A stretch of 64,000 nucleotides of DNA from Chitinophagaceae bacterium (GTDB lineage: Bacteria > Bacteroidota > Bacteroidia > Chitinophagales > Chitinophagaceae), in assembly GCA_947447265.1 (NCBI GenBank), contig CANFKC010000016.1:1-64000 (forward strand), given 5' to 3'. The number at the start of each line of letters is the position of its first letter. Positions within the stretch are counted from its first letter, which is position 1. This document shows, piece after piece, positions 1-64,000 of the stretch. The translations under genes were made by a program, and so were the position numbers. The notes under the pieces are model-generated. The model was not told the DNA's origin, searched no databases, and saw only the letters and a program-made list of their open reading frames with translations.

Positions 1-82
1 ACTCCGGCTTGCCGGTTGTTGAGGCAAGCCTTTCTTTTAATTGAACATCTGTAAGATGATTTACCAACTGTAAGGTTCGCAT
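1..82 (-). CDS. N-terminal fragment of an unidentified protein, cut by window start
   Basis: An open frame on the minus strand starts with ATG at 82 and runs off the window. The 27 visible residues begin MRTLQLVNHLTD and read through without a stop. The fragment is too short to assign a family. The Leu/Lys-rich helical start would fit a helix-turn-helix protein or a transposase, but that is only a guess. Confidence 0.4.
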   Translation of the reverse strand, partial: MRTLQLVNHLTDVQLKERLASTTGKPE

Positions 83-406
83 AGCTCCCTATTTGAACCA
101 AAGATAGTAAATTATTATTTTAATAATTTTGATGGCGGTTTATTATTAGTTTGGGGTGCTCAATAAAAATGATTGACAAAATCCGCTGCCAAGGCGAAGC
201 GGGCATAGCAATGTTCCGCTAGCATCTGGCAAAGTTAAATGGGTAAATATTATTCCCGGCTATGATTCCTTATTTGTAATTGTTCATCAATTCTCCCATG
301 TATCGCCTGGTTATCGTTGCTTTGTCCTTCCCGTTAACAAACCGTTATGTGTCTAAATATTAAATTTTTTTCATTAATTTGTAGGCGTTTTTAATATAAA
401 AAAAAG
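83..406. other. Intergenic region, nothing recognised
   Basis: These 324 bases separate the divergent fragment at the window edge from the T9SS gene. They are AT-rich, with several stops in all frames. The final 50 bases before the ATG at 407 are A/T runs and probably hold the promoter of the surface protein, but I cannot place a clean TTTG-N19-TAnnTTTG pair. Confidence 0.4.
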
Positions 407-1426
407 ATGAAAATGCATATCAAACCGGTTTGCGCTTACTTGAAAGGGTTGTGTGCCTTGCTGTTGGTTATAATTGTTTCGGGTACAGCCCGGGCGCAGA
501 CCAGCCTCAGTTATGGCGATGTGCTGGTAGTAGGTTTCAACAATAACATGACGACAGCAGGTGACCGCGATTTTCAGTGGGTGCCATTAGTAAACCTTTT
601 ACCGGGCACAGTTATAAAGTTTAATAATGCCAGCTTTGCTACTACTGCAACGGCCAATACAGCAAATAATGCCATGAACTTTGGTGGTACCACCATCTGG
701 ACGAATACGGCAGGTTTTACCATTGGTGCAGGTACGGTTATCACCATACACAATGGAACGGCAACCACGGCTTCGTTAGGGTCATGTTCTGCTTTGCCAT
801 CATCATGCTCGTGCGGTTCCAGCAGCGGCGCTTTCATGCCGCAATCAACCAGCGGTGGGAAAATATTCATTTATGATGGTGGTACTTCGGCGGCTTCAAC
901 TACCGATTTTACCGTATCAACCAACCCTTCCACGTTTAATGGAACGCCGGTAAGCTACATGACCTTTCAGGGAACGCAAACAGGTTACACAACATTGTTG
1001 AGTTCTGGCACTGCAAGTTCTTTCAAAACTTATCTGCCTGCCGATCTGGCTTCTTATAGTTTGTTCCTTGCAGGCAATGCCATCGGGGGCTACTATAACG
1101 GCCCCAGGCTTAATGGTTCTGTAGCGGCTATTAGTGCAGCTATCCTCGATCCGGCAAACTGGGTTACAGTATCTGGTGCAGGTTCAATTGTAACCTACCC
1201 GACAGGTAATTTTTCATTTGGGTCTGGCCTGTCATTTGGCGCAGCTGCAACTTTTTCGGTTTACGGTAACTCTACTGCAAACCCTTTAGGCAGCCAACTT
1301 GCTTTTGTCGATACCACCATCAGCTCTGCTGATTCCATAACAGTTATTAATGCGCCGGGCCACGGCAGCCTTGGTGGTTTCCCTTATACGGTCACTTCTA
1401 CAGGGGGTATATATAATACCTTCTAG
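407..1426 (+). CDS. T9SS surface protein, 5' part of a frameshifted gene
   Basis: This is the first 339 residues of what was, or is, one protein of about 1,128 residues ending at 3794. It opens with a signal peptide (charged MKMHIK, a hydrophobic core at about 13-25, ARA-Q cleavage site). It then carries a roughly 290-residue domain with the pattern SYGDVLVVGFN...FQWV...GTVIKFNNASF. The same domain recurs after the frameshift (about 1550-2270: TYGDVYIIDVNN...YQWVTL...GTVIKFSNAAF), so the N-terminal half is a tandem domain duplication. The frame ends at a TAG at 1424-1426, just after a run of five G at 1403-1407. Removing one G restores a match to the equivalent segment of the second copy (TSTSGVISPVGLSYTP). 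I infer an exported adhesin or enzyme-like surface protein; the domain family is not recognised. Confidence 0.8.
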   Translation: MKMHIKPVCAYLKGLCALLLVIIVSGTARAQTSLSYGDVLVVGFNNNMTTAGDRDFQWVPLVNLLPGTVIKFNNASFATTATANTANNAMNFGGTTIWTNTAGFTIGAGTVITIHNGTATTASLGSCSALPSSCSCGSSSGAFMPQSTSGGKIFIYDGGTSAASTTDFTVSTNPSTFNGTPVSYMTFQGTQTGYTTLLSSGTASSFKTYLPADLASYSLFLAGNAIGGYYNGPRLNGSVAAISAAILDPANWVTVSGAGSIVTYPTGNFSFGSGLSFGAAATFSVYGNSTANPLGSQLAFVDTTISSADSITVINAPGHGSLGGFPYTVTSTGGIYNTF

Positions 1427-3794
1427 TCTGTCCTACACACCAACGACGGGTTTTACGGGTGTTGATTCGTTCCGGGTTCGCCTGAGCAACGGCAGTGGCG
1501 CAATAATGCGCACCTTTACTGCCTTTGTCAATGCACCCCTTGCACCAACTACACTTACTTATGGCGATGTATATATTATTGATGTAAATAACTACAACGG
1601 CACAGCGCCGGGCACTTACCAGTGGGTGACGCTTAAAGCGTTAGGCACGGGCACAGTAATTAAATTTAGCAACGCAGCATTTTCCAGCAGTGCAAGTGCC
1701 AATAGCAGCGGTAATGCAATAACCTCAAGCCGGACAGCCACCGTGTGGACCAATACTACAGGTGCTACAATACCTGCAGGTACAGTAATCACAAATGATG
1801 CGTGGGGTAATACTACCCTGGGCAGTTGTAGCCGCATCGCTACGGCCTGCGGCTGTGGCAGCACCGGTGTTAATATGGCGCAAAGCACCAGCGGTGGTAC
1901 TATTTTTGTTTACTATGGCGGCACTGCGAATTCAACTACAAGCGATTTTTCAGCCAGTGCAGCTTCAGCTACTTTTAATGGTACCCCATTGAGTATAATA
2001 GCTTTGCAGGGTATTCAATCCTGGTCAAACTGGTTAACTACGGGTACTGTACCTAACTTAACTACCTACCTGCCTTCCGATCTAAATGCTTATTCGCTTT
2101 TCCTGGGCTCAAGTGCAGTGGGTGCAACTTACACAGGACCAAGAACAGGCGGTACTGTAGCCTCGTTTGCTGCTGCTATTCTTAATTCGGGAAACTGGAC
2201 AGCCGTAAAGAGTACGCATTCTGTAACGTTCGACAATACTAACTTTACATTTGCGGTTCCTGCGCACCCACCGACTTTCATGAGTGGTGCCCGCCAAAAT
2301 ATGACCACTTGCAATAATGCCGGAGCTCGTTCCCTGAACAGCTACCTGAAAGTAAATGATATTGATACTGGTGAAACTATTACTTACAGTCTTTCAGCCG
2401 CACCTGTTCATGGTACCGCTGTGGTCGGCTATACAACAACTTCAACCAGTGGGGTTATTTCACCAGTCGGCCTATCGTATACGCCGGCCCCGGGTTTTAC
2501 TGGCCGCGATACCTTTAGCGTGCAGGTTACTGATGGCACTTATTATGCCGTTACAACCATCTTTGTCCTGGTAAACCCAAGCCCGTCAGTGCCGGTTATC
2601 TCAGGTTCAACTTACGTGTGTGCCAGTGGCACAACTACGCTTAGTGCCAGCCCTACAGGTGGTGCATGGGGTTCTACAAGCAGCAACGCTGCTGTTGTAG
2701 CTACAACGGGAGTTGTTACCGGCATTTCAGGCATTTCAGGTACTATTATTTATAACGGTCCTTACAATTCCTATAGCTGCCGTAGCCAGGCTGTTTACCC
2801 GATAGCTATTGTTGGCATGCCTTCAGCAGGCGCTGTTTCCGGCGCAACAAGTGTATGTCCTGGTACCAGCTTTACCTTAACACCAACAGTATCCGGCGGC
2901 ACATGGAGTGTTAACTATCCCGGTATAGCCAGTGTGTCAGCTTCGGGTGTTGTTACAGGGGTAACGCATGGCAGCGCAACCGTTACGTATACGGTAAGTA
3001 ATGCATGCCGCACTGCTACAGTGAGGACTGCTGTAACCATTCTTGGCGCGCCAGTTTTGCCAGGTGCAATAGGTGGAATTCCATACGTGTGTGAAGGTGG
3101 TGCAACTATAACTTATACTAATTCGCTTGCCGGCGGGGTCTGGAGCCTCAGCAACACATCGCTCGCAACTATATCTTCTACCGCTACTGTTACCGGTATT
3201 ACTGCCGGGCCAGATACTGTGTTGTATTCTTATACCAACGTATGCGGCGTAGTGCGGACAGAACCAAAATACATTACCATTAAGCCTTTGCCAAATGCAG
3301 GTACTATTTCAGGTGCTGCTACTCTGGTAAGGTTAACGAACACGCTTTTGACAGCATCGGTTGGTGGTGGAGTATGGTCAAGCGCTACTCCGTCTCTTGC
3401 AACCATAAATACAGGGGGCAGGTTGTATGGCCTTGCAGCTGGTATGGATACGGTAAAATACACTGTTACTAATACCTGCGGCGTGGCATTGGCCATAAAG
3501 TTGGTAAGCATAACATCAAGCAGGGCAAACAACAATAATGAATTTTCACTGGCTGAACAGAGTGAACTAAGCATATTCCCCAACCCTGCAAACGGTATAG
3601 TTGCGGTGCAATTAAACGGCGCAGAAGGCAGTATGAATGTAATATTGACTGACATTGCCGGCAAAGTACTCGCATCAAAGTACAGTGAGAACACATTACT
3701 CAATTTGGATTGCACCGCCCTGCCAGCAGGCATGTATCTGGTAAAGGTTTTCAATAACGGTAATACTTTTACGGCTAAAATTGCGGTGCAATAA
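1407..3794 (+). CDS. T9SS surface protein, 3' part of a frameshifted gene (Ig-like repeats, type A sorting domain)
   Basis: This part continues the gene at 407 in the +1 frame and has no credible start of its own; any start codon near 1350 lies inside the upstream part. In order it holds the end of domain copy 1 with a cadherin/VCBS-like linker (SLSYTPTTGFTGVDSFRV), domain copy 2, a second linker of the same type (GLSYTPAPGFTGRDTFSV, about 2470-2560), then four Ig-like BIG2-type modules of about 75-80 residues (pattern GTWSV..IASVSASGVVTGV..GSATVTY). The last 75 residues are a T9SS type A sorting domain (SIFPNPANG ... LPAGMYLVKV). The product would be secreted by T9SS and anchored or released at the cell surface. 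The strong hairpin at 3871-3894 is the likely transcript end. Confidence 0.8.
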   Translation, partial: VYIIPSSLSYTPTTGFTGVDSFRVRLSNGSGAIMRTFTAFVNAPLAPTTLTYGDVYIIDVNNYNGTAPGTYQWVTLKALGTGTVIKFSNAAFSSSASANSSGNAITSSRTATVWTNTTGATIPAGTVITNDAWGNTTLGSCSRIATACGCGSTGVNMAQSTSGGTIFVYYGGTANSTTSDFSASAASATFNGTPLSIIALQGIQSWSNWLTTGTVPNLTTYLPSDLNAYSLFLGSSAVGATYTGPRTGGTVASFAAAILNSGNWTAVKSTHSVTFDNTNFTFAVPAHPPTFMSGARQNMTTCNNAGARSLNSYLKVNDIDTGETITYSLSAAPVHGTAVVGYTTTSTSGVISPVGLSYTPAPGFTGRDTFSVQVTDGTYYAVTTIFVLVNPSPSVPVISGSTYVCASGTTTLSASPTGGAWGSTSSNAAVVATTGVVTGISGISGTIIYNGPYNSYSCRSQAVYPIAIVGMPSAGAVSGATSVCPGTSFTLTPTVSGGTWSVNYPGIASVSASGVVTGVTHGSATVTYTVSNACRTATVRTAVTILGAPVLPGAIGGIPYVCEGGATITYTNSLAGGVWSLSNTSLATISSTATVTGITAGPDTVLYSYTNVCGVVRTEPKYITIKPLPNAGTISGAATLVRLTNTLLTASVGGGVWSSATPSLATINTGGRLYGLAAGMDTVKYTVTNTCGVALAIKLVSITSSRANNNNEFSLAEQSELSIFPNPANGIVAVQLNGAEGSMNVILTDIAGKVLASKYSENTLLNLDCTALPAGMYLVKVFNNGNTFTAKIAVQ

Positions 3795-3870
3795 TTAACT
3801 ATCCTTCCAATAATACGCTAACAAGCAGCACACCGAAAGCGTGCGGTGGTTGTAAACATAATTGATTAAA

Positions 3871-3897
3871 AATGGCCGGCATTTGCCGGCCATTTTT
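3871..3897 (+). terminator. Intrinsic terminator after the T9SS gene
   Basis: A perfect 10-bp stem (AATGGCCGGC / GCCGGCCATT) with a four-base loop is followed by a T run, 77 bases after the stop codon at 3794. It can also fold on the minus strand. Confidence 0.8.
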
Positions 3898-4171
3898 CGT
3901 AGCGTCTACTTGTAATATAGTATAGCATAGAGGAAGTTATATAACAATTTTGTTTGGGTTGAAAGTTAGTTTTGACGTATCAAAAGAACCTATTCTGCGG
4001 ACTATAAGCTAGCCGCGCACAAACGCAAAACAAAGGCCCGCATCGAAAGATGCGGGCCTTTGTTATTATTCGTCAGCATAACGCTGAAAGAAATTGAGTC
4101 TAAATTATAGGAGCCTACCAACTGCAGACTTTCAACTGCTAATTGCCGACTACCCAATGAAAAACTGCCAA
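3898..4171. other. Convergent intergenic spacer with bidirectional terminator
   Basis: No gene is seen between the two convergent genes. The only structure besides the flanking terminators is moderately AT-rich sequence. Confidence 0.5.
4031..4062 (-). terminator. Terminator for the DEAD-box gene (symmetrical)
   Basis: A perfect 14-bp stem (CAAAGGCCCGCATC and its complement) closes a GAAA tetraloop. On the minus strand, downstream of the helicase stop, it is followed by TTTTGCGTTT. On the plus strand it is followed by TTATTATT, so it can serve both converging genes. Confidence 0.8.
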
Positions 4172-5971
4172 CTAGTAACGTCCTTTGCCACGGCTTCCGC
4201 TTCCGCCGCCACTGCTGCTGCTTCCACCACCTTCTCTACCACCGCCATAAGATTTTACATCTCTTGAAAAACGCGTGCCGCCACTGCCACCTTTGTAGCC
4301 ACCACGGTCACCGCCGCCGCCACTGCCGCCTTTATAGCCGCCACCGCTTCCGCCACCTGGGCGAGGTTGTTCAGCTTCTTCAAGCCTTACTTTACGGTTC
4401 TTGAACTTCTTGGTAGCAAGGTGCTCCTTAATATATTCCGCTGCATCAGCTGGTACGTTAAAGAAGCTGCTCAGGTCGCGAACGGTAACACGATCTATCA
4501 TGTTAGCTTCAACGTCGGTTGACTCAGTTATGAACTGTGTAAGCCTTGCTGCGTTCAGCCCGTCTTTTTCACCAATGTTAATGAATAAACGCACGAACCT
4601 TGCACCACCTTCACCACCTCTTGCGCTCCTTGCCTTAGTTTCGAAACCTGCGTTCAGGTCTTCAGCATCAGCATAAGCATCAATAGTATCTTTCAGTTGT
4701 AACCAAATCAGTTTCTTGATCAGTTCATCCTTGTCTACGTTAGCGAACTGCTCATGCATGCTATCGTAATACATTTTAGCAAAAGCGTCTTTTGGTTCAG
4801 CATTTGCAATCTGTTCCATGTAGAAGAACAAACGCTTGCGCACAACTTCAGCGCCATCAGGAATATCGCTCTTATGGAATTTCTGTTTAACTAACCTTTC
4901 AATCTGGCGGATATTAGATATCTGCTTTGGAGAAACGATAGACATACAGATACCTGATTTACCTGCACGTGCGGTACGGCCGCTACGGTGCGTATAAACT
5001 TCAGGGTCATCAGGTAATTCGTAATTAATTACGTGGGTAATATCATTTACGTCAATACCACGCGCTGCAACGTCAGTGGCCACAATTGCCTGCAATTGTT
5101 TGCTCTTGAAGCGGTCCATTACCTTGCTACGCATTTTCTGGTCCATATCGCCATGTAAAGGGCTAACGTGGTAACCCATCTTCATGAGTTTTTCAGAAAC
5201 TTCCTGCGCATCCTGCTTGGTACGTGTAAAGATGATGCCATAGATACCCGGAGCAAAATCCAACAAACGACGAAGTGTTTCGAAACGGTTATGGTGATTA
5301 GCTACAAAGTACTGGTGGTCAATATTTTCGTTAGTAACGTTTGCCGCTGCTACTGAGAACTCTTCCCACTGCTTCATGAAGCGTTTGGCAATGCCGCGAA
5401 CTTCATTACTCATGGTCGCTGAAAATAACCAGGTGGTTTTTTCAGCAGGGGTGTTTTTAAGTATCAGCTCAATGTCTTCACGGAAACCCATGTTCAGCAT
5501 TTCATCTGCCTCATCGAGTATCACGTATTTCAATTGCTCTAAAGAGATTGCTTTACGCTCTAAAAGGTCGATAAGCCTGCCCGGAGTGGCAACTACCACC
5601 TGTGGGTTTGACCTCACGTCGCGGATCTGGCCCATAATAGGCACACCGCCATAAACAGCTGCAATGCGAAGGCCACGCATGTGGTCGCCGTATTTTGTTA
5701 ATTCGGTTTGTATCTGCATACACAACTCGCGTGTAGGACTCAAAACCAGACATTGTACAGTTTTTACACTTACATCAGTATGGTGCAACAACGGTAAGCC
5801 GTATGCGGCTGTTTTACCGGTACCAGTCTGCGCTAACCCAATGATATCTTTCGGGTCTGTTAATAGCGTAGGTATTACTTTCTGTTGGATAGGGGTTGGA
5901 GATTCGAAACCAAGGTCAGCTAGTGCCTGCAATAATTCTTCCCTCAGGGGGAAGCTTGAAAAAGAATTCAT
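4172..5971 (-). CDS. DEAD-box ATP-dependent RNA helicase (DeaD/CsdA type)
   Basis: This 599-residue protein unwinds RNA duplexes using ATP. It probably acts in ribosome assembly and cold-temperature mRNA remodelling, as DeaD/CsdA does. All helicase motifs are present: Q motif (GFESPTPIQ, 21-29), motif I AQTGTGKT (47-54), PTREL (79-83), TPGR (129-132), DEAD (153-156), SAT (184-186), the TDVAARGID motif (299-307) and HRSGRTARAG (328-337). Residues about 457-515 (VRLFINIGEKDGLN...) match the DbpA-type RNA-binding domain, and the last 60 residues are a Gly/Arg/Ser-rich tail that probably adds non-specific RNA binding. The ATG at 5971 places the Q motif at the usual distance. It is monocistronic, with its own terminator at 4031-4062. 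The exact orthologue (deaD versus rhlE or csdA) is uncertain. Confidence 0.95.
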   Translation of the reverse strand: MNSFSSFPLREELLQALADLGFESPTPIQQKVIPTLLTDPKDIIGLAQTGTGKTAAYGLPLLHHTDVSVKTVQCLVLSPTRELCMQIQTELTKYGDHMRGLRIAAVYGGVPIMGQIRDVRSNPQVVVATPGRLIDLLERKAISLEQLKYVILDEADEMLNMGFREDIELILKNTPAEKTTWLFSATMSNEVRGIAKRFMKQWEEFSVAAANVTNENIDHQYFVANHHNRFETLRRLLDFAPGIYGIIFTRTKQDAQEVSEKLMKMGYHVSPLHGDMDQKMRSKVMDRFKSKQLQAIVATDVAARGIDVNDITHVINYELPDDPEVYTHRSGRTARAGKSGICMSIVSPKQISNIRQIERLVKQKFHKSDIPDGAEVVRKRLFFYMEQIANAEPKDAFAKMYYDSMHEQFANVDKDELIKKLIWLQLKDTIDAYADAEDLNAGFETKARSARGGEGGARFVRLFINIGEKDGLNAARLTQFITESTDVEANMIDRVTVRDLSSFFNVPADAAEYIKEHLATKKFKNRKVRLEEAEQPRPGGGSGGGYKGGSGGGGDRGGYKGGSGGTRFSRDVKSYGGGREGGGSSSSGGGSGSRGKGRY

Positions 5972-6185
5972 TAATAAAGAACTTTATAAATATGAAGCCG
6001 CAAAGTTACATCTATTTAGTGAGAAATAGCGAATAATAGGCCATTTCACAATTATTTGTGATGAGTTATGTAGGAGTAGCCGGACAAAAGGCTACGCCCA
6101 CAGTGCCTGTTGAGCATTCATTATGTGTAGAAATTGCTACGAAAAATTAGGAGCTGCAGGCTAAATATTGTTTCGCAGATTACAT

Positions 6186-6193
6186 TACATTTG
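6186..6193 (+). promoter_or_regulatory. Bacteroidota -7 box upstream of the RDD gene
   Basis: TACATTTG fits the TAnnTTTG -7 consensus and lies eight bases before the ATG at 6202, implying a near-leaderless transcript. A TTG at 6168-6170 is a poorly spaced (15 bp) -33 candidate. Confidence 0.45.
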
Positions 6194-6201
6194 TATACTT
6201 C

Positions 6202-6984
6202 ATGGCTATCATTACCATCAATACCCCGTTTAATATTGACCTTGAATTCAAGGTAGCTGACTTTGCAAAAAGGGTTTTTGCCTGGGTTATTGATGTAATT
6301 ATCATTTCCGTTTATTACTACATAATGGTAAAAATCGGTTTTGAGGCAATGCACTTTCGTAGCGATGGGCTTACAGCGATAGTAAGTTTTGTGTTTTTAG
6401 TACTACCTGTAATTGCTTACCAACTTGTATTTGAGATTTTCTTTAATGGTCAGACGCTTGGCAAGAAGTTAGTAGGGATAAAAATAATTGACAAAGATGG
6501 CAACGAGCCATCGTGGGGGCAGTTCATAACGCGCTGGTTATTGTGTCTCGGCAATCTTTTCGTCTACCTGTTGCCATTGTTTATTGTAAGCAATCCGTTC
6601 GCAGTAATTGGCTTCATTTTTTTGTACCTGCCTGATGTTGTTGTAATGCTCATTTCGCCGAAAAGCCAACGCATAGGCGACCTTGCAGCAGGCACAGTGG
6701 TAATAGATGCCACTTACCGTACAGATATTGCAGAAACCATTTACCAGCAGATAGAAGTAAAGGACTATGTGCCAGTCTTTCCGCAGGTAATGCGCCTCAC
6801 GGATCGCGATATTAATGGCATCCGTAACCTCCTGAATATAAAAAAGCCCGGTAAGGATACCGAGATATACACCAAACAAGTAGTACAAAAAATAAAGAAG
6901 GTACTCGATATTGAAAGCGATATTGACGGGCAGGACTTTTTGCAACAACTGCTATTCGATTACAACTACCTGGCAGGGAAGTAG
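6202..6984 (+). CDS. RDD family integral membrane protein
   Basis: This 260-residue protein carries an RDD-type membrane domain: FAKRVFAWVIDVIIISVYY starts the first helix (about 22-45), a second helix follows around 60-82, and the conserved GQTLGKKLVGIKI loop with RIGDLAAGTVV lies near the end of the domain. The C-terminal 85 residues are soluble and charged. RDD proteins are small inner-membrane proteins, some implicated in ion exchange; no substrate can be read here. In many Bacteroidota the RDD gene sits by a SpoIIM-like gene, which is absent here. The next gene starts 84 bp downstream with its own promoter-like sequence. Confidence 0.85.
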   Translation: MAIITINTPFNIDLEFKVADFAKRVFAWVIDVIIISVYYYIMVKIGFEAMHFRSDGLTAIVSFVFLVLPVIAYQLVFEIFFNGQTLGKKLVGIKIIDKDGNEPSWGQFITRWLLCLGNLFVYLLPLFIVSNPFAVIGFIFLYLPDVVVMLISPKSQRIGDLAAGTVVIDATYRTDIAETIYQQIEVKDYVPVFPQVMRLTDRDINGIRNLLNIKKPGKDTEIYTKQVVQKIKKVLDIESDIDGQDFLQQLLFDYNYLAGK

Positions 6985-7068
6985 TGCGCACCTCGTGCCA
7001 TTTTTTGATGTAAATTATATTCTTGCGTTTATATATAATTATTACCTTTACCCTAACCCGGACTGCAA

Positions 7069-7695
7069 ATGAAGAAGTCATTGCTTTGTTTTAGTGTACT
7101 ATTATTGTCTTTATGCGCAAATGCACGCATTAACTATACGCATTTAAAGTTACTCAGCGTAAAACCATTAGAGCCCGTGGTACATAAATCTCCGATATGT
7201 TATATCGGCTTTGGGTCCGGCATAAATAATTCAGCAGGTATATTGGGGTTAGAATTTAATTTATCACTCGCTAAGCATGTTACGCTTGATGCCGGGGTAG
7301 GGCCCAGCACCTGGGGCAACAAGCTTTTTATTGGTTCAAAATACTATTTACGGTCGCCACAACGAGGCTACGCCTTTGGCGGTGGTTTTAGTTTTAGCTC
7401 TGGCCAGGAAAACCGAACTGCAAAGCTCGAAACGATAAATGGCCCCCAGCGCGTAACACTTACCTTAAAGCCGCAGTTGAATGCTTTTGCTGCTGCTTAT
7501 AAATACTGGCGGCTGGGTAAACGTAATAACCGGGTTTATACTGGGTTAGGGTGGTCGGCTCCGGTTATGCACCACCACATTAAAGAAGTTTATGGAAGTC
7601 CCCTCTCGCAAAGAGGCCGCGACCGGGAAAACAGGCGTTCGCCTGGCGGCCTGATGCTATGCTTTGGTTTTTCTTTTGCATTGTATGGCAACTAG
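7069..7695 (+). CDS. Secreted or outer-membrane protein of unknown function
   Basis: This 208-residue protein has a clear signal peptide (MKKSLLCFSVLLLSLCANA, cleavage near residue 19). Its body is rich in alternating Gly/aromatic segments (YIGFGSGINN, LDAGVGPSTWGNKLFIGSKYYL, GYAFGGGFSFSSG), as in small outer-membrane beta-barrels of Bacteroidota. It ends with a Phe-rich strand, CFGFSFALYGN, close to the aromatic C-terminus expected for BAM recognition. A TTG-N17-TACCTTTA pair at 7023-7050 resembles a promoter. The function is not recognised. Confidence 0.75.
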   Translation: MKKSLLCFSVLLLSLCANARINYTHLKLLSVKPLEPVVHKSPICYIGFGSGINNSAGILGLEFNLSLAKHVTLDAGVGPSTWGNKLFIGSKYYLRSPQRGYAFGGGFSFSSGQENRTAKLETINGPQRVTLTLKPQLNAFAAAYKYWRLGKRNNRVYTGLGWSAPVMHHHIKEVYGSPLSQRGRDRENRRSPGGLMLCFGFSFALYGN

Positions 7696-7707
7696 CCGTT
7701 AACTTTG
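7675..7707 (+). promoter_or_regulatory. Promoter of the DUF5683 gene, inside the end of the preceding gene
   Basis: TTTG at 7675-7678 and TAACTTTG at 7700-7707 are separated by 21 bases, close to the TTTG-N19-TAnnTTTG consensus. The -33 box overlaps the 3' end of the upstream gene. The start codon is 15 bases after the -7 box. Confidence 0.5.
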
Positions 7708-7721
7708 CCGCATAATTCACA

Positions 7722-8366
7722 TTGTTGAAAACTACATTCCGTCACCTGGTACAGGGCTTTTTGCTCATTTGTCTGCTATTATTAATAGCCGCACCTTGTT
7801 TTGCCCAGGCCCCTGCTGATACTACTATACCTAAAAGTAACCAGCCGCTTTTCCCAACGCGAAACAACAAACCTGATACTGCTTTTATCACTAACGCTGA
7901 TACCAGCCATGTTACAGCAAAGGCGGGCCCATTTCAGCCTAATGCCAAGCGGGCGGGTTTATATTCCGCAATTTTGCCCGGTCTTGGCCAGTTTTACAAC
8001 AGGCAGTACTGGAAGGTGCCGGTTATTTATGCCGGACTTGCTGTAGCCGGTTACTTTATAAATGATAACCTCACTAATTACAGGGCATACCGTAAAGCAT
8101 ATATAGGCAGGATAAACAACCCTTACCCTACTGATAAATATGTGCGTGTGTATACCGTAGATCAGTTACAACAGTTACAAGACCAGTACAGTAAGTTTTT
8201 GAATATGTCAGTATTGTTTACCGGAATAGGGTATACTTTACAAATTGTCGAGGCCATGACTGGTGCCCACCTCAAGAATTTTGATATTTCAAGGGACATT
8301 TCGCTCCACATGCAACCGGTAATTTATCCCAATGCAGTAGGTATGGGACTTGTAGTAAATTTTTAA
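7722..8366 (+). CDS. DUF5683 domain envelope protein
   Basis: This 214-residue protein has a signal peptide (hydrophobic core FLLICLLLLIAAPCFAQ, cleavage near residue 29) and a low-complexity Pro/Thr linker. The conserved DUF5683 region follows: a Gly-rich hydrophobic segment, SAILPGLGQFYNRQYWKVP, then two or three hydrophobic helices around YWKVPVIYAGLAVAGYF and FLNMSVLFTGIGYTLQIVEAM. The molecular function of the family is unknown; it is widespread in Bacteroidota. The frame is closed by TAA at 7713 and contains no suitable ATG, so initiation must be at TTG 7722 or the adjacent TTG 7725, which is unusual. The promoter-like TAACTTTG just upstream supports a start here. Confidence 0.85.
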   Translation: MLKTTFRHLVQGFLLICLLLLIAAPCFAQAPADTTIPKSNQPLFPTRNNKPDTAFITNADTSHVTAKAGPFQPNAKRAGLYSAILPGLGQFYNRQYWKVPVIYAGLAVAGYFINDNLTNYRAYRKAYIGRINNPYPTDKYVRVYTVDQLQQLQDQYSKFLNMSVLFTGIGYTLQIVEAMTGAHLKNFDISRDISLHMQPVIYPNAVGMGLVVNF

Positions 8367-8654
8367 TACAAGTTATTGTTCGCTTTTCTTTCCCGCCATT
8401 TCAGTAATTATACAGTAATCAGTCTTTTATTCCCGGTCGTAATTTACATCGTTATTTTCTAGATATAGTATTCCGACCCCATGCCTAAGAGGTTGGTAAT
8501 GAAGGATGCTGTATTTACAGCAGTATTGCTAAAATAAATATTCTAATCTTTTCCAACCCTTATGACATTTGTCCTGTCTTTATTAACAGAACGCTAAAAT
8601 ATTGGTGTTCTGAAAAAATCCTCACCTTTAACTCATACTTTAAAAAGTTATCCA

Positions 8655-8975
8655 ATGAACATCGGTTTAGCTATCAAGTCAATCAGAAAGAAACTCTCTA
8701 TCACACAGTACGAACTTGCTGAAAAATGTGACCTATCTCAAACCTCCCTTTCGCAAATAGAAACCGGAGTAAAACGCCCAAGCCAGAGAACCATATCGCG
8801 AGTATGTACAGTTTTGGACATTCCGGAATCAATTATATACATTGTAGCTATGCAGGAAGTTGACGTTCCGGCAAGCAAAAAGAGCGTATACGATCTTGTT
8901 TACCCGTCAATTAAGAGCCTGGCTTTACAAATGGTAAGCGCTGAGCACATTGGCCTTATAGGCGAAGTTGCCTAA
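8655..8975 (+). CDS. Small XRE-family helix-turn-helix regulator
   Basis: This 106-residue cytoplasmic DNA-binding protein has a Cro/C1-type HTH at residues 3-58 (IGLAIKSIRKKLSITQYELAEKCDLSQ... then SLSQIETGVKRPSQRTISRVCTVLDIP). The C-terminal 45 residues are helical and family-specific. No partner toxin, phage or restriction gene is adjacent, so it looks like a stand-alone chromosomal regulator. The ATG at 8655 is the only good start. A long-stem terminator follows at 9018-9079. Confidence 0.85.
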   Translation: MNIGLAIKSIRKKLSITQYELAEKCDLSQTSLSQIETGVKRPSQRTISRVCTVLDIPESIIYIVAMQEVDVPASKKSVYDLVYPSIKSLALQMVSAEHIGLIGEVA

Positions 8976-9017
8976 GTAGCAACACAATAACTTTCAAACG
9001 ATTACCCCAAATATAAC

Positions 9018-9079
9018 ACCGGCTTTAGCCTTAATTCAGGCCCCTCACCTACACCATTTCAGGTTAAAGCCGGTTTTTT
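9018..9079 (+). terminator. Terminator after the XRE regulator
   Basis: ACCGGCTTTA (9018-9027) pairs perfectly with TAAAGCCGGT (9065-9074), followed by a T run. The loop is unusually long, 37 bases. Confidence 0.65.
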
Positions 9080-9182
9080 GCTTCCCTTCCACTCTTTTTT
9101 CAGTTTTCCATTTATTATTGTCTGGCAAAAAATAAAGGGTCGTTTATTTGTGCCGATACTTGTTTAAAATACTAATGAAACT

Positions 9183-9350
9183 CGCCGCGATAGCGGACAT
9201 TAGAGTAACAAGCTTCAACCGAACACGCCGCAGGGTTTCTTTTAGCCGCGGAGCGATGGCTAAAAGTGGCGTTTTTCTTTGTTACTTTCTTTTTCGCCAC
9301 GAAAAAAGAAAGTAATGGAGACGCGATTACGGCAACCAATAGAGCAACCT
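9183..9350. repeat. Dispersed repeat family 1, copy 1
   Basis: It shares long blocks with 32536-32810: CGCCGCGATAGCGGACATTA, TCTTTTAGCCGCGGAGCGAT, a TTTGTTACTTTCTTTTTCGC segment and AGTAATGGAGACGCGATTAC, in the same order and orientation. The family is non-coding and resembles repeats commonly scattered in Bacteroidota genomes. Confidence 0.8.
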
Positions 9351-9512
9351 TTTCCAAAAAAGAATAATCCACTAAAAGTACTGCTAATATTGCTTCCTAA
9401 TCGGCAGTGACAAGCTATTTTTGCAGGACAATAGTTTTTTTATTTTTCTAAATTTTTGCAATAGCACTGCCCGCCTGTGCATTAATTTTTGACTTCCGCC
9501 TATCTTTACCAA

Positions 9513-10367
9513 ATGTATAGCTATGCGCAGGCATTCCAGGAACTGAAGGCAAAACTAACTGTACTGTATGATGACCGTGAAGCTGCCGCAATTGCGCATG
9601 AAGTTGTTTCGCATATAACGCAGTTGAGCAAAGTGCAGCGGCTGGTACAGAAAGACCACATGTTTACTACCGGCCAGCAACAAAACTTTGCTGACGCTCG
9701 GACCCAACTATTAAAAGGTGTACCATTACAATATGTAACCGGGATAGCCTGGTTTATGGGTAAAGAATTTACCGTAAATAGCAATGTACTCATACCCCGG
9801 CCAGAAACTGAGGAATTGGTGCAATGGATAGTAAATGAACACAGCGGTAGTACGCCACGCATTTTAGATGTGGGCACAGGTAGCGGTTGCATTCCGGTAT
9901 CTTTAAAGCTCGCTCTTCCCGGCGCAACCGTTTCCGCATGCGATATAAGTTCCGGCGCCCTGGAAACAGCGGCCCATAATGCACAAACGCTCACGGCTGT
10001 TGTGCATTTTCTGCAAGTAGACTTCCTCGATTTAGCTGCGCGAAATAAACTCGGCCTGTTCGACGTTATTGTGTCAAATCCGCCATACATACCATTTTCA
10101 GAAAAAGAAAGATTGCATACCAATGTAAGGGATAATGAACCAGGCATAGCCTTGTTTGTGCCCAATGAAGACGCATTGGTATTTTATAAAGCAATTGCCA
10201 ACTTCGGTAAAACGCACCTCTCACAAAACGGGGTGATCTATTGCGAATTAGATGCCGACCATGCCGACGCCTGCAAAGCCATGTTTGAAGAACAGGGATA
10301 TTGGGATGTAACGCTCAGAAAAGATATGTTTGATAATTGGCGGTTTTTAAAAGCGCAGGTAGGATGA
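9513..10367 (+). CDS. prmC: Peptide chain release factor N5-glutamine methyltransferase PrmC
   Basis: PrmC methylates the glutamine of the GGQ motif in release factors RF1/RF2, using S-adenosylmethionine, in the cytoplasm. The 284-residue product has the N-terminal helical substrate domain (residues 1-80), the conserved LIPRPETEEL segment, SAM motif I ILDVGTGSGCIPV (about 118-130) and the catalytic NPPY (189-192). The length is typical. A TTG at 9489 would add eight residues, but the ATG at 9513 fits family length and sits five bases after TATCTTTA (9501-9508), a near-match to the -7 box. The glycosyltransferase downstream starts 69 bp later and is unrelated in function. Confidence 0.95.
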   Translation: MYSYAQAFQELKAKLTVLYDDREAAAIAHEVVSHITQLSKVQRLVQKDHMFTTGQQQNFADARTQLLKGVPLQYVTGIAWFMGKEFTVNSNVLIPRPETEELVQWIVNEHSGSTPRILDVGTGSGCIPVSLKLALPGATVSACDISSGALETAAHNAQTLTAVVHFLQVDFLDLAARNKLGLFDVIVSNPPYIPFSEKERLHTNVRDNEPGIALFVPNEDALVFYKAIANFGKTHLSQNGVIYCELDADHADACKAMFEEQGYWDVTLRKDMFDNWRFLKAQVG

Positions 10368-10435
10368 GGTAGGTGTGGCACACTTAACAAGAACGAAAGT
10401 TACCAAACTTAAACCAATAACAGAACAGGAGATAA

Positions 10436-11776
10436 ATGATAGGACGCATGACTAAACAAGACAAAACATTCATTGGCATAATAGTGCTGGTGCATGTAGT
10501 GTTTTTTTTAATGGCGTGCCACTATACCCGCATCTACATGGGCGATTCATACGAGTATATTTATGAAGCGCTCAATATAAAAGACGGTTGTTTCTTATAC
10601 AGCGGCAACCCGGCATTACCCATTTCGCCGGAATACATGACCCAGCGCCAACCCGGCTATCCATTGCTGCTCATGGGTGTTTATCTTTTTACTATCAATA
10701 ACTGGGTGGTCCTGGTCTTGCAGAATGTGCTTTCGGTTTTCAATATTTACTATGCCAGAAAGGTTTTTCACCAATTGGGGCTAAGCGCAAAATATGACTG
10801 GTTGTTGTTGTTACTGGTTGTTGCTTACCCCTCGCAGTTTATTAATGCCAATACCATAGCGCCTGATATTTTACTGCAAACCTGCACCGTAATGTATTTC
10901 GGGCATTTTGTGCAGCTATGGCAAAGCAAAGCTATTAAGCACGCCGCATTAATGAGTTTGTGGCTGGTAGCGGGTTTAATGGTAAAACCTGTTTTATACC
11001 CGTTTACACTGGTGCATGTTATTTTCCTGGTTGTACTTTTCGTGTATTGGAAGGCCAAAATGCAGCGGCTGGTTGTGGTTGCAATGGTGCCGGTTATTGC
11101 TGTTATATTATACAATTACAGTAACTACACCCGAACGGGTAAATTTCATTTTTCAAGCAATCAGGCATTTAATGCTATATATTATTACTATCCCTTTTTA
11201 AGCGCAACCCAGGGTATAGACAGTGCCACTTCATTTTTACAAACGGAGCGGGCCGCAATCAGCAGTATTCCAAGCTATAAAGACCGTTATGACTATGCCA
11301 ATGAGCGGGGCATGAGTCTGCTGAAGAGCAACCTTGCGCCTTATATGCTATTTCATTTTAAGAACAGTGCCCGCATTTTCATAGACCCCGGAAAAGCTGA
11401 AATAGACCTATTTACCGGCAAGCTTACTTTTGGCAAATTGTATAGTAAAAAGCAGGAAGGTTTCTTCGCAACATGGAAAAGCAAAGGTTTTGCGGGAATG
11501 GGTAAATACATAAAAGAAAATGCTTCCATGCCAATAGTTTTACTGGTGCTGTTAATGAATTGTGCCCGGGCATTAGGGCTTGTTTTGTTTTTTATGAGTA
11601 GAAAAGTAAATGGCATTGTTCGGCTATTTACTTTTATGCTGGTGGGTTATTTCGCTTTTGCTGCGGGCCCTATAGCTAATACCCGGTATTTTATTCCGGT
11701 ATCGCTTATCGCAATTGGTTGCGCGGCCCTCGGCTACGCAAATTATTTTACTAAAAAGATACAGCCGGCTAAGTGA
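10436..11776 (+). CDS. GT-C-like membrane glycosyltransferase/mannosyltransferase
   Basis: This 446-residue protein has about 10-12 predicted transmembrane helices. After the first helix (IGIIVLVHVVFFLMA) comes an acidic loop, YMGDSYEYIYEAL, and then RQPGYPLLLMG. That order matches GT-C enzymes of the PMT/ArnT/family-39 type, where the loop Asp is catalytic and the donor is a polyprenyl-phosphate sugar. I infer sugar transfer at the periplasmic face for surface glycan or glycoprotein modification; donor and acceptor cannot be read. It overlaps the next, similar gene by four bases (GTGA), so the two are probably translated together. ATG at 10448 is an alternative start. Confidence 0.7.
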   Translation: MIGRMTKQDKTFIGIIVLVHVVFFLMACHYTRIYMGDSYEYIYEALNIKDGCFLYSGNPALPISPEYMTQRQPGYPLLLMGVYLFTINNWVVLVLQNVLSVFNIYYARKVFHQLGLSAKYDWLLLLLVVAYPSQFINANTIAPDILLQTCTVMYFGHFVQLWQSKAIKHAALMSLWLVAGLMVKPVLYPFTLVHVIFLVVLFVYWKAKMQRLVVVAMVPVIAVILYNYSNYTRTGKFHFSSNQAFNAIYYYYPFLSATQGIDSATSFLQTERAAISSIPSYKDRYDYANERGMSLLKSNLAPYMLFHFKNSARIFIDPGKAEIDLFTGKLTFGKLYSKKQEGFFATWKSKGFAGMGKYIKENASMPIVLLVLLMNCARALGLVLFFMSRKVNGIVRLFTFMLVGYFAFAAGPIANTRYFIPVSLIAIGCAALGYANYFTKKIQPAK

Positions 11777-13341
11777 GCGGATTGAAGAAATATGCGCCTT
11801 TCATTGCATCATCCCTGCTGATGTATGTGGTGCTATACCTGATCTACCCGAACTACCAGTACTACATTGACCCTGACGGCACATCGTATCTAACCATTTC
11901 GCAACGCTATGCTATCGGCGATTATGCAAAAGCCATAAATGGCTACTGGAGCCCATGGAGCTGCTGGCTTACCGCAATGCTTATAAAAGCGGGACTGGCG
12001 GCAATTCCTGCTTCAGTAATAGTAAACAGTGCTGCAGCAACTGGTTATTTATACATTGCTCAATCGTTTTTTCTCCGTTTCAATATGCAAAGGCTTATGC
12101 AATGGATCCTGAACCTGGCATTGGTTGTATTTCTTTGCTTCGCCATTTTCTGGCAATCGTTTGCTGATTTGTGGGAGTGTTTTTTCCTCTTATCCACTCT
12201 TCGGCTAATGCTGGCGGATAGGTTTAGTTCGAAACCGACGCTTTGGTTGGTTATAGGTTTTGTTGGTGCATTGGGTTACTTCGCCAAAGCCTATTCTTTT
12301 CCGTTTTTTATACTGAACACTGTGGTTTGTGCCTATTTTATTGTGGGTAAGAACCGTACACCATGGCTCAAAATATGCGCTGTTTCTCTGACAACAATGG
12401 CAGTAGTAAGCTTGCCATGGATAATAGCCCTGCACCATAAATACGGCATCTGGACGACTTCCACGGCCGGCACACTCAACACATCATGGTACCTGGTTGG
12501 GCATCCACACTGGAAAGATGGCATTAATCTGCTTTTGCCACCCGCGTATCCTGATAGTCCTTACTATTGGGAAGACCCCTGGTTTGTAAATGGTGACACA
12601 CCGCACTTCTGGAGCTCATGGCATCTGTTTGGGTTGCAGTTTTTGCGTATCGGCCTTAACCTGTGGAAACTGTTAAGAAGCTCCTTAGAACTATCGCTTT
12701 TCTTTCCTGTTATTGGTGTTTTGGCGCTGCTGTCATTACGCAGTAAAAAATGGCAGGCTGTTTTTGCCGGGGATATAAAAATTGTACTTTATTCGTTTTT
12801 GCTGTTTCCCCTGGGTTATGTGCTCATCAATTTCGAATCGAGGTATTTGTGGTATATGCTGCCCCTGGCTTTAGTATTAGGCAGTGTTGTTTTAGATAAG
12901 CTGGAATTAAAATCTAAGAAGCTTTGGATGATTGCTCTTGCGGTTTCTTTGGTGGTATTTCCGGTTTGGGGTTTAATTAAAATATATGGTGTTGGGAAGG
13001 AAGAGTATGAAATGGCACAAACTTTAAAACTAAAGGGTTTCAAGGGTAGCTTTTCCAGCAATGCCACCCCTGGTCGCGAGTCTCAGCAAGTGGAGCGAAT
13101 AGCATACTTCGCCGGCATGCAATACTACACGATCCCGATACAGGAAAGAGGTGTTAACTATTTACCGGAATTGAAAAAATACGGTGTAGACTACATTTTC
13201 GTACTTCCGGGCGAACCTAAAGCGCACCCTTGCACACTACCTTATCAGGATAAGAGCGGTAATCCGTTACTAGCAATGGAACTGCCTTTTAGGGGAACTA
13301 ATGCGAGTCAGGGGTGGAAGGTTTATGTGTTAAAGAGGTAA
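11773..13341 (+). CDS. GT-C-like membrane glycosyltransferase, second of a coupled pair
   Basis: This 522-residue polytopic membrane protein has about 10 helices. The first periplasmic loop holds IDPDGTSYLTISQRYAIGDY and NGYWSPWSCWL, a signature seen in Bacteroidota and cyanobacterial GT-C-like enzymes. The C-terminal 110 residues are soluble (GVGKEEYEMAQTLKLKG..., PELKKYGVDYIFVLPG). It starts with GTG at 11773 inside the GTGA that holds the TGA of the previous gene, a classic translational coupling. The upstream partner is similar in plan but not a close copy. Function as a glycosyltransferase is inferred from topology and motifs. Confidence 0.7.
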   Translation: MSGLKKYAPFIASSLLMYVVLYLIYPNYQYYIDPDGTSYLTISQRYAIGDYAKAINGYWSPWSCWLTAMLIKAGLAAIPASVIVNSAAATGYLYIAQSFFLRFNMQRLMQWILNLALVVFLCFAIFWQSFADLWECFFLLSTLRLMLADRFSSKPTLWLVIGFVGALGYFAKAYSFPFFILNTVVCAYFIVGKNRTPWLKICAVSLTTMAVVSLPWIIALHHKYGIWTTSTAGTLNTSWYLVGHPHWKDGINLLLPPAYPDSPYYWEDPWFVNGDTPHFWSSWHLFGLQFLRIGLNLWKLLRSSLELSLFFPVIGVLALLSLRSKKWQAVFAGDIKIVLYSFLLFPLGYVLINFESRYLWYMLPLALVLGSVVLDKLELKSKKLWMIALAVSLVVFPVWGLIKIYGVGKEEYEMAQTLKLKGFKGSFSSNATPGRESQQVERIAYFAGMQYYTIPIQERGVNYLPELKKYGVDYIFVLPGEPKAHPCTLPYQDKSGNPLLAMELPFRGTNASQGWKVYVLKR

Positions 13342-13398
13342 CGCTGTTGTATTAGTTCCATTGCAACTATAACAGTTATTCTTGCTTTAACCTAAGCT

Positions 13399-13545
13399 TT
13401 ACAGGCACTTTTGTACCTCCTCCCAATCTAAAAACTGGTCGGGGTTATCTTTGATATCCTTACACGCTTCATTGATCAATGCCATCTGCCTTTCGGTCAA
13501 TAGATTATTGGAATTATCGTTTTGCATAACATTCATGGTCATCAT
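13399..13545 (-). CDS. 48-residue protein resembling short antitoxin-like proteins
   Basis: This short frame, below usual annotation cut-offs, encodes 48 residues starting MMTMNVMQNDNSNNLL and ending DWEEVQKCL. The helix TERQMALINEACKDIKDNP followed by a conserved-looking W-E-E-V ending resembles short addiction-module or antitoxin-like proteins. An AGGATT sequence precedes the ATG at 13545. Alternative in-frame ATGs lie at 13542, 13536 and 13527. No toxin gene is next to it: the neighbours are a convergent glycosyltransferase gene and an NHL-repeat gene on the same strand. It may be an orphan. The amino-acid composition looks protein-like; the function is only a guess. Confidence 0.5.
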   Translation of the reverse strand: MMTMNVMQNDNSNNLLTERQMALINEACKDIKDNPDQFLDWEEVQKCL

Positions 13546-13596
13546 TTAATCCTAAAAATCATGCCTGCCCCGCAGTCTTGCGGGAGTTCAAACTCT

Positions 13597-14964
13597 CTAC
13601 TCCCGCACCACCCTCTTTACTTCCTTTACCCCCACACTATTCATTACCTCCAGCACATAAATACCACACGGCAGATTACCCATACTTACCTGCAAAGTAC
13701 CGCCCCGCACACCCGCCTGCCTGTAAACCACCTGCCCCAAAAAATCAGTCAACACAACAGACGCTAACGGCACATCCCCTTCAATAAACAATACATCCCC
13801 CACCGGATTCGGATAAAATCTTAAGTCAGAAGTACATGATTTACTTTCTTCAACACTTAAATAGCCACAATACGGGTAAGTAACTTTACGAACCCTTGGG
13901 TTATCTATTTGTGTAAAATATAGGTTGCCACAAGAGTCAAAAGCAAGCGCTGCAGGATTGTCCAGTTCAGCAGTGTCCGCAAGTCCGCCATCTCCGGTCG
14001 TTGCTTCGATGCCATTTCCGGAGATAGTATGAATGATGCCATTTTTGTCAATAGTCCTTAATCTTTTGTTCCAATAATCTCCGACATAAATAACGCCATC
14101 GGATCCGGCTGCTATTCCATTTGGAAGTATATGTGAATTAATGGCTGGTATCCCATCTCCATTATAAGCAAATGAATCAACAACTCCGGCTACGTGAGAA
14201 ATAATACCCGATGCATTCACCTTTCTGATAAGTCCGCTTATCGGGTCGCAGAAGAGTAAGTTGCCTGAATTATCAAAACACATTGGTCCGGCATAGATCT
14301 GAGCAAGTGTAGCCGGCCCTCCGTCACCGCTAATTCCATAACTGCCCGTCCCAGCAAATGCAGTAATTCTTCCTATTGTGTCAATTTTTCTAATGTACCC
14401 CGTCGCAGATGAAATATACAAATTTCCTGCTTTGTCAAAAAGAACACCAATAGGGGTATTAAGAACAGCGGCAGTGGCAGCGCCCCCATCTCCGGAATAT
14501 CCCGCGGTGCCATTACCGCATATCGTAGTAATGATTCCGGTTGCGCCGTTTACTTTTCGGATTCTATGATTTTCGGCATCTGCAATAAATAAATTTTCGT
14601 GCCTGTCAAACGTTATACCGCAAGGTTGATTTAGCATAGCGCTTGTAGCCGCACCTCCATCGCCGCTAAAGCCGTGGGATGTATTGCCTGCAAACGTAGT
14701 AATTATGCCTGCAACGTCAATTTTTCTTATGTCATGGGTAAGTTGTTCCGAAATATAAAGATTGCCTGCTTTGTCGAATGCAATACCAACAGGGTCATAA
14801 ATGGATGCAGCAGTAGCAGGGCCGCCATCACCACCACTACCTCCTCCCGCAACAGTAGTTATTATCTGCCCATACCCCTTACCACTCATCACCAATAACC
14901 CCACCAGTAAAATAACCCTTAAAGGTTGTAAGAAAAGAATGTTCAGAACGGGTGTGGTTTTCAT
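13597..14964 (-). CDS. NHL-repeat T9SS-secreted protein, paralogue A
   Basis: This 455-residue protein starts with a signal peptide (ILLVGLLVMSGKGYGQ, cleavage near residue 32). It then has about six NHL beta-propeller repeats, each with a GDGGPAT/A motif followed by GIAFDKAGNLYISE and HRIRKV-type strands. It ends in a T9SS type A sorting domain (LRFYPNPVGDVLFIEG ... LPCGIYVLEVMNS). NHL propellers usually bind proteins, nucleic acids or polysaccharides; none can be specified. The neighbour at 15111-16478 encodes a protein of identical length and layout, so the pair is a tandem duplication. The copies are almost identical at the DNA level near the ends and differ more in the middle. Confidence 0.9.
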   Translation of the reverse strand: MKTTPVLNILFLQPLRVILLVGLLVMSGKGYGQIITTVAGGGSGGDGGPATAASIYDPVGIAFDKAGNLYISEQLTHDIRKIDVAGIITTFAGNTSHGFSGDGGAATSAMLNQPCGITFDRHENLFIADAENHRIRKVNGATGIITTICGNGTAGYSGDGGAATAAVLNTPIGVLFDKAGNLYISSATGYIRKIDTIGRITAFAGTGSYGISGDGGPATLAQIYAGPMCFDNSGNLLFCDPISGLIRKVNASGIISHVAGVVDSFAYNGDGIPAINSHILPNGIAAGSDGVIYVGDYWNKRLRTIDKNGIIHTISGNGIEATTGDGGLADTAELDNPAALAFDSCGNLYFTQIDNPRVRKVTYPYCGYLSVEESKSCTSDLRFYPNPVGDVLFIEGDVPLASVVLTDFLGQVVYRQAGVRGGTLQVSMGNLPCGIYVLEVMNSVGVKEVKRVVRE

Positions 14965-15110
14965 TTATCAAATATAGAAAAATTAATTAACAACGTAGGG
15001 GCTGGGCTTGCCCCTGCCCTCACATAACATGTGCTAAAAAAAGATTATATTCCATGTCACCCTTTAGGGATGGACGAAGGGCAAGCGCAAGGCATTGCCC
15101 CTAAGAAAGG

Positions 15111-16478
15111 TCACTCCTTCACCACCCTCCGTACTTCCCTAACCCCCTCACTATTCATTACCTCCAGCACATAAATACCACACGGCAGATTACCCATACT
15201 TACCAGCAAAGTACCAGCCCGCACACCATCCTGCCTGTAAACCACCTTCCCCAAAAGATCAGTCAATACAACAGACTCTAACGGTACACCCCCTTCAATA
15301 AACAACATATCCGCAACTGGGTTTGGATAAAATCTTATGTCAGAAGTACGTGATTTACTTTCTTCAACACTTAAATAGCCGCAATGCGGGTAAGTAACTT
15401 TACGAACCCTTGGGTTATCTATTTGTGTAAAATATAGGTTGCCACAAGAATCAAAAACAAGCCCATCAGGACGATCTATCTCTGCTGTATCGGCGCGGCC
15501 GCCATCCCCTGAAATGCCTACCGCACCAGTACCTGCCACGGTATGAATAATGCCTGATCTATCAATTACTCTTATACGATTATTGTTAAGATCCGAAAAA
15601 TATAAATTGCCATCCGGCCCGAAAGCAATACCATATGGATCAAAATGGGCGTTTGAAGCCGGGATGCCGTCGCCGTTAAATATATACGTACCAGTTACGC
15701 CTGCAACGTGAGAAATAATACCGGCAGGGCTGATTTTTCTTATTACGCTAAATCCAACGTCAGTAAAAATGAGATTGTCTGCATCATCAAAACACATACA
15801 ACCTATATTTACTTTAGCGCTGGTAGCTGGACCTCCATCACCAGTATTGCCACTAATTCCTATTCCCGCAATTGTGCTGATAATGCCATACTTGTTAATC
15901 TTCCGAATATACCAGGCACTTGAAACATACAGATTTCCCGCTTTGTCGAAAATAATACCTGACGGATAATGCATAGTAGCTGCCGTTGCCGGTCCTCCAT
16001 CACCTAGGTCAGTCATTGTTCCGTTACCTAATACCGTAGAAATTATGCCAGTGGCAACGTCCACCTTTCTAACCCTGTTGTTAAGTGCATCACAAATGAG
16101 TAGGTTACCAATAGAATCACAAACTATTCCAACAGGTTCGTTCAACATTGCAGCTGTAGCCGCTCCCCCGTCACCTCCATACCCGGCAGTTCCATTTGTT
16201 CCGGCATAGGTTGTAATAATACCGGTAGGACTTACTTTCCGTATGTCGTGACCAACACTTTCGGTTATATATACATTATCATGTTTGTCAAATATAATGA
16301 CTGTTGGGTCATAAATAGATGCAGCCGCAGCAGGGCCGCCATCACCACCACTACCTCCTCCCGCAAAAGTCGTTATTATCTGCCCATACCCCTTACCACA
16401 AACCACCAATAACACCACAAGTAAAATAAACCTCAAAGGTTTCAAGAAAAGAATATTCAGAACGGGTGTGGTTTTCAT
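15111..16478 (-). CDS. NHL-repeat T9SS-secreted protein, paralogue B
   Basis: This is the second member of the tandem pair, again 455 residues. The correct start is ATG 16478 (MKTTPVLNILFL), matching the paralogue; the frame stays open upstream to 16607, but that extension lacks a signal peptide and crosses a hairpin. It has a signal peptide, about six NHL repeats (GDGGPATAATMHYPSGIIFDK and similar) and a T9SS type A C-terminal domain (IRFYPNPVADMLFIEG). It is probably exported to the cell surface. The 146 bp gap to paralogue A contains a GC-rich palindrome fragment and no gene. Confidence 0.9.
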   Translation of the reverse strand: MKTTPVLNILFLKPLRFILLVVLLVVCGKGYGQIITTFAGGGSGGDGGPAAAASIYDPTVIIFDKHDNVYITESVGHDIRKVSPTGIITTYAGTNGTAGYGGDGGAATAAMLNEPVGIVCDSIGNLLICDALNNRVRKVDVATGIISTVLGNGTMTDLGDGGPATAATMHYPSGIIFDKAGNLYVSSAWYIRKINKYGIISTIAGIGISGNTGDGGPATSAKVNIGCMCFDDADNLIFTDVGFSVIRKISPAGIISHVAGVTGTYIFNGDGIPASNAHFDPYGIAFGPDGNLYFSDLNNNRIRVIDRSGIIHTVAGTGAVGISGDGGRADTAEIDRPDGLVFDSCGNLYFTQIDNPRVRKVTYPHCGYLSVEESKSRTSDIRFYPNPVADMLFIEGGVPLESVVLTDLLGKVVYRQDGVRAGTLLVSMGNLPCGIYVLEVMNSEGVREVRRVVKE

Positions 16479-16501
16479 ATAGCAAATATAGAAAAAATAT
16501 T

Positions 16502-16540
16502 GTGGACATCCCCTTGGAAGGGGAGCGAGGGGATGTCCAC
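16502..16540. repeat. Long palindrome between divergent genes
   Basis: GTGGACATCCCCT (16502-16514) pairs perfectly with 16528-16540. It lies between the divergent NHL gene and rimP. It looks like a REP-type palindrome rather than a terminator, because no T run follows on either strand. Confidence 0.5.
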
Positions 16541-16561
16541 AAGTCACCCCAAAAACATCTT

Positions 16562-16592
16562 TTTGAATTTTAATTAATCTGTTGTACATTTG
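16562..16592 (+). promoter_or_regulatory. Consensus Bacteroidota promoter of the rimP-nusA-infB operon
   Basis: TTTG at 16562-16565, exactly 19 bases of spacer, then TACATTTG at 16585-16592 match TTTG-N19-TAnnTTTG with no mismatch. Transcription should start near 16597, giving a leader of about 50 bases before the rimP ATG. Confidence 0.8.
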
Positions 16593-16610
16593 CAGTATAA
16601 CAAGCAAAAA

Positions 16611-16641
16611 GAGGGGACAAGTAATTGTCCCCTCATTTTTT
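16611..16641 (+). promoter_or_regulatory. Terminator-like hairpin in the rimP leader (candidate attenuator)
   Basis: GAGGGGACAA (16611-16620) pairs perfectly with TTGTCCCCTC (16625-16634) around a GTAA loop and is followed by six T at 16636-16641. This has the full form of an intrinsic terminator, yet it sits between the promoter and the rimP ATG at 16646, four bases after the T run. It could attenuate transcription or block ribosome entry. Autoregulation by NusA is an inference. Confidence 0.6.
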
Positions 16642-16645
16642 AAGT

Positions 16646-17101
16646 ATGGCTGAAATAATTGAGAAAATACATGCTTTTGTGGAGCCCCTGCTCGAGGGCA
16701 CCGATGTATTTATTGTTGACATTAAACTGAAACCCACTAATAACTTCAAGGTTTTTCTTGATGCGGATAGTGGTTTTTCTATTGAAAAATGCGTTGCCGT
16801 TAACCGCAAACTATACCATCTTATTGAAGAGTCGGGCATGTACCCCAATGGCGATTTTTCGCTGGAGGTGAGCAGCCCCGGTATTGATGAGCCGCTGATG
16901 CAAATAAGGCAATATAAAAAAAATATAGGCCGCAAAGTAGCAGTAACTGACACAGAAGGTAAAGAAACTGTAGGCATGCTTACCGCCGTTGGTGAGGAAG
17001 CGATAACGCTGGAAGTAAAGGCAGGCAAAACGAAAGAAATAGTGAGCGTTGAACTGCCGTTTTCAACAATTAAAACAACGATCGTACAAATTATTTTTTA
17101 A
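16646..17101 (+). CDS. rimP: Ribosome maturation factor RimP
   Basis: RimP assists maturation of the 30S ribosomal subunit. The 151-residue protein has the N-terminal alpha/beta domain (VEPLLEGTDVFIVDIKLKP), the conserved DADSGFSIEKCVAVNRKL and SLEVSSPGIDEPL segments (the latter at about 72-84), and a C-terminal SH3-like domain (KKNIGRKVAVTDTEGK...). I chose ATG 16646 rather than an upstream TTG at 16625 because the latter lies inside the leader hairpin. The order rimP-nusA-infB is conserved across bacteria; nusA starts 45 bp downstream. Confidence 0.95.
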   Translation: MAEIIEKIHAFVEPLLEGTDVFIVDIKLKPTNNFKVFLDADSGFSIEKCVAVNRKLYHLIEESGMYPNGDFSLEVSSPGIDEPLMQIRQYKKNIGRKVAVTDTEGKETVGMLTAVGEEAITLEVKAGKTKEIVSVELPFSTIKTTIVQIIF

Positions 17102-17146
17102 CACGTTCTTATCCGTAAATTGGGGGATAAGGAAAAATCAAAGTAT

Positions 17147-18400
17147 ATGCCAAGTATCAATCTTATTGACTCCTTCCAGGAGTTTAAAGAAGCCGAAAAT
17201 ATTGACAGGCCTACACTAATGAAGGTATTGGAAGACGTATTCAAAACGCTGCTGCGCAAAAAGTATGGCAGCGATGAGAACTTTGACGTTATTGTGAATG
17301 ACCAGACGGGTGACCTTGAAATTTTCAGACGCCGCGAGATAGTGGAAGATGAATTGGTAGAAGACGAGAACAAGCAGATACCCTATACCGAAGCAATAAA
17401 AATTGAAGCTGATTATAACGTAGGTGAAGAGGTTTATGAGGAAGTAGATGTGGTTGAATTTGGCCGCAGGGCTATCCTGGCCGCTAAGCAAACGCTTGCT
17501 GCACGTATTGGCGACCTGAAGAAAAATAACCTGCTTAAAAAGTATGCTGACAGGGTTGGCGATATCATTACAGGTGAAGTTTACCAGATCTGGAAGAAAG
17601 AAATGTTGCTGTTAGATGATGAAGGTAATGAGCTGATCATGCCAAAATCTGAACAGATACCAACCGACTTCTTTAAGAAAGGCGAAACAGTTCGCTCGGT
17701 GGTGAAGAAAGTGGAAATGAGGAATAACTCACCGGTTATTATCCTTAGCCGCACACACCCATCGTTCCTGGAAAAATTATTAGAAATTGAGGTGCCTGAA
17801 ATTATGGATGGCCTCATAGTAGTGAAGAAAATTGTACGTGAGCCAGGCGAAAGGGCGAAAGTAGCGGTAGAAAGCTATGACGACCGTATTGACCCGGTTG
17901 GTGCATGCGTAGGTATGAAGGGTAGCCGTATACACGGTATTGTTCGTGAATTGCGTAATGAGAATATTGACATTATTAACTACACCAATAACGTTCAATT
18001 GTTACTGCAACGTGCTTTAACACCAGCAAGAATCAATAAAATGAACCTTGACGGTGAGAAAATGAGCGCGGATGTTTACCTTGACCCAGACCAGGTTTCG
18101 CTGGCAATTGGTAAAAAAGGTGTTAATATTAAACTGGCACAGGAACTTACCGGTTATTCAATTGATGTATTCCGCGATGTGAAAGAAGAAGTGGAGTATG
18201 ACATTGATCTGGAAGAATTTACAGATGAAATTGAACCATGGGTTATTGAAGAACTGAAACGTATTGGTTGCGATACCGCATTGAGCGTTTTAGATCTTTC
18301 TGCTGAAGAACTGGTGCGCAGGACAGACCTGGAAGAAGAAACAGTACGTGAATTGAGGAACATATTGGAAGCTGAGTTTAAAGACGAAGCAACCAACTAA
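17147..18400 (+). CDS. nusA: Transcription termination/antitermination factor NusA
   Basis: NusA binds RNA polymerase and nascent RNA and modulates pausing, termination and antitermination. The 417-residue form has the N-terminal polymerase-binding domain (MPSINLIDSFQEFKEAENI...), an S1 domain around 130-200 (GDIITGEVYQIWKKEMLLL), and tandem KH domains (CVGMKGSRIHGIVRELRNENIDI, then AIGKKGVNIKLAQELTGYSIDV). It ends with a single helix-hairpin-helix segment (EELVRRTDLEEETVRELRNIL) in place of the two acidic repeats of E. coli. ATG 17147 is preferred to a TTG at 17120 because it begins the conserved MPSINLI start. It is the middle gene of rimP-nusA-infB. Confidence 0.95.
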   Translation: MPSINLIDSFQEFKEAENIDRPTLMKVLEDVFKTLLRKKYGSDENFDVIVNDQTGDLEIFRRREIVEDELVEDENKQIPYTEAIKIEADYNVGEEVYEEVDVVEFGRRAILAAKQTLAARIGDLKKNNLLKKYADRVGDIITGEVYQIWKKEMLLLDDEGNELIMPKSEQIPTDFFKKGETVRSVVKKVEMRNNSPVIILSRTHPSFLEKLLEIEVPEIMDGLIVVKKIVREPGERAKVAVESYDDRIDPVGACVGMKGSRIHGIVRELRNENIDIINYTNNVQLLLQRALTPARINKMNLDGEKMSADVYLDPDQVSLAIGKKGVNIKLAQELTGYSIDVFRDVKEEVEYDIDLEEFTDEIEPWVIEELKRIGCDTALSVLDLSAEELVRRTDLEEETVRELRNILEAEFKDEATN

Positions 18401-18411
18401 AACATAAAAGT

Positions 18412-18440
18412 CCCGGGTATTGCGGGTCGTAGTACCCGGG
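18412..18440 (+). terminator. Hairpin between nusA and infB
   Basis: CCCGGGTA (18412-18419) pairs with TACCCGGG (18433-18440). The following TATATTATTTTC is only partly T-rich, so termination is probably incomplete. It may reduce read-through into infB, which lies 243 bp downstream of nusA. Confidence 0.5.
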
Positions 18441-18643
18441 TATATTATTTTCATGTTTTACGAAAATGAGAGCTTATGATGTAAAATTTTTATCAAAAAA
18501 TAATATTAAGTTTTTACACTTAACATAAAAACAGTGATACAGGTCGGTAGAACCTACTTATTTTAAGATAAAATGATGTAGGTTTGTATTGTGTGAGGGC
18601 CGGAGAGCATCCGGCATAGATATTTTGACAAGGAAAAAGAATA

Positions 18644-21600
18644 ATGACAACAACAACATCAAAGACACCCAGGTTACTGGAAGCTGCTAAGGAATTTAAT
18701 ATCGGTAGGGAAACGCTGGTTCAGTTTCTAACGGATAAAGGGTTCGGTATAGGCAGTAACCCCAGTACCAAGCTCACAGAGCCAATGTATAACGCCCTAA
18801 CGGTAGAATTCGCGCAGGATAAGCTGGCGAAGCGCAGGAGCGATGAAGTTGCATTACCCAAGGGGTCACTGTTTGATAATCTGAAAAAACCAAAGGAATC
18901 CCTCGAGCTCCCGAAAAAGGAGAAGAAAGAGGATGCCCATATACCTGTAATACAGGATACCCCTAAGCCTGTTGTACAGGCAAAGGCGGAGCCTGAAAAG
19001 CCAAAGGTAGAGGCCCCAGAGCCTGTTAAAAAAGAAAATATAAGTGCGCCTGTATTGCCAGCATTAAAGGTAGTGCAGCAGGCACCGCCACCACCCGCAC
19101 CAAAAGTGGAAGCTCCTAAGCCGGAGCCTGCACCTGTGGTTGTGGAGGCAAAGGTGCCGGAAGCGCCTAAACCAGAAGTGAAGGCTGAAGTGGAAGCACC
19201 AGAGCCGGAACATGTGGATATGAAGGTTCCGAAAATTGAAGGACCGAATATCCTGGGTAAGATCAACCTCGACGAAATGAACCTTTCTTCGCGCCCTAAA
19301 AAAGGCACGGTAGTTAAGGCAAAAGATACTAAAGCAGTACCTGCTAAAAAAGAAGAAAAAGCACCAGTTGCGAAGGCGGAAGAACCTGCAGAGCAACCGG
19401 CTGTTGAAGAAAAAGCACCAGTTGTGGTAGCGCCACCGGCGCCCGTGGTACAGGCCCCGGTAGCAGAGCCTCAGGCCCCTGCTGAACCTACACCGGATGC
19501 TGGTGAGAGTGACGATCCAAACAAACCGGAGCATATTGAAATGAGGGCGCCAAGGTTGGAAGGCCCTAAGATCATAGGCAGAATTGAATTACCGGTTTCT
19601 CAACCGTCAGGCGGCTCAAGGCCAAGTGACAGGGAAAAACGCAAACGCAAAAGAATTCCCGTTGAAAAGCGCCCCGATGCATTTAAACCTGGTCAGCCAG
19701 GTAGTGCGCCAGGGCAGGGCGGTCCTAACCGCGGCCCCGGAACAGGTGGCCCGGGTCAGGGTGGTCCTAACCGTGGCGGTGCGCCGGGTGAACGCAGATC
19801 TCAACCAGGCGGTGGCGGCGTAGGCAGGCCTCAGCCAGGTGGCGGTGGTGTTGGTCGCCCAAGTGGTAACGGCCAGGGCAACAGGCCAGGTGGTGGCGGC
19901 ACAGGCCGGCCGGGCGGTGGTCCGTTCAGGCCAGGTGGTGGCCAGGGCGGTGCTCGCAGGCCATACAGCAATGAGCCGGTTTCACAGCAACAGCAGGAAA
20001 TTGATGCAAAAGCAATTCAGGATAAAATACGGGAGACGCAGGCTAAATTAACCGGCTCTACACGTAGCAAAAACCTTAAAGCCAAATATCGCCGTAACAA
20101 GCGCGATGAAATGGCTGAGAAGAGAGCGGCTGCAGAAAATTCAGAACAGAATAATGTTATACAGGTAACCGAGTTTATATCGGTGAGTGAATTAGCCAGC
20201 TTGCTTAACGTAAGCTTTGCCGATATCATTGGTAAGTGTATGGGTCTGGGTATCATGGTATCCATTAACCAGCGCCTTGATGCGGAAGTAATTGAACTGG
20301 TAGCCAGTGAATTCAGCTACGAAGTAGAATTCATTAACCTGGAACAAGGAGTGGATGAAGAAGAGGAAGAAGTAGATTCAGAGGAAGATATGGAGCCACG
20401 CGCACCTATCGTTACTATCATGGGTCACGTAGATCACGGTAAAACTTCATTGCTCGATTACATACGTAGTGCGAATGTGGTTGCGGGTGAGGCCGGTGGT
20501 ATCACGCAGCATATTGGAGCCTACAAGGTAACTACAGCTACTGGTAAGAACATTACCTTCCTAGATACTCCGGGTCACGAAGCGTTCACCGCGATGCGTG
20601 CACGTGGTGCCAAGGTGGCCGACGTTGCGGTAATTGTGGTAGCTGCCGATGATGCGATAATGCCTCAGACGAAAGAAGCAATATCTCACGCACAGGCTGC
20701 CAACCTGCCTATGATCTTCGCGATCAATAAAATAGATAAGGTAGGCGCTAACCCTGAAAAAATAAAGGAACAATTAGCGGGCATGAACATATTGGTGGAA
20801 GACTGGGGTGGTAAGTTCCAGTGCCAGGAAATTTCTGCCAAGAAGGGTTTGAATATCGATGTGTTATTGGAAAAAATTGGTCTGGAAGCAGAGTTGCTTG
20901 AATTGAAAGCTAACCCTGATCGTAATGGTTCAGGTTCTGTGATAGAAGCGTCGCTTGATAAGGGCCGCGGTTTCCAATCAACTATATTAGTGCAGAATGG
21001 TACCCTTAACCAGGGCGACATGGTAGTATGTGGTCAGTACTTCGGTAAGATCAAGGCTATGTTCAACGAACGCGGTACCCGTGTTAAGAGTGCAGGTCCA
21101 TCATCTCCGGTACAGGTACTTGGTTTGAATGGTGCACCACAGGCAGGTGAGAAGTTCAGGGTATTTGCTGATGAAAATGAAGCTAAAGAAGTAGCCAACC
21201 ACCGTTCGCAGATCATGCGTGAACAGGGTATCAGGGCTCGTAAGCATATTACGCTCGATGAAATTGGTCGTCGTCTCGCATTGGGTAACTTTAAGGAGCT
21301 TGCCGTTATCATCAAGGGTGACTTCGATGGTTCTGTAGAAGCATTAAGTGACTCATTACAGAAACTGGCAATTGAAGAAGTAGCGATCAATGTAGTACAT
21401 AAGGGCGTGGGCCAGATCACAGAAAGCGACGTATTGCTGGCAACAGCTTCCGATGCTATCATCATCGGCTTCCAGGTTCGTCCGTCAATGCAGGCCGCTA
21501 AGCTTGCAGAGCAGGAGAACATCGAGATACGTACTTACTCCATCATCTACGATGCTATTGAAGAAATCAAGAGCGCGATGGAAGGTCTTCTGGAACCTAA

Positions 21601-21904
21601 GGTGGAGAAGAAAACAGTTTGTAACGTTGAAGTACGTGAAGTATACAAAATTGGCGGCGTAGGTACAATTGCAGGTTGCTATGTACTCGACGGTAAAATT
21701 GCCCGTAACACCCGCATCAATTTGGTGCGCGATGGTATCGTGGTCTTCACAGGCGAACTGTCATCTCTGAAACGCTTTAAAGATGACGTGAAAGAAGTAG
21801 CTACAGGCTATGAGTGCGGTATCATGGTGAAAAACTATGCAGATATACGTGTAAGCGACATCATAGAAGGCTTCGAAGAAGTAGAAGTTAAGCGTACATT
21901 ATAA
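18644..21904 (+). CDS. infB: Translation initiation factor IF-2
   Basis: IF-2 is the GTPase that delivers initiator tRNA to the 30S subunit. At 1,086 residues this is a long form. The IF2_N helix module is at residues 8-50 ([20 protein letters not shown]). A Pro/Ala/Glu/Lys-rich disordered region of about 300 residues follows, with two copies of a PEH(V/I)(D/E)M(K/R)xPxxEGP(N/K)I motif. Then come a Gly/Pro/Arg-rich stretch (about 350-445), a second IF2_N-like domain (about 510-570) and the G domain: G1 GHVDHGKT near 594, G3 DTPGHEAF, G4 NKID, G5 SAKKG. Domains II-IV complete the protein. The long linker is typical of Bacteroidota IF-2. A strong terminator follows. Confidence 0.97.
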
Positions 21905-21918
21905 TTCATAAAAAGCAT

Positions 21919-21957
21919 AAAAAATCCCGGTAACTATTACAGTTGCCGGGATTTTTC
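21919..21957 (+). terminator. Terminator of the rimP-nusA-infB operon
   Basis: A 16-bp stem with one G-T pair (AAAAATCCCGGTAACT with AGTTGCCGGGATTTTT) and an ATTAC loop ends in a T run, about 15 bases after the infB stop. Confidence 0.85.
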
Positions 21958-22030
21958 TTTTCCGCTACTCTATAAATATTGCATTGTGGTATTACCTTTA
22001 TTGGGTTGTTTAACGATTGAGTATAACAAT

Positions 22031-22086
22031 AGCCACAGCTTTTAAGCCGTGGTTGACTTTCAGTCTAGTCCGGCTGTAGCCAAATT
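22031..22086. repeat. Dispersed repeat family 5 (CCACGGCTTTAGCC type), short copy
   Basis: Segments reading agccacagcttttaagccg and ccggctgtagccaaa are shared, with small changes, with the longer copy at 27948-28082. These are palindromic, non-coding intergenic repeats. Confidence 0.6.
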
Positions 22087-22104
22087 AAATGAAACGGGTA
22101 GATC

Positions 22105-22749
22105 ATGCGATTACGTTGGCGCCTAGCGCAATTTTTCGAGATAATCTGGTGGCGTTCTTACATGCGTGGTAAGGATAATGTCGACTATTTGCTGAAAAAG
22201 AAGCTATACTGGCAAACTCAGCTCGACGATTGTGCCGACGTTTTTAAGATAAGAAATACCGATATTATATTGGATATGGGCTGCGGGCCGGCCGGCGTAT
22301 TCATAAACCTGCCCGATAATAAAATAACCGCAGTAGACCCCCTGCTGGACAAATACGAAAACGACCTCTCCGTATTCTCCCCGGCCGACTATCCCAATGT
22401 ACGCTTCATTAAATCTACCATAGAAGCATACCAGCCCGGTCAGCAGTTTGATTATGTATTCTGCATGAACGCCATTAACCATGTAAGCGATATAGCCAAA
22501 GGTTTCGAAGTATTAGCCGCAGCCTGCGCTCCCAACGGGAAAATGATAGTGAGTATTGATGCCCATAAAAACTCCTTCATGAAAGCCATCTTCCGTATAG
22601 GCCCCGGCGATGTATTGCACCCTCATCAATACAGCATGGAAGAATACACCAACTTCCTGCACCAGGTAGGTTTCAAAGTCATAAAATCCATCATCCTGGA
22701 ACCGGGTAAAGTATTTGATCTTTGCTTGCTCGTCGCAGAAAGAGGATAA
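22105..22749 (+). CDS. Class I SAM-dependent methyltransferase
   Basis: This 214-residue cytoplasmic protein has the Rossmann methyltransferase core: motif I IILDMGCGPAGVFINL (about 53-68), the acidic loop ITAVDPLLDKY, motif post-III FDYVFCMNAINHVSDIAKGFEVLA and the C-terminal hydrophobic strand KVFDLCLLVAERG. This pattern is typical of small-molecule or UbiE-like methyltransferases; the acceptor is not identifiable. The N-terminal 45 residues are basic and aromatic (FFEIIWWRSYMRGKDNVDYLL). It stands alone between infB and a repeat-rich gap. Confidence 0.8.
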   Translation: MRLRWRLAQFFEIIWWRSYMRGKDNVDYLLKKKLYWQTQLDDCADVFKIRNTDIILDMGCGPAGVFINLPDNKITAVDPLLDKYENDLSVFSPADYPNVRFIKSTIEAYQPGQQFDYVFCMNAINHVSDIAKGFEVLAAACAPNGKMIVSIDAHKNSFMKAIFRIGPGDVLHPHQYSMEEYTNFLHQVGFKVIKSIILEPGKVFDLCLLVAERG

Positions 22750-23324
22750 GTAACCTTTAGGAACTTCCCTCTTGCCAAAGAGGGACATATTTTTTTGCTT
22801 GCCAAAAAAATCAGGGTAATGGGGCGAATCGCTATTCTACGTTTGTCAATTGCGGAGAGAATGTAAGCAGTTGTCCCCCTGTCTCTAATTAACTTTGCAT
22901 TCTGAATATTTATTCAGCGCGCTGCAATCAACCTGCAATGACAATTATACATTTACATGGCGCCCCTGATTCTCAATAAACGGTCTTTGCGAGGCCCTTC
23001 GCCGAAGCAATCTCAAAATAGCAAGGGAACTTTTAAACAGTGACCGCTCGTGAGATTGCTTCTCCCGCAGAAAAATCGGGATCGCAAAGACCAGCTTTTT
23101 TGTACTGGTCATTGGCAACGCAGTGAAGAATCTCTTCCCCAACTTGGGTGCGGGATGCCTTGTACCTCGGCATGACAAAGCGGGTGTAGCACATCCCGAT
23201 GTACTACACCCGCCGCAAAATTCTGCCTACCTATCCTGAAAATAGACCAGTATTGATTCAATCGGAAATTGCCCGCCTAATGAAAAACGTTTTTCACTTT
23301 TGACTTTTCCCTTTTGACTTGACA
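22750..23324. other. Intergenic region, orphan promoter-like site and dispersed repeat
   Basis: This 575-base gap contains no convincing gene. A TTG-N16-TAACTTTG pair at 22871-22897 looks like a Bacteroidota promoter but points into repeat DNA. A family-2 dispersed repeat fills 22936-23175. Low-complexity TTTTGACTTTTCCC-type sequence precedes the convergent T9SS gene. Confidence 0.5.
22936..23175. repeat. Dispersed repeat family 2, copy 1
   Basis: It shares a backbone with 41667-41880: TGACAATT, CATTTACATGGCG, AAACGGTCTTTGCGA, GAAGCAATCTCAAAATAGCA, CCGCTCGTGAGATTGCTTC, TTTTTTGTACT and GTCATTGGCAACG, in the same order. GAAGCAATCTC and GAGATTGCTTC form an internal inverted repeat. This type is frequent in Bacteroidota genomes. 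Confidence 0.8.
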
Positions 23325-25160
23325 CTAGTACTTTGTGAATTTGGTTACTGATGAGGTGTTAACGTTTGTAGCTTTCAGCAGGTAAATACCTGAAGGCAGG
23401 CGGCTGATATCTAATACCGTTTTGTCGCCTGTCGTAGGTTGCGAAAGCAGCACAACGCCATTCATATTAAGTACTGTTAAATCGCCCGTGCCAGCATTTT
23501 CAATTACCAATTGGTCGGTCGTCGGATTAGGATATATTTTCATCCTTAATACCGGCGAAACAACTGGAACGGCAAACGGGCTGGAAGTTACATTATGCTG
23601 GGTATTGGTAACCACAGCCGGGTTAATATCGAAATAAATGTATCCGGTATTGTTTATTGCAGTTCCCGCCGCAACGCCAGGCTTAATGTCAATACTGAAA
23701 CGTACTTGCCCATGGCTGCCCGGCTCATTAGTGTTGCTGTCAGGCAGCATTATATTATTAAAGTCGAACTCAACAATGTTAGGTGTTAGCCATTTTGGAA
23801 TCATGTGCGCACTGGTGCCAAGTATCTTCAGGCTTTGCGGATCAAGATGGCTGTCGAGTGTATCTATGATTTTTACATCGTAGGCAGCATCGGTACCAGT
23901 ATTTTGGAAATTAATGGTGTAAGTAAGCGTATGCGTTCCTGCTGGCAGTGTGCCCGCGGCATCTACTGCTGCCGGCATTGCTGATTTGCTGTTAGGGTCG
24001 TATGAATAGCGCACCGGCAGGCAAATAGCATAGCCATTGTTGGCAGGGTTAATATCCGCAGAAGGAATATTAGTATACACCTGGAAGCAGAGCGTGTCTC
24101 CTGCTACAAGGGTAGTATCGGGGGTGAAGTATACATCAGAAAAGAAACTGTTCCAATAGGCTCCGGAAGATACGTTGGAGAGATGAGAATAGATCCAGAT
24201 TAGTGTATCTCCTCTTACAGTATCAGCAGGGAATGAGCTGAGCGAAGCGCTGTAAGTAATACGGCTGTCCTTTATCATAGTCATAGTGCCCGACACGGTA
24301 TCGCAACCAATATTGGTAACATAAGGGTGCACGAAAAACGGTGTATGCAGCCTTACGCGATCGGCAGATAGAGCATAACACTGCACATCTACGTTCGCGC
24401 TGCATTGCAACGGGAAGTCTACATTAGTTTGTGGTAGTGTAGTAAACGTATATGGCCCTGTGTAGCACGATGACATTGGGAAAATAAAGGAAAACCAGGA
24501 AGGCAAGGAAACCGAATAGTTAGTCATCCATGATTTTTGAACTGGTGATGAATAGGGAAAGTAACCATATCCGGCAGACATAAGGCCTGTGCTGCAATCA
24601 ATATATGGAATGGAACCAAAAAGCGTATCAATAATATTTATGGAATATTCGTTGATGCCCACATCTCCGGCATCAAAAACGCAATTCGAATTATTGTCAA
24701 TATAAATATCGCCTGATACCCTGCCGTATAGGCAAGGCGAAACCCAAATGCTGTCATCGAAGGTGATATATCTTAACGTATCTAAAGGCGTAGTAACCTT
24801 AATAGGGACACTATTAGAGTGAAGGTAGCCACCTCCTACCGGAATGCTGAAATCACCCCAGCCCATGCCTTGACTCGTTGTAAAAATCCACGGCGAAGTA
24901 CCCGCCGTATTAACAAATCTGCCAAAAACAAGCGAGCCGCTGGTTGTATCAACAAATTGCACGGAATCGTTGGTGTAAGAACTGTCAATGGTCACAGTAT
25001 AAGTAAGATTCGACATGCTAAAGCACGTAGCCGAATCATGATACATACTATCGTGAACAACAACATGTATATGGCCTTGTACAAAGCTGTGGGTAAAAGC
25101 GGTTGCGCTGAGGCACCAGAAAGAACAAAGGCAGAGTGCCAGAAGGAACATTTTTTTCAT
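23325..25160 (-). CDS. Large T9SS-secreted protein with DUF11-like repeat
   Basis: This 611-residue protein starts with a signal peptide (MFLLALCLCSFWCLSATA). The middle has a collagen-binding B-like or SdrD-type segment, GRVSGDIYIDNNSNCVFDAGDVG. Residues of about 395-520 form a DUF11-like conserved repeat domain (YDPNSKSAMPAAVDAAGTLP, then LTYTINFQNTGTDAAYDVKIIDTL, then GYIYFDINPAVVTNT). The last 75 residues are a T9SS type A sorting domain (MKIYPNPTTDQLVIEN ... LPSGIYLLKAT). The product is surface-exposed or secreted; the function is not known. It stands alone, with repeat-rich gaps on both sides. Confidence 0.88.
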   Translation of the reverse strand: MKKMFLLALCLCSFWCLSATAFTHSFVQGHIHVVVHDSMYHDSATCFSMSNLTYTVTIDSSYTNDSVQFVDTTSGSLVFGRFVNTAGTSPWIFTTSQGMGWGDFSIPVGGGYLHSNSVPIKVTTPLDTLRYITFDDSIWVSPCLYGRVSGDIYIDNNSNCVFDAGDVGINEYSINIIDTLFGSIPYIDCSTGLMSAGYGYFPYSSPVQKSWMTNYSVSLPSWFSFIFPMSSCYTGPYTFTTLPQTNVDFPLQCSANVDVQCYALSADRVRLHTPFFVHPYVTNIGCDTVSGTMTMIKDSRITYSASLSSFPADTVRGDTLIWIYSHLSNVSSGAYWNSFFSDVYFTPDTTLVAGDTLCFQVYTNIPSADINPANNGYAICLPVRYSYDPNSKSAMPAAVDAAGTLPAGTHTLTYTINFQNTGTDAAYDVKIIDTLDSHLDPQSLKILGTSAHMIPKWLTPNIVEFDFNNIMLPDSNTNEPGSHGQVRFSIDIKPGVAAGTAINNTGYIYFDINPAVVTNTQHNVTSSPFAVPVVSPVLRMKIYPNPTTDQLVIENAGTGDLTVLNMNGVVLLSQPTTGDKTVLDISRLPSGIYLLKATNVNTSSVTKFTKY

Positions 25161-25356
25161 TAAGTGTAGGTTTTTGGGTGTTTATAAATACAATCTTTAT
25201 TCAACAAATAACATGCCAGATTTAATATTTTTTAACAAAATCTTTTATCTCCAATTAATTTTCGCTTCAGGCAAAAGCAACACCCAATAAAATAAACCTA
25301 TTGCCTCATTTCTAAAATGCCAGATTGCATCGCCGTCTGATTGTCAAATTGTAACT

Positions 25357-25364
25357 TAGCTTTG
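25357..25364 (+). promoter_or_regulatory. -7 box upstream of the oxidoreductase gene
   Basis: TAGCTTTG fits TAnnTTTG and lies 19 bases before the ATG at 25383. It supports that start over a TTG at 25341 upstream of the box. The -33 element is unclear. Confidence 0.45.
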
Positions 25365-25382
25365 CAGCAAACAACAAACATC

Positions 25383-26240
25383 ATGGTAGCATTTTTGGGA
25401 ATGGGTTTATTAGGTTCGAATTTCGTTAAGGCGATGTTGAAGAAGGGCGAACAGGTAAATGTATGGAACCGCACAGCCAGCAGGGCGCAGGCTTTGGTAG
25501 AATTCGGAGCAAAAGCTTTTGACAATGTATCTGATGCTGTAAAAGGCGCAGAACGTATACATATCGTGGTGAAGGATGATGCCGCAGTGAATGAGGTATT
25601 GGCCGCTGCCAGCGCTGGTTTTGCACCGGGCGTAACTATTATTGACCACACTACAACCTCTGCAGCAGGTGCTATTGAGCGCACCGAAAAGTGGGCTGCA
25701 CTGGGTTACACTTATTTACATGCTCCTGTATTTATGGGTCCTCCAAATGCATTGGAAAGTACCGGTACTATGTTGGTTTCCGGCAACCAGGAAGTTATTG
25801 CCAAATGGCAGCCCGCACTTGAAAAAATGACCGGAAAGGTTATCAATTTCGGTACACGTGTAGATAAAGCTGCGGGCATGAAACTTACGGGTAACCTCTT
25901 CCTTATTGGTATGACCGCAGCCGTGGCTGATACACTAGCGTTAGTAAAGGCGCTGGATATCCCGGTAAGCGATGTTTCAGCATTATTTGAAACCTGGAAC
26001 CCGGTAGCGATGGTTCCGGCCCGCATCAAAAAGATAACCAGTAATACTTTTGATCAGCCGTCATGGGAACTGAATATGTCCCGCAAAGATGCAGGCCTTA
26101 TGATAGCCGAAGCGAAAAAAGGCAACACAAAACTGATGATCATACCAACCATCGCCGCTGAAATGGATTCCAGAATAGCAGAAGGTCTAGGCAATCAGGA
26201 TTGGACGGTCATAGCAAAAGATAGTGTAGGTAAGTTATAA
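25383..26240 (+). CDS. NAD(P)-dependent beta-hydroxyacid dehydrogenase-like oxidoreductase
   Basis: The 285-residue product belongs to the 6-phosphogluconate/3-hydroxyisobutyrate dehydrogenase superfamily. The Rossmann nucleotide-binding start is MVAFLGMGLLGSNFVKAMLKKG, and WNRTASRAQALVEFGAKA follows as the second strand and helix. The substrate motif is present in weakened form, DHTTTSAAGAIERTEKWAALGYTYLHAPVFMGP, and the catalytic-Lys region is GTRVDKAAGMKLTGNLFLIG. The C-terminal all-helical domain is complete. The substrate cannot be read. ATG 25383 is preferred because the -7 box lies just upstream and the Rossmann fold starts at residue 2. Confidence 0.85.
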   Translation: MVAFLGMGLLGSNFVKAMLKKGEQVNVWNRTASRAQALVEFGAKAFDNVSDAVKGAERIHIVVKDDAAVNEVLAAASAGFAPGVTIIDHTTTSAAGAIERTEKWAALGYTYLHAPVFMGPPNALESTGTMLVSGNQEVIAKWQPALEKMTGKVINFGTRVDKAAGMKLTGNLFLIGMTAAVADTLALVKALDIPVSDVSALFETWNPVAMVPARIKKITSNTFDQPSWELNMSRKDAGLMIAEAKKGNTKLMIIPTIAAEMDSRIAEGLGNQDWTVIAKDSVGKL

Positions 26241-26468
26241 AGAGAGCACAAAGAATTCAAAGGGGCGCATCATTTTGCGCCTAAATGCGGTGCGTTGTTT
26301 TTGTAGGTTGCGGCACCCATGTTGCCCAGGGCAAGCCTTACCCCTAGGTATTTTAATGATAATTATTTGTTGTTTGTACGTAGGGCAATCCCTTGCGGTT
26401 GCCCTCTAAGTAGGTGGGTTTGGTAACTAGAGTTATATGTTATGCAATGCAACCGCAAGGGATTGCCC
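26241..26468. other. Convergent spacer with long inverted repeat
   Basis: This gap holds the inverted repeat at 26380-26472 and otherwise low-information sequence; no gene is seen. Confidence 0.5.
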
Positions 26469-26472
26469 CTAC
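26380..26472. repeat. 23-bp inverted repeat around a 46-bp centre
   Basis: Left arm 26380-26402 (core GGCAATCCCTTGCGGTTGC) is matched by right arm 26449-26472 with a single extra base. The right arm covers the stop codon of the minus-strand gene at 26469. A related fragment (GGCATTGCCCCTA) appears near 15095. It may end both converging transcripts, or be a REP-like element. Confidence 0.7.
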
Positions 26473-26846
26473 TTTATTTCGCGCGATAGTTTCAGGGGCA
26501 TCAAACAGTCTGACACACCGGAAGAAGCGGGAACCATCACCTCATATGTTTTGGGATCGACATAAAAATTCAGTTCCGGAGTAAATTTGTAGTCTGTCAT
26601 TACTCCTACTTGTATCCAATAGTAGTGCAATACTCCTTTGGTTGGCCTACCCCTTATCATTGTTGCGACGCGTGGGTTGTCGCCGTTATTTTTATAGAAA
26701 ACCTGTTGCGCATTTTTTATGTACGCTTTTACTTCAGGAAGTTCTTCAACTTTGGAGGACATAATGCTATCCCTATTTTTCTTTTGTGCAGCAGCGCCAA
26801 AAGAAAAAATAGACAAAATAACTATCAAAAGAATTCTGGATATCAT
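26469..26846 (-). CDS. Small secreted protein of unknown function
   Basis: This 125-residue protein has a signal peptide (MISRILLIVILSIFSFGAAAQ). The body carries KKNRDSIMSSKVEELPEVKAYIKNAQQ and HYYWIQVGVMTDYKFTPELNFYVDPKTYEVMV, a mixed alpha/beta pattern typical of small periplasmic proteins in this phylum. The family is not recognised. It is encoded just 11 bases downstream of the ABC ATPase gene on the same strand, so they may be co-transcribed. Confidence 0.75.
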   Translation of the reverse strand: MISRILLIVILSIFSFGAAAQKKNRDSIMSSKVEELPEVKAYIKNAQQVFYKNNGDNPRVATMIRGRPTKGVLHYYWIQVGVMTDYKFTPELNFYVDPKTYEVMVPASSGVSDCLMPLKLSREIK

Positions 26847-26857
26847 TTGTCTTTATT

Positions 26858-27616
26858 TTACCCTTCTCTCCATTCTTTTCCCGTCATATTCAGGAATACG
26901 TCTTCCAGGTTAGCAGCCTTCACTTCTTTATCCCGTTTAAAGCCGGTGGCAATGAGGTTATCTATCAATTCGTCAGGGGTGTTGATGGCTATGATGGTGC
27001 CGCTATCTACGATAGCTACGCGGTCACAGAGCACTTCGGCTTCATCCATATAGTGGGTAGTGAGTACTACTGTAGCGCCATTTGTGCGCAGTTGTAGTAT
27101 AAGCTCCCAAAGGTTGCGACGGGCCTGGGGGTCAAGCCCCGTGGTTGGCTCATCCAGGAAAATAATTTTGGGTTCGTTTATAAGTGTGGTAGCAATAGAA
27201 AAGCGTTGCTTCTGTCCACCAGAAAGATCTTTGAATTTGTTCTTCGCTTTATCCCGAAGGTTGACCGTATCGAGCAGGGCCATAGCGTCAACATCACGGT
27301 TATACAATCCGGAAAAAAGGTCTATTATTTGTTTCAGATTCAGGTTGGGGTAGTAGCCTGCTGCCTGCAACTGCACACCAATTATATTTTTTATTGCCTG
27401 CGGATCTTTATCAAGGTCTATTCCATCAACTATTACCTTGCCCGATGTTTTATCGCGAAGCGTTTCTATGATCTCCAGCGTCGTGGTTTTACCGGCGCCA
27501 TTGGGGCCGAGAATACCAAATATTTCACCTTCTTTCACTTCAAAACTGATGCCTTTAACAGCTTCAAAATCGCCATACTTCTTAACCAGGTCCTTAACTT
27601 GTATAATAGCAGCCAT
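26858..27616 (-). CDS. ABC transporter ATP-binding protein (CcmA/DrrA type)
   Basis: This 252-residue ATPase subunit powers export or import by ATP hydrolysis. It has Walker A GPNGAGKTT (37-45), Q-loop GVQLQAAGYYPNLN, the LSGGQKQR signature (about 134-141), Walker B IIFLDEPTTGLD and the switch His in VVLTTHYMDEAEVL. The sequence is of the multidrug/polysaccharide/heme-exporter class whose permease is usually the next gene (ABC-2). No permease is present on either side here, so the partner is encoded elsewhere or the ATPase is an orphan. Confidence 0.92.
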   Translation of the reverse strand: MAAIIQVKDLVKKYGDFEAVKGISFEVKEGEIFGILGPNGAGKTTTLEIIETLRDKTSGKVIVDGIDLDKDPQAIKNIIGVQLQAAGYYPNLNLKQIIDLFSGLYNRDVDAMALLDTVNLRDKAKNKFKDLSGGQKQRFSIATTLINEPKIIFLDEPTTGLDPQARRNLWELILQLRTNGATVVLTTHYMDEAEVLCDRVAIVDSGTIIAINTPDELIDNLIATGFKRDKEVKAANLEDVFLNMTGKEWREG

Positions 27617-28159
27617 TACTTCAACTTATATTAAGCTGCAATTTACGCTAAAAAAACGGGCCTAAACCGGGCAACTGCTTCGCCTGCATTGTTTTCATAA
27701 AAATGTGTTATCGGGTATGCGCTGTAGGCGCTTTCCTGTTTGTAGTAAAAAATAATCCGCCGCTACACCAATGCCCAGTATGGGCTATCCTGAAACCACT
27801 TTGGAAATAAGCTTTGGGTAACCGCAGGCTTGACTTGTGTGAAATTAATGTTTGAAGTGAAAGGGGAAACGATTAACGCTAATTAACGATGAGCTTACAA
27901 TATAGTATCGAAACCCTCGTTTAACGGTAATGGGACAATTCGAAACAATTGCCACGCGGCTTTAGCCCGTGGTTGAAAGATGATTCTTTCCCGGCTCTAG
28001 CCAAAATATCATTTGCTAAGGTTTGGCTAAAGCCGAAGTTAATTATAATATTATACCACGGTCTGAAGACCGTGGCTATTATAGGTGCAATTTGTCCCGC
28101 ATGATGTTTATTCAATAACCACATTAACCCATAGATTTTTACTAATTTAGCTACCAGTT
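27617..28159. other. Divergent intergenic region with palindromic repeat
   Basis: 543 bases separate the ABC ATPase and GHMP kinase genes. A family-5 repeat occupies 27948-28082. The rest is AT-rich, without a credible frame. Confidence 0.5.
27948..28082. repeat. Dispersed repeat family 5, long copy
   Basis: It contains three nested palindromic pieces: CACGCGGCTTTAGCCCGTGG, GGCTCTAGCC ... GGCTAAAGCC, and CCACGGTCTGAAGACCGTGG. It is related to 22031-22086. Confidence 0.65.
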
Positions 28160-29182
28160 ATGATTTACAGAAGTAAAGCGCCCTTGCGCATTGGCCTTGC
28201 AGGAGGCGGAACCGATGTAAGCCCCTATTGCGATTTGTATGGGGGCGCAATACTCAATGCGACTATTTCGCTGTATGCATACGCTACGATTGAGCCATTG
28301 ATGGTGCCACAGATCATTTTTGAGGCCGTGGACCGCAACGAAACCGTAGCCTACGATCTCGCAGAAGCATTACCCGTAGATGGTTCACTGGACCTGGCAA
28401 CCGGTGCTTACAATCATATCGTAAAGAAATACGGACCTGTTCCATCTGGTTTCAGGCTCTCAACTATTGTCGATGCTCCCGCGGGCTCAGGCTTGGGCAG
28501 TTCATCAACATTGATGGTGGCAATAATAGGGGTATTCGCCGAATGGCTGAACCTGCCCCTGGGCGAATATGACGTTGCCCAGATGGCCTACGACGTGGAA
28601 AGGGTAGAATTGGCTATGGCCGGTGGCAAGCAAGACCAATATGCAGCCACCTTTGGCGGCGTTAATTTCATGGAGTTTTACGAAAATAATAAGGTAATTG
28701 TAAACCCACTACGCATAAAGCAGGAATACCTGTACGAACTGGAAAATAACCTTTTGCTCTACTTTACTGCTACCAGCCGCTTATCATCTACCATAATTGA
28801 AGCACAGAGTCAGAACGTAAAAGACAAGAACCAGTCGTCCATAGATGCTATGCACAACCTTAAAGAGCAGGCACAGATGATGAAGGAGGCCCTGCTTCGC
28901 GGTAATATTCACGAAATTGGTGGCATCCTCGATTTCGGTTTCCGGTTCAAGAAGCAAATGGCCAAGGGTATTTCCAACGATAGCATGGATGAAATTTATG
29001 AAACTGCCCTTAAAGCAGGCGCGACCGGCGGTAAAATCTCCGGTGCCGGCGGCGGAGGTTTCATGATGTTTTATTGCCCGGCCAATACCCGCTACAATGT
29101 AAAAAAGGCGCTGGCGTCTTTCGGTGGTGAGTTTACACCCTACCAATTTACAGAGCGCGGTTTATTTAGCTGGCATATATAG
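28160..29182 (+). CDS. GHMP-family sugar kinase (D-glycero-D-manno-heptose 7-phosphate kinase-like)
   Basis: This 340-residue ATP-dependent kinase has the GHMP signatures: APLRIGLAGGGTDVSPY (7-23), the ATP-binding loop PAGSGLGSSST (107-117) and a C-terminal motif GGKISGAGGGGFMMFYC. GGGTD at the start is typical of the HddA (heptose-7-P kinase)/FKP branch. The next gene encodes a sugar-1-P nucleotidyltransferase, the usual partner in GDP-heptose synthesis. I infer that it phosphorylates D,D-heptose-7-P at C1 for surface glycan. The isomerase (gmhA) and phosphatase (gmhB) are not in the window, so another sugar substrate is possible. Confidence 0.8.
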   Translation: MIYRSKAPLRIGLAGGGTDVSPYCDLYGGAILNATISLYAYATIEPLMVPQIIFEAVDRNETVAYDLAEALPVDGSLDLATGAYNHIVKKYGPVPSGFRLSTIVDAPAGSGLGSSSTLMVAIIGVFAEWLNLPLGEYDVAQMAYDVERVELAMAGGKQDQYAATFGGVNFMEFYENNKVIVNPLRIKQEYLYELENNLLLYFTATSRLSSTIIEAQSQNVKDKNQSSIDAMHNLKEQAQMMKEALLRGNIHEIGGILDFGFRFKKQMAKGISNDSMDEIYETALKAGATGGKISGAGGGGFMMFYCPANTRYNVKKALASFGGEFTPYQFTERGLFSWHI

Positions 29183-29416
29183 TTGTGAACTATGAATTTT
29201 TAAGAAGTTTTACCAAGCAAAGAAAATGGCAAGGGAGTGAATTGGTTTGATGCGCCTTTGCTACCTTAATATTATAAGATATACCCCAAGTTGAGGGAAT
29301 TGCGCCTTTGCGCCTTGGCGTGAAACTTCAACAGTCACTTTTTTGAAATATTTTATTATTGTTTAATAAAATATTGCTGTTTGGAACTCAATACTTTCCA
29401 CTAATTTTGGCACTGC
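29183..29416. other. Intergenic spacer with a short repeat fragment
   Basis: Around 29300-29326 the sequence TTGCGCCTTTGCGCCTTGGC is related to the core of the 98-bp tandem repeat at 43226. No gene is seen. Confidence 0.4.
29380..29409 (+). promoter_or_regulatory. Promoter of the nucleotidyltransferase-glycosyltransferase operon
   Basis: TTTG (29380-29383), 18 bases, TAATTTTG (29402-29409) closely match the Bacteroidota consensus. The ATG lies eight bases downstream, implying an almost leaderless mRNA. The nucleotidyltransferase therefore need not depend on read-through from the kinase gene. Confidence 0.7.
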
Positions 29417-30115
29417 ATGGAAGCAATCATTTTGGCAGGCGGACTAGGTACCCGTTTACAAGGCGTAATTGGTACCCAACCTAAGTGCATGGCAACGGTC
29501 AACGACCGGCCATTTCTATCGTGGCTTTTTCAATACCTGGTGCGGCAAAAATGCACCCGGGTCATCCTTTCACTGGGGTATAAGCATGATGTGATAGTAG
29601 ATTGGGTTCACGAACAAAATCTGCCCTTTCCGGTCGATTATGTAGTGGAGTCGGAGCCATTAGGTACAGGTGGCGGCATACAGCTTGCCCTGCTGATGGC
29701 CAAAGAAGATGATGTGGTCGTGCTGAACGGCGATACCATGTTCAACCTCAGTTTATTCGAAATTTTTAATTTTCATAAAGCCAGGGGTGCTAACACTACG
29801 CTGGGCCTGAAAGTGATGCATGACTTCAACCGTTATGGTATAGTCAATACTGACGAAGAAGGCGCTATACTCTCATTTGAAGAAAAGCAGCCGCGCGATA
29901 TTGGCATGATAAACGGAGGTGTTTACGTGATAAACCGTCCACATTTTCTGGCAAAGAATTTTGCAGAAAGGTTTTCTTTTGAAAAAGACTACCTGGAACA
30001 ATACGTGACCCGTGAGCCTATTTATGGCTACTGCAGCAGCGAGTATTTTATTGATATTGGTGTGCCTGAAGATTATGCACAATCGCAGGAGGATTTTAAA
30101 AAGTTATTTGCATGA
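29417..30115 (+). CDS. Sugar-1-phosphate nucleotidyltransferase (HddC-like)
   Basis: This 232-residue enzyme couples an NTP to a sugar-1-phosphate. The N-terminal signature is MEAIILAGGLGTRLQ with the substrate Lys in PKCMATVNDRPFL. The metal-binding Asp is in VVVLNGDTMF, and INGGVYVINR is the conserved sugar-binding turn. It is closest in style to HddC/RmlA-like enzymes without a C-terminal hexapeptide domain. Downstream of a GHMP kinase, the likely product is GDP-D-glycero-D-manno-heptose. It overlaps the glycosyltransferase gene by four bases (ATGA). Confidence 0.85.
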   Translation: MEAIILAGGLGTRLQGVIGTQPKCMATVNDRPFLSWLFQYLVRQKCTRVILSLGYKHDVIVDWVHEQNLPFPVDYVVESEPLGTGGGIQLALLMAKEDDVVVLNGDTMFNLSLFEIFNFHKARGANTTLGLKVMHDFNRYGIVNTDEEGAILSFEEKQPRDIGMINGGVYVINRPHFLAKNFAERFSFEKDYLEQYVTREPIYGYCSSEYFIDIGVPEDYAQSQEDFKKLFA

Positions 30116-31248
30116 GGATAGCGCTATTAGGTACCGCCCATCCGCTACGGGGAGGGCTTGCGGCATTTAATGAAAGGCTGGCTTACCAATTGCAATCAGA
30201 AGGGCACGAAGTAATTATTTACTCTTTTTCGCTGCAGTATCCGTCTATTCTTTTTCCGGGCAAAACACAGTTCACTGATTCTCCTGCACCGGAAGGACTA
30301 AAGATAAAGACCCGTGTCAATTCTATAAATCCGCTCAACTGGCTATCGGTTGGCAGCGAGATGAACAAAGAGAAATTTGACCTGATTATTGTAAAATACT
30401 GGATGCCATTTATGGCGCCTGCTTTCGGTACAATTTTGAAGAGAGGTAAAAGCAATGGGCATACCCGGGTGGTGTGTATTGTTGATAACATTATCCCGCA
30501 CGAAAACAGGATAGGCGACAAGCAGCTTACCAATTACTTTATAAAAGCGGTGGATGCTTTTGTAACAATGAGTAAAGATGTGCTCATGTACCTTAAGGGT
30601 TTTACCTCTAAACCATCTTTTTTTTCGCCACACCCCGTTTACGATATTTTTAAAGAAGCTGTAAGCAAAAGTGAGGCTTGCACCAAACTTAAACTGGACC
30701 CGGCAAAACGCTACATGCTGTTCTTTGGCTTCATAAGAGATTATAAAGGTCTTGACCTGCTGCTGGAAGCAATGGCCGATAAACGCATTGTAGAGTCGGG
30801 TATAGAGTTAATAGTAGCAGGCGAGTATTACGATAAAGCTGTTGAAGCCAACAACAACCGAATAATTGCTGAGCACAACCTTCAACAAGCAGTCCATCTT
30901 TTCACCGATTTTATTCCCGATAGCGATGTGAGGTATTTTTTCAGTGCGGCAGATGTTGTGGTGCAGCCTTACAAGCATGCAACACAGAGCGGCATTACCC
31001 AGATAGCCTACCACTTTGAAAAGCCAATGGTAGTTACGAATGTAGGCGGCCTTGCAGAGGTGGTGCCCGAAGGAAAAGTCGGCTTTCTGGCAGAGCCGGA
31101 TTCAAAGTCGATAGCCGATGCTATACTTAAGTTTTATAAACCTGATTCCCTGCCCGGACTTAAGGAAAATATGCTTGCAGAAAAGAAAAAATATACCTGG
31201 GGAACGTTCTCGAAAGTGATGATGGAAGCCGTATTCGGCAAGCACTAG
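30112..31248 (+). CDS. Glycosyltransferase family 4 protein
   Basis: This 378-residue GT-B fold enzyme has the N-terminal acceptor domain with GTAHPLRGGLAAFNERLA, then the GT4 donor domain with RYMLFFGFIRDYKGLDLLLEAMA, a DVVVQPYKHATQSGITQIAYHFEKPMVVTNVGGLAEVVP stretch (containing the E-x7-E-like pattern) and KYTWGTFSKVMMEAVF. It probably transfers an activated sugar, perhaps the heptose made by the two preceding enzymes, to a surface glycan; that link is inference from co-transcription. Its start codon overlaps the upstream stop (ATGA). Confidence 0.88.
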   Translation: MRIALLGTAHPLRGGLAAFNERLAYQLQSEGHEVIIYSFSLQYPSILFPGKTQFTDSPAPEGLKIKTRVNSINPLNWLSVGSEMNKEKFDLIIVKYWMPFMAPAFGTILKRGKSNGHTRVVCIVDNIIPHENRIGDKQLTNYFIKAVDAFVTMSKDVLMYLKGFTSKPSFFSPHPVYDIFKEAVSKSEACTKLKLDPAKRYMLFFGFIRDYKGLDLLLEAMADKRIVESGIELIVAGEYYDKAVEANNNRIIAEHNLQQAVHLFTDFIPDSDVRYFFSAADVVVQPYKHATQSGITQIAYHFEKPMVVTNVGGLAEVVPEGKVGFLAEPDSKSIADAILKFYKPDSLPGLKENMLAEKKKYTWGTFSKVMMEAVFGKH

Positions 31249-31349
31249 ATTTAGATTTCTTAATCGGGATGATGATGTTGTAGATATGGCTTATTAACTA
31301 AAGCTATGTAAGTCAACGACTTTTTTATAAATTTACGCAAAGCTTAATC

Positions 31350-32462
31350 ATGAAAAAAATTTTACTTACGTGTCAATTGTTGTTTTCGGTAGGCATCATA
31401 TCAACACAGGCGCAAAACCTGTATGCTATCGGAGATACCTCATGGATCAATCTTGATGATTTTAGTAAAGCCACTCCGCCGGACACTGCAGTCCCTGCAC
31501 CCCCTGCTGAAGGTGATGGCTCATTGGCATCCAGTGCTGCAGCAGCAGCTTCTGCCACGCCTAGTATGGATTTTAAAAAGGCAAGTAAATATGCAGGAAG
31601 GTTCAGGGTCGTAAATCTGAATGGAACGATGCCGGTGAGTGCAGTGTATAAAGACAGGCCTTTCCGCATTGTTGACGATAGCCACATTGGCTATAAAATA
31701 ACCAATGGGTCAAGAGAAATTAAAGTAGAAGTAAGCAAAGAAGATGAGAAGCTGGACGATGTGCCGGGCAACAACTTCCTTTTAGGCACACCAGATGGTA
31801 TTGTGCATGTGCAGCGCTTTGCGGGCGACCTTGGTTACCGTATAATGAAGCATGATGAGTGGGGTAAGGTAAAATACAGAACCATATTGCCACACACCAA
31901 TACTGTAGAAACAGCCGGAAACGAATACAAACAGCCTTTCCTGTTATATTTTATGCATACCGACCGCTTCATGGTATTCAATACCCTTCAGTCACGCGAT
32001 ATACATAAAGCGACAATAGTTGATCTTAAAGACGGTAAAACAAACGAAGTAGCTGCAAGTGTTTGCGGTGTTATCAGGGCCGATAACGAGATGGCATTCG
32101 ATGGATATGTGATTCGCGATGAAGCCGCTAAAACCCTGAAAGTAAATATGCGTGGCGCTAACTGGCCTGCATATAAAGAGCCAAATGCGGCCAAAGTTCA
32201 GGCAGAGGTTTTAGTAAGCGACAGCGTTTTTGTAATGGCACGTTACTATAAAGGCACACCGGGTATAAGCCTTGCTGCTTTTAACTCAAAGACCGGAAAG
32301 TTGATGTGGGTTGGCGAAATGAAGCAGTCAAGCGGCGTAGCAAACATTATTTACCTGAGCAAGTACAAGAATAAGTTATTAATGGAATGCTCACAGCCTG
32401 GTGGCAACTACTTCGAGGCTTTCGATATGGCAACAGGAAAACGTTTATACTCTACTATTTAG
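31350..32462 (+). CDS. Secreted protein of unknown function, propeller-like
   Basis: This 370-residue protein has a signal peptide (MKKILLTCQLLFSVGIISTQA) and a Pro/Ala/Ser-rich linker (about 45-70). The body contains several strand-turn units such as GTPDGIVHVQRF, HTDRFMVFNTLQ and AAFNSKTGKLMWVGEM, the last resembling a PQQ-like beta-propeller blade; DMATGKRLYSTI ends the protein in the same style. It has no T9SS sorting domain. Role and partner are not recognised. A promoter-like TAAATTTA lies about 20 bases before the ATG. Confidence 0.7.
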   Translation: MKKILLTCQLLFSVGIISTQAQNLYAIGDTSWINLDDFSKATPPDTAVPAPPAEGDGSLASSAAAAASATPSMDFKKASKYAGRFRVVNLNGTMPVSAVYKDRPFRIVDDSHIGYKITNGSREIKVEVSKEDEKLDDVPGNNFLLGTPDGIVHVQRFAGDLGYRIMKHDEWGKVKYRTILPHTNTVETAGNEYKQPFLLYFMHTDRFMVFNTLQSRDIHKATIVDLKDGKTNEVAASVCGVIRADNEMAFDGYVIRDEAAKTLKVNMRGANWPAYKEPNAAKVQAEVLVSDSVFVMARYYKGTPGISLAAFNSKTGKLMWVGEMKQSSGVANIIYLSKYKNKLLMECSQPGGNYFEAFDMATGKRLYSTI

Positions 32463-32535
32463 TTTTCATTCACGGCTGTCAGCGAAAAAACTCACCTTTC
32501 GTTTTTAGTTGGGTCGTGTTTAAAAACTGATAAAC

Positions 32536-32810
32536 GTCGCCGCGATAGCGGACATTAGAGTCCTGCTCTTCGTAGTCCCGCTTTTTCAGCGGGATTCAGC
32601 AAAACACGCCGCAAGGCTTCTTTTAGCCGCGGAGCGATAGTCCCGATAGCTATCGGGATGGCGTTTTTCCCTGCCTGCCGGCAGGCAGGTTTGTTACTTT
32701 CTTTTTCGCCACGAAAAAAGAACGGCGCAAGCCCTCATTGAGACCCCCGAAAAATAGACGATAGCGAAATAAAGTAATGGAGACGCGATTACAACAACCA
32801 ATAAAGCAAC
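32536..32810. repeat. Dispersed repeat family 1, copy 2 with nested inserts
   Basis: It has the same ordered blocks as 9183-9350, but is interrupted by small palindromes: a CCCGATAGCTATCGGG element near 32642-32657, CCTGCCGGCAGG near 32675, and an extra block just before AGTAATGGAGACGCGATTAC. The nested palindromes look like later insertions into an older repeat. Confidence 0.75.
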
Positions 32811-32825
32811 CTGTCCAATTTTTTT

Positions 32826-32869
32826 ACCGCTATTTTATCTGCTATGCCAGCGATAAAATAGCGGTTTTG
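32826..32869 (+). terminator. Terminator, 14-bp stem
   Basis: ACCGCTATTTTATC (32826-32839) pairs perfectly with 32852-32865, and TTTGTTTT follows. It may end the transcript from 31350, although the repeat intervenes. Confidence 0.7.
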
Positions 32870-32941
32870 TTTTATGAGGTTATTTGGCATTGTCATTAAC
32901 AGAGTAATTGACTGCCATCAAAAATATTTTTCACGGTTTAA

Positions 32942-32969
32942 GTAGAGACGCAAAATCTTGCGTCTCTAC
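32942..32969. repeat. Perfect 12-bp-stem palindrome
   Basis: GTAGAGACGCAA and TTGCGTCTCTAC flank a four-base AATC loop. This short element is a familiar repeat in Bacteroidota intergenic DNA. Confidence 0.6.
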
Positions 32970-33130
32970 ATGTTTGGGTCTTTTTATTGCTGGATAAATT
33001 AATAAAATTGATTGCAGCTTATTATAAAGAATTTTGAAGGTCTGAAAGATCGTAATATGTGAGCACAGGGTGCAGCTCTGTGATACCTGCCATGCTTTCT
33101 TATTGTTGTGTTTGTACTTATATTTGCTGT

Positions 33131-33907
33131 ATGAGTACAGTATTGCTGCATAAAGAAAACGGTGTTGCCTACATAACACTGAACCGCCCCGAAACATACA
33201 ACAGTTACAACCGCGATATGGCGTTGACTTTGCAAAGCCACCTTGATGATTGTAATAACGACCCCGAAGTAAGGTGCGTATACCTTACCGGTGCAGGTAA
33301 AGGTTTTTGTTCAGGGCAAGATCTTTCTGAAGCAATGAATCCTTCTGCCGAAGATTTTGAGCGCATGGTAAGGGAGCATTATAATGCAACCATACTGCGC
33401 ATCCGTAATATGGAAAAGCCTGTTATTGCTGCGGTAAACGGGGTAGCGGCAGGCGCAGGGGCAAACCTCGCATTGGCATGCGATATTGTACTCTCAAACA
33501 GTTCTGCATCATTTATACAGGCATTCAGTAAAATAAGCCTGATACCGGATAGTGGTGGCACATACTTCCTGCCAAGGTTGGTAGGCATGCAACGTGCAGC
33601 GGCCCTGATGATGACCGGCGAAAAAGTGACTGGCGCGGATGCTGTTGCCATGGGCATGATTTTTAAATGCTATGCAGATGACGTTTTCGAAGCGGAAAGC
33701 AAAAAAATGGCGATGACGCTTGCGCAGATGCCGACAAAGGGCATTGGCCTTACCAAGCGCCTGCTCAACAGCACCTACGACAATACCCTGGAAGAGCAAC
33801 TGGATATGGAAAAACATGTGCAGATACAAGCTGGCGCGACCGAAGATTTCAAGGAAGGCGTGGCCGCATTTCTTGAAAAGAGGAAACCGGTTTTTAAGGG
33901 TAGATAG
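33131..33907 (+). CDS. Enoyl-CoA hydratase/isomerase family protein (PaaG-like)
   Basis: The 258-residue crotonase-fold protein acts on acyl-CoA thioesters. It shows ITLNRPETYNSYN, the oxyanion-hole segments GKGFCSGQDL and NGVAAGAGANLALACDIVL, and SKISLIPDSGGTYFLPRLVG. The Asp of IPDSGG, in place of the second catalytic Glu of hydratases, is typical of PaaG (ring 1,2-epoxyphenylacetyl-CoA isomerase). No other paa gene is present, so a general isomerase role in fatty-acid breakdown is equally possible. The start is ATG 33131; the frame stays open upstream to 33059, but the TATATTTG box (33119-33126) lies between. Confidence 0.85.
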   Translation: MSTVLLHKENGVAYITLNRPETYNSYNRDMALTLQSHLDDCNNDPEVRCVYLTGAGKGFCSGQDLSEAMNPSAEDFERMVREHYNATILRIRNMEKPVIAAVNGVAAGAGANLALACDIVLSNSSASFIQAFSKISLIPDSGGTYFLPRLVGMQRAAALMMTGEKVTGADAVAMGMIFKCYADDVFEAESKKMAMTLAQMPTKGIGLTKRLLNSTYDNTLEEQLDMEKHVQIQAGATEDFKEGVAAFLEKRKPVFKGR

Positions 33908-33974
33908 TGTTTAGGTTTCTTGCGCTAGAGTGTTTTGTGCAGCAGGATGCAGGCTAAATTTATAAATAGCTTTT

Positions 33975-34301
33975 ATGGTTCACTTTGTACATATCATCTG
34001 GAAACGGAGAGGATGGATGGTAGCTGCAATAACCTTTGGTTGTTGCCTGCTTTCTGAAATTATCTCAGAGGCGATAACACACGATGATACCTGTTACCAG
34101 AAGAGCCCTTACCCCATTTCAATAGCCTTCTTTGTAGCCTCTTTGCTTACCCTATGGCTCACCTATTCCTTCAGGACTTTTGATGCCAATACCGGCGAGT
34201 ATAAATGGGTGCAGAGAGATACCTTGTTTTTCATCCCCATCTTTTATTGGATATGGATACTATGCGCAATCAGTATCGGTAATATGATAATAAGAGGGTA
34301 G
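33975..34301 (+). CDS. Small membrane protein of unknown function
   Basis: This 108-residue protein has three predicted membrane segments (MVAAITFGCCLLSEIISEA, YPISIAFFVASLLTLWLTY, LFFIPIFYWIWILCAISIG) separated by short loops, one with DDTCYQKSP and one with FDANTGEYKWVQRD. No family is recognised. It starts 67 bp after the enoyl-CoA hydratase stop and could share its transcript. Confidence 0.65.
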   Translation: MVHFVHIIWKRRGWMVAAITFGCCLLSEIISEAITHDDTCYQKSPYPISIAFFVASLLTLWLTYSFRTFDANTGEYKWVQRDTLFFIPIFYWIWILCAISIGNMIIRG

Positions 34302-34452
34302 CAGTACCCGGGTGCTTTTTGTGTATAGGTGTCCCATACTTTAAAAGCGTGGTACACATAGGCGTAACACAGTGCCGCCAGTCACAGATTTGGCAACTCT
34401 CAAAAAAATGCGAAACTGTGTATAGGCTATCCGATTAACCATCTTTCAAACG

Positions 34453-34460
34453 TATATTTG
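34453..34460 (+). promoter_or_regulatory. -7 box of the glycosidase operon
   Basis: TATATTTG matches TAnnTTTG and ends 18 bases before the ATG at 34479. A TTG start at 34458 would lie inside this box, so it was rejected. No convincing -33 element is seen. Confidence 0.5.
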
Positions 34461-34478
34461 AAACAGATTCACGCTGCT

Positions 34479-37103
34479 ATGTTTCGAGCCTGTTACCTTT
34501 GCTTTTTACTCTTATTGCCGCAAATGCTCTTTGCTCAAAAACAACATGAGTTGAACAGTGAATGGATGTGCATAAGGGCGGCAGACCTTAATAAACCGGG
34601 AGATTCGATTTCAAAAACTGAATTTTTAATCAGCAATTGGCTCCCGGCAATTGTACCCGGCACTGTATTGGCCAACCAGTTGTTCAACAAGCAGATCCCC
34701 GATCCGTTTTACGGCATGAATAATGAGTTGATCCCCGATATTTTTAAAACGGGGGCTGCATATTATACCTATTGGTTTGCAACTGATTTTAAAGAGCCAT
34801 ATCCTGCCAAAGGAGAAGCCGTATTCATTAATTTTCGGGGCGTTAATTATAGTTTTGAAGTCTGGCTTAACGGCAAAAAACTGAATGATAAGCCCGACTC
34901 AGGCATGTTCTGCAGCAGCAGTTATGATATTACGCCCTACCTCGCAGCAAGTGGCGATAACAGGCTGGCGGTGATTGTTTACCCTCCATCTCCGGTTGGC
35001 AATCCGAATAATGGCCAGGGCGGAGATGGCATGATTGCCCATAGCGTTACCAACCAATACGTCGCCGGCTGGGACTGGATACAACCCATTCGCGACCGTA
35101 ATACCGGCATCTGGGATAAGGTAATTATAAAGCGCACCGGTATGCTGCACCTGGAACATCCGCATATTATTACAGTAGTGCCGGGCAGAAGAAACGTTGG
35201 CGGCAAGCAATGGGCAGCAACAATAAAAGTTTCGGCCGAAGTTGAAAATACTGCAGATACCGGGGAACTAAGCGGAGTGCTGGAGTATGAGCTGGAAGGC
35301 CATAAGGTGAGCACGAAAGTGAAACTGGAAGCGCATTCTACCGAGGAAGTGAAGCTGCCGGAACTACAACTCGACAACCCGAAATTATGGTGGCCCAATG
35401 GCTATGGAGACCAAAATCTGTATACCCTGAAGTTGCGCCTTTTTGTAAATAAAAAGCTGGCCGATGAAGAAGAGGTAACTTTTGGAATACGACAGATAAC
35501 TACTCCATGGAATGCAAAAACACAAAGCCGGGAAATAAGGGTTAACGGTCAAAAAATATTTATTAAGGGTGGCAACTGGATACTGAGCGACGAGCTGCTA
35601 CGCTTCACAAAAGAGCGCTACGATGCGGAGGTTCGGTTTCACCACGACATGAACCTGAACCTCATCAGGGTGTGGGGTGGTGGCATTACCGAGCGCCCCG
35701 AATTTTATGATGCCTGCGATAAATACGGACTGTTGGTCATGCAGGACTTCTGGGCCTCTGGAGACTGCAATGGCCGCTGGTATGACCCTCTAAAACAGGA
35801 AGACACAAATGCCCGCCGCAAATACCCCGACGACCATGGATTGTTTATACGTTCCGTGGAAGATCAGGTGAAGTTGCTACGCAACCATCCGTCACTGGCT
35901 ATCTGGTGTGGAGGTAATGAGATCAGGCCACCGGCTGATATACTTGCCGCAATAAAAGATTCCCTCCTGCCACAGCTGGATACAGGGCGTTGTTTCTTGG
36001 AGTTTTCTAATGACGATAGTATGTCGCTGCATGGTGGCGATGGCCCATACACCATACAGCCACTGAGTTATTTTTGGGAGCATAAATCCTTCCCGTTTAA
36101 TTCCGAGATTGGTTCGGTCGGGATAGGTGATATGGAATCGCTGGAAAAATTCCTGCCTGAAGCAAATCTGAAGGTGCCCTACTATTCCACTGCCGAAAAG
36201 AAATGGATCGTTGATTCTGCATGGCAGTATCACCGTTACATGGGCTACGATTCCATTATTGAAGCCTATGGCCATGCTGTGGATATGGAAGATTTTACCA
36301 CCAAGGCTCAGCTGGTAAATTATGACCAATACAGGGCATTGATGGAGGGAGCCACAGCCAGGGCGTGGGATTGGTATACGGGTATCATTATCTGGAAAAC
36401 ACAAAACCCATGGACCGCTATGCGTGGCCAGATGTATGATTGCTACCTCGACCCGAATGCTTGTCTGTTTGGCACAATGGAAGGCAGCAAGCCAGTGCAT
36501 ATAATGTATGATCCCATTAAGAGGAACATTCTGGTGGCCAATAATTTGTTCAAGGCCACAGCCAAACTGGAAGTAAGAATGGCGGCTTATGGCTACACAG
36601 GTACGGCCATACCATTACCTTCAAAATTAATTACAGTACTGGCAACAAAATGTTCGGCAGGTATTCCCGTTGGTAAAGTGCTTGACTCGGTTTTGCAGGG
36701 CCATGGTGGTTTGTTACAGCTCAGCCTTGTTGACTCAGCCTCTAACTCCGTTATTGACGAAAATACGTATTGGCTGGCCGACAAGGCTGGCGCATACAGT
36801 GGGCTGGCCGGTTTGCCGGGTGCACCGCTGCAAGTGGTTGCAACATATCATGGCAGCGACACAGTAGAAGTGACACTAATTAACCAAACAAATGGCCCGT
36901 TGGCATTTTTTACCCGCGTATCGTTAGTTGATTCCATTAGCAGGAAACGAATTCTTCCCGTATTTTACACCGATAATTATGTTTCCATACCTGCGGGAGG
37001 GGTAAAAACTATCCGTTTGCAGCACAATGGCAAGCTGGCAAATAAAGCAATGCTGTGCGTAGAAGGCTGGAATGTAAAAAAGCAGTATATTGACATTAAA
37101 TAG
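34479..37103 (+). CDS. Glycoside hydrolase family 2 protein (exo-beta-glucosaminidase / endo-beta-mannosidase type)
   Basis: This 874-residue exported enzyme has a signal peptide (MFRACYLCFLLLLPQMLFAQ). It continues with the jelly-roll sugar-binding domain (INFRGVNYSFEVWLNGKKL), the Ig-like domain and the TIM barrel (GGNWILSDELLRF, NLIRVWGGGITERPEFYDACDKYG, NHPSLAIWCGGNEI). The acid/base Glu is in CGGNEI (residue 481) and the likely nucleophile Glu is in FNSEIGSVG (residue 543). The barrel resembles CsxA-type exo-beta-D-glucosaminidases and mannosylglycoprotein endo-beta-mannosidases more than beta-galactosidases. A GH20 gene follows after seven bases, so both probably act on GlcNAc-containing glycans such as chito-oligosaccharides or N-glycan cores. 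The choice between these is inference. Confidence 0.88.
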   Translation: MFRACYLCFLLLLPQMLFAQKQHELNSEWMCIRAADLNKPGDSISKTEFLISNWLPAIVPGTVLANQLFNKQIPDPFYGMNNELIPDIFKTGAAYYTYWFATDFKEPYPAKGEAVFINFRGVNYSFEVWLNGKKLNDKPDSGMFCSSSYDITPYLAASGDNRLAVIVYPPSPVGNPNNGQGGDGMIAHSVTNQYVAGWDWIQPIRDRNTGIWDKVIIKRTGMLHLEHPHIITVVPGRRNVGGKQWAATIKVSAEVENTADTGELSGVLEYELEGHKVSTKVKLEAHSTEEVKLPELQLDNPKLWWPNGYGDQNLYTLKLRLFVNKKLADEEEVTFGIRQITTPWNAKTQSREIRVNGQKIFIKGGNWILSDELLRFTKERYDAEVRFHHDMNLNLIRVWGGGITERPEFYDACDKYGLLVMQDFWASGDCNGRWYDPLKQEDTNARRKYPDDHGLFIRSVEDQVKLLRNHPSLAIWCGGNEIRPPADILAAIKDSLLPQLDTGRCFLEFSNDDSMSLHGGDGPYTIQPLSYFWEHKSFPFNSEIGSVGIGDMESLEKFLPEANLKVPYYSTAEKKWIVDSAWQYHRYMGYDSIIEAYGHAVDMEDFTTKAQLVNYDQYRALMEGATARAWDWYTGIIIWKTQNPWTAMRGQMYDCYLDPNACLFGTMEGSKPVHIMYDPIKRNILVANNLFKATAKLEVRMAAYGYTGTAIPLPSKLITVLATKCSAGIPVGKVLDSVLQGHGGLLQLSLVDSASNSVIDENTYWLADKAGAYSGLAGLPGAPLQVVATYHGSDTVEVTLINQTNGPLAFFTRVSLVDSISRKRILPVFYTDNYVSIPAGGVKTIRLQHNGKLANKAMLCVEGWNVKKQYIDIK

Positions 37104-37110
37104 CAAAAAA

Positions 37111-38967
37111 ATGAAACAAATTTTCGTGGTAGTATTGGTAGCTTTCGCTGCAAATTGTTGGGCGCAGAATGATGCTAACCTCGGCATTATACCCGCACCT
37201 TTGTCAGTAAAAAAGGCCAAGGGCAAGTTTACCATTAACCCGGAAACCAATTTTATTATCGATTCGCCTGCTCATAAGGCGGTTATACTGCTCAAAGAAT
37301 ATTTACGCAAAAATGGCTACAGCAATGGTGTTGTAGATATGAATACCATGAGCCGCAAGCAGGGCCCTATTAAGAACAGCATTCTTATACAGACCAACTT
37401 TAAAGGCAATACCGCTCCTGAGGGCTATGAATTGAAAGCTACCGACGATCAGGTGGTGCTCAATGGCCGTGGCCCGGGCTTGTTCTATGGCGTGCAGACA
37501 TTAATACAAATGATAACACCCGAAAAAATGGGTTTTGCTACCATTCCTTGTGGCGAAATTAAAGATGAGCCCCGCTTCAGATATCGTGGCATGCACCTGG
37601 ATGTGGCACGCCATTTTTTCGATGTGGACTTTGTGAAAAAGTACATTGATGTAATGGCCATGTACAAGCTGAATAATTTTCACTGGCACCTTACCGATGA
37701 CCAGGGCTGGAGGATAGAAATTAAAAAATATCCTAAGCTTACCGCTGTGGGCAGCAACAGGGCACAGACCAAGGTTGGCAATTTTTCAGGCAATAACCTT
37801 GATTTGTATGATAATACCCCTTATGGTGGTTTTTACACACAAGACCAGATAAAAGAGGTGGTGGCTTATGCTAAAGAGCGCTACATTAATATTATTCCAG
37901 AGATTGAAATGCCGGGCCATGCTGCCGCTGCTATTGCCGCTTACCCTGTACTCAGCTGCGACCCTTCAAAAAACTACAAAGTATCAGAAACATGGGGTGT
38001 GGTAACCGATGTTTTTTGCCCTACCGATACTACGTTCAGGGTATTGTTCGATATACTGGATGAAGTGATGGATATTTTCCCGGGTAAATATATTCACATC
38101 GGCGGCGACGAATGTCCTAAAGATGCCTGGAAAGCCTCTACTTTTTGTCAGAACCTTATAGCAAGGGAATCGCTCCGCGATGAAAATGGTTTACAGAGTT
38201 ATTTTATTCAGAAAATTGAACGCCACTTGAACGCCAGTGGCCGCAGCATGATTGGCTGGGACGAAATACTGGAAGGCGGGCTTGCGCAAAATGCAACGGT
38301 GATGAGCTGGAGAGGCGAAACCGGTGGCATAGCCGCGGCGCAGTTGAATCATGATGTAATTATGACCCCCGGCAGCGGTGGTTTGTACTTCGATCATGCG
38401 CAGGGCAAGTCAGCGCTGGAGCCACTGTCAATAGGCGGCAATGCCCCGCTTGCAAAAACTTATGCTTACGACCCGGTTCCGGCTGAGTTGACGCCAGACC
38501 AGCAAAAGCACATTGTTGGTGTACAGGCCAACCTCTGGACAGAATATATTGCTACTCCTGCAAAGGCTGAATACATGCTTTTGCCACGTATGCTGGCTCT
38601 TGCCGAAGTGGCATGGACCCCAAAAGCGGCCAAAGACTATGACAATTTTTCTAAAGGCCGCATCCCGAGGCATCTCGCAATGCTGGAAGGCAAAGGTTAT
38701 AATTACCGGGTTCCGGAAGCCTTAGGTGTAAGCGATACCACGTTGAAAGGCGGCGAATTCAGGTTTGACTTAAGTCCTACAGTTGAAGGCGGCAAGGTAT
38801 TTTATACTATTGATGGTTATACACCGCGCGAAACCGATATGTGGGTAAATGGCAGGCTTAACGTCAATGTACCGGTCGGCAGGGCTATAGATTTGCAGAC
38901 AACCGTAATTAGCCCGGCAGGCAAACGCAGCAATGTTGTAAAAACTACGCTGGATAACGGCAAATAG
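37111..38967 (+). CDS. Beta-N-acetylhexosaminidase, family GH20
   Basis: This 618-residue exported enzyme removes terminal GlcNAc/GalNAc by substrate-assisted catalysis. The signal peptide is MKQIFVVVLVAFAANCWAQ. Residues about 25-145 form the GH20b domain (GIIPAPLSVKKAKGKF...). The barrel starts with RFRYRGMHLDVARHFF and contains HWHLTDDQGWRIEIKKYP; the catalytic pair Asp333-Glu334 lies in HIGGDECPKDAW. The C-terminal 85 residues are an extra beta-rich module (KVFYTIDGYTPRETD). It lies seven bases after the GH2 stop in an obvious operon. ATG 37111 is the start; an earlier TTG at 37090 would overlap the GH2 gene. Confidence 0.95.
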   Translation: MKQIFVVVLVAFAANCWAQNDANLGIIPAPLSVKKAKGKFTINPETNFIIDSPAHKAVILLKEYLRKNGYSNGVVDMNTMSRKQGPIKNSILIQTNFKGNTAPEGYELKATDDQVVLNGRGPGLFYGVQTLIQMITPEKMGFATIPCGEIKDEPRFRYRGMHLDVARHFFDVDFVKKYIDVMAMYKLNNFHWHLTDDQGWRIEIKKYPKLTAVGSNRAQTKVGNFSGNNLDLYDNTPYGGFYTQDQIKEVVAYAKERYINIIPEIEMPGHAAAAIAAYPVLSCDPSKNYKVSETWGVVTDVFCPTDTTFRVLFDILDEVMDIFPGKYIHIGGDECPKDAWKASTFCQNLIARESLRDENGLQSYFIQKIERHLNASGRSMIGWDEILEGGLAQNATVMSWRGETGGIAAAQLNHDVIMTPGSGGLYFDHAQGKSALEPLSIGGNAPLAKTYAYDPVPAELTPDQQKHIVGVQANLWTEYIATPAKAEYMLLPRMLALAEVAWTPKAAKDYDNFSKGRIPRHLAMLEGKGYNYRVPEALGVSDTTLKGGEFRFDLSPTVEGGKVFYTIDGYTPRETDMWVNGRLNVNVPVGRAIDLQTTVISPAGKRSNVVKTTLDNGK

Positions 38968-39283
38968 CAGTATATACATATATGGCCCGTTTTTCTTTGT
39001 ACTGGTTTGACTGTGAATTGAATTAGATTTATAATGGGTGTTTACCATATTGAAAGTCACTTCTTAGTGTTTTTTTAGTTTTTGCACGTCGTGCAAACTT
39101 GAACCATACGCGTTACGTATATATTGCTTGCATGTACGGGATTTTTCTCATACCTTTAAGCCAACCATTTACACATTTCAGCTGTCTTAGTTGTAAGTGA
39201 ACATATTTTAATGCCTGGTTAATATTTTGGTAACTATTATTTAACCCTTAATAGCTGCCAGATAAATTTGAAACAAAGAGGTT
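38968..39283. other. Intergenic region, little seen
   Basis: 316 bases of AT-rich sequence with a small GCACGTCGTGC palindrome near 39084. TAAATTTG at 39263-39270 is a -7 candidate for the following gene, 13 bases before its ATG. Confidence 0.45.
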
Positions 39284-41482
39284 ATGAAAATCAATTTTAA
39301 GAGTAAAGTTGCGCTGTTATTACTGGTGTTAAGTGTTGTAGGTAAAGCCGTTTTTGCCCAGATTACTATTTTGCCCGATTCCGTGAATTGCGGGGCCACA
39401 AGCACAACATTGCATGCCACACTGGTAGGTACTACGCCTATTTCGTCTGGTATTACAACCGATGACCGTTGGTCCGGAGTTATTCCGCTTGGGTTTAATT
39501 TCAATTTTTATGGCACTAGTTATACTAAGTGTGTACTAGGTGGTAACGGCGCATTGTGTTTCGATACATCTTTGGCATCGGCGTCGTTTGCTTGGAGTAT
39601 AACATCTGTTTTATTGGGTAATACAGCCGTAAGGAACAGCGTATGCGGTCCTTATTGCGATATTGATGTAACTGGTGGTGGCACTATTACCTATTCAACT
39701 GTTGGTACTTCTCCGAACCGATTGTTTGTTGTCGATTTTTGTCATGACGCCATGTTTTCATGTACTTCACAATGGACCACTTCACAGATCATTTTATATG
39801 AAACAAGTAACCTTGTAGAGGTGCACATTACCCACAAAGATACTTGCGTAGGCTGGAACAATGCCGCAGCTATAGTGGGTGTGCAAAACGCTGCCGGCTC
39901 TGCCGCTACTGCTGCTCCGGGCCGTGACTACCCTACCCATTGGTTTGGTAATCACGAGGCATGGAGGTTTACGCCCAATTCATCGTATACAGCATATACC
40001 GCATCTTCAATTACCTACGCTCCTATACCTGGAGCAGCTTCCGCTGTTTATTGGTTCGATAGTTCTACTGGGGCTTATTTAGGTACGGGTAGCACATTTA
40101 CTGCTACACCTGCCGGTGGCTCTGCTACTTATAAGGCAGTTGCCGTTGGTTGCGACGATTCTATCACAACCTTTGTACACGTTAATCTTCACGATCTTAC
40201 TGTTGGTGGTGGCACTGCAGGTGTGAATGCTGATTTTGTTTTAATGGCGCATCCGGGTTGCAATGGCGATACCGTATTTTTGTATAACAATTCAACCCCA
40301 TCAGGCAATACCTCGATCTGGAACTATGGCGACGGTACACCATTAGATAGTTCTGCTACCAATCCGCTGCACGTATACTATGTACAGGGTACTTATTCCA
40401 TTTTCCTTACTTACCACGATGCGTCAGGTTGCGTTGATACCATTACCAAGATGGTAACGTTCAATCACGCGGTAACTTCTGTGTTTACGGCATCTGCGCC
40501 ATCTGTTTGTCTGGGTACTCCCGTAACCTTTACCAATACATCGATAGGCGGCGGCGCTACCTACAACTGGAACTTTGGTGACGGAACATCTTCAACCGCA
40601 ATGAACCCATCGCACAGCTACTTAAACGCGGGTAATTATACGGTGCAGCTTACGGTTACTGATAACATACCTTGCACTGCTACTTCAAGCACCGGCATAC
40701 AGGTCGTTTCAATAGATGCTGTAGCCTATCCGCACGATACCATCGTCTGCTTAAAGTTGCCTATGCAAATTGGTGTAAATACAAAAGTTGATCCTTCTTC
40801 ACTTACAGCCATCAATTATGCATGGTCTCCGGCTTCTAATTTAAATAATCCGGCTATCCAGACGCCTGACTTCTTTGGTGTTGGCGACTTTACCTATACG
40901 GTAACGGCTACCGTTTTGCCACTAGGATGTACTGCTACTGATGTGGTAAACATACATTCTAAGCCACCATTGGTATTTACCAATGTAACTGCCAACCAGG
41001 TAATTACTTTAGGTAAAAGCGTGCAGCTGAATGCTGATGGTGCATATACTTACTACTGGACACCAAACAATGGCACATTGGACAACCCGAACATCAACAA
41101 CCCGATGGCCACACCAGTTGACTCGGTTACCGAGTACAGGGTTATTGGTTCAACATTGTATGGCTGTAAGGATACTGCGTACATTACAGTTCGTGTCGAT
41201 CAGTTTTCTCCAGACAACATCCCTACGGCATTTACGCCTAATGGCGATGGTATCAATGATGTGTTCAGGGTATTTAACCTGAAGTATCAGAAGCTGGTTG
41301 AAATGAGAGTATATGACCGTTGGGGCCGTGAAGTGTTCTACACCAACGATCAGAAAAAAGGCTGGGATGGCTATTACAATGGCGCACCGCAAGACTTGGG
41401 TGTATATAACTACCAGGTCATTATCGCCTATCCTGACGGAACGCAACGCGCCGTTTCCGGCAACGTTACCCTTGTACGCTAA
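39284..41482 (+). CDS. PKD-domain protein with CHU_C (T9SS type B) sorting domain
   Basis: This 732-residue surface protein has a signal peptide (KVALLLLVLSVVGKAVFAQ). A large N-terminal beta domain (about 25-240; WSGVIPLGFNFNFYGTSYTKC, a nidogen/lectin-like pattern) is followed by two PKD repeats (TSIWNYGDGTPLDSSATNPLH and ATYNWNFGDGTSSTAMNPSH). The gliding-motility-associated C-terminal domain begins NIPTAFTPNGDGINDVFRV and ends in LGVYNYQVIIAYPDGT. CHU_C/type B domains direct secretion and retention by T9SS. It could be an adhesin; whether the cell glides is not visible here. It ends at a strong terminator (41503-41536). Confidence 0.92.
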   Translation: MKINFKSKVALLLLVLSVVGKAVFAQITILPDSVNCGATSTTLHATLVGTTPISSGITTDDRWSGVIPLGFNFNFYGTSYTKCVLGGNGALCFDTSLASASFAWSITSVLLGNTAVRNSVCGPYCDIDVTGGGTITYSTVGTSPNRLFVVDFCHDAMFSCTSQWTTSQIILYETSNLVEVHITHKDTCVGWNNAAAIVGVQNAAGSAATAAPGRDYPTHWFGNHEAWRFTPNSSYTAYTASSITYAPIPGAASAVYWFDSSTGAYLGTGSTFTATPAGGSATYKAVAVGCDDSITTFVHVNLHDLTVGGGTAGVNADFVLMAHPGCNGDTVFLYNNSTPSGNTSIWNYGDGTPLDSSATNPLHVYYVQGTYSIFLTYHDASGCVDTITKMVTFNHAVTSVFTASAPSVCLGTPVTFTNTSIGGGATYNWNFGDGTSSTAMNPSHSYLNAGNYTVQLTVTDNIPCTATSSTGIQVVSIDAVAYPHDTIVCLKLPMQIGVNTKVDPSSLTAINYAWSPASNLNNPAIQTPDFFGVGDFTYTVTATVLPLGCTATDVVNIHSKPPLVFTNVTANQVITLGKSVQLNADGAYTYYWTPNNGTLDNPNINNPMATPVDSVTEYRVIGSTLYGCKDTAYITVRVDQFSPDNIPTAFTPNGDGINDVFRVFNLKYQKLVEMRVYDRWGREVFYTNDQKKGWDGYYNGAPQDLGVYNYQVIIAYPDGTQRAVSGNVTLVR

Positions 41483-41502
41483 TTCTTAAATTATAGATAT
41501 CT

Positions 41503-41536
41503 AAAACCACCGCTTACCCAAGGCGGTGGTTTTTTT
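41503..41536 (+). terminator. Terminator after the PKD/CHU_C gene
   Basis: AAAACCACCGC (41503-41513) pairs with GCGGTGGTTTT (41523-41533) and the T run continues to 41536, about 20 bases after the stop codon. Confidence 0.88.
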
Positions 41537-41666
41537 ATGCGTCTAATAATGTAGATCAGGTAAACAGCCAGAGAGGCAATAGCCCGAAGGGCTAAAAAAT
41601 GAATAGCTTGGGGAGAATCCCTCTAGTGTTTGAAGCCCTGTTGCTCGCGGATTTCCCTGGGCAGTG

Positions 41667-41880
41667 ACAATTCTGCATTTACATGGCGACCCTGACTCTC
41701 ACTAAACGGTCTTTGCGATTATGCTTTTTCTGCGGGAGAAGCAATCTCAAAATAGCAAGGAAACTTTTAAACACAGAACCGCTCGTGAGATTGCTTCGCT
41801 GCGCTCGTAAAGACCAACTTTTTTGTACTTGTCATTGGCAACGAAGCGAAGTGTTTTCACATGCGGCTTGTCTGTACATC
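41667..41880. repeat. Dispersed repeat family 2, copy 2
   Basis: Its ordered blocks match 22936-23175, including AAACGGTCTTTGCGA and GAAGCAATCTCAAAATAGCA. The two copies differ by small insertions (for example ATGCTTTTTCTGCGGG near 41719). Confidence 0.8.
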
Positions 41881-42349
41881 GCACTTTAGATGCTTCCTGC
41901 GTCAGCAGAACAAAGACAGGGCACTCGGGTATTAGGTTCATTTCATTACCCTGTTTTTAGCTTTGTCATGCTGAGCGCCGCGAAGTATCTTTTACATGCG
42001 GCTTTTCTGTGCATCTTACCGTAGGTGCGTCCCGCTTCAGAAGGACAACGGCAGGGTGCTCAGGTATTTGTAACATTTCATTACCTTGTTTTTTGCACTT
42101 GTCATTAGCAGGTATGAAGGATCTTTATGAAAGCCGCTGTGTCGTGCAAGAACGTCATGTATCAGTTCCTTCGCCGCGCTCAGAATGGTAAATCAGAGCG
42201 GGGTTTAAGTTGAAATCTAAAATCAATGAGATTGGCATACCGGGAAATTCTCAAGGACAATAACACGTTTTGCTTACAATTGGGTAAATCCCCCGGAATC
42301 TTTACAGGTCACATCCAACTCTGAAAGAGGTGAACATAATATCGTTTGC

Positions 42350-42455
42350 CTGCAAAAAATAGGCATAGTCCGAAGGACTTAAATTTGAATAGCCGCGGGT
42401 GGGAACCCGCGGTCAACGCATATTACAGCACCAACCCTGGAAGGGTTGAACGTTA
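42350..42455. repeat. Dispersed repeat family 3 (TAGTCCGAAGGACTT type)
   Basis: The order of pieces is TGCCTGCAAAA, TAGTCCGAAGGACTT, AATAGCCGCGGGTG...CCCGCGGT, then CCAACCCTGGAAGGGTTGAAC. A second copy is at 55490-55600 and a degenerate one near 41570-41645. It is made of three short palindromes. Confidence 0.75.
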
Positions 42456-42471
42456 TTTTTTGCCGTATTTC

Positions 42472-42572
42472 AATGTCCAAATGGTATAATTATGGCCGCA
42501 AGCTGAAAATGCGCTCATCCCCGTTTACAAAAATGGCCAGTGCGGCTACATTGATAATACCATTTAGACATT
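42472..42572. mobile_element. Candidate miniature inverted-repeat element carrying a WG-repeat codon fragment
   Basis: AATGTCCAAATGGTAT (42472-42487) and ATACCATTTAGACATT (42557-42572) are inverted repeats with one mismatch over 16 bases. Between them a plus-strand frame (42490-42567) encodes ALIPVYKNGQCGYIDN, the consensus of one WG/KWG repeat, then stops at TAG. A third copy of the border (42702-42717) makes a second, overlapping element. Mobility is inference. Confidence 0.4.
42490..42567 (+). pseudogene. Fossil of a WG-repeat protein gene
   Basis: The 25-codon frame reads LWPQAENALIPVYKNGQC followed by GYIDNTI and a stop. The LIPVY-K-N-G-x-x-G-Y-I-D pattern is diagnostic of one WG repeat. 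There is no start codon, and TAA lies directly upstream, so this is a fragment rather than a gene. Confidence 0.45.
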
Positions 42573-42717
42573 TAAATAACACTTTGCGCTAATTACACAG
42601 TCTCCTCCTTTTGAAGGAGGAGTACCCGAATGAGCGCGGCTCCTTCAGCTGCGTTCATTCGGGGGAGGTGGTTAATTTTACAAGCCATTTAGTGCAGATT
42701 TAATGTCTAATTGGTAT
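42557..42717. repeat. Second inverted-repeat-bounded unit
   Basis: ATACCATTTAGACATT at 42557-42572 and AATGTCTAATTGGTAT at 42702-42717 are inverted copies, and similarity extends inwards (TTAAAT...CACT). The interior has two strong hairpins, CTCCTCCTTTTGAAGGAGGAG (about 42602-42622) and a longer one around 42625-42668. Confidence 0.45.
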
Positions 42718-42802
42718 AAAACCGGGAAACGCGTTTTATAGTTGGAGTAAAAGTAGTCTTGCAGGAGGCGCTCCCATCAGCTGACTGCATGCTAATTGCA
42801 TG

Positions 42803-43186
42803 CTAAGCAAAATCATTGCTGTCGATAATTTGCAATGAAAATTTCAGTAATGCTATTGAATAATAGATTTCATCTTTGATGTTTTTCCCTTCAGTCTGTA
42901 CATATCTGTTGTTTGCAACCCACTGTCTGATTTTTGGGAGGTCTAGTAGATCTTTGAATTCATATCGTTTTCCCAGTGTGTCAATCAGGAAACTGATTTC
43001 CCAATCGCCCGGACCATACAGGTAAGTAATGATTGTATCGTCACGTTTAAATTCTACCACACTGTAGGGCTCCTTCATTTTAACAGCCATCTCTCGAAAG
43101 CCCATAGCAGCAAACAAATGTGCTGCCTCTTCCAGAATATCGACAAAGTCACTCAGCGAATTTTTATGCATCTTTTTCAAACCCAT
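42803..43186 (-). CDS. Hypothetical cytoplasmic protein
   Basis: This 127-residue protein begins with ATG 43186 (MGLKKMHKNSLSDFVDIL). The frame stays open to a TTG at 43225, but that abuts a tandem repeat and is unlikely. It has an N-terminal helix pair, then strands YSVVEFKRDDTIITYLYGPGDWEISFLIDTLGKRYEF and a helical C-terminus (YSIALLKFSLQIID). It has no signal peptide or membrane segment. The layout is reminiscent of small immunity-type proteins, but I do not recognise a family and no toxin neighbour is present. It lies between two repeat-rich gaps. Confidence 0.6.
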   Translation of the reverse strand: MGLKKMHKNSLSDFVDILEEAAHLFAAMGFREMAVKMKEPYSVVEFKRDDTIITYLYGPGDWEISFLIDTLGKRYEFKDLLDLPKIRQWVANNRYVQTEGKNIKDEIYYSIALLKFSLQIIDSNDFA

Positions 43187-43531
43187 TGCATTAACCCTTA
43201 AAAAACGAGGCTGTCTATCAAACAACCGCGCCTCTTAAATCTTGAATAACTACACGGTCCTTGCGTCTTAGCGCCTTTGCGCGAACCTCCTCAAAAATGG
43301 GAAACATCTCAATACACAGAAAACTGCGCCTCTTAAATCCTGAATAACCGCACAGTCTCTGCGTCTTAGCGCCTTTGCGCGAACCTCCTCAAAAATGGGA
43401 AACTTCACAATACACGGGAAACCGCGCCTCTTAAATCTTGAATAACTACACGGTCCTTGCGTCTTAGCGCCTTTGCGTGAGACTACTCAACACACATTAA
43501 ACTGCGCATTAGTGAGAAATGCCAACGAAAA
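43187..43531. other. Intergenic region filled by a 98-bp tandem repeat
   Basis: The gap between two minus-strand genes is almost entirely the three-copy tandem repeat at 43226-43500. No gene is seen. Confidence 0.6.
43226..43500. repeat. Tandem repeat, three copies with 98-bp period
   Basis: Copies begin at 43226, 43324 and 43422 with C(C/T)GCGCCTCTTAAAT. Each then carries TTGAATAAC(T/C)(A/G)CAC(G/A)GTC-type sequence and the core GCGTCTTAGCGCCTTTGCG. The first two continue GCGAACCTCCTCAAAAATGG; the third diverges after the core. The core is also found, degenerate, near 29300. The period is constant, unlike the irregular families elsewhere. Confidence 0.85.
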
Positions 43532-44053
43532 CTATCCCAACAACGGATAGTACCTTTCTTTCAAAATGGTAAGGTGGTGTTGTGTGTGTCCGCAGATAAT
43601 AAAGCCTATAGCGAGCACAGAAACCGGCTTGCCATTGGTAATACCTTCATGCTGCAGAGCCGCATTGGTAAAGCTTTTAAAAAGCAGGATATTCGATTCC
43701 CGAACGCTGACAAACTCGGCTACTACATCATCCAGACTGCGGTTATTAGCTGCTGCGGTTTCCGCATACAGGTTTTCATCAAAACCGGGTAAAGGTGTTT
43801 TGTCAGTCCTTGCAATTCTGAGTGCCCGGTAGGCAAATACCCGCTCGCAGTCAATAAGGTGCTGTATGGTGTCTTTAACGGTCCATTTGCCCGGTGCATA
43901 AACCATATCGCCCAACGCAACCAGCTTATCCATTTCGGCCTGCAGCATCTTCGGGCCTGTCAACGCCAGTGCATCCAATAATGCTAAATCATCAACCTGC
44001 ATTATGTACCGGTCAAAATATTCCGGCATGGTAACAATTGCTGATCTTTTCAT
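43532..44053 (-). CDS. DinB-superfamily protein
   Basis: The 173-residue product starts at ATG 44053 (MKRSAIVTMPEYFDRY). It has the four-helix-bundle pattern of DinB/YfiT-like proteins with metal ligands: His in KDTIQHLIDCERVFAYRALRI and the C-terminal GHTQHHLTILKERYYPL. Such proteins bind a divalent metal and some use thiol cofactors; the reaction here is unknown. An in-frame TTG or ATG further upstream (44095) would precede the hairpin at 44086-44117 and is unlikely. Confidence 0.85.
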   Translation of the reverse strand: MKRSAIVTMPEYFDRYIMQVDDLALLDALALTGPKMLQAEMDKLVALGDMVYAPGKWTVKDTIQHLIDCERVFAYRALRIARTDKTPLPGFDENLYAETAAANNRSLDDVVAEFVSVRESNILLFKSFTNAALQHEGITNGKPVSVLAIGFIICGHTQHHLTILKERYYPLLG

Positions 44054-44085
44054 AGTTATTGGTGTTTGTACTTTTTGGGCTGTTA

Positions 44086-44117
44086 GATTTGACAACTTTT
44101 TAGAAAGTTGTCAAATC
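44086..44117. repeat. 14-bp-stem palindrome
   Basis: GATTTGACAACTTT (44086-44099) pairs perfectly with 44104-44117 around a four-base loop. It lies between two minus-strand genes and could end the upstream one, but no T run follows it. Confidence 0.6.
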
Positions 44118-44133
44118 GCACCTTCCGAAGCTT

Positions 44134-44179
<46 letters not shown>

Positions 44180-44183
<4 letters not shown>

Positions 44184-46822
44184 TAGATCATTACCCTGCA
44201 TCTGGCTACGGTTTGGCTATTGCCTGTTTCGCAAATGTAGGTGCCTGGTGTAAGGCCCTTAATGTTCAGTTTAAGGTTGCCACTATTGTCAAATATGGCG
44301 TCTTCGCTCCAGGCCGTAGCACCGTTAGCGGCAATCATTCTCACCTTAACGGTTTGTCCTTTTAGCGCAGCATTGTTAGTTTTCACAGTAAACGCACCGC
44401 GGTTAGGGTTAGGTACTACTGAAATTACGTCAGCAGCATAAGGAATTATCGAAACCTCCGATGGGTTTTCATGCTTGGTTGTCTTCCACATACCACGGCC
44501 ATACGTTGCAGCCCACAAGTTACCAGTGGTGTAGTTAATGTTTAGGTCTTGCACCTGTGCGGTTGGCAGGTTGGTGCTGTACAATGCCCATGAGCTCATG
44601 GTAGTATCCATGTAGTAGACTGACATGTCGGTACCTATATACTTCGTGCCTGAAAAAGAGTCAATCACTATGCAGTTAATTGGTATGTTAGGCAGGCCGC
44701 CATTACGGTTCGTCCAGATACCGGTACGGAGGTCATAGAAAGCCACTTTGCGCGCGGTGCTGTAACCGCCGAAGGTAGCCCATAAAATGTGTGCGTCTTT
44801 CGGGTCAACGGTAATGCGCGATATATCTGTAGTAAAGGCAGCGGTAGTAATGGTGTCCCAGGTAACACCATTATTGGCGGTATAATACAGGGCGTTATGA
44901 TAGTTCCAGCGGCCTTCAATTTCTACGTAAATAAAGCTGTCGTTAGCCGGGCTCATCGCAATATTATTGATCATGCTCAGCGGAGTGAACTGCGGCGAAA
45001 TAGCATTAAACGTCCCGCCCTGGTCTGGAGACATAAACAGATTATCAATGCCGACGTACAAAGTGGTGCTGATGTGTGGGTGAAGAATATAGGGCGTTAT
45101 CCAGATGCCGTTCAGCGTATCAGGTATAGCTGCGGTAATGCCGGTATAATGCACGCCGCCATCGGTAGTACGGTTAATGTAACCGTTTTGCGAGGCAGTA
45201 TACCAGGTGTTATTCGGGTCGTCATAGTCAACACGGCATTGCATGCCATCGCCGCCGGTAAGGTTGTAGTATACGCCGTTATTCACCATTAAAGTGCCGT
45301 TATCCTGTGCGCCGCCAATACACCATGGCACACCATTAGCTAGTGCCGCGCGGTAAAATTGTGTATTGCCTATACCATTGTGAATATTATTCCAGCGTGC
45401 ACCTACTGGTGCTGTTGTGCTGTATATGCCGCCATCGGTTCCCTCATAAAGTACATGGTCAAGCGGGTTGTATTTTAGCACATGCTTATCAGCATGCACC
45501 GCGTCAATCCCGCTGATAGCCAGATACCAGGTATTGGCTATGGCCCATGTGGTGCCTCCATCGGCAGAATAATAGTTGTTCACGCCGCCCACGGTCACTT
45601 TGTTAGGGTCGGTAGGGTCCATTGCTATACAAAGGTCATACCAGCCCTGTCCGCCGCACGATGTGCTTGGCATGCCCATATCCCAGCCTAGCAGATTATG
45701 GGTGCAGAAAGTATCGTTATAATAAGTTTGCGAAAATGAAGCGCCGCTGTTCGTTGAAGTATAAATGCCCTCCAGTCCAGACTTCGGGTTAGATACGATA
45801 GCCTTAACTATATTAGGATTGGCCGGACAAACTGCCAGATTGATGCGTTGAGCATCGGTAAAGTGTGTAATCTGCGTCCAGGTAGTGCCGCCATTGGTAG
45901 AACGCAGTATCTGCGAACTGGAATCAGGCGACAGCGGATACCTTGTCGTGTAAATAATATTGGTATCAGTAGGATGGGATAATACCTGGTTAAAGTCTCC
46001 GGTTGCTGCATTGTATGATGATACCATGCCGTTATTACTGATGATGAGTCCGCCACGTGTTGCCAGTAAAATCCTGTTGGTGTCCATTGGGTTAATTGCC
46101 ATGGAGCGGATCCAGTTATAAACAAAGGGTGTCCAGTTAAGGCAGGTAGTGTTCCAGGTAGCGCCGCCATCTGTGCTTTTCAGTGCGCCCATGCTGTAGT
46201 TGCCCCAGCCATCAGCATCGCCTGTTGCTACATACACTGTATTCGGGTTCAGCGGATTGACTACAATGTCTGATACCCCAAGGGTAGGGTAGTTATCGTA
46301 GCACGAATTCCAGGTGCGGCCGCTATCAATAGTTTTCCATAGGCCACCACCCGATGAACCTGCATAAATCGTTTTGGCATCAGTTGGGTGAAACGCAATA
46401 GCATTGATTCGGCCAATACCCGCATATCCTCCGCCGGTAGAATCCGGCCCCTGGAATACCCAGTTAGACGGTGTGCCCGCCGTAGTGCGCGACTGGCTGC
46501 CTTTTGCCGCCGGTGCGTTAAGCGATTTCTGCCATTCTTCCCATGTCTTAACCGGACTTACCATGTAACCATTGTCGTCAAGGTGTTGCTGCCAATACCA
46601 TGCCCAACGGTCAAAATGGTAGTTCATACCTTCTTTTACGCCTTTTTCTTTGCTTTCGCGTTCGCGCTCTTCTTCTTCGCCGGCTATTTCGGTGGGGTGG
46701 GCTTTATAGTTTTTTACGACATCCCAAAATTTTACAGGGCCTTCAGTTTTTGGCATCCATGGCTGTGCGTGCAATGCTGCAGCAGGTACAGTAAAAAGCA
46801 GGCCAAGTAAAAATTTCTTCAT
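44180..46822 (-). CDS. BNR/sortilin-like beta-propeller protein with T9SS type A sorting domain
   Basis: This 880-residue exported protein begins with a signal peptide (MKKFLLGLLFTVPAAALHAQ) and a charged segment with EEEERERESKEK. Residues about 120-780 form a Vps10/BNR-type propeller with at least eight Asp-box motifs (TIDSGRTW, STDGGATW, STNGGTTW, SADGGTTW, TTDGGVHY, SPDQGGTF, TANNGVTW). The last 80 residues are a T9SS type A domain (ISVVPNPNRGAFTVK ... LTPGTYICE). Family members include exo-acting glycosidases and binding proteins; no catalytic residues can be assigned. The stop codon lies in a heptamer microsatellite. Confidence 0.92.
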
Positions 46823-46964
46823 AATTGAGTTTAGTTACTGAATATAAAGACGCAAAAAGCGTCATAAATCTTGGGTCGCAACCCTGAAAAGTGATAAGCA
46901 AAAAGTAGCTCCATTAACGGATAACAAGAGCATTTTTACTTTTACTTTTTGCTTTTTAAGTTTA

Positions 46965-47489
46965 TTACGGCATTGGTACGTCTTTCTTTTTGGTAATTTC
47001 TTTTACCGGGAAAGACAACCATTTGCTGCCACCTGCCTTGTAGAAAATAGTATTATAAGCTGTTGCCGGAATTTCAGCAGGCACAGCGAATTTGCCACCT
47101 CTTACAGGGGTAAGCATCAGTGTATCGCCTTTTTTGGCACCTTCATACATTTCATCCATTACGTAGTCAACGCCCGGAGGGTAGTGTCTGCCATCTTTAG
47201 GATTTATTTTATGCGCTTTATCAATTCTGCAGGTCATCCAGCCATTATCCCCCCTCCAGAAACAAGTTTCCAGGTTGCCGGTGGTTTGCCATATAATTAC
47301 GAAATGATTGGCTACTTCAGGCGCCGCGCCGCCGGGTACGCCGGGTAAAGTGCGTTGGCTATAGGCTTCTAACAATTTAAAATGCGCCTTAGGTGCCGCT
47401 TTTTTAGCTTTAACTTTCGTTTTTGCACCTGCGAATACCGGTAAGCACAACATAACAATGCTAACGGCTAATTTTAAGTTCCTGTTCAT
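46965..47489 (-). CDS. Secreted protein of unknown function
   Basis: This 174-residue protein has a signal peptide (LAVSIVMLCLPVFAGA) and a Lys/Ala-rich linker (KTKVKAKKAAPKA). The conserved-looking body has ANHFVIIWQTTGNLETCFWRGDNGWMTCRIDKAHK and YNTIFYKAGGSKWLSFPVKEI. No family is recognised; a similar short beta-rich fold is likely. It stands alone between the BNR-protein gene and an AT-rich gap. Confidence 0.7.
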   Translation of the reverse strand: MNRNLKLAVSIVMLCLPVFAGAKTKVKAKKAAPKAHFKLLEAYSQRTLPGVPGGAAPEVANHFVIIWQTTGNLETCFWRGDNGWMTCRIDKAHKINPKDGRHYPPGVDYVMDEMYEGAKKGDTLMLTPVRGGKFAVPAEIPATAYNTIFYKAGGSKWLSFPVKEITKKKDVPMP

Positions 47490-47819
47490 ATTATAAGGTA
47501 AAATTAGTTAAAATAAGTGAATTTATCGAGATGTTAACCGACCTCACTGTGGTGTCAACCTGTTGCAACCCGGCGCTGCTGCCGCTATATAAAAGTGCAC
47601 TTAAATAGCGCGTTTTCATCAATGTAGATTGTCTAAATTTCATCCTCCCCAATAACTACAGGCCGCATGTGGTAGGCACGAGGTAAACCATTGAATTTTT
47701 GCATTTTCCCTCTGCAATTCGGACTTTGAATTTTGGAATTTCCCCTTTGAACTTTGAACTTTTCCCTTTGGAATTTGTTATTTGATTTTTGTTATTTGTT
47801 TTTTGGGATTTCCCCTTTG
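47490..47819. other. Low-complexity intergenic region
   Basis: From about 47690 the plus strand is T-rich, with repeated TTTGAATTTT/TTTGAACTTT/TTCCCCTTTG words, a slippage-like composition also seen near 23290. No gene is seen. Confidence 0.5.
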
Positions 47820-48302
47820 TTATTTCCCCTCCATCATGGCATCTGCGACCCTCGCTACCTGCTCCGTTGTAACTTGCCCTTCAATAAATTTTTTGCCAAC
47901 GCCCGGTTTAATAATCAGCGTAGCAGGTAAAGATCCTTCCCAGCTTTCCTCAATTCTCGGAATAAAAACATTGGGGTCGGTTTCTGATAGCCAGGCCACT
48001 TCCGGTGCCAATCTTTTACGGCTCACAAACCCCTGCAGTTTAAAAGGGTAGGCATCTTTAAAGTCGAGGCTCACCATCAGCATTTTTACCGGTTTGCCCT
48101 GGTACATTTTAAATAGGCTGTTGAATTCCGGCAGCTCTTGCACACATGGCGCACACCAGGTAGCCCAGAAATTAATGATGTACACGGTATCAGGCGAAGC
48201 TGCGAATTTCATAATATCGGTCGATGTCATAGACCGTATATCCTGCGCACGACTTATCACCGGGGCCAGCGCTATTGCCAGTAAAAAAAAGATTCGTTTC
48301 AT
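47820..48302 (-). CDS. TlpA/ResA-like thioredoxin-fold protein
   Basis: This 160-residue periplasmic thiol-disulfide protein has a signal peptide (MKRIFFLLAIALAPVISRA). It continues with a thioredoxin fold including NFWATWCAPCVQELPEF (catalytic Cys50 and Cys53), KMLMVSLDFKD and the conserved cis-Pro loop GSLPATLIIKPG. Proteins of this group reduce or oxidise exported thiols, for example in cytochrome c maturation; the partner is unknown. It stands on the same strand as the porin-like genes upstream. Confidence 0.92.
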   Translation of the reverse strand: MKRIFFLLAIALAPVISRAQDIRSMTSTDIMKFAASPDTVYIINFWATWCAPCVQELPEFNSLFKMYQGKPVKMLMVSLDFKDAYPFKLQGFVSRKRLAPEVAWLSETDPNVFIPRIEESWEGSLPATLIIKPGVGKKFIEGQVTTEQVARVADAMMEGK

Positions 48303-48367
48303 AGTTAAGGATTCTATTGCAAGTTACGGTAATGCCTGCAAAAGCCATACCACAAAACCCGGACCCC

Positions 48368-49012
48368 CTAGGGCACCATCAGGTGTTTACTCTTTAATTT
48401 GAGATTCCGACTGAAAATGGCGTCAAAACGCACGCCGAACTTCATGTAGTTGAGCCTTTTATCAACAATAATATTATCCTGGTGGTATATGTTGTGGCCA
48501 TCTACCTGCTTAACAAATGGCCCGAAATTAAGTTCCAGTGTACTGCGCTTCCCGCATTGGGCAGCAAAGCCTAGTAACAAACCTGCTGAATATTGCGACT
48601 GGTGGTAAGAAATCGTATCCGTTTTGTAGCCTTTTTCAATTCCGAGGTTAAAAGTGCCATACCTCGCGAATGCCGCCCAGTAGAGGCTGGTACCGGTATA
48701 CTTTTTGAACGTGAGCACAAATCCTGCATATTCACGGTTCATGCGCGGGCCAACGTGTTCGTCGGTATCGTTCGGGAAACTTACGTTGGATGCTTCTGCT
48801 TCCAGTTGCACTGCATATTTGTGTTTAAAACCGTATTCCGCACCCACACCTACCTGCACCGCAGTGAAAAATAACGGCCATGGCCATATCTTACCCTTTA
48901 TGGCAAACGAGTTTTCACTTTTGTAAGCAGCCCTGACTGAATCAGTTTTCCCTTTTGCCCAATCGCAGCAGGGTAGTAAAACCAATAAAAGCACCATGGT
49001 AAGTTGTTTCAT
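48368..49012 (-). CDS. Outer-membrane beta-barrel-like protein
   Basis: The 214-residue protein has a signal peptide (MKQLTMVLLLVLLPCCDWAKG) and a series of amphipathic strands (KIWPWPLFFTAVQVGVGAEYGFKHKYAVQLEAEA; SAGLLLGFAAQCGKRSTLELNFGPF). It looks like a small DUF3575-like porin. A paralogue immediately downstream on the sequence (49138-49784) is inactivated. The function is unknown. Confidence 0.75.
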   Translation of the reverse strand: MKQLTMVLLLVLLPCCDWAKGKTDSVRAAYKSENSFAIKGKIWPWPLFFTAVQVGVGAEYGFKHKYAVQLEAEASNVSFPNDTDEHVGPRMNREYAGFVLTFKKYTGTSLYWAAFARYGTFNLGIEKGYKTDTISYHQSQYSAGLLLGFAAQCGKRSTLELNFGPFVKQVDGHNIYHQDNIIVDKRLNYMKFGVRFDAIFSRNLKLKSKHLMVP

Positions 49013-49137
49013 ACGTAAGACTGAGGGACAAAGTTACCAAACACCACAAAGTAAATATCTGTGTTAATATAATAAAAACGGTTGCGTTCAAGTGGTTATA
49101 CGGCATAATGTAATACTGTTTCTCCGGCTCCATCTCA

Positions 49138-49784
49138 TTAGCCCTGCACCATCATATGTTTGCTTCGCATCTTGAAATTCCAGGTAAATGACGCATCAAC
49201 CCGAAGGCCGACATTCAGGTAATCGAATCGTTTATCTATAATGATATTATCCTGGTGTTAAACATCATGTACATAAATTTTTTTCAGGAATGGACCGAAA
49301 TTTAGATCGAACAATAACCGACCACCTCCCTGCCAGACGAACCCCACCAACGTACCTGCCGAATATTGCGACTGATGATAGGAGATAGTATCAGTTCTGT
49401 AGCCTTTTTCAATATTGAAATCAAAGGTGCCATACCGCGTAAATGCAGCCAGGTAGAAGGTTGGACGAAGATACCTTTTAAGGTGAGCAATCCTGATCTA
49501 TAAATTTGGTTCATTCGTGCCCCGATATGCTCCCCGGAATCATTGGGAAAGCTAAGGTAGCCGTATTCAGCCTGCAACCCTACGGCGTATTTTTTATTAA
49601 AACCATATTCAGCACCTACGGCAGCACGTACCCCGGTAAACAAAAATATCCATGGCAGAAATTGCCCCCTTACAGCAAATGAATTATTGCATTTATGTTT
49701 GGTTTGTACGCTATCTGTCTTATCCTTTCCCCGGCTGCAAAAAGTAATAGAAACAAGCAGAATGATAAAAGGCAATTGTTTCAT
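49138..49784 (-). pseudogene. Decayed tandem copy of the beta-barrel gene
   Basis: From ATG 49784 the translation parallels the intact neighbour (MKQLPFIILL..., FTGVRAAVGAEYGFNKKYAVGLQAEYG) until about 49480. There a base is missing from an A run (T run at 49476-49479 on the plus strand). In the next frame the match resumes (AAFTRYGTF-like, then YHQSQYSAG) until a TAA at 49258-49260, exactly where the neighbour has the Tyr of IYHQDN. After that stop, HQDNIIIDKRFDYLNVGLR and RSKHMMVQG still match, ending at 49138. Two lesions therefore inactivate it; a 167-residue frame from 49302 is only the shifted reading. Confidence 0.85.
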
Positions 49785-49805
49785 AATGTGAGAGCGAAGG
49801 GCCAA

Positions 49806-50090
49806 TATGGATGAGAATATATTATGACCAAAATACGAAATAATTTAAAATCTGCAAACAGCTTTAAGGAGCGTTGACGAAAGAAAGTCTACCAGATGAA
49901 GTAGTTATTTTTCTTTTATGCGAAGCGTAAAATCAGCGAACAGCAAGCTGTTTAAGGACTTTTATAATGAGGCAGAAATGATAAAAGAACAAGGCAGGTG
50001 GAAGACTTTATTTTGTTATCGTTCCTAAGTCACTGTTTACACTTTTTTGCGTAGGTTTGCAGTCGTTTTAAAAGATTCAAATCTATATAA
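49806..50090. other. Divergent intergenic region upstream of etfB
   Basis: 285 bases without a gene. TAGGTTTG at 50052-50059 is the likely -7 box of etfB, about 30 bases before its ATG; the -33 element is unclear. Confidence 0.5.
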
Positions 50091-50834
50091 ATGAAAATAT
50101 TAGTTTGCATCAGTCAAGTACCTGATACCACAGCCAAAATTGCGTTTTCTGATAACAATACTGTATTTAACACTCAGGGTGTTACGTATATTATTAATCC
50201 GTATGACGAATGGTATGCTTTGGTTAGGGCTCTGGAACTGAAGGAAAGTGGCGCCGCAACTGCAGTGCACATGATAACAGTAGGTAAAGCAGATGCCGAG
50301 CCTGTAATTCGTAAAGCATTGGCCTTAGGTGGCGACGAAGCAATACGTATTGATGCAGATAGCAACGATACCTATCAGGTAGCTGCGCTGATAGCTGATT
50401 ACGCTAAAACCCAGGGTTACGACCTGGTGCTGTGCGGTAAAGAATCTATCGACTACAACAACGGCAGCGTTGGTGCTATGATAGCCGAATTGCTGGATAT
50501 GAACTTCATTGGTTTTGCTTATAAAATTGACGTTGCTGGTACTAATGTTACTGTTCAGCGAGAAATAGATGGCGGTGAAGAGACCGACAGCTGCAGCCTG
50601 CCACTGGTAATATCTTGCCAGAAGGGTGTTGCTGAAGCCCGTATACCTAACATGCGCGGAATTATGGCAGCACGTACCAAGCCACTAAAAGTGGTTGCTC
50701 CGGCAGCTATTAGTGCGGTTAGCAGCATAGTTGGCTACGAAATGCCACCTGCAAAATCTGGCGTGAAAATGGTTGATGCCGAAAATATGGATGAACTGGT
50801 AAAACTGTTACACAGCGAAGCCAAGGTAATCTAG
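50091..50834 (+). CDS. etfB: Electron transfer flavoprotein, beta subunit
   Basis: EtfB forms the FAD/AMP-containing heterodimer with EtfA and accepts electrons from acyl-CoA dehydrogenases for the respiratory chain. The 247-residue product starts MKILVCISQVPDT (family signature) and includes INPYDEWYALVRALELKE, GGDEAIRIDAD, LVLCGKESIDYNNGSVGAMIAELL and the C-terminal loop AARTKPLKVVAPA. The length is typical. etfA follows 149 bp downstream on the same strand, a wider gap than usual. Confidence 0.95.
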   Translation: MKILVCISQVPDTTAKIAFSDNNTVFNTQGVTYIINPYDEWYALVRALELKESGAATAVHMITVGKADAEPVIRKALALGGDEAIRIDADSNDTYQVAALIADYAKTQGYDLVLCGKESIDYNNGSVGAMIAELLDMNFIGFAYKIDVAGTNVTVQREIDGGEETDSCSLPLVISCQKGVAEARIPNMRGIMAARTKPLKVVAPAAISAVSSIVGYEMPPAKSGVKMVDAENMDELVKLLHSEAKVI

Positions 50835-50884
50835 TGGAAAATTCCAATGGGTTAAATTCCAAATCCCAAAATACAATACAGTAA

Positions 50885-50980
50885 GCAGTACTCTCTACTA
50901 TGTACAAATTACTGAATACTAAAAAATTAAGTAAGCGGTACTATTTACTAAGTACTATCTACTAACTACTAAAAAAAGAA
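50885..50980. repeat. TACTA-rich degenerate microsatellite between etfB and etfA
   Basis: Words such as TCTACTATG, TACTATTTACTAAG, TACTATCTACTAAC and TACTAA recur irregularly and run into the A-rich etfA leader. They resemble the heptamer array at 44135-44183. Confidence 0.55.
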
Positions 50981-50983
50981 AAA

Positions 50984-51961
50984 ATGTCTGTATTAGTTTT
51001 AGTTGAACACGCACAGGGAATATTTAAAAAGAAATCGTTCGAAGCAGTACAATATGCTGCCCATATAGCTAAAGAAATGGGTGCCGGCGTAACTGCTATA
51101 ACAACAGGTAATGTTGCCGATAGCGAGATGCAGGCTTTAGGCGCTTATGGCGCTAACAAAGTGTTGCACTCTACCGATGCCCGCCTCGATAATTTCAGCA
51201 GCCGCGCTTTTGCCAAAGTGGTAGTAGCCGCAGCACAAAAAGAAAGTGCCAAGGTTATTATAGGCCTACACGATACAACAGGTAAGGCAGTTATGCCACG
51301 CGTTGCAGCTCGCCTGCAGGCTGGCCTGGTTGCGGGTGCTGTTGGTTACCCTGACCTGAGCAAAGGTTTTGTGGTAAAGAAAAACGTATTTTCAGGAAAG
51401 GCATTTGCTTTCGTAAATATCACCAGCGATGTGAAAGTAATTACCCTGATGCCAAACACCTACCCTGTAGTAAAAGCCGATGGCAGCGCAAGCGTTGACA
51501 AGCTGGATGCAGGACTTACCGATGCCGACTTCGCAGTAAAAGTGATCTCTGTAGATAAAGCTACAGGCGATGTTCCACTTTCAGAAGCGGAACTGGTAGT
51601 ATCTGGTGGCCGTGGTATGAAAGGCCCTGAAAACTGGCATGTATTAGAAGACCTGGCTAAACAATTGGGTGCAGCAACAGCATGCAGCCGCCCGGTAGCC
51701 GATTCACACTGGCGCCCACATGGCGAACACGTTGGACAGACAGGTGGTACCATCCGTCCGAACCTGTACATCGCAGTTGGCATTTCAGGCGCTATACAGC
51801 ACCTTGCAGGCGTTAATGGCTCCAAGACCATAGTTGTCATCAACAAAGACCCGGAAGCACCATTCTTCAAAGCCGCCGACTACGGCGTTCTCGGCGATGC
51901 CATGGAAGTTATCCCCCGCCTCACAGAAGCAGTAAAAAAATACAAAGCCAGCCAGGCTTAG
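50984..51961 (+). CDS. etfA: Electron transfer flavoprotein, alpha subunit
   Basis: This is the 325-residue partner of EtfB. The N-terminal domain begins MSVLVLVEHAQGIFKKKSFEAVQYAAHIA. The C-terminal FAD domain has VVSGGRGMKGPENW (about 206-219), the conserved SRPVADSHWRPHGEHVGQTGGTIRPNLYIAVGISGAIQH and INKDPEAPFFKAADYGVLGDA. It stands in an etfBA operon; no dehydrogenase or ETF-QO gene is nearby. A strong terminator follows at 51986-52016. Confidence 0.96.
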   Translation: MSVLVLVEHAQGIFKKKSFEAVQYAAHIAKEMGAGVTAITTGNVADSEMQALGAYGANKVLHSTDARLDNFSSRAFAKVVVAAAQKESAKVIIGLHDTTGKAVMPRVAARLQAGLVAGAVGYPDLSKGFVVKKNVFSGKAFAFVNITSDVKVITLMPNTYPVVKADGSASVDKLDAGLTDADFAVKVISVDKATGDVPLSEAELVVSGGRGMKGPENWHVLEDLAKQLGAATACSRPVADSHWRPHGEHVGQTGGTIRPNLYIAVGISGAIQHLAGVNGSKTIVVINKDPEAPFFKAADYGVLGDAMEVIPRLTEAVKKYKASQA

Positions 51962-51985
51962 TTTTTAATCATATTTTTTTAGTTG

Positions 51986-52016
51986 AATGCCCCGCGAATG
52001 CGGGGCATTTTTTTGC
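51986..52016 (+). terminator. Terminator after etfA
   Basis: AATGCCCCGC (51986-51995) pairs with GCGGGGCATT (52000-52009) around a GAAT loop, followed by a T run. Confidence 0.88.
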
Positions 52017-52141
52017 TTACCCTCGTCCGCGTTTGCAACGCGGATGCCCCGGATCGGCGTTTGTAACGCCAGTATAAAATATCCGCACTCGTCCGCGTTT
52101 GTAACGCGGATGCCTCGTGTAATCGCTTTTGCCGACATTTT

Positions 52142-52537
52142 ATGAAGAAAGCTGCATATGTTCTTACTTTGATTTCAGTGGTACTTTGTTACTCATGCGG
52201 CAACAATGTGCCAAAGGGCACTGATACAGGCAAAACAATCATGGACTCCACAACAAATGGCAAGCTGGTTAAAGTCTCGCCGGATCCGTTGATTTTTGGG
52301 GTTTGGTGGTATGCTGGCGAAGATTTACCAAGTGCTAACTTTGTCATTCAAAAGGATTCTATCTTTTACCCCGATAACTTCCAGTCCTTCCCTTATATAT
52401 TTTCAGACGATAGCATAAGTATTACCTATGACAGTGGTTATTGTGTGACAAGCCAATACAAAATGAAGGGCCAGGATACGCTGATGATTTTAAGCGATGA
52501 TGGATGGGGCACATTTATCAGGAACGGCGGCAGGTAG
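52142..52537 (+). CDS. Small putative lipoprotein
   Basis: This 131-residue protein has a lipoprotein signal peptide: MKKAAYVLTLISVVLCYSCGNN, with Cys19 as the probable lipidation site after a hydrophobic core (a weak lipobox, L-C-Y-S-C). The rest is short and beta-rich (FGVWWYAGEDLPSANFVIQKDSIFYPDN, ISITYDSGYCVTSQYKMKGQDTLMILSDDGWGTFIRNGGR), as in small extracytoplasmic Bacteroidota proteins. It lies inside the hairpin-mosaic region, with module A copies just upstream. The function is unknown. Confidence 0.7.
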   Translation: MKKAAYVLTLISVVLCYSCGNNVPKGTDTGKTIMDSTTNGKLVKVSPDPLIFGVWWYAGEDLPSANFVIQKDSIFYPDNFQSFPYIFSDDSISITYDSGYCVTSQYKMKGQDTLMILSDDGWGTFIRNGGR

Positions 52538-53516
52538 TAAGTACTTCGCGCGCCAACTAGTCCAAGCGTCCCGCTTGGTCTTAACATTTGCAAGCGTCCC
52601 GCTTGCGAAACCCAACTAGTCCAGTTTTTGTAACGCCAATACCACGGAACAGCGTTGCAAACGCAGCTTTAATCCACTGCAGGTATCTACAGTTTTTCCC
52701 CACCTCGTCCGCGTTTGTAACGCGGATGCCACGGATGGGCGTTTGTAACGCCAGTACAAAACACTATTTTTGATTCATGTCAGGCGACAGATACGTTATA
52801 GAAGACCAGCATGGAATCCACTTTCTCCCGATTTGGCGCAAGTGTTTTTCACTTGTGTCTGTTCCGCTGCAAGTCTTTTCGACTTGCGAATAAATCATTA
52901 CCAACTAGTCCAAGCGTCCCGCTTGGTCTTAACATTTGCAAGCGTCCCGCTTGCAAAACCCAACTAGTCCAGTTTTTGTAACGCCAATACCACGGAACAG
53001 CGTTGCAAACGCAGCTTTAATCCACTGCAGGTATCTACAGTTTTTCCGCCGTTGTTGGTGTTCTCACCAACAACCATCGGGACGTATTCTATTTGTGCTT
53101 TCAATGCAGCTCACTCATCCACTTTTGTAACTCCGATTCGTCGCACGCTAACCAAACCTACCCCGATTTGGCGCAAGTGTTTTTCACTTGTGTCTGTTCC
53201 GCTGCAAGTCTTTTCGACTTGCGAATAAATTATTACCGCTATATGGCTCACTCGTACGCGTTTCCGCCGTTGTTGGTGTTCTCACCAACAACCGTCGGGA
53301 CGTATTCTATTTCTGCTCCAAGCTCGTCCGGGTTTGCTGTCGACCTGCATTTGTACCCCAGATATAAAAAGCTATTTTGGGAATGCTTGCTACGCCAGTC
53401 TAAAAAGCTATTTTTAATTTTCTGGGGCAACCTATACTAAATCGAATACCCGGCAGACTGTGAGACACTAAAGTAGTTTTAGGAACATTGAAATAATTTA
53501 AGAAAATACCCTTAGA
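52538..53516. other. Non-coding part of the hairpin mosaic
   Basis: 979 bases filled with modules A, B, C and D, as listed under the mosaic. Several open frames cross it, but they are translations of the repeats (the same peptide recurs with each copy), not genes. The last 80 bases, before the ATG at 53517, are AT-rich and repeat-free. Confidence 0.7.
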
Positions 53517-53915
53517 ATGGACGCAAAACAAATATTCTTTTTAGACCTCTTAACTATTCTTCCCGGAGAAGTGACTATCTCGGTTGAATGTTATGCAACC
53601 AACTTAAATACTCCATTCGGGCCCTTATTCTCACAAAGGAGTGACTGCGAATTCATCTTTGAACTAAACCAAGACAATCGTGCGTTTTTTTATGAGGCAA
53701 TTGCCAGTCATGAGATTATCGATTGCTTCAGCTACGTTGCAATAACAAAACCTGATTGCAATAACCTGACAAGAGTTGGAGATAAATTGCTTTTCGAAGC
53801 TCATGATGCTATTGAAAATGGTGCTACTTTATCAAATTCTGTGACCATTCCTCTATGGTTTAACGAAAAGTATGAGCCCCAAAAAGATATGTATTGTGTA
53901 TCGCAAGAATGGTAA
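53517..53915 (+). CDS. Hypothetical cytoplasmic protein within the repeat mosaic
   Basis: This 132-residue protein has no signal peptide. The composition is protein-like (MDAKQIFFLDLLTILPGEVTISVECYATN..., SDCEFIFELNQDNRAFFYEAIASHEIIDC, LWFNEKYEPQKDMYCVSQEW) and unlike the flanking repeats. I do not recognise a family. It is flanked on both sides by mosaic modules, the nearest C copy beginning 28 bases after its stop, so the repeats may mark the edges of an acquired cassette; that is speculative. Confidence 0.55.
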   Translation: MDAKQIFFLDLLTILPGEVTISVECYATNLNTPFGPLFSQRSDCEFIFELNQDNRAFFYEAIASHEIIDCFSYVAITKPDCNNLTRVGDKLLFEAHDAIENGATLSNSVTIPLWFNEKYEPQKDMYCVSQEW

Positions 53916-54960
53916 CGCCAGTTTATAATCCCCCTCGTCCGCCCCGATTTGGCGCAAGTGTTTTTCACTTGTGTCTGTTCCGCTGCAAGTCTTTTCGACT
54001 TGCGAAAAAATTATTACCGCTATATGGCCCACTCCTCCGCGTTTGTAACGCTTATGCCACGGAGTGACCTTCGTAACGCCAGAACAAATCCCCTATTTTA
54101 ATTCATGTAGTACAGGCAAAGACCTACCTTGCACCTTGTCACCTGCATTACATTACCTGGAATGCGCCGTAGGCGCTACCGCTCTGTAGAAAATAGAATG
54201 CCAAAGAAACTTCCTCCGTTAGGAGGTACCCTATTCAGCCGTTGTTGGTGTTCTCACCAACTACCATCGGGAGGTATTCTATTTGTGCTTTCAATGCACC
54301 TCACTCATTCCCTTTTGTAACGCGGATTCGTCGCACGCTAACGACACCTGCGCCATGGCGCGACATTAATCTCCCTTCTCTATGGGAGAAAGCCAGTCCC
54401 GCTCTTCCAGCGGGAGGTTGGGGATGAGGCCAGAGCAGATAGCGCGTTTTCTGCAATTGTTGGCGTTCTCACCAACAACAATCTGGACGTATTCTATTTG
54501 TGCTTTCAATGCACCTCACTCATTCCCTTTTGTAACGCCGATTCGTCGCACGCAAACCACACCTGCGCCACGGCGCGACATTAATCTCCCTTCTCTATGG
54601 GAGAAAGCCAGTCCCGCTCTTCCGGCGGGAGGTTGGGGGATGAGGCCAGGGCAGATAGCGCATTTCTTAAAAAAACTACACGGTCATTGTAAGGCACGAA
54701 GCAACCTCACGGGAGCATCAGTTTACATAGTCCACACCATCACGTTATCCTCCTCATTTTCAACCTGTGAAAACACAGTGCATAACGCTTTTTTAAGAGG
54801 AGATTAACCGGCAACTTTGCCCTATGAAACAACTATTAGACTACACCTGCACGGCACTCAAATCTGCACTTGCCTACAATGCAAAGCAACAAAAGAGCCA
54901 ACTCTTTTTCAATTTTGCAGGCACTGGTTAACACCTCGATAACCAAACACAAGCCTCAAT
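53916..54960. other. Non-coding part of the hairpin mosaic and spacer
   Basis: The first 750 bases are modules C, A, D and E. From 54669 to 54960 there is single-copy sequence, with a short fragment related to repeat family 2 near 54683-54715 and a 35-residue frame at 54824-54931. Confidence 0.6.
54824..54931 (+). CDS. Possible 35-residue protein or truncated gene start
   Basis: ATG 54824 opens a 35-codon frame (MKQLLDYTCTALKSALAYNA...NFAGTG). CAACTTTG at 54812-54819, one mismatch from TAnnTTTG, lies four bases upstream, as at several genuine genes here. It could be a tiny gene or the remnant 5' end of a lost one. Confidence 0.25.
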   Translation: MKQLLDYTCTALKSALAYNAKQQKSQLFFNFAGTG

Positions 54961-55446
54961 TTAAACAGCCCCTGATTGCATTTGTTTCATGTGGTTGGTA
55001 CAGTAAAGCAACAACAATAGCATTACGGGGTCATTACCCTCAGTATAGTTGTCGTTGGTTTCAATAGCGTAGTTGAAGGATAATTTCGCCCACTGGAAAT
55101 CAGGATGCAGCGTAATGATTTCCTGTTCCTGCTCATTCATCAATACATAGGTGCTATGGAAAAAGCCCTTTGGCTTCAGCATATAGGTTGTTCCACCCTC
55201 CATGGTAATTATGATCTGGGCTTTCCAGTTATACTTCATGGTACACTTTTCCGCGCCGTCTTTTGTCATGTGCAGCATAGTGTGCCATATGTTGGATTTG
55301 CCTATCTCGTATTTGTCGCCATTAGGTAGCAGCACCTCAGCCTTGGTAGAGAACCACGATGTGTAATCCAGTTTTCCCATTGCGGTTTCAGTGCTGTCCA
55401 CAAGTTCAAAATGCCTGTTATGTATGCCTTTAGCCGTGTATCGCAT
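54961..55446 (-). CDS. Hypothetical protein, possibly LURP/tubby-like
   Basis: This 161-residue protein has no signal peptide. Repeating beta-strand pairs (MRYTAKGIHNRHFELVDSTETAMGKLDYTSW, KAEVLLPNGDKYEIGKSNIWHTML, KYNWKAQIIITMEGGTTYMLKPKGFFHSTYVLMNEQEQEIITLHPDF) suggest a scramblase/LURP-one-like beta-barrel, followed by a short hydrophobic segment PVMLLLLLYC near the C-terminus. The assignment is a structural guess. It stands alone, convergent with the mosaic. Confidence 0.6.
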   Translation of the reverse strand: MRYTAKGIHNRHFELVDSTETAMGKLDYTSWFSTKAEVLLPNGDKYEIGKSNIWHTMLHMTKDGAEKCTMKYNWKAQIIITMEGGTTYMLKPKGFFHSTYVLMNEQEQEIITLHPDFQWAKLSFNYAIETNDNYTEGNDPVMLLLLLYCTNHMKQMQSGAV

Positions 55447-55755
55447 ATAAATGAATTTAGTACGAAAATAGTAAAATTTTATATCATGCTATTTGCCTGC
55501 AAAAGACGATTTAGTCCGAAGGAGTTAAACAATAATAGCCGGGAGTGCAACTCCCGGTAGAAATGAATATATAATTCCAACCCTGAAGGAGTTGAACATG
55601 TTCCTTTTACTGGATTTTGATGGCTAATTGCAGTGGGTATACAAGAACGACAATATGTTAAAATACCACGTTTCTGATATTTTTTCTGGAGGCAGCACAA
55701 TATTCTCTAAAATACTTTGTTTTTAAAAGTGCTTTCTAAAAATAAGGCAATACAA
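55447..55755. other. Divergent intergenic region with repeat family 3
   Basis: The family-3 repeat covers 55490-55600. The rest is AT-rich and ends at the creD start; an ATTCTCTAAAATACTTTG stretch just before the 55717 TTG may be promoter sequence. Confidence 0.5.
55490..55600. repeat. Dispersed repeat family 3, copy 2
   Basis: It has the same order as 42350-42455: TGCCTGCAAAAGACG, TAGTCCGAAGGAGTT, AATAGCCGGGAGTG...CTCCCGGT, CCAACCCTGAAGGAGTTGAAC. Confidence 0.75.
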
Positions 55756-57192
55756 ATGGACACACCACAATTAGAAAATCAGCAGCCTGAACAAGAGCCT
55801 CAGCCGCAACCGCAACAACAGTTTACGCCGCAGCCCGACCAAGATACCCAACAAGACACCGCCTATACGGAATCGCCATTACCTACGGCATCATTATGGG
55901 AGCGCAATCGTATAATGCTTAAGGGCCTGTTAGTGGGCACTTTGATATTGCTCATGCTTATACCGGGCATGTTTGTTGCCAACCTGGTGAATGAGCGCCG
56001 CGACCGACAGGCGGAAGTAGTTACCGAAGTAAGCAATAAATGGGCCGGCCAACAAACAGTTATCGGGCCGGTATTAATGTTGCCATATAGAGAAAATGTA
56101 TTGCTGGCGGATGGAAAGGAAAAAGAGATGATTAAAATTGCGTACATACTACCCGACGAATTGCGGGTTAATGGCTCGATGACACCCACGGTTAAAAAGC
56201 GGAGCCTGTACAGTGTAATGCTATACGGTTCAAAACTGAAGCTGGACGGTAGTTTTAAAAAGTTGCCCGTTGAGGCGCTGAAATTGCTGCCGTCAAGTAT
56301 TATGTGGCAGGATGCCCGGCTGGCGCTTTCCGTAGGCGATATGCGGGGCATAACAGAGCAGGTAACGCTCAACTGGAATGGCACCCAACAAATACTGGAA
56401 CCCGGCGTGCCAGATAACAGCTTATTTTCAGAAGGCGTGAGTATACCCGTAAATGTAAGTGCGGAAACATTAAGCACCTTTTCTATCGACCTCACCCTGA
56501 AGGGCTCAGAATACCTTTGCCTGACACCGGTTGGCAAAAGCACAGAAGTTACCTTAACTGCCCCCTGGAAGGCGCCCGCATTTGATGGCCAGTATTTGCC
56601 GGATAATTCCAGCATAACATCTGATAACTTTAGCGCCCACTGGAAGATACTACCCATGTCGCACAACTTTCCGCAATACTGGAAGGAAGCTCGGCAGGAG
56701 CTGCAAAAAGGGGCGTTTGGTGTTCGCCTCATACAAACGGTTGATGGCTATTCCAAAACAGACAGGTCAGTAAAATATGCGCTGCTGTTCATAGCACTCA
56801 CATTCACTTTCTTCTTCTTCCTCGAAATATTGCTGAAGCGGCAGATACATGCTGTGCAGTATATATTGGTCGGTATGGCGCTGATCATTTTCTATACCTT
56901 GCTGCTTTCCATATCAGAATATACAGGCTTCAACACAGCTTATTTTATTGCTGCCCTGGCCACTGTTTCCCTTATCGGCAGCTATGTATTCACTATGTTC
57001 AAAAATGGCAAAACAGCTATCGGTTTTATTGCGGCATTGGCTGGCTTGTACTTCTATATTTTTATACTTATACAGTCGGAAGATTATGCTCTCTTATTCG
57101 GCAGTATTGGCTTGTTCCTGATACTGGCCGTCATCATGTACTTTTCCCGTAAAATAGATTGGTATGCAACCACAAAAAGAAATGTGATGTAA
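55756..57192 (+). CDS. creD: Inner membrane protein CreD family
   Basis: CreD is an inner-membrane protein linked in proteobacteria to envelope stress and beta-lactam response. The 478-residue product starts at ATG 55756 with a Gln/Pro-rich 40-residue N-terminal tail. A first helix (LVGTLILLMLIPGMFVANLV) is followed by the conserved RRDRQAEVVTEVSNKWAGQQTVIGPVLMLPY, a large periplasmic domain with the family FDGQYLPDNSSITSDNFSAHWKILPMSHNFPQYW segment, and five to six C-terminal helices with FFFLEILLKRQIHAVQYILVGMALIIFYTLLLSISEYTGF. No creBC two-component system is nearby. A TTG at 55717 was rejected because it lies in promoter-like sequence. Confidence 0.93.
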   Translation: MDTPQLENQQPEQEPQPQPQQQFTPQPDQDTQQDTAYTESPLPTASLWERNRIMLKGLLVGTLILLMLIPGMFVANLVNERRDRQAEVVTEVSNKWAGQQTVIGPVLMLPYRENVLLADGKEKEMIKIAYILPDELRVNGSMTPTVKKRSLYSVMLYGSKLKLDGSFKKLPVEALKLLPSSIMWQDARLALSVGDMRGITEQVTLNWNGTQQILEPGVPDNSLFSEGVSIPVNVSAETLSTFSIDLTLKGSEYLCLTPVGKSTEVTLTAPWKAPAFDGQYLPDNSSITSDNFSAHWKILPMSHNFPQYWKEARQELQKGAFGVRLIQTVDGYSKTDRSVKYALLFIALTFTFFFFLEILLKRQIHAVQYILVGMALIIFYTLLLSISEYTGFNTAYFIAALATVSLIGSYVFTMFKNGKTAIGFIAALAGLYFYIFILIQSEDYALLFGSIGLFLILAVIMYFSRKIDWYATTKRNVM

Positions 57193-57216
57193 GCGTTGTG
57201 GGTTGCAATATTGTGC

Positions 57217-57243
57217 ATGGCCGCAGCATACTGCTGCGGCCAT
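57217..57243. terminator. Bidirectional terminator between creD and the flavoprotein gene
   Basis: ATGGCCGCAGCA pairs perfectly over 12 bases with 57232-57243 around a three-base loop; the T content on either side is moderate. Confidence 0.7.
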
Positions 57244-57274
57244 TTGTGCCTCAGGAATATTGTGTTGTATTGCC

Positions 57275-58498
57275 CTATTCCGACCCGCTGCCGGCAATAC
57301 TGTTCGCGGCTATCCACCCGCTGCTCCACGCATGCTGAAAGTTATAGCCACCGGTAATCCCATCAACATCAAGTACTTCACCTGTAAAGTACAGTCCGGG
57401 CACAATTTTGCTTTGCATGGTTTGCGGATCTATCTCTGTTAGCGTTATACCACCGCAGGTTACAAACTCTTCTTTAAATGTGGTTTTGCCCTTTACATTG
57501 TAGCTGTCGCGCAACAAATGCTCTATCAGCTTGTTTTGTGCAATGGCTGGGAGGTCGCCCCAGCGCACATCATCTTTTATGCCGCATTGCTCAATCATAT
57601 ATTCCCACAACCGGCGGGGCAATTCAAATGGGTTCTTATGCTGTACCAGTTGCTTACCCTGTTCCCGGCGCAGTTGTGCCAGGGTATCCTTAAGTTCATT
57701 GTCATTAACATCATACAGCCAGTTAATGAGGATGGTAAAATTATAGTCGCGGTCGGCCAGTTCGCGCGCTGCAATTGCTGATGTCTTTAATACTGCTGGT
57801 CCGCTCATACCCCAATGGGTAATGAGCAGCGGACCTTCCTGGTTTATTTTAGTACCGGCAATTTTAATGGTCGCGTTTGGCACTGCTACGCCCATCAGTT
57901 CTGTTACCGGGTGCTTGGGTATATTAAATGTAAACAGCGATGGTACGGGCTGTTGTATAGTATGCCCCATTGCTGTAAGCCAGTTATATTGCTCTGCTTT
58001 AGGGAAGCCTCCGGCTGATACCACAACCTTATCTGCTTCGTAGTTCGTTTTGTCAGCAAAATGGATGGAAAATTTATCTCCTGCCTTTGTAATACCAACA
58101 ACAGATTTATGGTAAAATACCTGCACTTTATTGCGCATCATTTCCTGCCATATACAGTCAATTATTGTTTGCGAACTATCCGTTACAGGGAACATTCTCC
58201 CATCGGGTTCCGTCTTTAGTTGTACGCCTCTTTTCGCAAACCATTGCAGGGTATCAGCGGGCGTGAAGTTGTATAACGATTTACGCAGCAACTGCTTGCC
58301 GCGCGGGTAGCGGGTAAGCAGTTCCGGCACTTCAAAGCACTCATGAGTGACATTGCAACGGCCGCCACCAGAAGCCTTAACTTTTTGCAATGCTTTGCCT
58401 TGTTTCTCAAATACGGCAACTTCCACACCATCTCTGTATGGTATATTAGCGGCCGCGAAGCAACCCGATGCGCCGGCACCTATTATGGCTATATTCAT
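57275..58498 (-). CDS. BaiN/HI0933-family FAD-dependent oxidoreductase
   Basis: This 407-residue flavoprotein has an N-terminal FAD Rossmann motif, MNIAIIGAGASGCFAAANI. The family hallmark KASGGGRCNVTHE follows, then VVSAGGFPKAEQYNW, the middle beta domain with GVAVPNATIKIAGTKINQEGPLLITHWGMSGPAVLKTSA, and the FAD-closing C-terminus (CGGITLTEIDPQTMQSKI, GLYFTGEVLDVDGITGGYNFQHAWSSGWIAA). The physiological substrate of most family members is unknown. It stands alone, with convergent creD and an upstream hypothetical gene on the same strand. Confidence 0.93.
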   Translation of the reverse strand: MNIAIIGAGASGCFAAANIPYRDGVEVAVFEKQGKALQKVKASGGGRCNVTHECFEVPELLTRYPRGKQLLRKSLYNFTPADTLQWFAKRGVQLKTEPDGRMFPVTDSSQTIIDCIWQEMMRNKVQVFYHKSVVGITKAGDKFSIHFADKTNYEADKVVVSAGGFPKAEQYNWLTAMGHTIQQPVPSLFTFNIPKHPVTELMGVAVPNATIKIAGTKINQEGPLLITHWGMSGPAVLKTSAIAARELADRDYNFTILINWLYDVNDNELKDTLAQLRREQGKQLVQHKNPFELPRRLWEYMIEQCGIKDDVRWGDLPAIAQNKLIEHLLRDSYNVKGKTTFKEEFVTCGGITLTEIDPQTMQSKIVPGLYFTGEVLDVDGITGGYNFQHAWSSGWIAANSIAGSGSE

Positions 58499-58563
58499 GA
58501 ATAATGATAATGAGACTGCAAGATACGATAAGGTGCCACCTTTATAGAGTTGGTTGAGCTCCT

Positions 58564-59718
58564 TTATTTAGGCATTGCAATAACAACGTCATCAATTTTA
58601 AGAAACGCTGTAGCCATGGTCTTTTGGCTATCATTATACTTGAATGGTTTTTTGTTGCCCGGGTAGGTTAGCGTAAAAGCCGATAGCATGAATTTCTTTC
58701 CGTTGAAGTAATAACTTTTATTTGATAGTGAAATTTTTGAGGCGTTTTTTATGATCGTTGCTGACTCTGCAACCGTCATAGGGATATTATACATATCGCC
58801 ATCGTTAACTATGGTTAGTTCTTTTTTGCTATCGTCATAAACCGAAACAGTTGCAGGGGCTGCGTTAAGTGTTTTAAGTTTATCTTTCTTTATTAATCCG
58901 GTATAATGCCCGGCTATTGCCGCTGTTGCCAGCTTTACCTTCGTTGTATCTAACCCTTTTTCCTGCATTGCGGAATAATAAAAATTACCGGTCATCATTA
59001 CATTTCGCAGGCTGTCGCTGGTGCACTTGGTAATGGCAATTGCTGCGTCATAATCAATGCCATTTTTCCATTTGCCACCAGCCAATTCTGTGAAAGTGGA
59101 CGAGGAGGAAATGTATTGACTATTGCAGGTTAAAATCTTGTCTTTCGTAATTTTTGTGTATTCGTCTGAGCGGAACGAATGCATAATGATATAGTCCATT
59201 GTCTGAAGGTAGTCGGTATTGTAAGAGGCTAGTATCAACTGGTTACTCATATCTATATCGGCAAAGGTCTCGTACGATGCCCCTCTGTATTTTGCCAGTA
59301 CATGTTTTACGCCTTTATACTCATAGGTGAAGTAACTACTGCAATGTTCATTGAGATATTTTTCATTGATCTTTGTATTTCTCCCTCCCCATTTACCGCT
59401 GTAGAATTTTTCTTTAATGTTATCCCTTGAATTTCCGAGAAAGCAAGCGTCGTTAGTTAGCTTAACATACACATGGCGCTCTTTATCAAGCAAAACAATA
59501 TACTGTGGTTTAGAATCGACACACGTAAATGTGAATTTCTTTTTGTTGCCTATACAGTCATATTCTATCCATTCTGTGCCTGTGCTATTTGTTTGCAGAA
59601 AGTAGCCGTAATGGCGGCTGCTCTGGTCGTAAATATAGATCCATACCCGCTCGTTATCGGCATAACAGTAAGTGGTAATAAACGTAAGGATAGCGCAAGC
59701 GAGTAGTATTTTTTTCAT
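58564..59718 (-). CDS. Secreted protein of unknown function
   Basis: This 384-residue protein has a signal peptide (MKKILLACAILTFITTYCYA). It contains strand-rich and aromatic segments (RVWIYIYDQSSRHYGYF, VDSKPQYIVLLDKERHVYVKL, KKPFKYNDSQKTMATAFLKIDDVVIAMPK) but no domain I recognise and no T9SS sorting domain. It may be a periplasmic or surface protein. The gap of 65 bases to the flavoprotein start suggests possible co-transcription. It is unusually rich in Lys/Asn/Tyr/Ser compared with its neighbours. Confidence 0.7.
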   Translation of the reverse strand: MKKILLACAILTFITTYCYADNERVWIYIYDQSSRHYGYFLQTNSTGTEWIEYDCIGNKKKFTFTCVDSKPQYIVLLDKERHVYVKLTNDACFLGNSRDNIKEKFYSGKWGGRNTKINEKYLNEHCSSYFTYEYKGVKHVLAKYRGASYETFADIDMSNQLILASYNTDYLQTMDYIIMHSFRSDEYTKITKDKILTCNSQYISSSSTFTELAGGKWKNGIDYDAAIAITKCTSDSLRNVMMTGNFYYSAMQEKGLDTTKVKLATAAIAGHYTGLIKKDKLKTLNAAPATVSVYDDSKKELTIVNDGDMYNIPMTVAESATIIKNASKISLSNKSYYFNGKKFMLSAFTLTYPGNKKPFKYNDSQKTMATAFLKIDDVVIAMPK

Positions 59719-59851
59719 GGTTACAGGATAAGCGCTAGTAATGTATTAGCACTGTAAAGCTAATGCGTATGAAACCTATTGCAAAAGTTTTAGGTAAAAT
59801 TCTAGTTAACGAATGGTAAGCAGTTTAATATTAGTCAGCCTCTCCTAAATC

Positions 59852-59886
59852 AAAAACTCCCTCCGGCTTGCGCCGAAAGGAGTTTT
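59852..59886 (-). terminator. Terminator of recA
   Basis: AAAACTCC and GGAGTTTT (59853-59860 and 59879-59886) form the outer stem with an inner CGGC/GCCG stem. On the minus strand a TTTTTGATTT tract follows, about 35 bases after the recA stop. Confidence 0.8.
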
Positions 59887-59917
59887 CATTGTACTTACTA
59901 AGTAATCAATGCCTGCA

Positions 59918-60937
59918 CTAAGCCACAACCTGTAGTGCTGCACGTATTTTGCCTTCAATTTCGTTGGCAACTTCAGGGTTATCCTGCAGGAAGGTTTTAA
60001 CCGAATCTCTGCCCTGACCAACTTTACTATCGTTATAGCTGTACCAAGAACCACTTTTTTGAAGTATCGCCAAATCAACACCCATATCTATTATTTCGCC
60101 TACTTTACTGATGCCTTCACCGAATATGATATCGAATTCAACCTGGCGGAAAGGTGGTGCAACTTTATTTTTTACCACTTTTATGCGCGTACGGTTACCG
60201 TTGGCTACATCTCCATCTTTTATCTGGCTGATACGGCGGATATCCAAACGTACTGAAGCATAGAATTTAAGGGCATTACCACCGGTTGTTGTTTCAGGGT
60301 TACCGAACATAACACCGATCTTTTCACGAAGCTGGTTAATGAAGATGCAGCAACAGCCTGTGCGGGAAATAGTAGCAGTGAGTTTCCTGAGCGCCTGGCT
60401 CATTAACCTTGCCTGAAGACCCATTTTGCTTTCGCCCATTTCACCTTCCAATTCACCTTTCGGTACCAATGCCGCCACAGAGTCAATTACGACTACATCA
60501 ACAGCGCCTGAGGAAATAAGGCGATCGGCAATTTCCAATGCCTGCTCACCATAATCTGGCTGAGAAATGATAAGGCTGTCTACATCAACACCTAATTTAG
60601 TTGCGTATGCAGAATCAAAAGCGTGCTCCGCATCTATAATAGCGCAGATACCACCTTTTTTCTGTGCCTCAGCAATGGTGTGAATGGCAACCGTAGTTTT
60701 ACCAGATGATTCCGGTCCGTATATTTCAATGATACGGCCGCGAGGTAACCCACCTACACCCAGAGCAACATCGAGTCCAAGGGAACCGGTAGAGATAACT
60801 TCCATGGGTTCATGGCCTTTCTCACCCAGCATCATCACCGAACCCTTACCATAATCTTTTTCAATTTTGTCCATCGCCAGCTTGAGGACTTTCAACTTAT
60901 CGTCTGACATATCTATAGCTTTTTTTGTTTCCTTCAT
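59918..60937 (-). CDS. recA: Recombinase A
   Basis: RecA forms filaments on single-stranded DNA and catalyses strand exchange and SOS-type co-protease activity. The 339-residue protein has Walker A GPESSGKT (74-81), the [16 protein letters not shown] and [23 protein letters not shown] stretches, the L2 loop [26 protein letters not shown], and a C-terminal domain ([29 protein letters not shown]). Length and motifs are standard. A -7-like TACTTTTG lies upstream on the minus strand (60946-60953), nine bases before the ATG; the -33 element is unclear and no LexA-type box was recognised. Confidence 0.98.
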
Positions 60938-61099
60938 TGATAGGTCAAAAGTAGGTCAAAATAGCACAGTGTACATCGGGTAGGGAAAGAAGATATCCAC
61001 AATCTGAAATTCGCGTAAAACCTTTACTATGGCTGTTTCAACCCTGTTTTGCTTGTGCTGTCTGTGGACATGTGGCGATTGTATGTTAATTTATTTGCA

Positions 61100-61462
61100 T
61101 TAGTATTCGGTTTTCTTGTCCAGCCACTCTTTTTTCTCTATACGATAAGAAAGTATGAGGCCAAGGCCACCAAAAAGAGCAATTAATGAGAAATATATTT
61201 GTGGATATTCACGATTGGGAGCACCATGGTTGGTCATATATTCATTAAGCAGAAACGCCAGGAAGAGACCCAGACCAACGCCACATAATAGCAGTCCGTA
61301 TTTTAAACTGATGAAAGGTTTTGGAGCCACTTTAATGCTGCGCGGGTTCATTCCCCGTTCTATCATGGCCATATTTTCCCTGTTTCTGAAATAAGCGATG
61401 CCAAATATCATTCCAAAGAATGTAAGGAAAAAGAACATCGCGGTTATAGCTTGCTGTGCCAT
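61100..61462 (-). CDS. DUF6249-type small membrane protein
   Basis: This 120-residue protein starts at ATG 61462 (MAQQAITAMFFFLTFFGMIFGIAYFRNREN). Membrane segments lie at about 7-24, 50-70 and 90-110, and the signature ENMAMIERGMNPRSIKVAPKP follows the first helix. DUF6249 proteins are frequently located next to ECF sigma factor genes in Bacteroidota, and here the sigma gene is divergent 167 bases away, so the protein may belong to that regulon. Upstream extension to 61525 lacks a credible start. Confidence 0.8.
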   Translation of the reverse strand: MAQQAITAMFFFLTFFGMIFGIAYFRNRENMAMIERGMNPRSIKVAPKPFISLKYGLLLCGVGLGLFLAFLLNEYMTNHGAPNREYPQIYFSLIALFGGLGLILSYRIEKKEWLDKKTEY

Positions 61463-61588
61463 ATTAATATGTTTTAAGTGTTTTGTAAATATTGTTGAGT
61501 GTGTGTTTGCAAACAGTTGTACCATCTAAGACTACATAACATCAACGCTGGTTACAAAAAGCTGTAGCTTTATTTTTATTCGGTTTGT

Positions 61589-61618
61589 TGTAACCTTAAT
61601 TGGTTTAACCGCGTCTTA
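61589..61618 (+). promoter_or_regulatory. Candidate ECF-type autoregulated promoter of the sigma factor gene
   Basis: TGTAACC (61589-61595) and CGTCTTA (61612-61618) are separated by 16 bases. The AAC -35 core and CGTC -10 core match the general shape of promoters read by ECF sigma factors, not the housekeeping TAnnTTTG form. It lies 11 bases before the rpoE-like ATG at 61629. Confidence 0.6.
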
Positions 61619-61628
61619 CCATACACAC

Positions 61629-62207
61629 ATGCACGGGCAGGAGGAAGATATAGCTTTAATACAAATGGTACTGCAGGGTACGCAGTCAGCCTATGCCAGG
61701 CTTGTTGTGCGCTACCAGAGCTATGTATTTTCTTTAGCGCTCAAGTATGTTAATGATCGGGAACTGGCTGAAGAACTTACCCAGGATGTTTTTATTAAAG
61801 CTTACAGGAGTCTTGCTGATTTTAAAGGTACCAGTAAATTCAGCACCTGGCTGTATACTATCACGCATAATACCTGCCTTTCTCATTTGCGGAAGAAGGG
61901 GAGCGATACAGTATATCCCGGGGATGAGTATTTAGCGAGTTTCGCAGAGCAGTCCGGGCATGCCTTACAACCAGGTACGCTGTTTGAACAGAAAATGCAG
62001 CAGCAGATGCTGGACCATGCCTTGCGGCTACTGCCCATTGCGGATGGAGAGATTGTAACCTTGTTCTATTTAGCGGAACAGTCGGTTGAAGAAATCGGGT
62101 TAATTACCGGCCTTTCTGCAAGCAATGTGAAAGTGAAGTTATTCCGTGCACGGGCAAAGTTGAAAGAAATAATGGAGACGAGATTTAGCCGGGAATTGAT
62201 AAGATAG
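61629..62207 (+). CDS. ECF-family RNA polymerase sigma factor (RpoE-like)
   Basis: The 192-residue protein redirects RNA polymerase to a specific promoter set. Region 2 runs from YARLVVRYQSYVFSLALKYV to LAEELTQDVFIKAYRSLADFKGTSKFSTWLYTITHNTCLSHLRKK. Region 4 has GEIVTLFYLAEQSVEEIGLITGLSASNVKVKLFRARAKLKEIM. A short linker connects them. The following membrane protein with an N-terminal cytoplasmic domain (62243-62743) is the probable anti-sigma partner. The candidate ECF promoter suggests positive autoregulation. Confidence 0.95.
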   Translation: MHGQEEDIALIQMVLQGTQSAYARLVVRYQSYVFSLALKYVNDRELAEELTQDVFIKAYRSLADFKGTSKFSTWLYTITHNTCLSHLRKKGSDTVYPGDEYLASFAEQSGHALQPGTLFEQKMQQQMLDHALRLLPIADGEIVTLFYLAEQSVEEIGLITGLSASNVKVKLFRARAKLKEIMETRFSRELIR

Positions 62208-62242
62208 GTAGTAAAAAAGGATTAATTTTAATTGGCGAAACG

Positions 62243-62743
62243 ATGGAACAGCACGAATTGGAAATACAGCTTTGGGAATATATTGACGGCACCAGCAGTC
62301 CGGCTGAAAGGGAGCATATTGATATGTTGCTGGCTACCGACGGGCAGGTAAAGCGCCAATACGAGGAGATGCTCGCCTTTCAAAGTGTATTACAGACGGC
62401 AGCGCCTGAAGAGCCATCGCTGCGCTTTACTAAAAATGTAATGGAGGCCTTAGCCCAAACTACTATTGCCCCCGCTGCCAATAAATATGTGAATCCGTTT
62501 GTGCTGCGGGGAATAGCTGCTTTTTTTATTGTGTCTATGCTCGTAATCATCGCATACGCACTGGCTAATGTGCGCACAACTCAGGCGACTGCACTATCGT
62601 TGCCACAGATAAACCTGCAGGCACTGCACCCAGAAAGGGTTTTGAGCCCCGTCTTTATCTCTATGTTTTTTGGGGTAAATGTTATTGTAGGGTTGGTACT
62701 AGCGGATATGTATTTGAGAAGACGGGGGCGCCGGCATACTTAG
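62243..62743 (+). CDS. Probable membrane anti-sigma factor without zinc-binding motif
   Basis: This 166-residue protein starts 35 bases after the sigma factor stop. The N-terminal 80 residues are charged and helical (LEIQLWEYIDGTSSPAEREHIDMLLATDGQVKRQYEEML), resembling anti-sigma cytoplasmic domains. It lacks the HxxxCxxC of ZAS proteins. One transmembrane helix (FVLRGIAAFFIVSMLVIIAYALA) is followed by a periplasmic loop and a second helix (VFISMFFGVNVIVGLVLADMYL). Role as anti-sigma factor is inferred from position and layout. Its stop codon overlaps the convergent gene by four bases. Confidence 0.75.
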   Translation: MEQHELEIQLWEYIDGTSSPAEREHIDMLLATDGQVKRQYEEMLAFQSVLQTAAPEEPSLRFTKNVMEALAQTTIAPAANKYVNPFVLRGIAAFFIVSMLVIIAYALANVRTTQATALSLPQINLQALHPERVLSPVFISMFFGVNVIVGLVLADMYLRRRGRRHT

Positions 62744-63165
62744 AGATATGCTAAAATAATCAGGGCTAGTACCCCTAACATCACCAGCAGGTAAACCGCA
62801 CCAATAATACCTAATACAAAGCCCGCAGTAGCCGTGCCTTTCTGAGAGCCACCTGCCTTCATGCCCATAGCGCCATAAATAATGCCCGCTATAGAAAGTG
62901 GTGGGAAAACAAGCACACCCAACAGCCCATATATCAGTGCCAGTGTGCCATAGTTTTTGTCGTGGGGTATAGCTGCAAAGCGTTCCCTTACATTATTAAC
63001 GAAATTGGATACTTTTTCTCCCAGCCTGCTCCTGTGCGCATGGGTTTCAGTATACTGTTGCGTATTATTTGCCGGTACAGCCTTTAAAGGAAAGCCTGCA
63101 TAAGTGAAACTCACTGAAAAGCAGAGTAGCAATAGTGTGAGTAGATGGGAAAGTCTCAGTTTCAT
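62740..63165 (-). CDS. DUF4190-like membrane protein
   Basis: This 141-residue protein has a signal peptide (LSHLLTLLLLCFSVSFTYA) and a periplasmic linker with KVSNFVNNVRERFAAIPHDKNYG. Two helices with a Gly-rich turn follow, LALIYGLLGVLVFPPLSIAGIIYGAMGMKAGG and TATAGFVLGIIGAVYLLVMLGVLALIILAYL, a DUF4190-type pattern. The function is unknown. It is convergent with the anti-sigma-like gene, overlapping it by four bases at the stops. Confidence 0.75.
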   Translation of the reverse strand: MKLRLSHLLTLLLLCFSVSFTYAGFPLKAVPANNTQQYTETHAHRSRLGEKVSNFVNNVRERFAAIPHDKNYGTLALIYGLLGVLVFPPLSIAGIIYGAMGMKAGGSQKGTATAGFVLGIIGAVYLLVMLGVLALIILAYL

Positions 63166-63199
63166 AGCATGTGAAGTTAAGCTTTTTATGTAGCAAAAA

Positions 63200-63243
63200 A
63201 TATGCCATAGATGAACTTTGTTAAAAGTTCATTTATGGCATAT
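63200..63243 (-). terminator. Terminator after the glutaminyl cyclotransferase gene
   Basis: ATATGCCATA and ATGAACTT pair with AAGTTCAT and TATGGCATAT (63211-63218 with 63224-63231, 63200-63209 with 63234-63243), and the minus strand continues TTTTTTGC. Confidence 0.8.
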
Positions 63244-63283
63244 TGCTTTTCCCTTCTTAGCTATTATTATTCAAAGTGCTTAC

Positions 63284-64000
63284 TTAATTGTCTAACCTTA
63301 TCTCAAATAACTTAGGCCAGAACTTACCGGTTACAAAAATCCTGTTGCCGGTAGCGTCATACGCTATTCCATTGAGCACTTCAGGCATGCCGCGACGGCC
63401 GGAAATCTGTGCAATGCCCCCACGCTCGCGCAACGTACCCAAGTCTGCCCGGCCAACAACACGGCCGGTGGCAGTATCAATTTTAAGTATAAGTTCCGTT
63501 TGCCACTGGTTAGCATAAATGAAGCCTTTTATCATTTCCAGCTCATTTATTTCGTTTACCGGACCGTGTTCGTCCAGCACCTTCAGTGTTTTTACTTCTT
63601 TAAAAGTTGCCGGGTCAATAAAATGGAGGGTGCTGGTTCCGTCATCAAAAATCAGTTCCTTACCATTATTGCACATGCCCCAGCCTTCAGGCGCTATAAA
63701 AGAGAAGCTGTGTTCCTGTTTCAGTGTTTTGAAATTATATACAAAGCCTTTGCCTTCTTTATAGGTCAGCTGATATATTTTGCCGTTCAGAATGGTGAGC
63801 CCCTCACCAAAAAAGCGGGCTTCCATTTTAGTGGTAACAGCAGGCTTACCGGTAGCGAGGTCGACTTTGCGAACGTCTGACACGCCATATTCTCCCGTGC
63901 TTTCGTAAAGGAAACCATCTTTGAATTCCAGACCCTCCGTAAAGGCTTTTGGGTCGTGTGGGTATTCCTTTACAACTTCGTAAGGTATTACTTTAGGTAT
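63284..64000 (-). CDS. Glutaminyl-peptide cyclotransferase, cut by the window end
   Basis: This enzyme family converts N-terminal Gln to pyroglutamate in exported proteins. The frame stays open to the window end; before the internal Val-Ser-Asp-Val at 63883 it reads HDPKAFTEGLEFKDGFLYES and then TGEYGVSDVRKVDLATG, the family's hallmark propeller start. Further motifs are GEGLTILNGKIYQLTYKEG, EGWGMCNNGKELIFDDGTSTLHFIDP, NELEMIKGFIYANQWQTELILKID and NGIAYDATGNRIFVTGKFWPKLFEI. At least 239 residues are present, and the N-terminus, including any signal peptide, is outside the window. A shorter start at 63883 is wrong. Confidence 0.88.
   Translation of the reverse strand: MPKVIPYEVVKEYPHDPKAFTEGLEFKDGFLYESTGEYGVSDVRKVDLATGKPAVTTKMEARFFGEGLTILNGKIYQLTYKEGKGFVYNFKTLKQEHSFSFIAPEGWGMCNNGKELIFDDGTSTLHFIDPATFKEVKTLKVLDEHGPVNEINELEMIKGFIYANQWQTELILKIDTATGRVVGRADLGTLRERGGIAQISGRRGMPEVLNGIAYDATGNRIFVTGKFWPKLFEIRLDN

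Follow-up and report, generated by a model that had tools for sequence, protein, structure and literature searches.

What are the recurring hairpin-rich modules that fill the region downstream of etfA in a Chitinophagaceae bacterium, and how did they come to be there? The region lies in the window, the whole 64,000-nt stretch of DNA analysed here, which belongs to contig C16. The draft genome comprises 98 contigs with 5.06 Mb in total and is 98.8% complete. The region is preceded by etfA (50984-51961; PF01012 and PF00766), whose apparent terminator, read by eye as a hairpin followed by a T-run, spans 51986-52014, and it is bounded downstream by a minus-strand ORF (54961-55446). An earlier sequence-only reading had described a mosaic of mini-hairpin modules and proposed either REP/BIME-like assemblies moved by a REP-associated tyrosine transposase (RAYT) or structured RNA. 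Our analysis confirms the observation and supports the interpretation in part: the region is very probably a graveyard of REP-type repeats that grew around a former RAYT locus (REPtron) downstream of etfA, with families A-D each having, or having had, a RAYT of its own.

Modules and hairpins downstream of etfA

The modules recur as had been described (Table 1). Module B, of 147 bp, is present twice with 99% identity (52553-52699 and 52901-53047), C three times with 97-100% identity over 72-76 bp, D four times, and A four times, with a further A-derived stretch inside each B copy. The tandem duplication of D and E is also there, with a period of 215 rather than the 214 bp first given. All module copies in the window lie on the plus strand.

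Table 1. Repeat units, remnants and small ORFs between etfA and the ORF at 54961.
Feature	Positions	Strand	Details
A unit 1	52022-52079	+	hairpins CCGCGTT-TGC-AACGCGG and GGCGTT-TGT-AACGCC, spacer 12
A unit 2, partial	52088-52117	+	hairpin 1 only
131-aa ORF	52142-52537	+	outside the elements
B unit 1	52553-52612	+	hairpins CCAAGCG-TCC-CGCTTGG and GCAAGCG-TCC-CGCTTGC, spacer 11
A-derived degenerate stretch	52612-52699	+	second half of the 147-bp B module; matches A copies
A unit 3, complete	52704-52763	+	
RAYT leader and 5' gene remnant	52764-52827	+	start codon 52777, reads MSGDRYVIEDQHGIHFL; truncated at C element
C unit 1	52827-52898	+	hairpins CAAGTG-TTTTT-CACTTG and GCAAGTC-TTTTC-GACTTGC, spacer 13 (12 with a G-T closing pair)
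B unit 2	52901-52960	+	
Second A-derived stretch	52960-53047	+	part of the 147-bp module
D unit 1	53044-53095	+	single hairpin GTTGTTGGTG-TTCT-CACCAACAAC, outer CCG/CGG
C unit 2	53161-53233	+	
D unit 2	53262-53312	+	
A tail remnant, short	53389-53406	+	78% to the reference copy
132-aa orphan ORF	53517-53915	+	stop codon inside A-tail remnant 53912-53929
C unit 3	53942-54014	+	directly 3' of an A head (CTCGTCCG, 53934-53941)
A unit 4, degenerate	54032-54088	+	leader and start codon 54105; no recognisable RAYT codons after
D unit 3	54234-54285	+	
E unit 1	54340-54450	+	no RAYT link
D unit 4	54449-54500	+	
E unit 2	54555-54665	+	second half of the 215-bp tandem duplication

Counting as perfect those hairpins with a stem of at least 6 and a loop of 3-5, we found 19 in the 2.65 kb of the region (7.2 per kb) versus 43 in the remaining window (0.70 per kb), so that the hairpin richness first noted holds at a density about 10 times that of the remainder. 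Eight modules, folded as single-stranded DNA (ssDNA), were each more stable than all of their 200 shuffles, with z-scores between -3.4 and -7.3. A unit of type A, B or C consists of two hairpins in tandem, and D is a single hairpin; within the window, the loops of A-D start with T.

The two small genes at 52142 and 53517 are not part of the repeat elements. The first has a lipoprotein-like N-terminus and a homologue (68% over 128 aa) in the congener G200, on a contig other than the one that carries etfA in G200. The second was found in one of 195 genomes, its own, in a sample that held neither G200 nor the congener G202.

Dispersal of the modules between genes

Searching the genome and its relatives, as the sequence-only reading had suggested, showed the modules to be dispersed. 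With 52021-53060 as the query, at least 63 places were found genome-wide, D occupied at least 39 and E 20, window copies included; the first two counts may be low because 40 first-look candidates were scored in each search. With 150 candidates scored per genome, a covariance model derived from 42 A copies gave 58 matches in the own genome and 4-52 in nine of the ten other genomes of the genus; in the tenth, G199, there was no match at E 0.001. The copies avoid genes: only 5 of the 105 A-D copies from the genome stretches examined have their midpoint in an ORF (at least 130 aa, a crude proxy for a gene), versus 753 of 1750 random positions. In the same stretches, elements within 1 kb of each other share their orientation in 43 cases and oppose it in 15. 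Elsewhere, an A cluster and a D cluster form tandem arrays with periods of 94 bp and 167 bp, respectively.

These arrays, together with the duplicated B module and the 215-bp D+E duplication, raise the possibility of plain tandem or segmental duplication of local DNA, by slippage or unequal recombination and with no transposase involved. Such duplication is the likely cause of the growth of the cluster. As a complete account it is refuted, and very unlikely, because A-D occur on many contigs away from the locus and A, B and D also stand beside RAYTs of other genomes.

RAYT genes and their flanking modules

The RAYT gene that the sequence-only reading had advised looking for does exist. A single gene in the genome exceeds the NF047646 cut-off (C53:2717-3271, minus strand, 99.6 bits against a cut-off of 80), and it is flanked on both sides by C-type twin hairpins in inverted orientation. 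Its motifs NHVH, WQ, YIHNNP and WSS are those listed for subclass 2.6 in Table 1 of PMC6006769, and its HuH-Y distance is 84, the published median for the subclass being 82 (PMC6006769). The gene carries an in-frame TAG at codon 54. With this gene interrupted and a remnant of 17 codons in the window (see below), no intact subclass 2.6 enzyme was found in the genome; to judge from the reading frames, the genome's own enzyme is probably dead, and A-D here would therefore be largely fossil. Our search of the genome also found no cognate RAYT for A, B or D: the next-strongest RAYT-like genes (C22, C33, C2 and C8) had no A, B or D match within about 1.5 kb on either side, a weak match, C30, being left out.

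A family-wide search of 195 genomes found RAYT-like matches in 153, of which 80 had one above the cut-off. We used 90 RAYT loci, with one gene entered twice (L046 and L090); they are not a random sample, because mostly top-scoring loci were chosen, supplemented by five from the same genus. Of the 90, 79 were parsed by a script, at least one (L060) in the wrong frame, and 11 that offered no suitable open frame were dropped. Upstream, 57 of 78 flanks have at least one perfect hairpin within 150 bp of the RAYT, and downstream 58 of 76 do; 48 of 75 loci have them on both sides, and in 27 of 75 at least one side has none. Control windows more than 350 bp from the RAYT held hairpins in 35 of 298 cases, and 770 dinucleotide shuffles held 26 in total.

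Modules of the window match the flanks of particular RAYTs. Module B flanks a RAYT of the same genus, L085, on both sides as an inverted pair (BLAST E 1e-10 and 5e-9), and is also found downstream of the RAYTs L087 and L088 and, weakly, at L063. Module D flanks L143 on both sides, again inverted (E 2e-5 each). Module A matches at L102 (E 2e-8) and L063 (E 6e-9), A-type hairpins lying 5' of one related RAYT and 3' of another. Module E had no match among the 90 loci. On these matches, modules A-D are best classed as REP-type elements of RAYTs: they occur in many intergenic palindromic copies and flank RAYT genes, the latter not being the case for E. Repeats of this type are believed to be spread through bacterial genomes by a domesticated transposase.

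Could the modules instead be non-autonomous elements (MITEs) of an unrelated DDE transposase, as short, intergenic, repeated palindromes might be? The matches of A-D to RAYT flanks speak against it, and by eye the three C copies have no evident flanking duplication; we find this reading hardly credible.

The enzymes themselves are related but not uniform. L085 scores 100.5 bits with NF047646 and is by NCBIfam cut-offs a RAYT rather than a TnpA-IS200; it carries WI where the subclass 2.6 table gives WQ. Among the 79 parsed RAYTs the strict subclass 2.6 motifs were found in 68 (NH[LIV]H), 43 ([FLYV]W[QE]) and 31 (strict Y motif), and broader patterns of the three in 79, 68 and 69. Since the strict motifs are present only in part of the set, we term the related enzymes 2.6-like. 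The D-linked RAYTs (L091, L124 and L143) are of a visibly different lineage, with WE instead of WQ. A PDB sequence search returned weak TnpA matches only (best E 0.07; 4er8 at E 0.2), and the AlphaFold model of L085 has a pLDDT of 92.5.

A RAYT gene remnant within the cluster

At L102, the A unit is followed by a leader and then by the start of the RAYT gene, ATGTCAGGCGACA... The same order is repeated in the window at 52704-52827, up to the point where a C unit cuts it off: downstream of the A element stand the leader and the first 17 codons of an A-type RAYT gene (52777-52827). The DNA of L102 from after the hairpins into the gene matches window positions 52756-52826 with E 8e-7, the next match in the 64 kb having E 0.86. 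Among the 1190 open 17-mers of the window that start with ATG, this one scores 61 against RAYT N-termini and the runner-up 35. The congener G202 has the same A unit, leader and start, and there the gene ends after a few codons.

The protein match of the remnant taken alone is modest (tblastn E 1.3e-4; the best of 40 shuffles gave 1e-3), and the claim therefore rests on the DNA collinearity and the ranking of the 17-mer. The number of related queries that hit this one spot is not evidence, because shuffles gave up to 13. In the stretches of the own genome examined, the leader pattern, placed after an exact AACGCC, is present only at the A copies at 52704 and 54032 and at L031:6879, which is not among the A units. 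The remains of an A unit, leader and gene start therefore suggest that the locus was probably once the site of an A-type RAYT gene. A candidate for a second remnant, at L031:5323-5553, was rejected: its frame is broken by a stop codon, and an unrelated open frame overlaps it.

Twin-hairpin geometry and covariation

A strict search for two perfect hairpins 3-17 nt apart found 48 such units in 28 of the 79 RAYT loci. A few of the 48 look chance-like or lie in reverse orientation. Stem 1 and spacer add up to 18 or 19 nt in 34 of the 48; the spacer is anti-correlated with stem 1 (Spearman -0.72) and uncorrelated with stem 2. When each RAYT cluster at 55% identity contributes a single unit, the sum is 18-19 in 9 of 14 clusters (rho -0.70, p 0.006); at 50% identity it is so in 4 of 9, and the relation of stem to spacer loses significance (rho -0.56, p 0.12). 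In the window the values are 7+12 for A, 7+11 for B and 6+13 for C.

When the hairpins on either side are read in the direction of the gene, the loop starts with T in 142 of the 173 found in flanks; such loops are the majority in 23 of 26 clusters, and control hairpins 350-650 bp away have them in 26 of 51 cases. The similarity of the stems tracks that of the RAYTs (Mantel r 0.435 over 28 loci; 0 of 5000 permutations as high).

The sequence-only reading had held that pairing rather than sequence was maintained, citing CCGCGTT/GGCGTT and CCAAGCG/GCAAGCG as compensating changes. These pairs are hairpins 1 and 2 within one unit and thus not covariation, because the positions are not homologous. 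The idea itself holds for the genomic copies of family A, whose stems covary: in 40 distinct rows, paired cells make up 93.5%, and both sides have changed in 17 cells (G-C to U-A in 9, G-C to A-U in 4 and 4) versus 4.3 in shuffles (sd 1.6; 0 of 500 as high), counts that are inflated by related copies. Two of five measures fail to exceed the shuffles, namely the number of pairs with two-sided changes (231 of 500 as high) and the number of pair types (435 of 500). The D copies covary weakly, with 3 such cells, a number reached by 27 of 500 shuffles.

Covarying stems in intergenic elements would also be expected of structured RNAs, or of 3'-end stabilisers or terminators of neighbouring genes, whose RNA function was kept while duplication spread them. 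The placement of the 61 copies that have ORFs on both sides, in which those of one cluster are not independent, fits to a degree: the two ORFs are co-directional for 40 copies (30 sense, 10 antisense), convergent for 16 and divergent for 5. Against this, a search of Rfam families over 51.9-54.8 kb gave none at gathering score, and seven of its eight sub-threshold matches fall at 51900-52050, over the end of etfA and its terminator. The cluster lies beyond that apparent terminator, and the A, B and C units have by eye no T-run after hairpin 2. The matches of B, C and D to RAYT flanks as inverted pairs are left unexplained by an RNA role, and A-D had no match at those six etfA loci of congeners that extend 1.4 kb or more downstream. 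The RNA alternative of the sequence-only reading thus gains nothing, and we judge it quite improbable.

Comparison with known REP and transposon systems

Read as REP-type repeats, the modules are closest to the REPtrons of subclass 2.6 TnpA-Y1 (RAYT group 5), whose genes in Bacteroidetes are flanked by 'atypical secondary structures' lacking GT[AG]G, with copies elsewhere (PMC6006769). The RAYT motifs, the HuH-Y distance, the hairpins lacking a GT[AG]G foot and the dispersed copies all agree with that description. Unlike the atypical, weaker structures of that account, which in the parts drawn on here gives no layout, A-C are tandem twin hairpins of nearly fixed geometry with T-first loops.

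Like the REPs, BIMEs and REPINs of gammaproteobacteria such as E. coli (RAYT groups 2 and 3), the modules are short, clustered, RAYT-linked intergenic palindromes with an oriented loop sequence; unlike them, the units have no GTAG foot, contain two hairpins of the same direction each, and mostly follow one another head-to-tail (PMC8266576, PMC3733652). The last four bases 5' of hairpin 1 in canonical units are TGCT, TTGG, TGGT, TGGG and others, with GT[AG]G occurring once (GTGG), so these are not canonical GTAG REPs, in which that foot directly precedes the hairpin. Of the earlier proposal, the link to REPs and a RAYT is thus upheld by the RAYT flanks and the remnant, and the BIME identity is rejected, because BIMEs alternate and neighbours here mostly share their orientation.

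A units start with CTCGTC, which recalls the CGTC-tagged REPs, for which Bacteroidetes are among the listed phyla (PMC3733652). Those REPs have loops of 4-5 nt, and in the parts of that paper drawn on here no transposase gene examined was flanked by CGTC repeats; the loops of A and B have 3 nt and RAYTs are flanked here, so this identity was rejected by both loop length and RAYT association. The corresponding feet are CTAGTC in B and CTGGTC at L085. The ends of IS200/IS605 elements (IS608, ISDra2) share the HuH Y1 enzyme family, subterminal hairpins and a loop T contacted by the enzyme (PMC8266576); unlike these ends, one 2.6-type gene here goes with dozens of hairpin copies.

In kind, therefore, the locus is known, as a decayed REPtron with a REP cluster; for its REP layout no earlier description was found in the literature searched, which extended to PMC6006769 without its supplement. 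RAYT-flanking atypical structures with copies elsewhere were already known from that paper, and what the present analysis adds is the twin layout, its geometry and the RAYT fossil.

A proposed history of the locus

From these observations we infer the following history. Each of at least four repeat families, A-D, would have or have had a RAYT of its own, the RAYTs being single-strand transposases of the HuH Y1 type. The twin-hairpin REPs A, B and C would be recognised as ssDNA by a 2.6-like RAYT and copied or pasted, most likely while the DNA is single-stranded during replication; by analogy with RAYTs of groups 2 and 3, the enzyme may bind the T-loop strand of the twin unit. D, with its single hairpin, would be the REP of another RAYT lineage. 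The locus probably once carried an A-type RAYT gene, of which the A unit upstream, the leader and 17 codons were left after a C unit had cut it off, and later tandem duplications (of B, and of D+E with a period of 215 bp) would have enlarged the cluster.

For groups 2 and 3 it is established that RAYTs cleave REPs that carry a GTAG foot, as ssDNA, and that bases of the loop can be recognised specifically; in the parts of PMC8266576 drawn on here, recognition was tested only for GTAG-tagged REPs of these two groups. A tentative extension, to which we would give somewhat less than even chances, is that in Bacteroidota the 2.6-like RAYTs do not use a GTAG foot and one hairpin but recognise a composite signal in ssDNA: two tandem hairpins at a fixed distance (3' arm of hairpin 1 plus spacer of 18-19 nt) with T-first loops. 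Each RAYT lineage would use a stem 'key' of its own; enzyme and hairpin pair would then diversify jointly and leave layered orphan families in the genome. A GTAG-less twin-hairpin REP with measurable geometry and matched RAYTs offers a direct test of substrate choice in another RAYT group, and an unexplained Bacteroidota mosaic becomes a readable history of a lost transposase, orphan repeats and later invaders.

Relatives give glimpses of this history. An A unit at C3:124443 of the own genome lies in a 345-bp gap, the corresponding gap in G202 being 125 bp; G202 was rejected as an empty site, the flanks being too diverged for boundaries and loss in G202 possible, and the searches for L149 and L154 found no clean two-sided empty site. 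By its etfA locus, G202 is the closest of the ten congeners (91% over etfA), and its contig ends inside etfA. In G202, the 54961 gene has its homologue on a contig where A, D and A units are placed around other sequence; the cluster therefore seems to be labile.

Paired C and D units

The C and D hairpin modules recur as inverted pairs, C on the plus strand and D on the minus strand with ~20-30 bp between them, even though the REP-associated tyrosine transposases (RAYTs) linked to C and to D belong to different lineages.

Members of C/D pairs in stretch L034 (source genome, G000:C6)
Unit	Position in L034	Strand
C	2459	+
C	4765	+
D	2545	-
D	4847	-

At window positions 53517-53915 lies a 132-aa orphan ORF whose stop codon falls inside an A-tail remnant; a search for this ORF across 194 other genomes of the family yielded no match.

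Other transposase genes and repeats

A second RAYT-like gene (L029, G000:C22:31971-35153) is accompanied by a 10-bp hairpin with GTAGGTA ahead of it, and G000 may therefore contain a GTAG-type REPtron alongside its GTAG-less families. Two weak RAYT-profile pieces also occur within a single 987-aa open frame (G000:C30:28467-28907).

The genome's own RAYT is surrounded by an additional repeat with TTCGAGGTTTAAAACC and GAAAGGGTG motifs (L030:2220-2300 and 3412-3490). A similar-looking stretch adjoins an A unit (L153:724-836) and has matches on several contigs of the congener G202.

Two Y1 transposase genes, L024 and L025, are located on contig C2 (G000:C2:7598-10939 and 1-3115, respectively), the former with DHIH and YIKNQKEHH motifs matching subclass 1.2. 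Repeated hairpins adjoin both genes, whereas, according to PMC6006769, such structures are generally absent from subclass 1.2.
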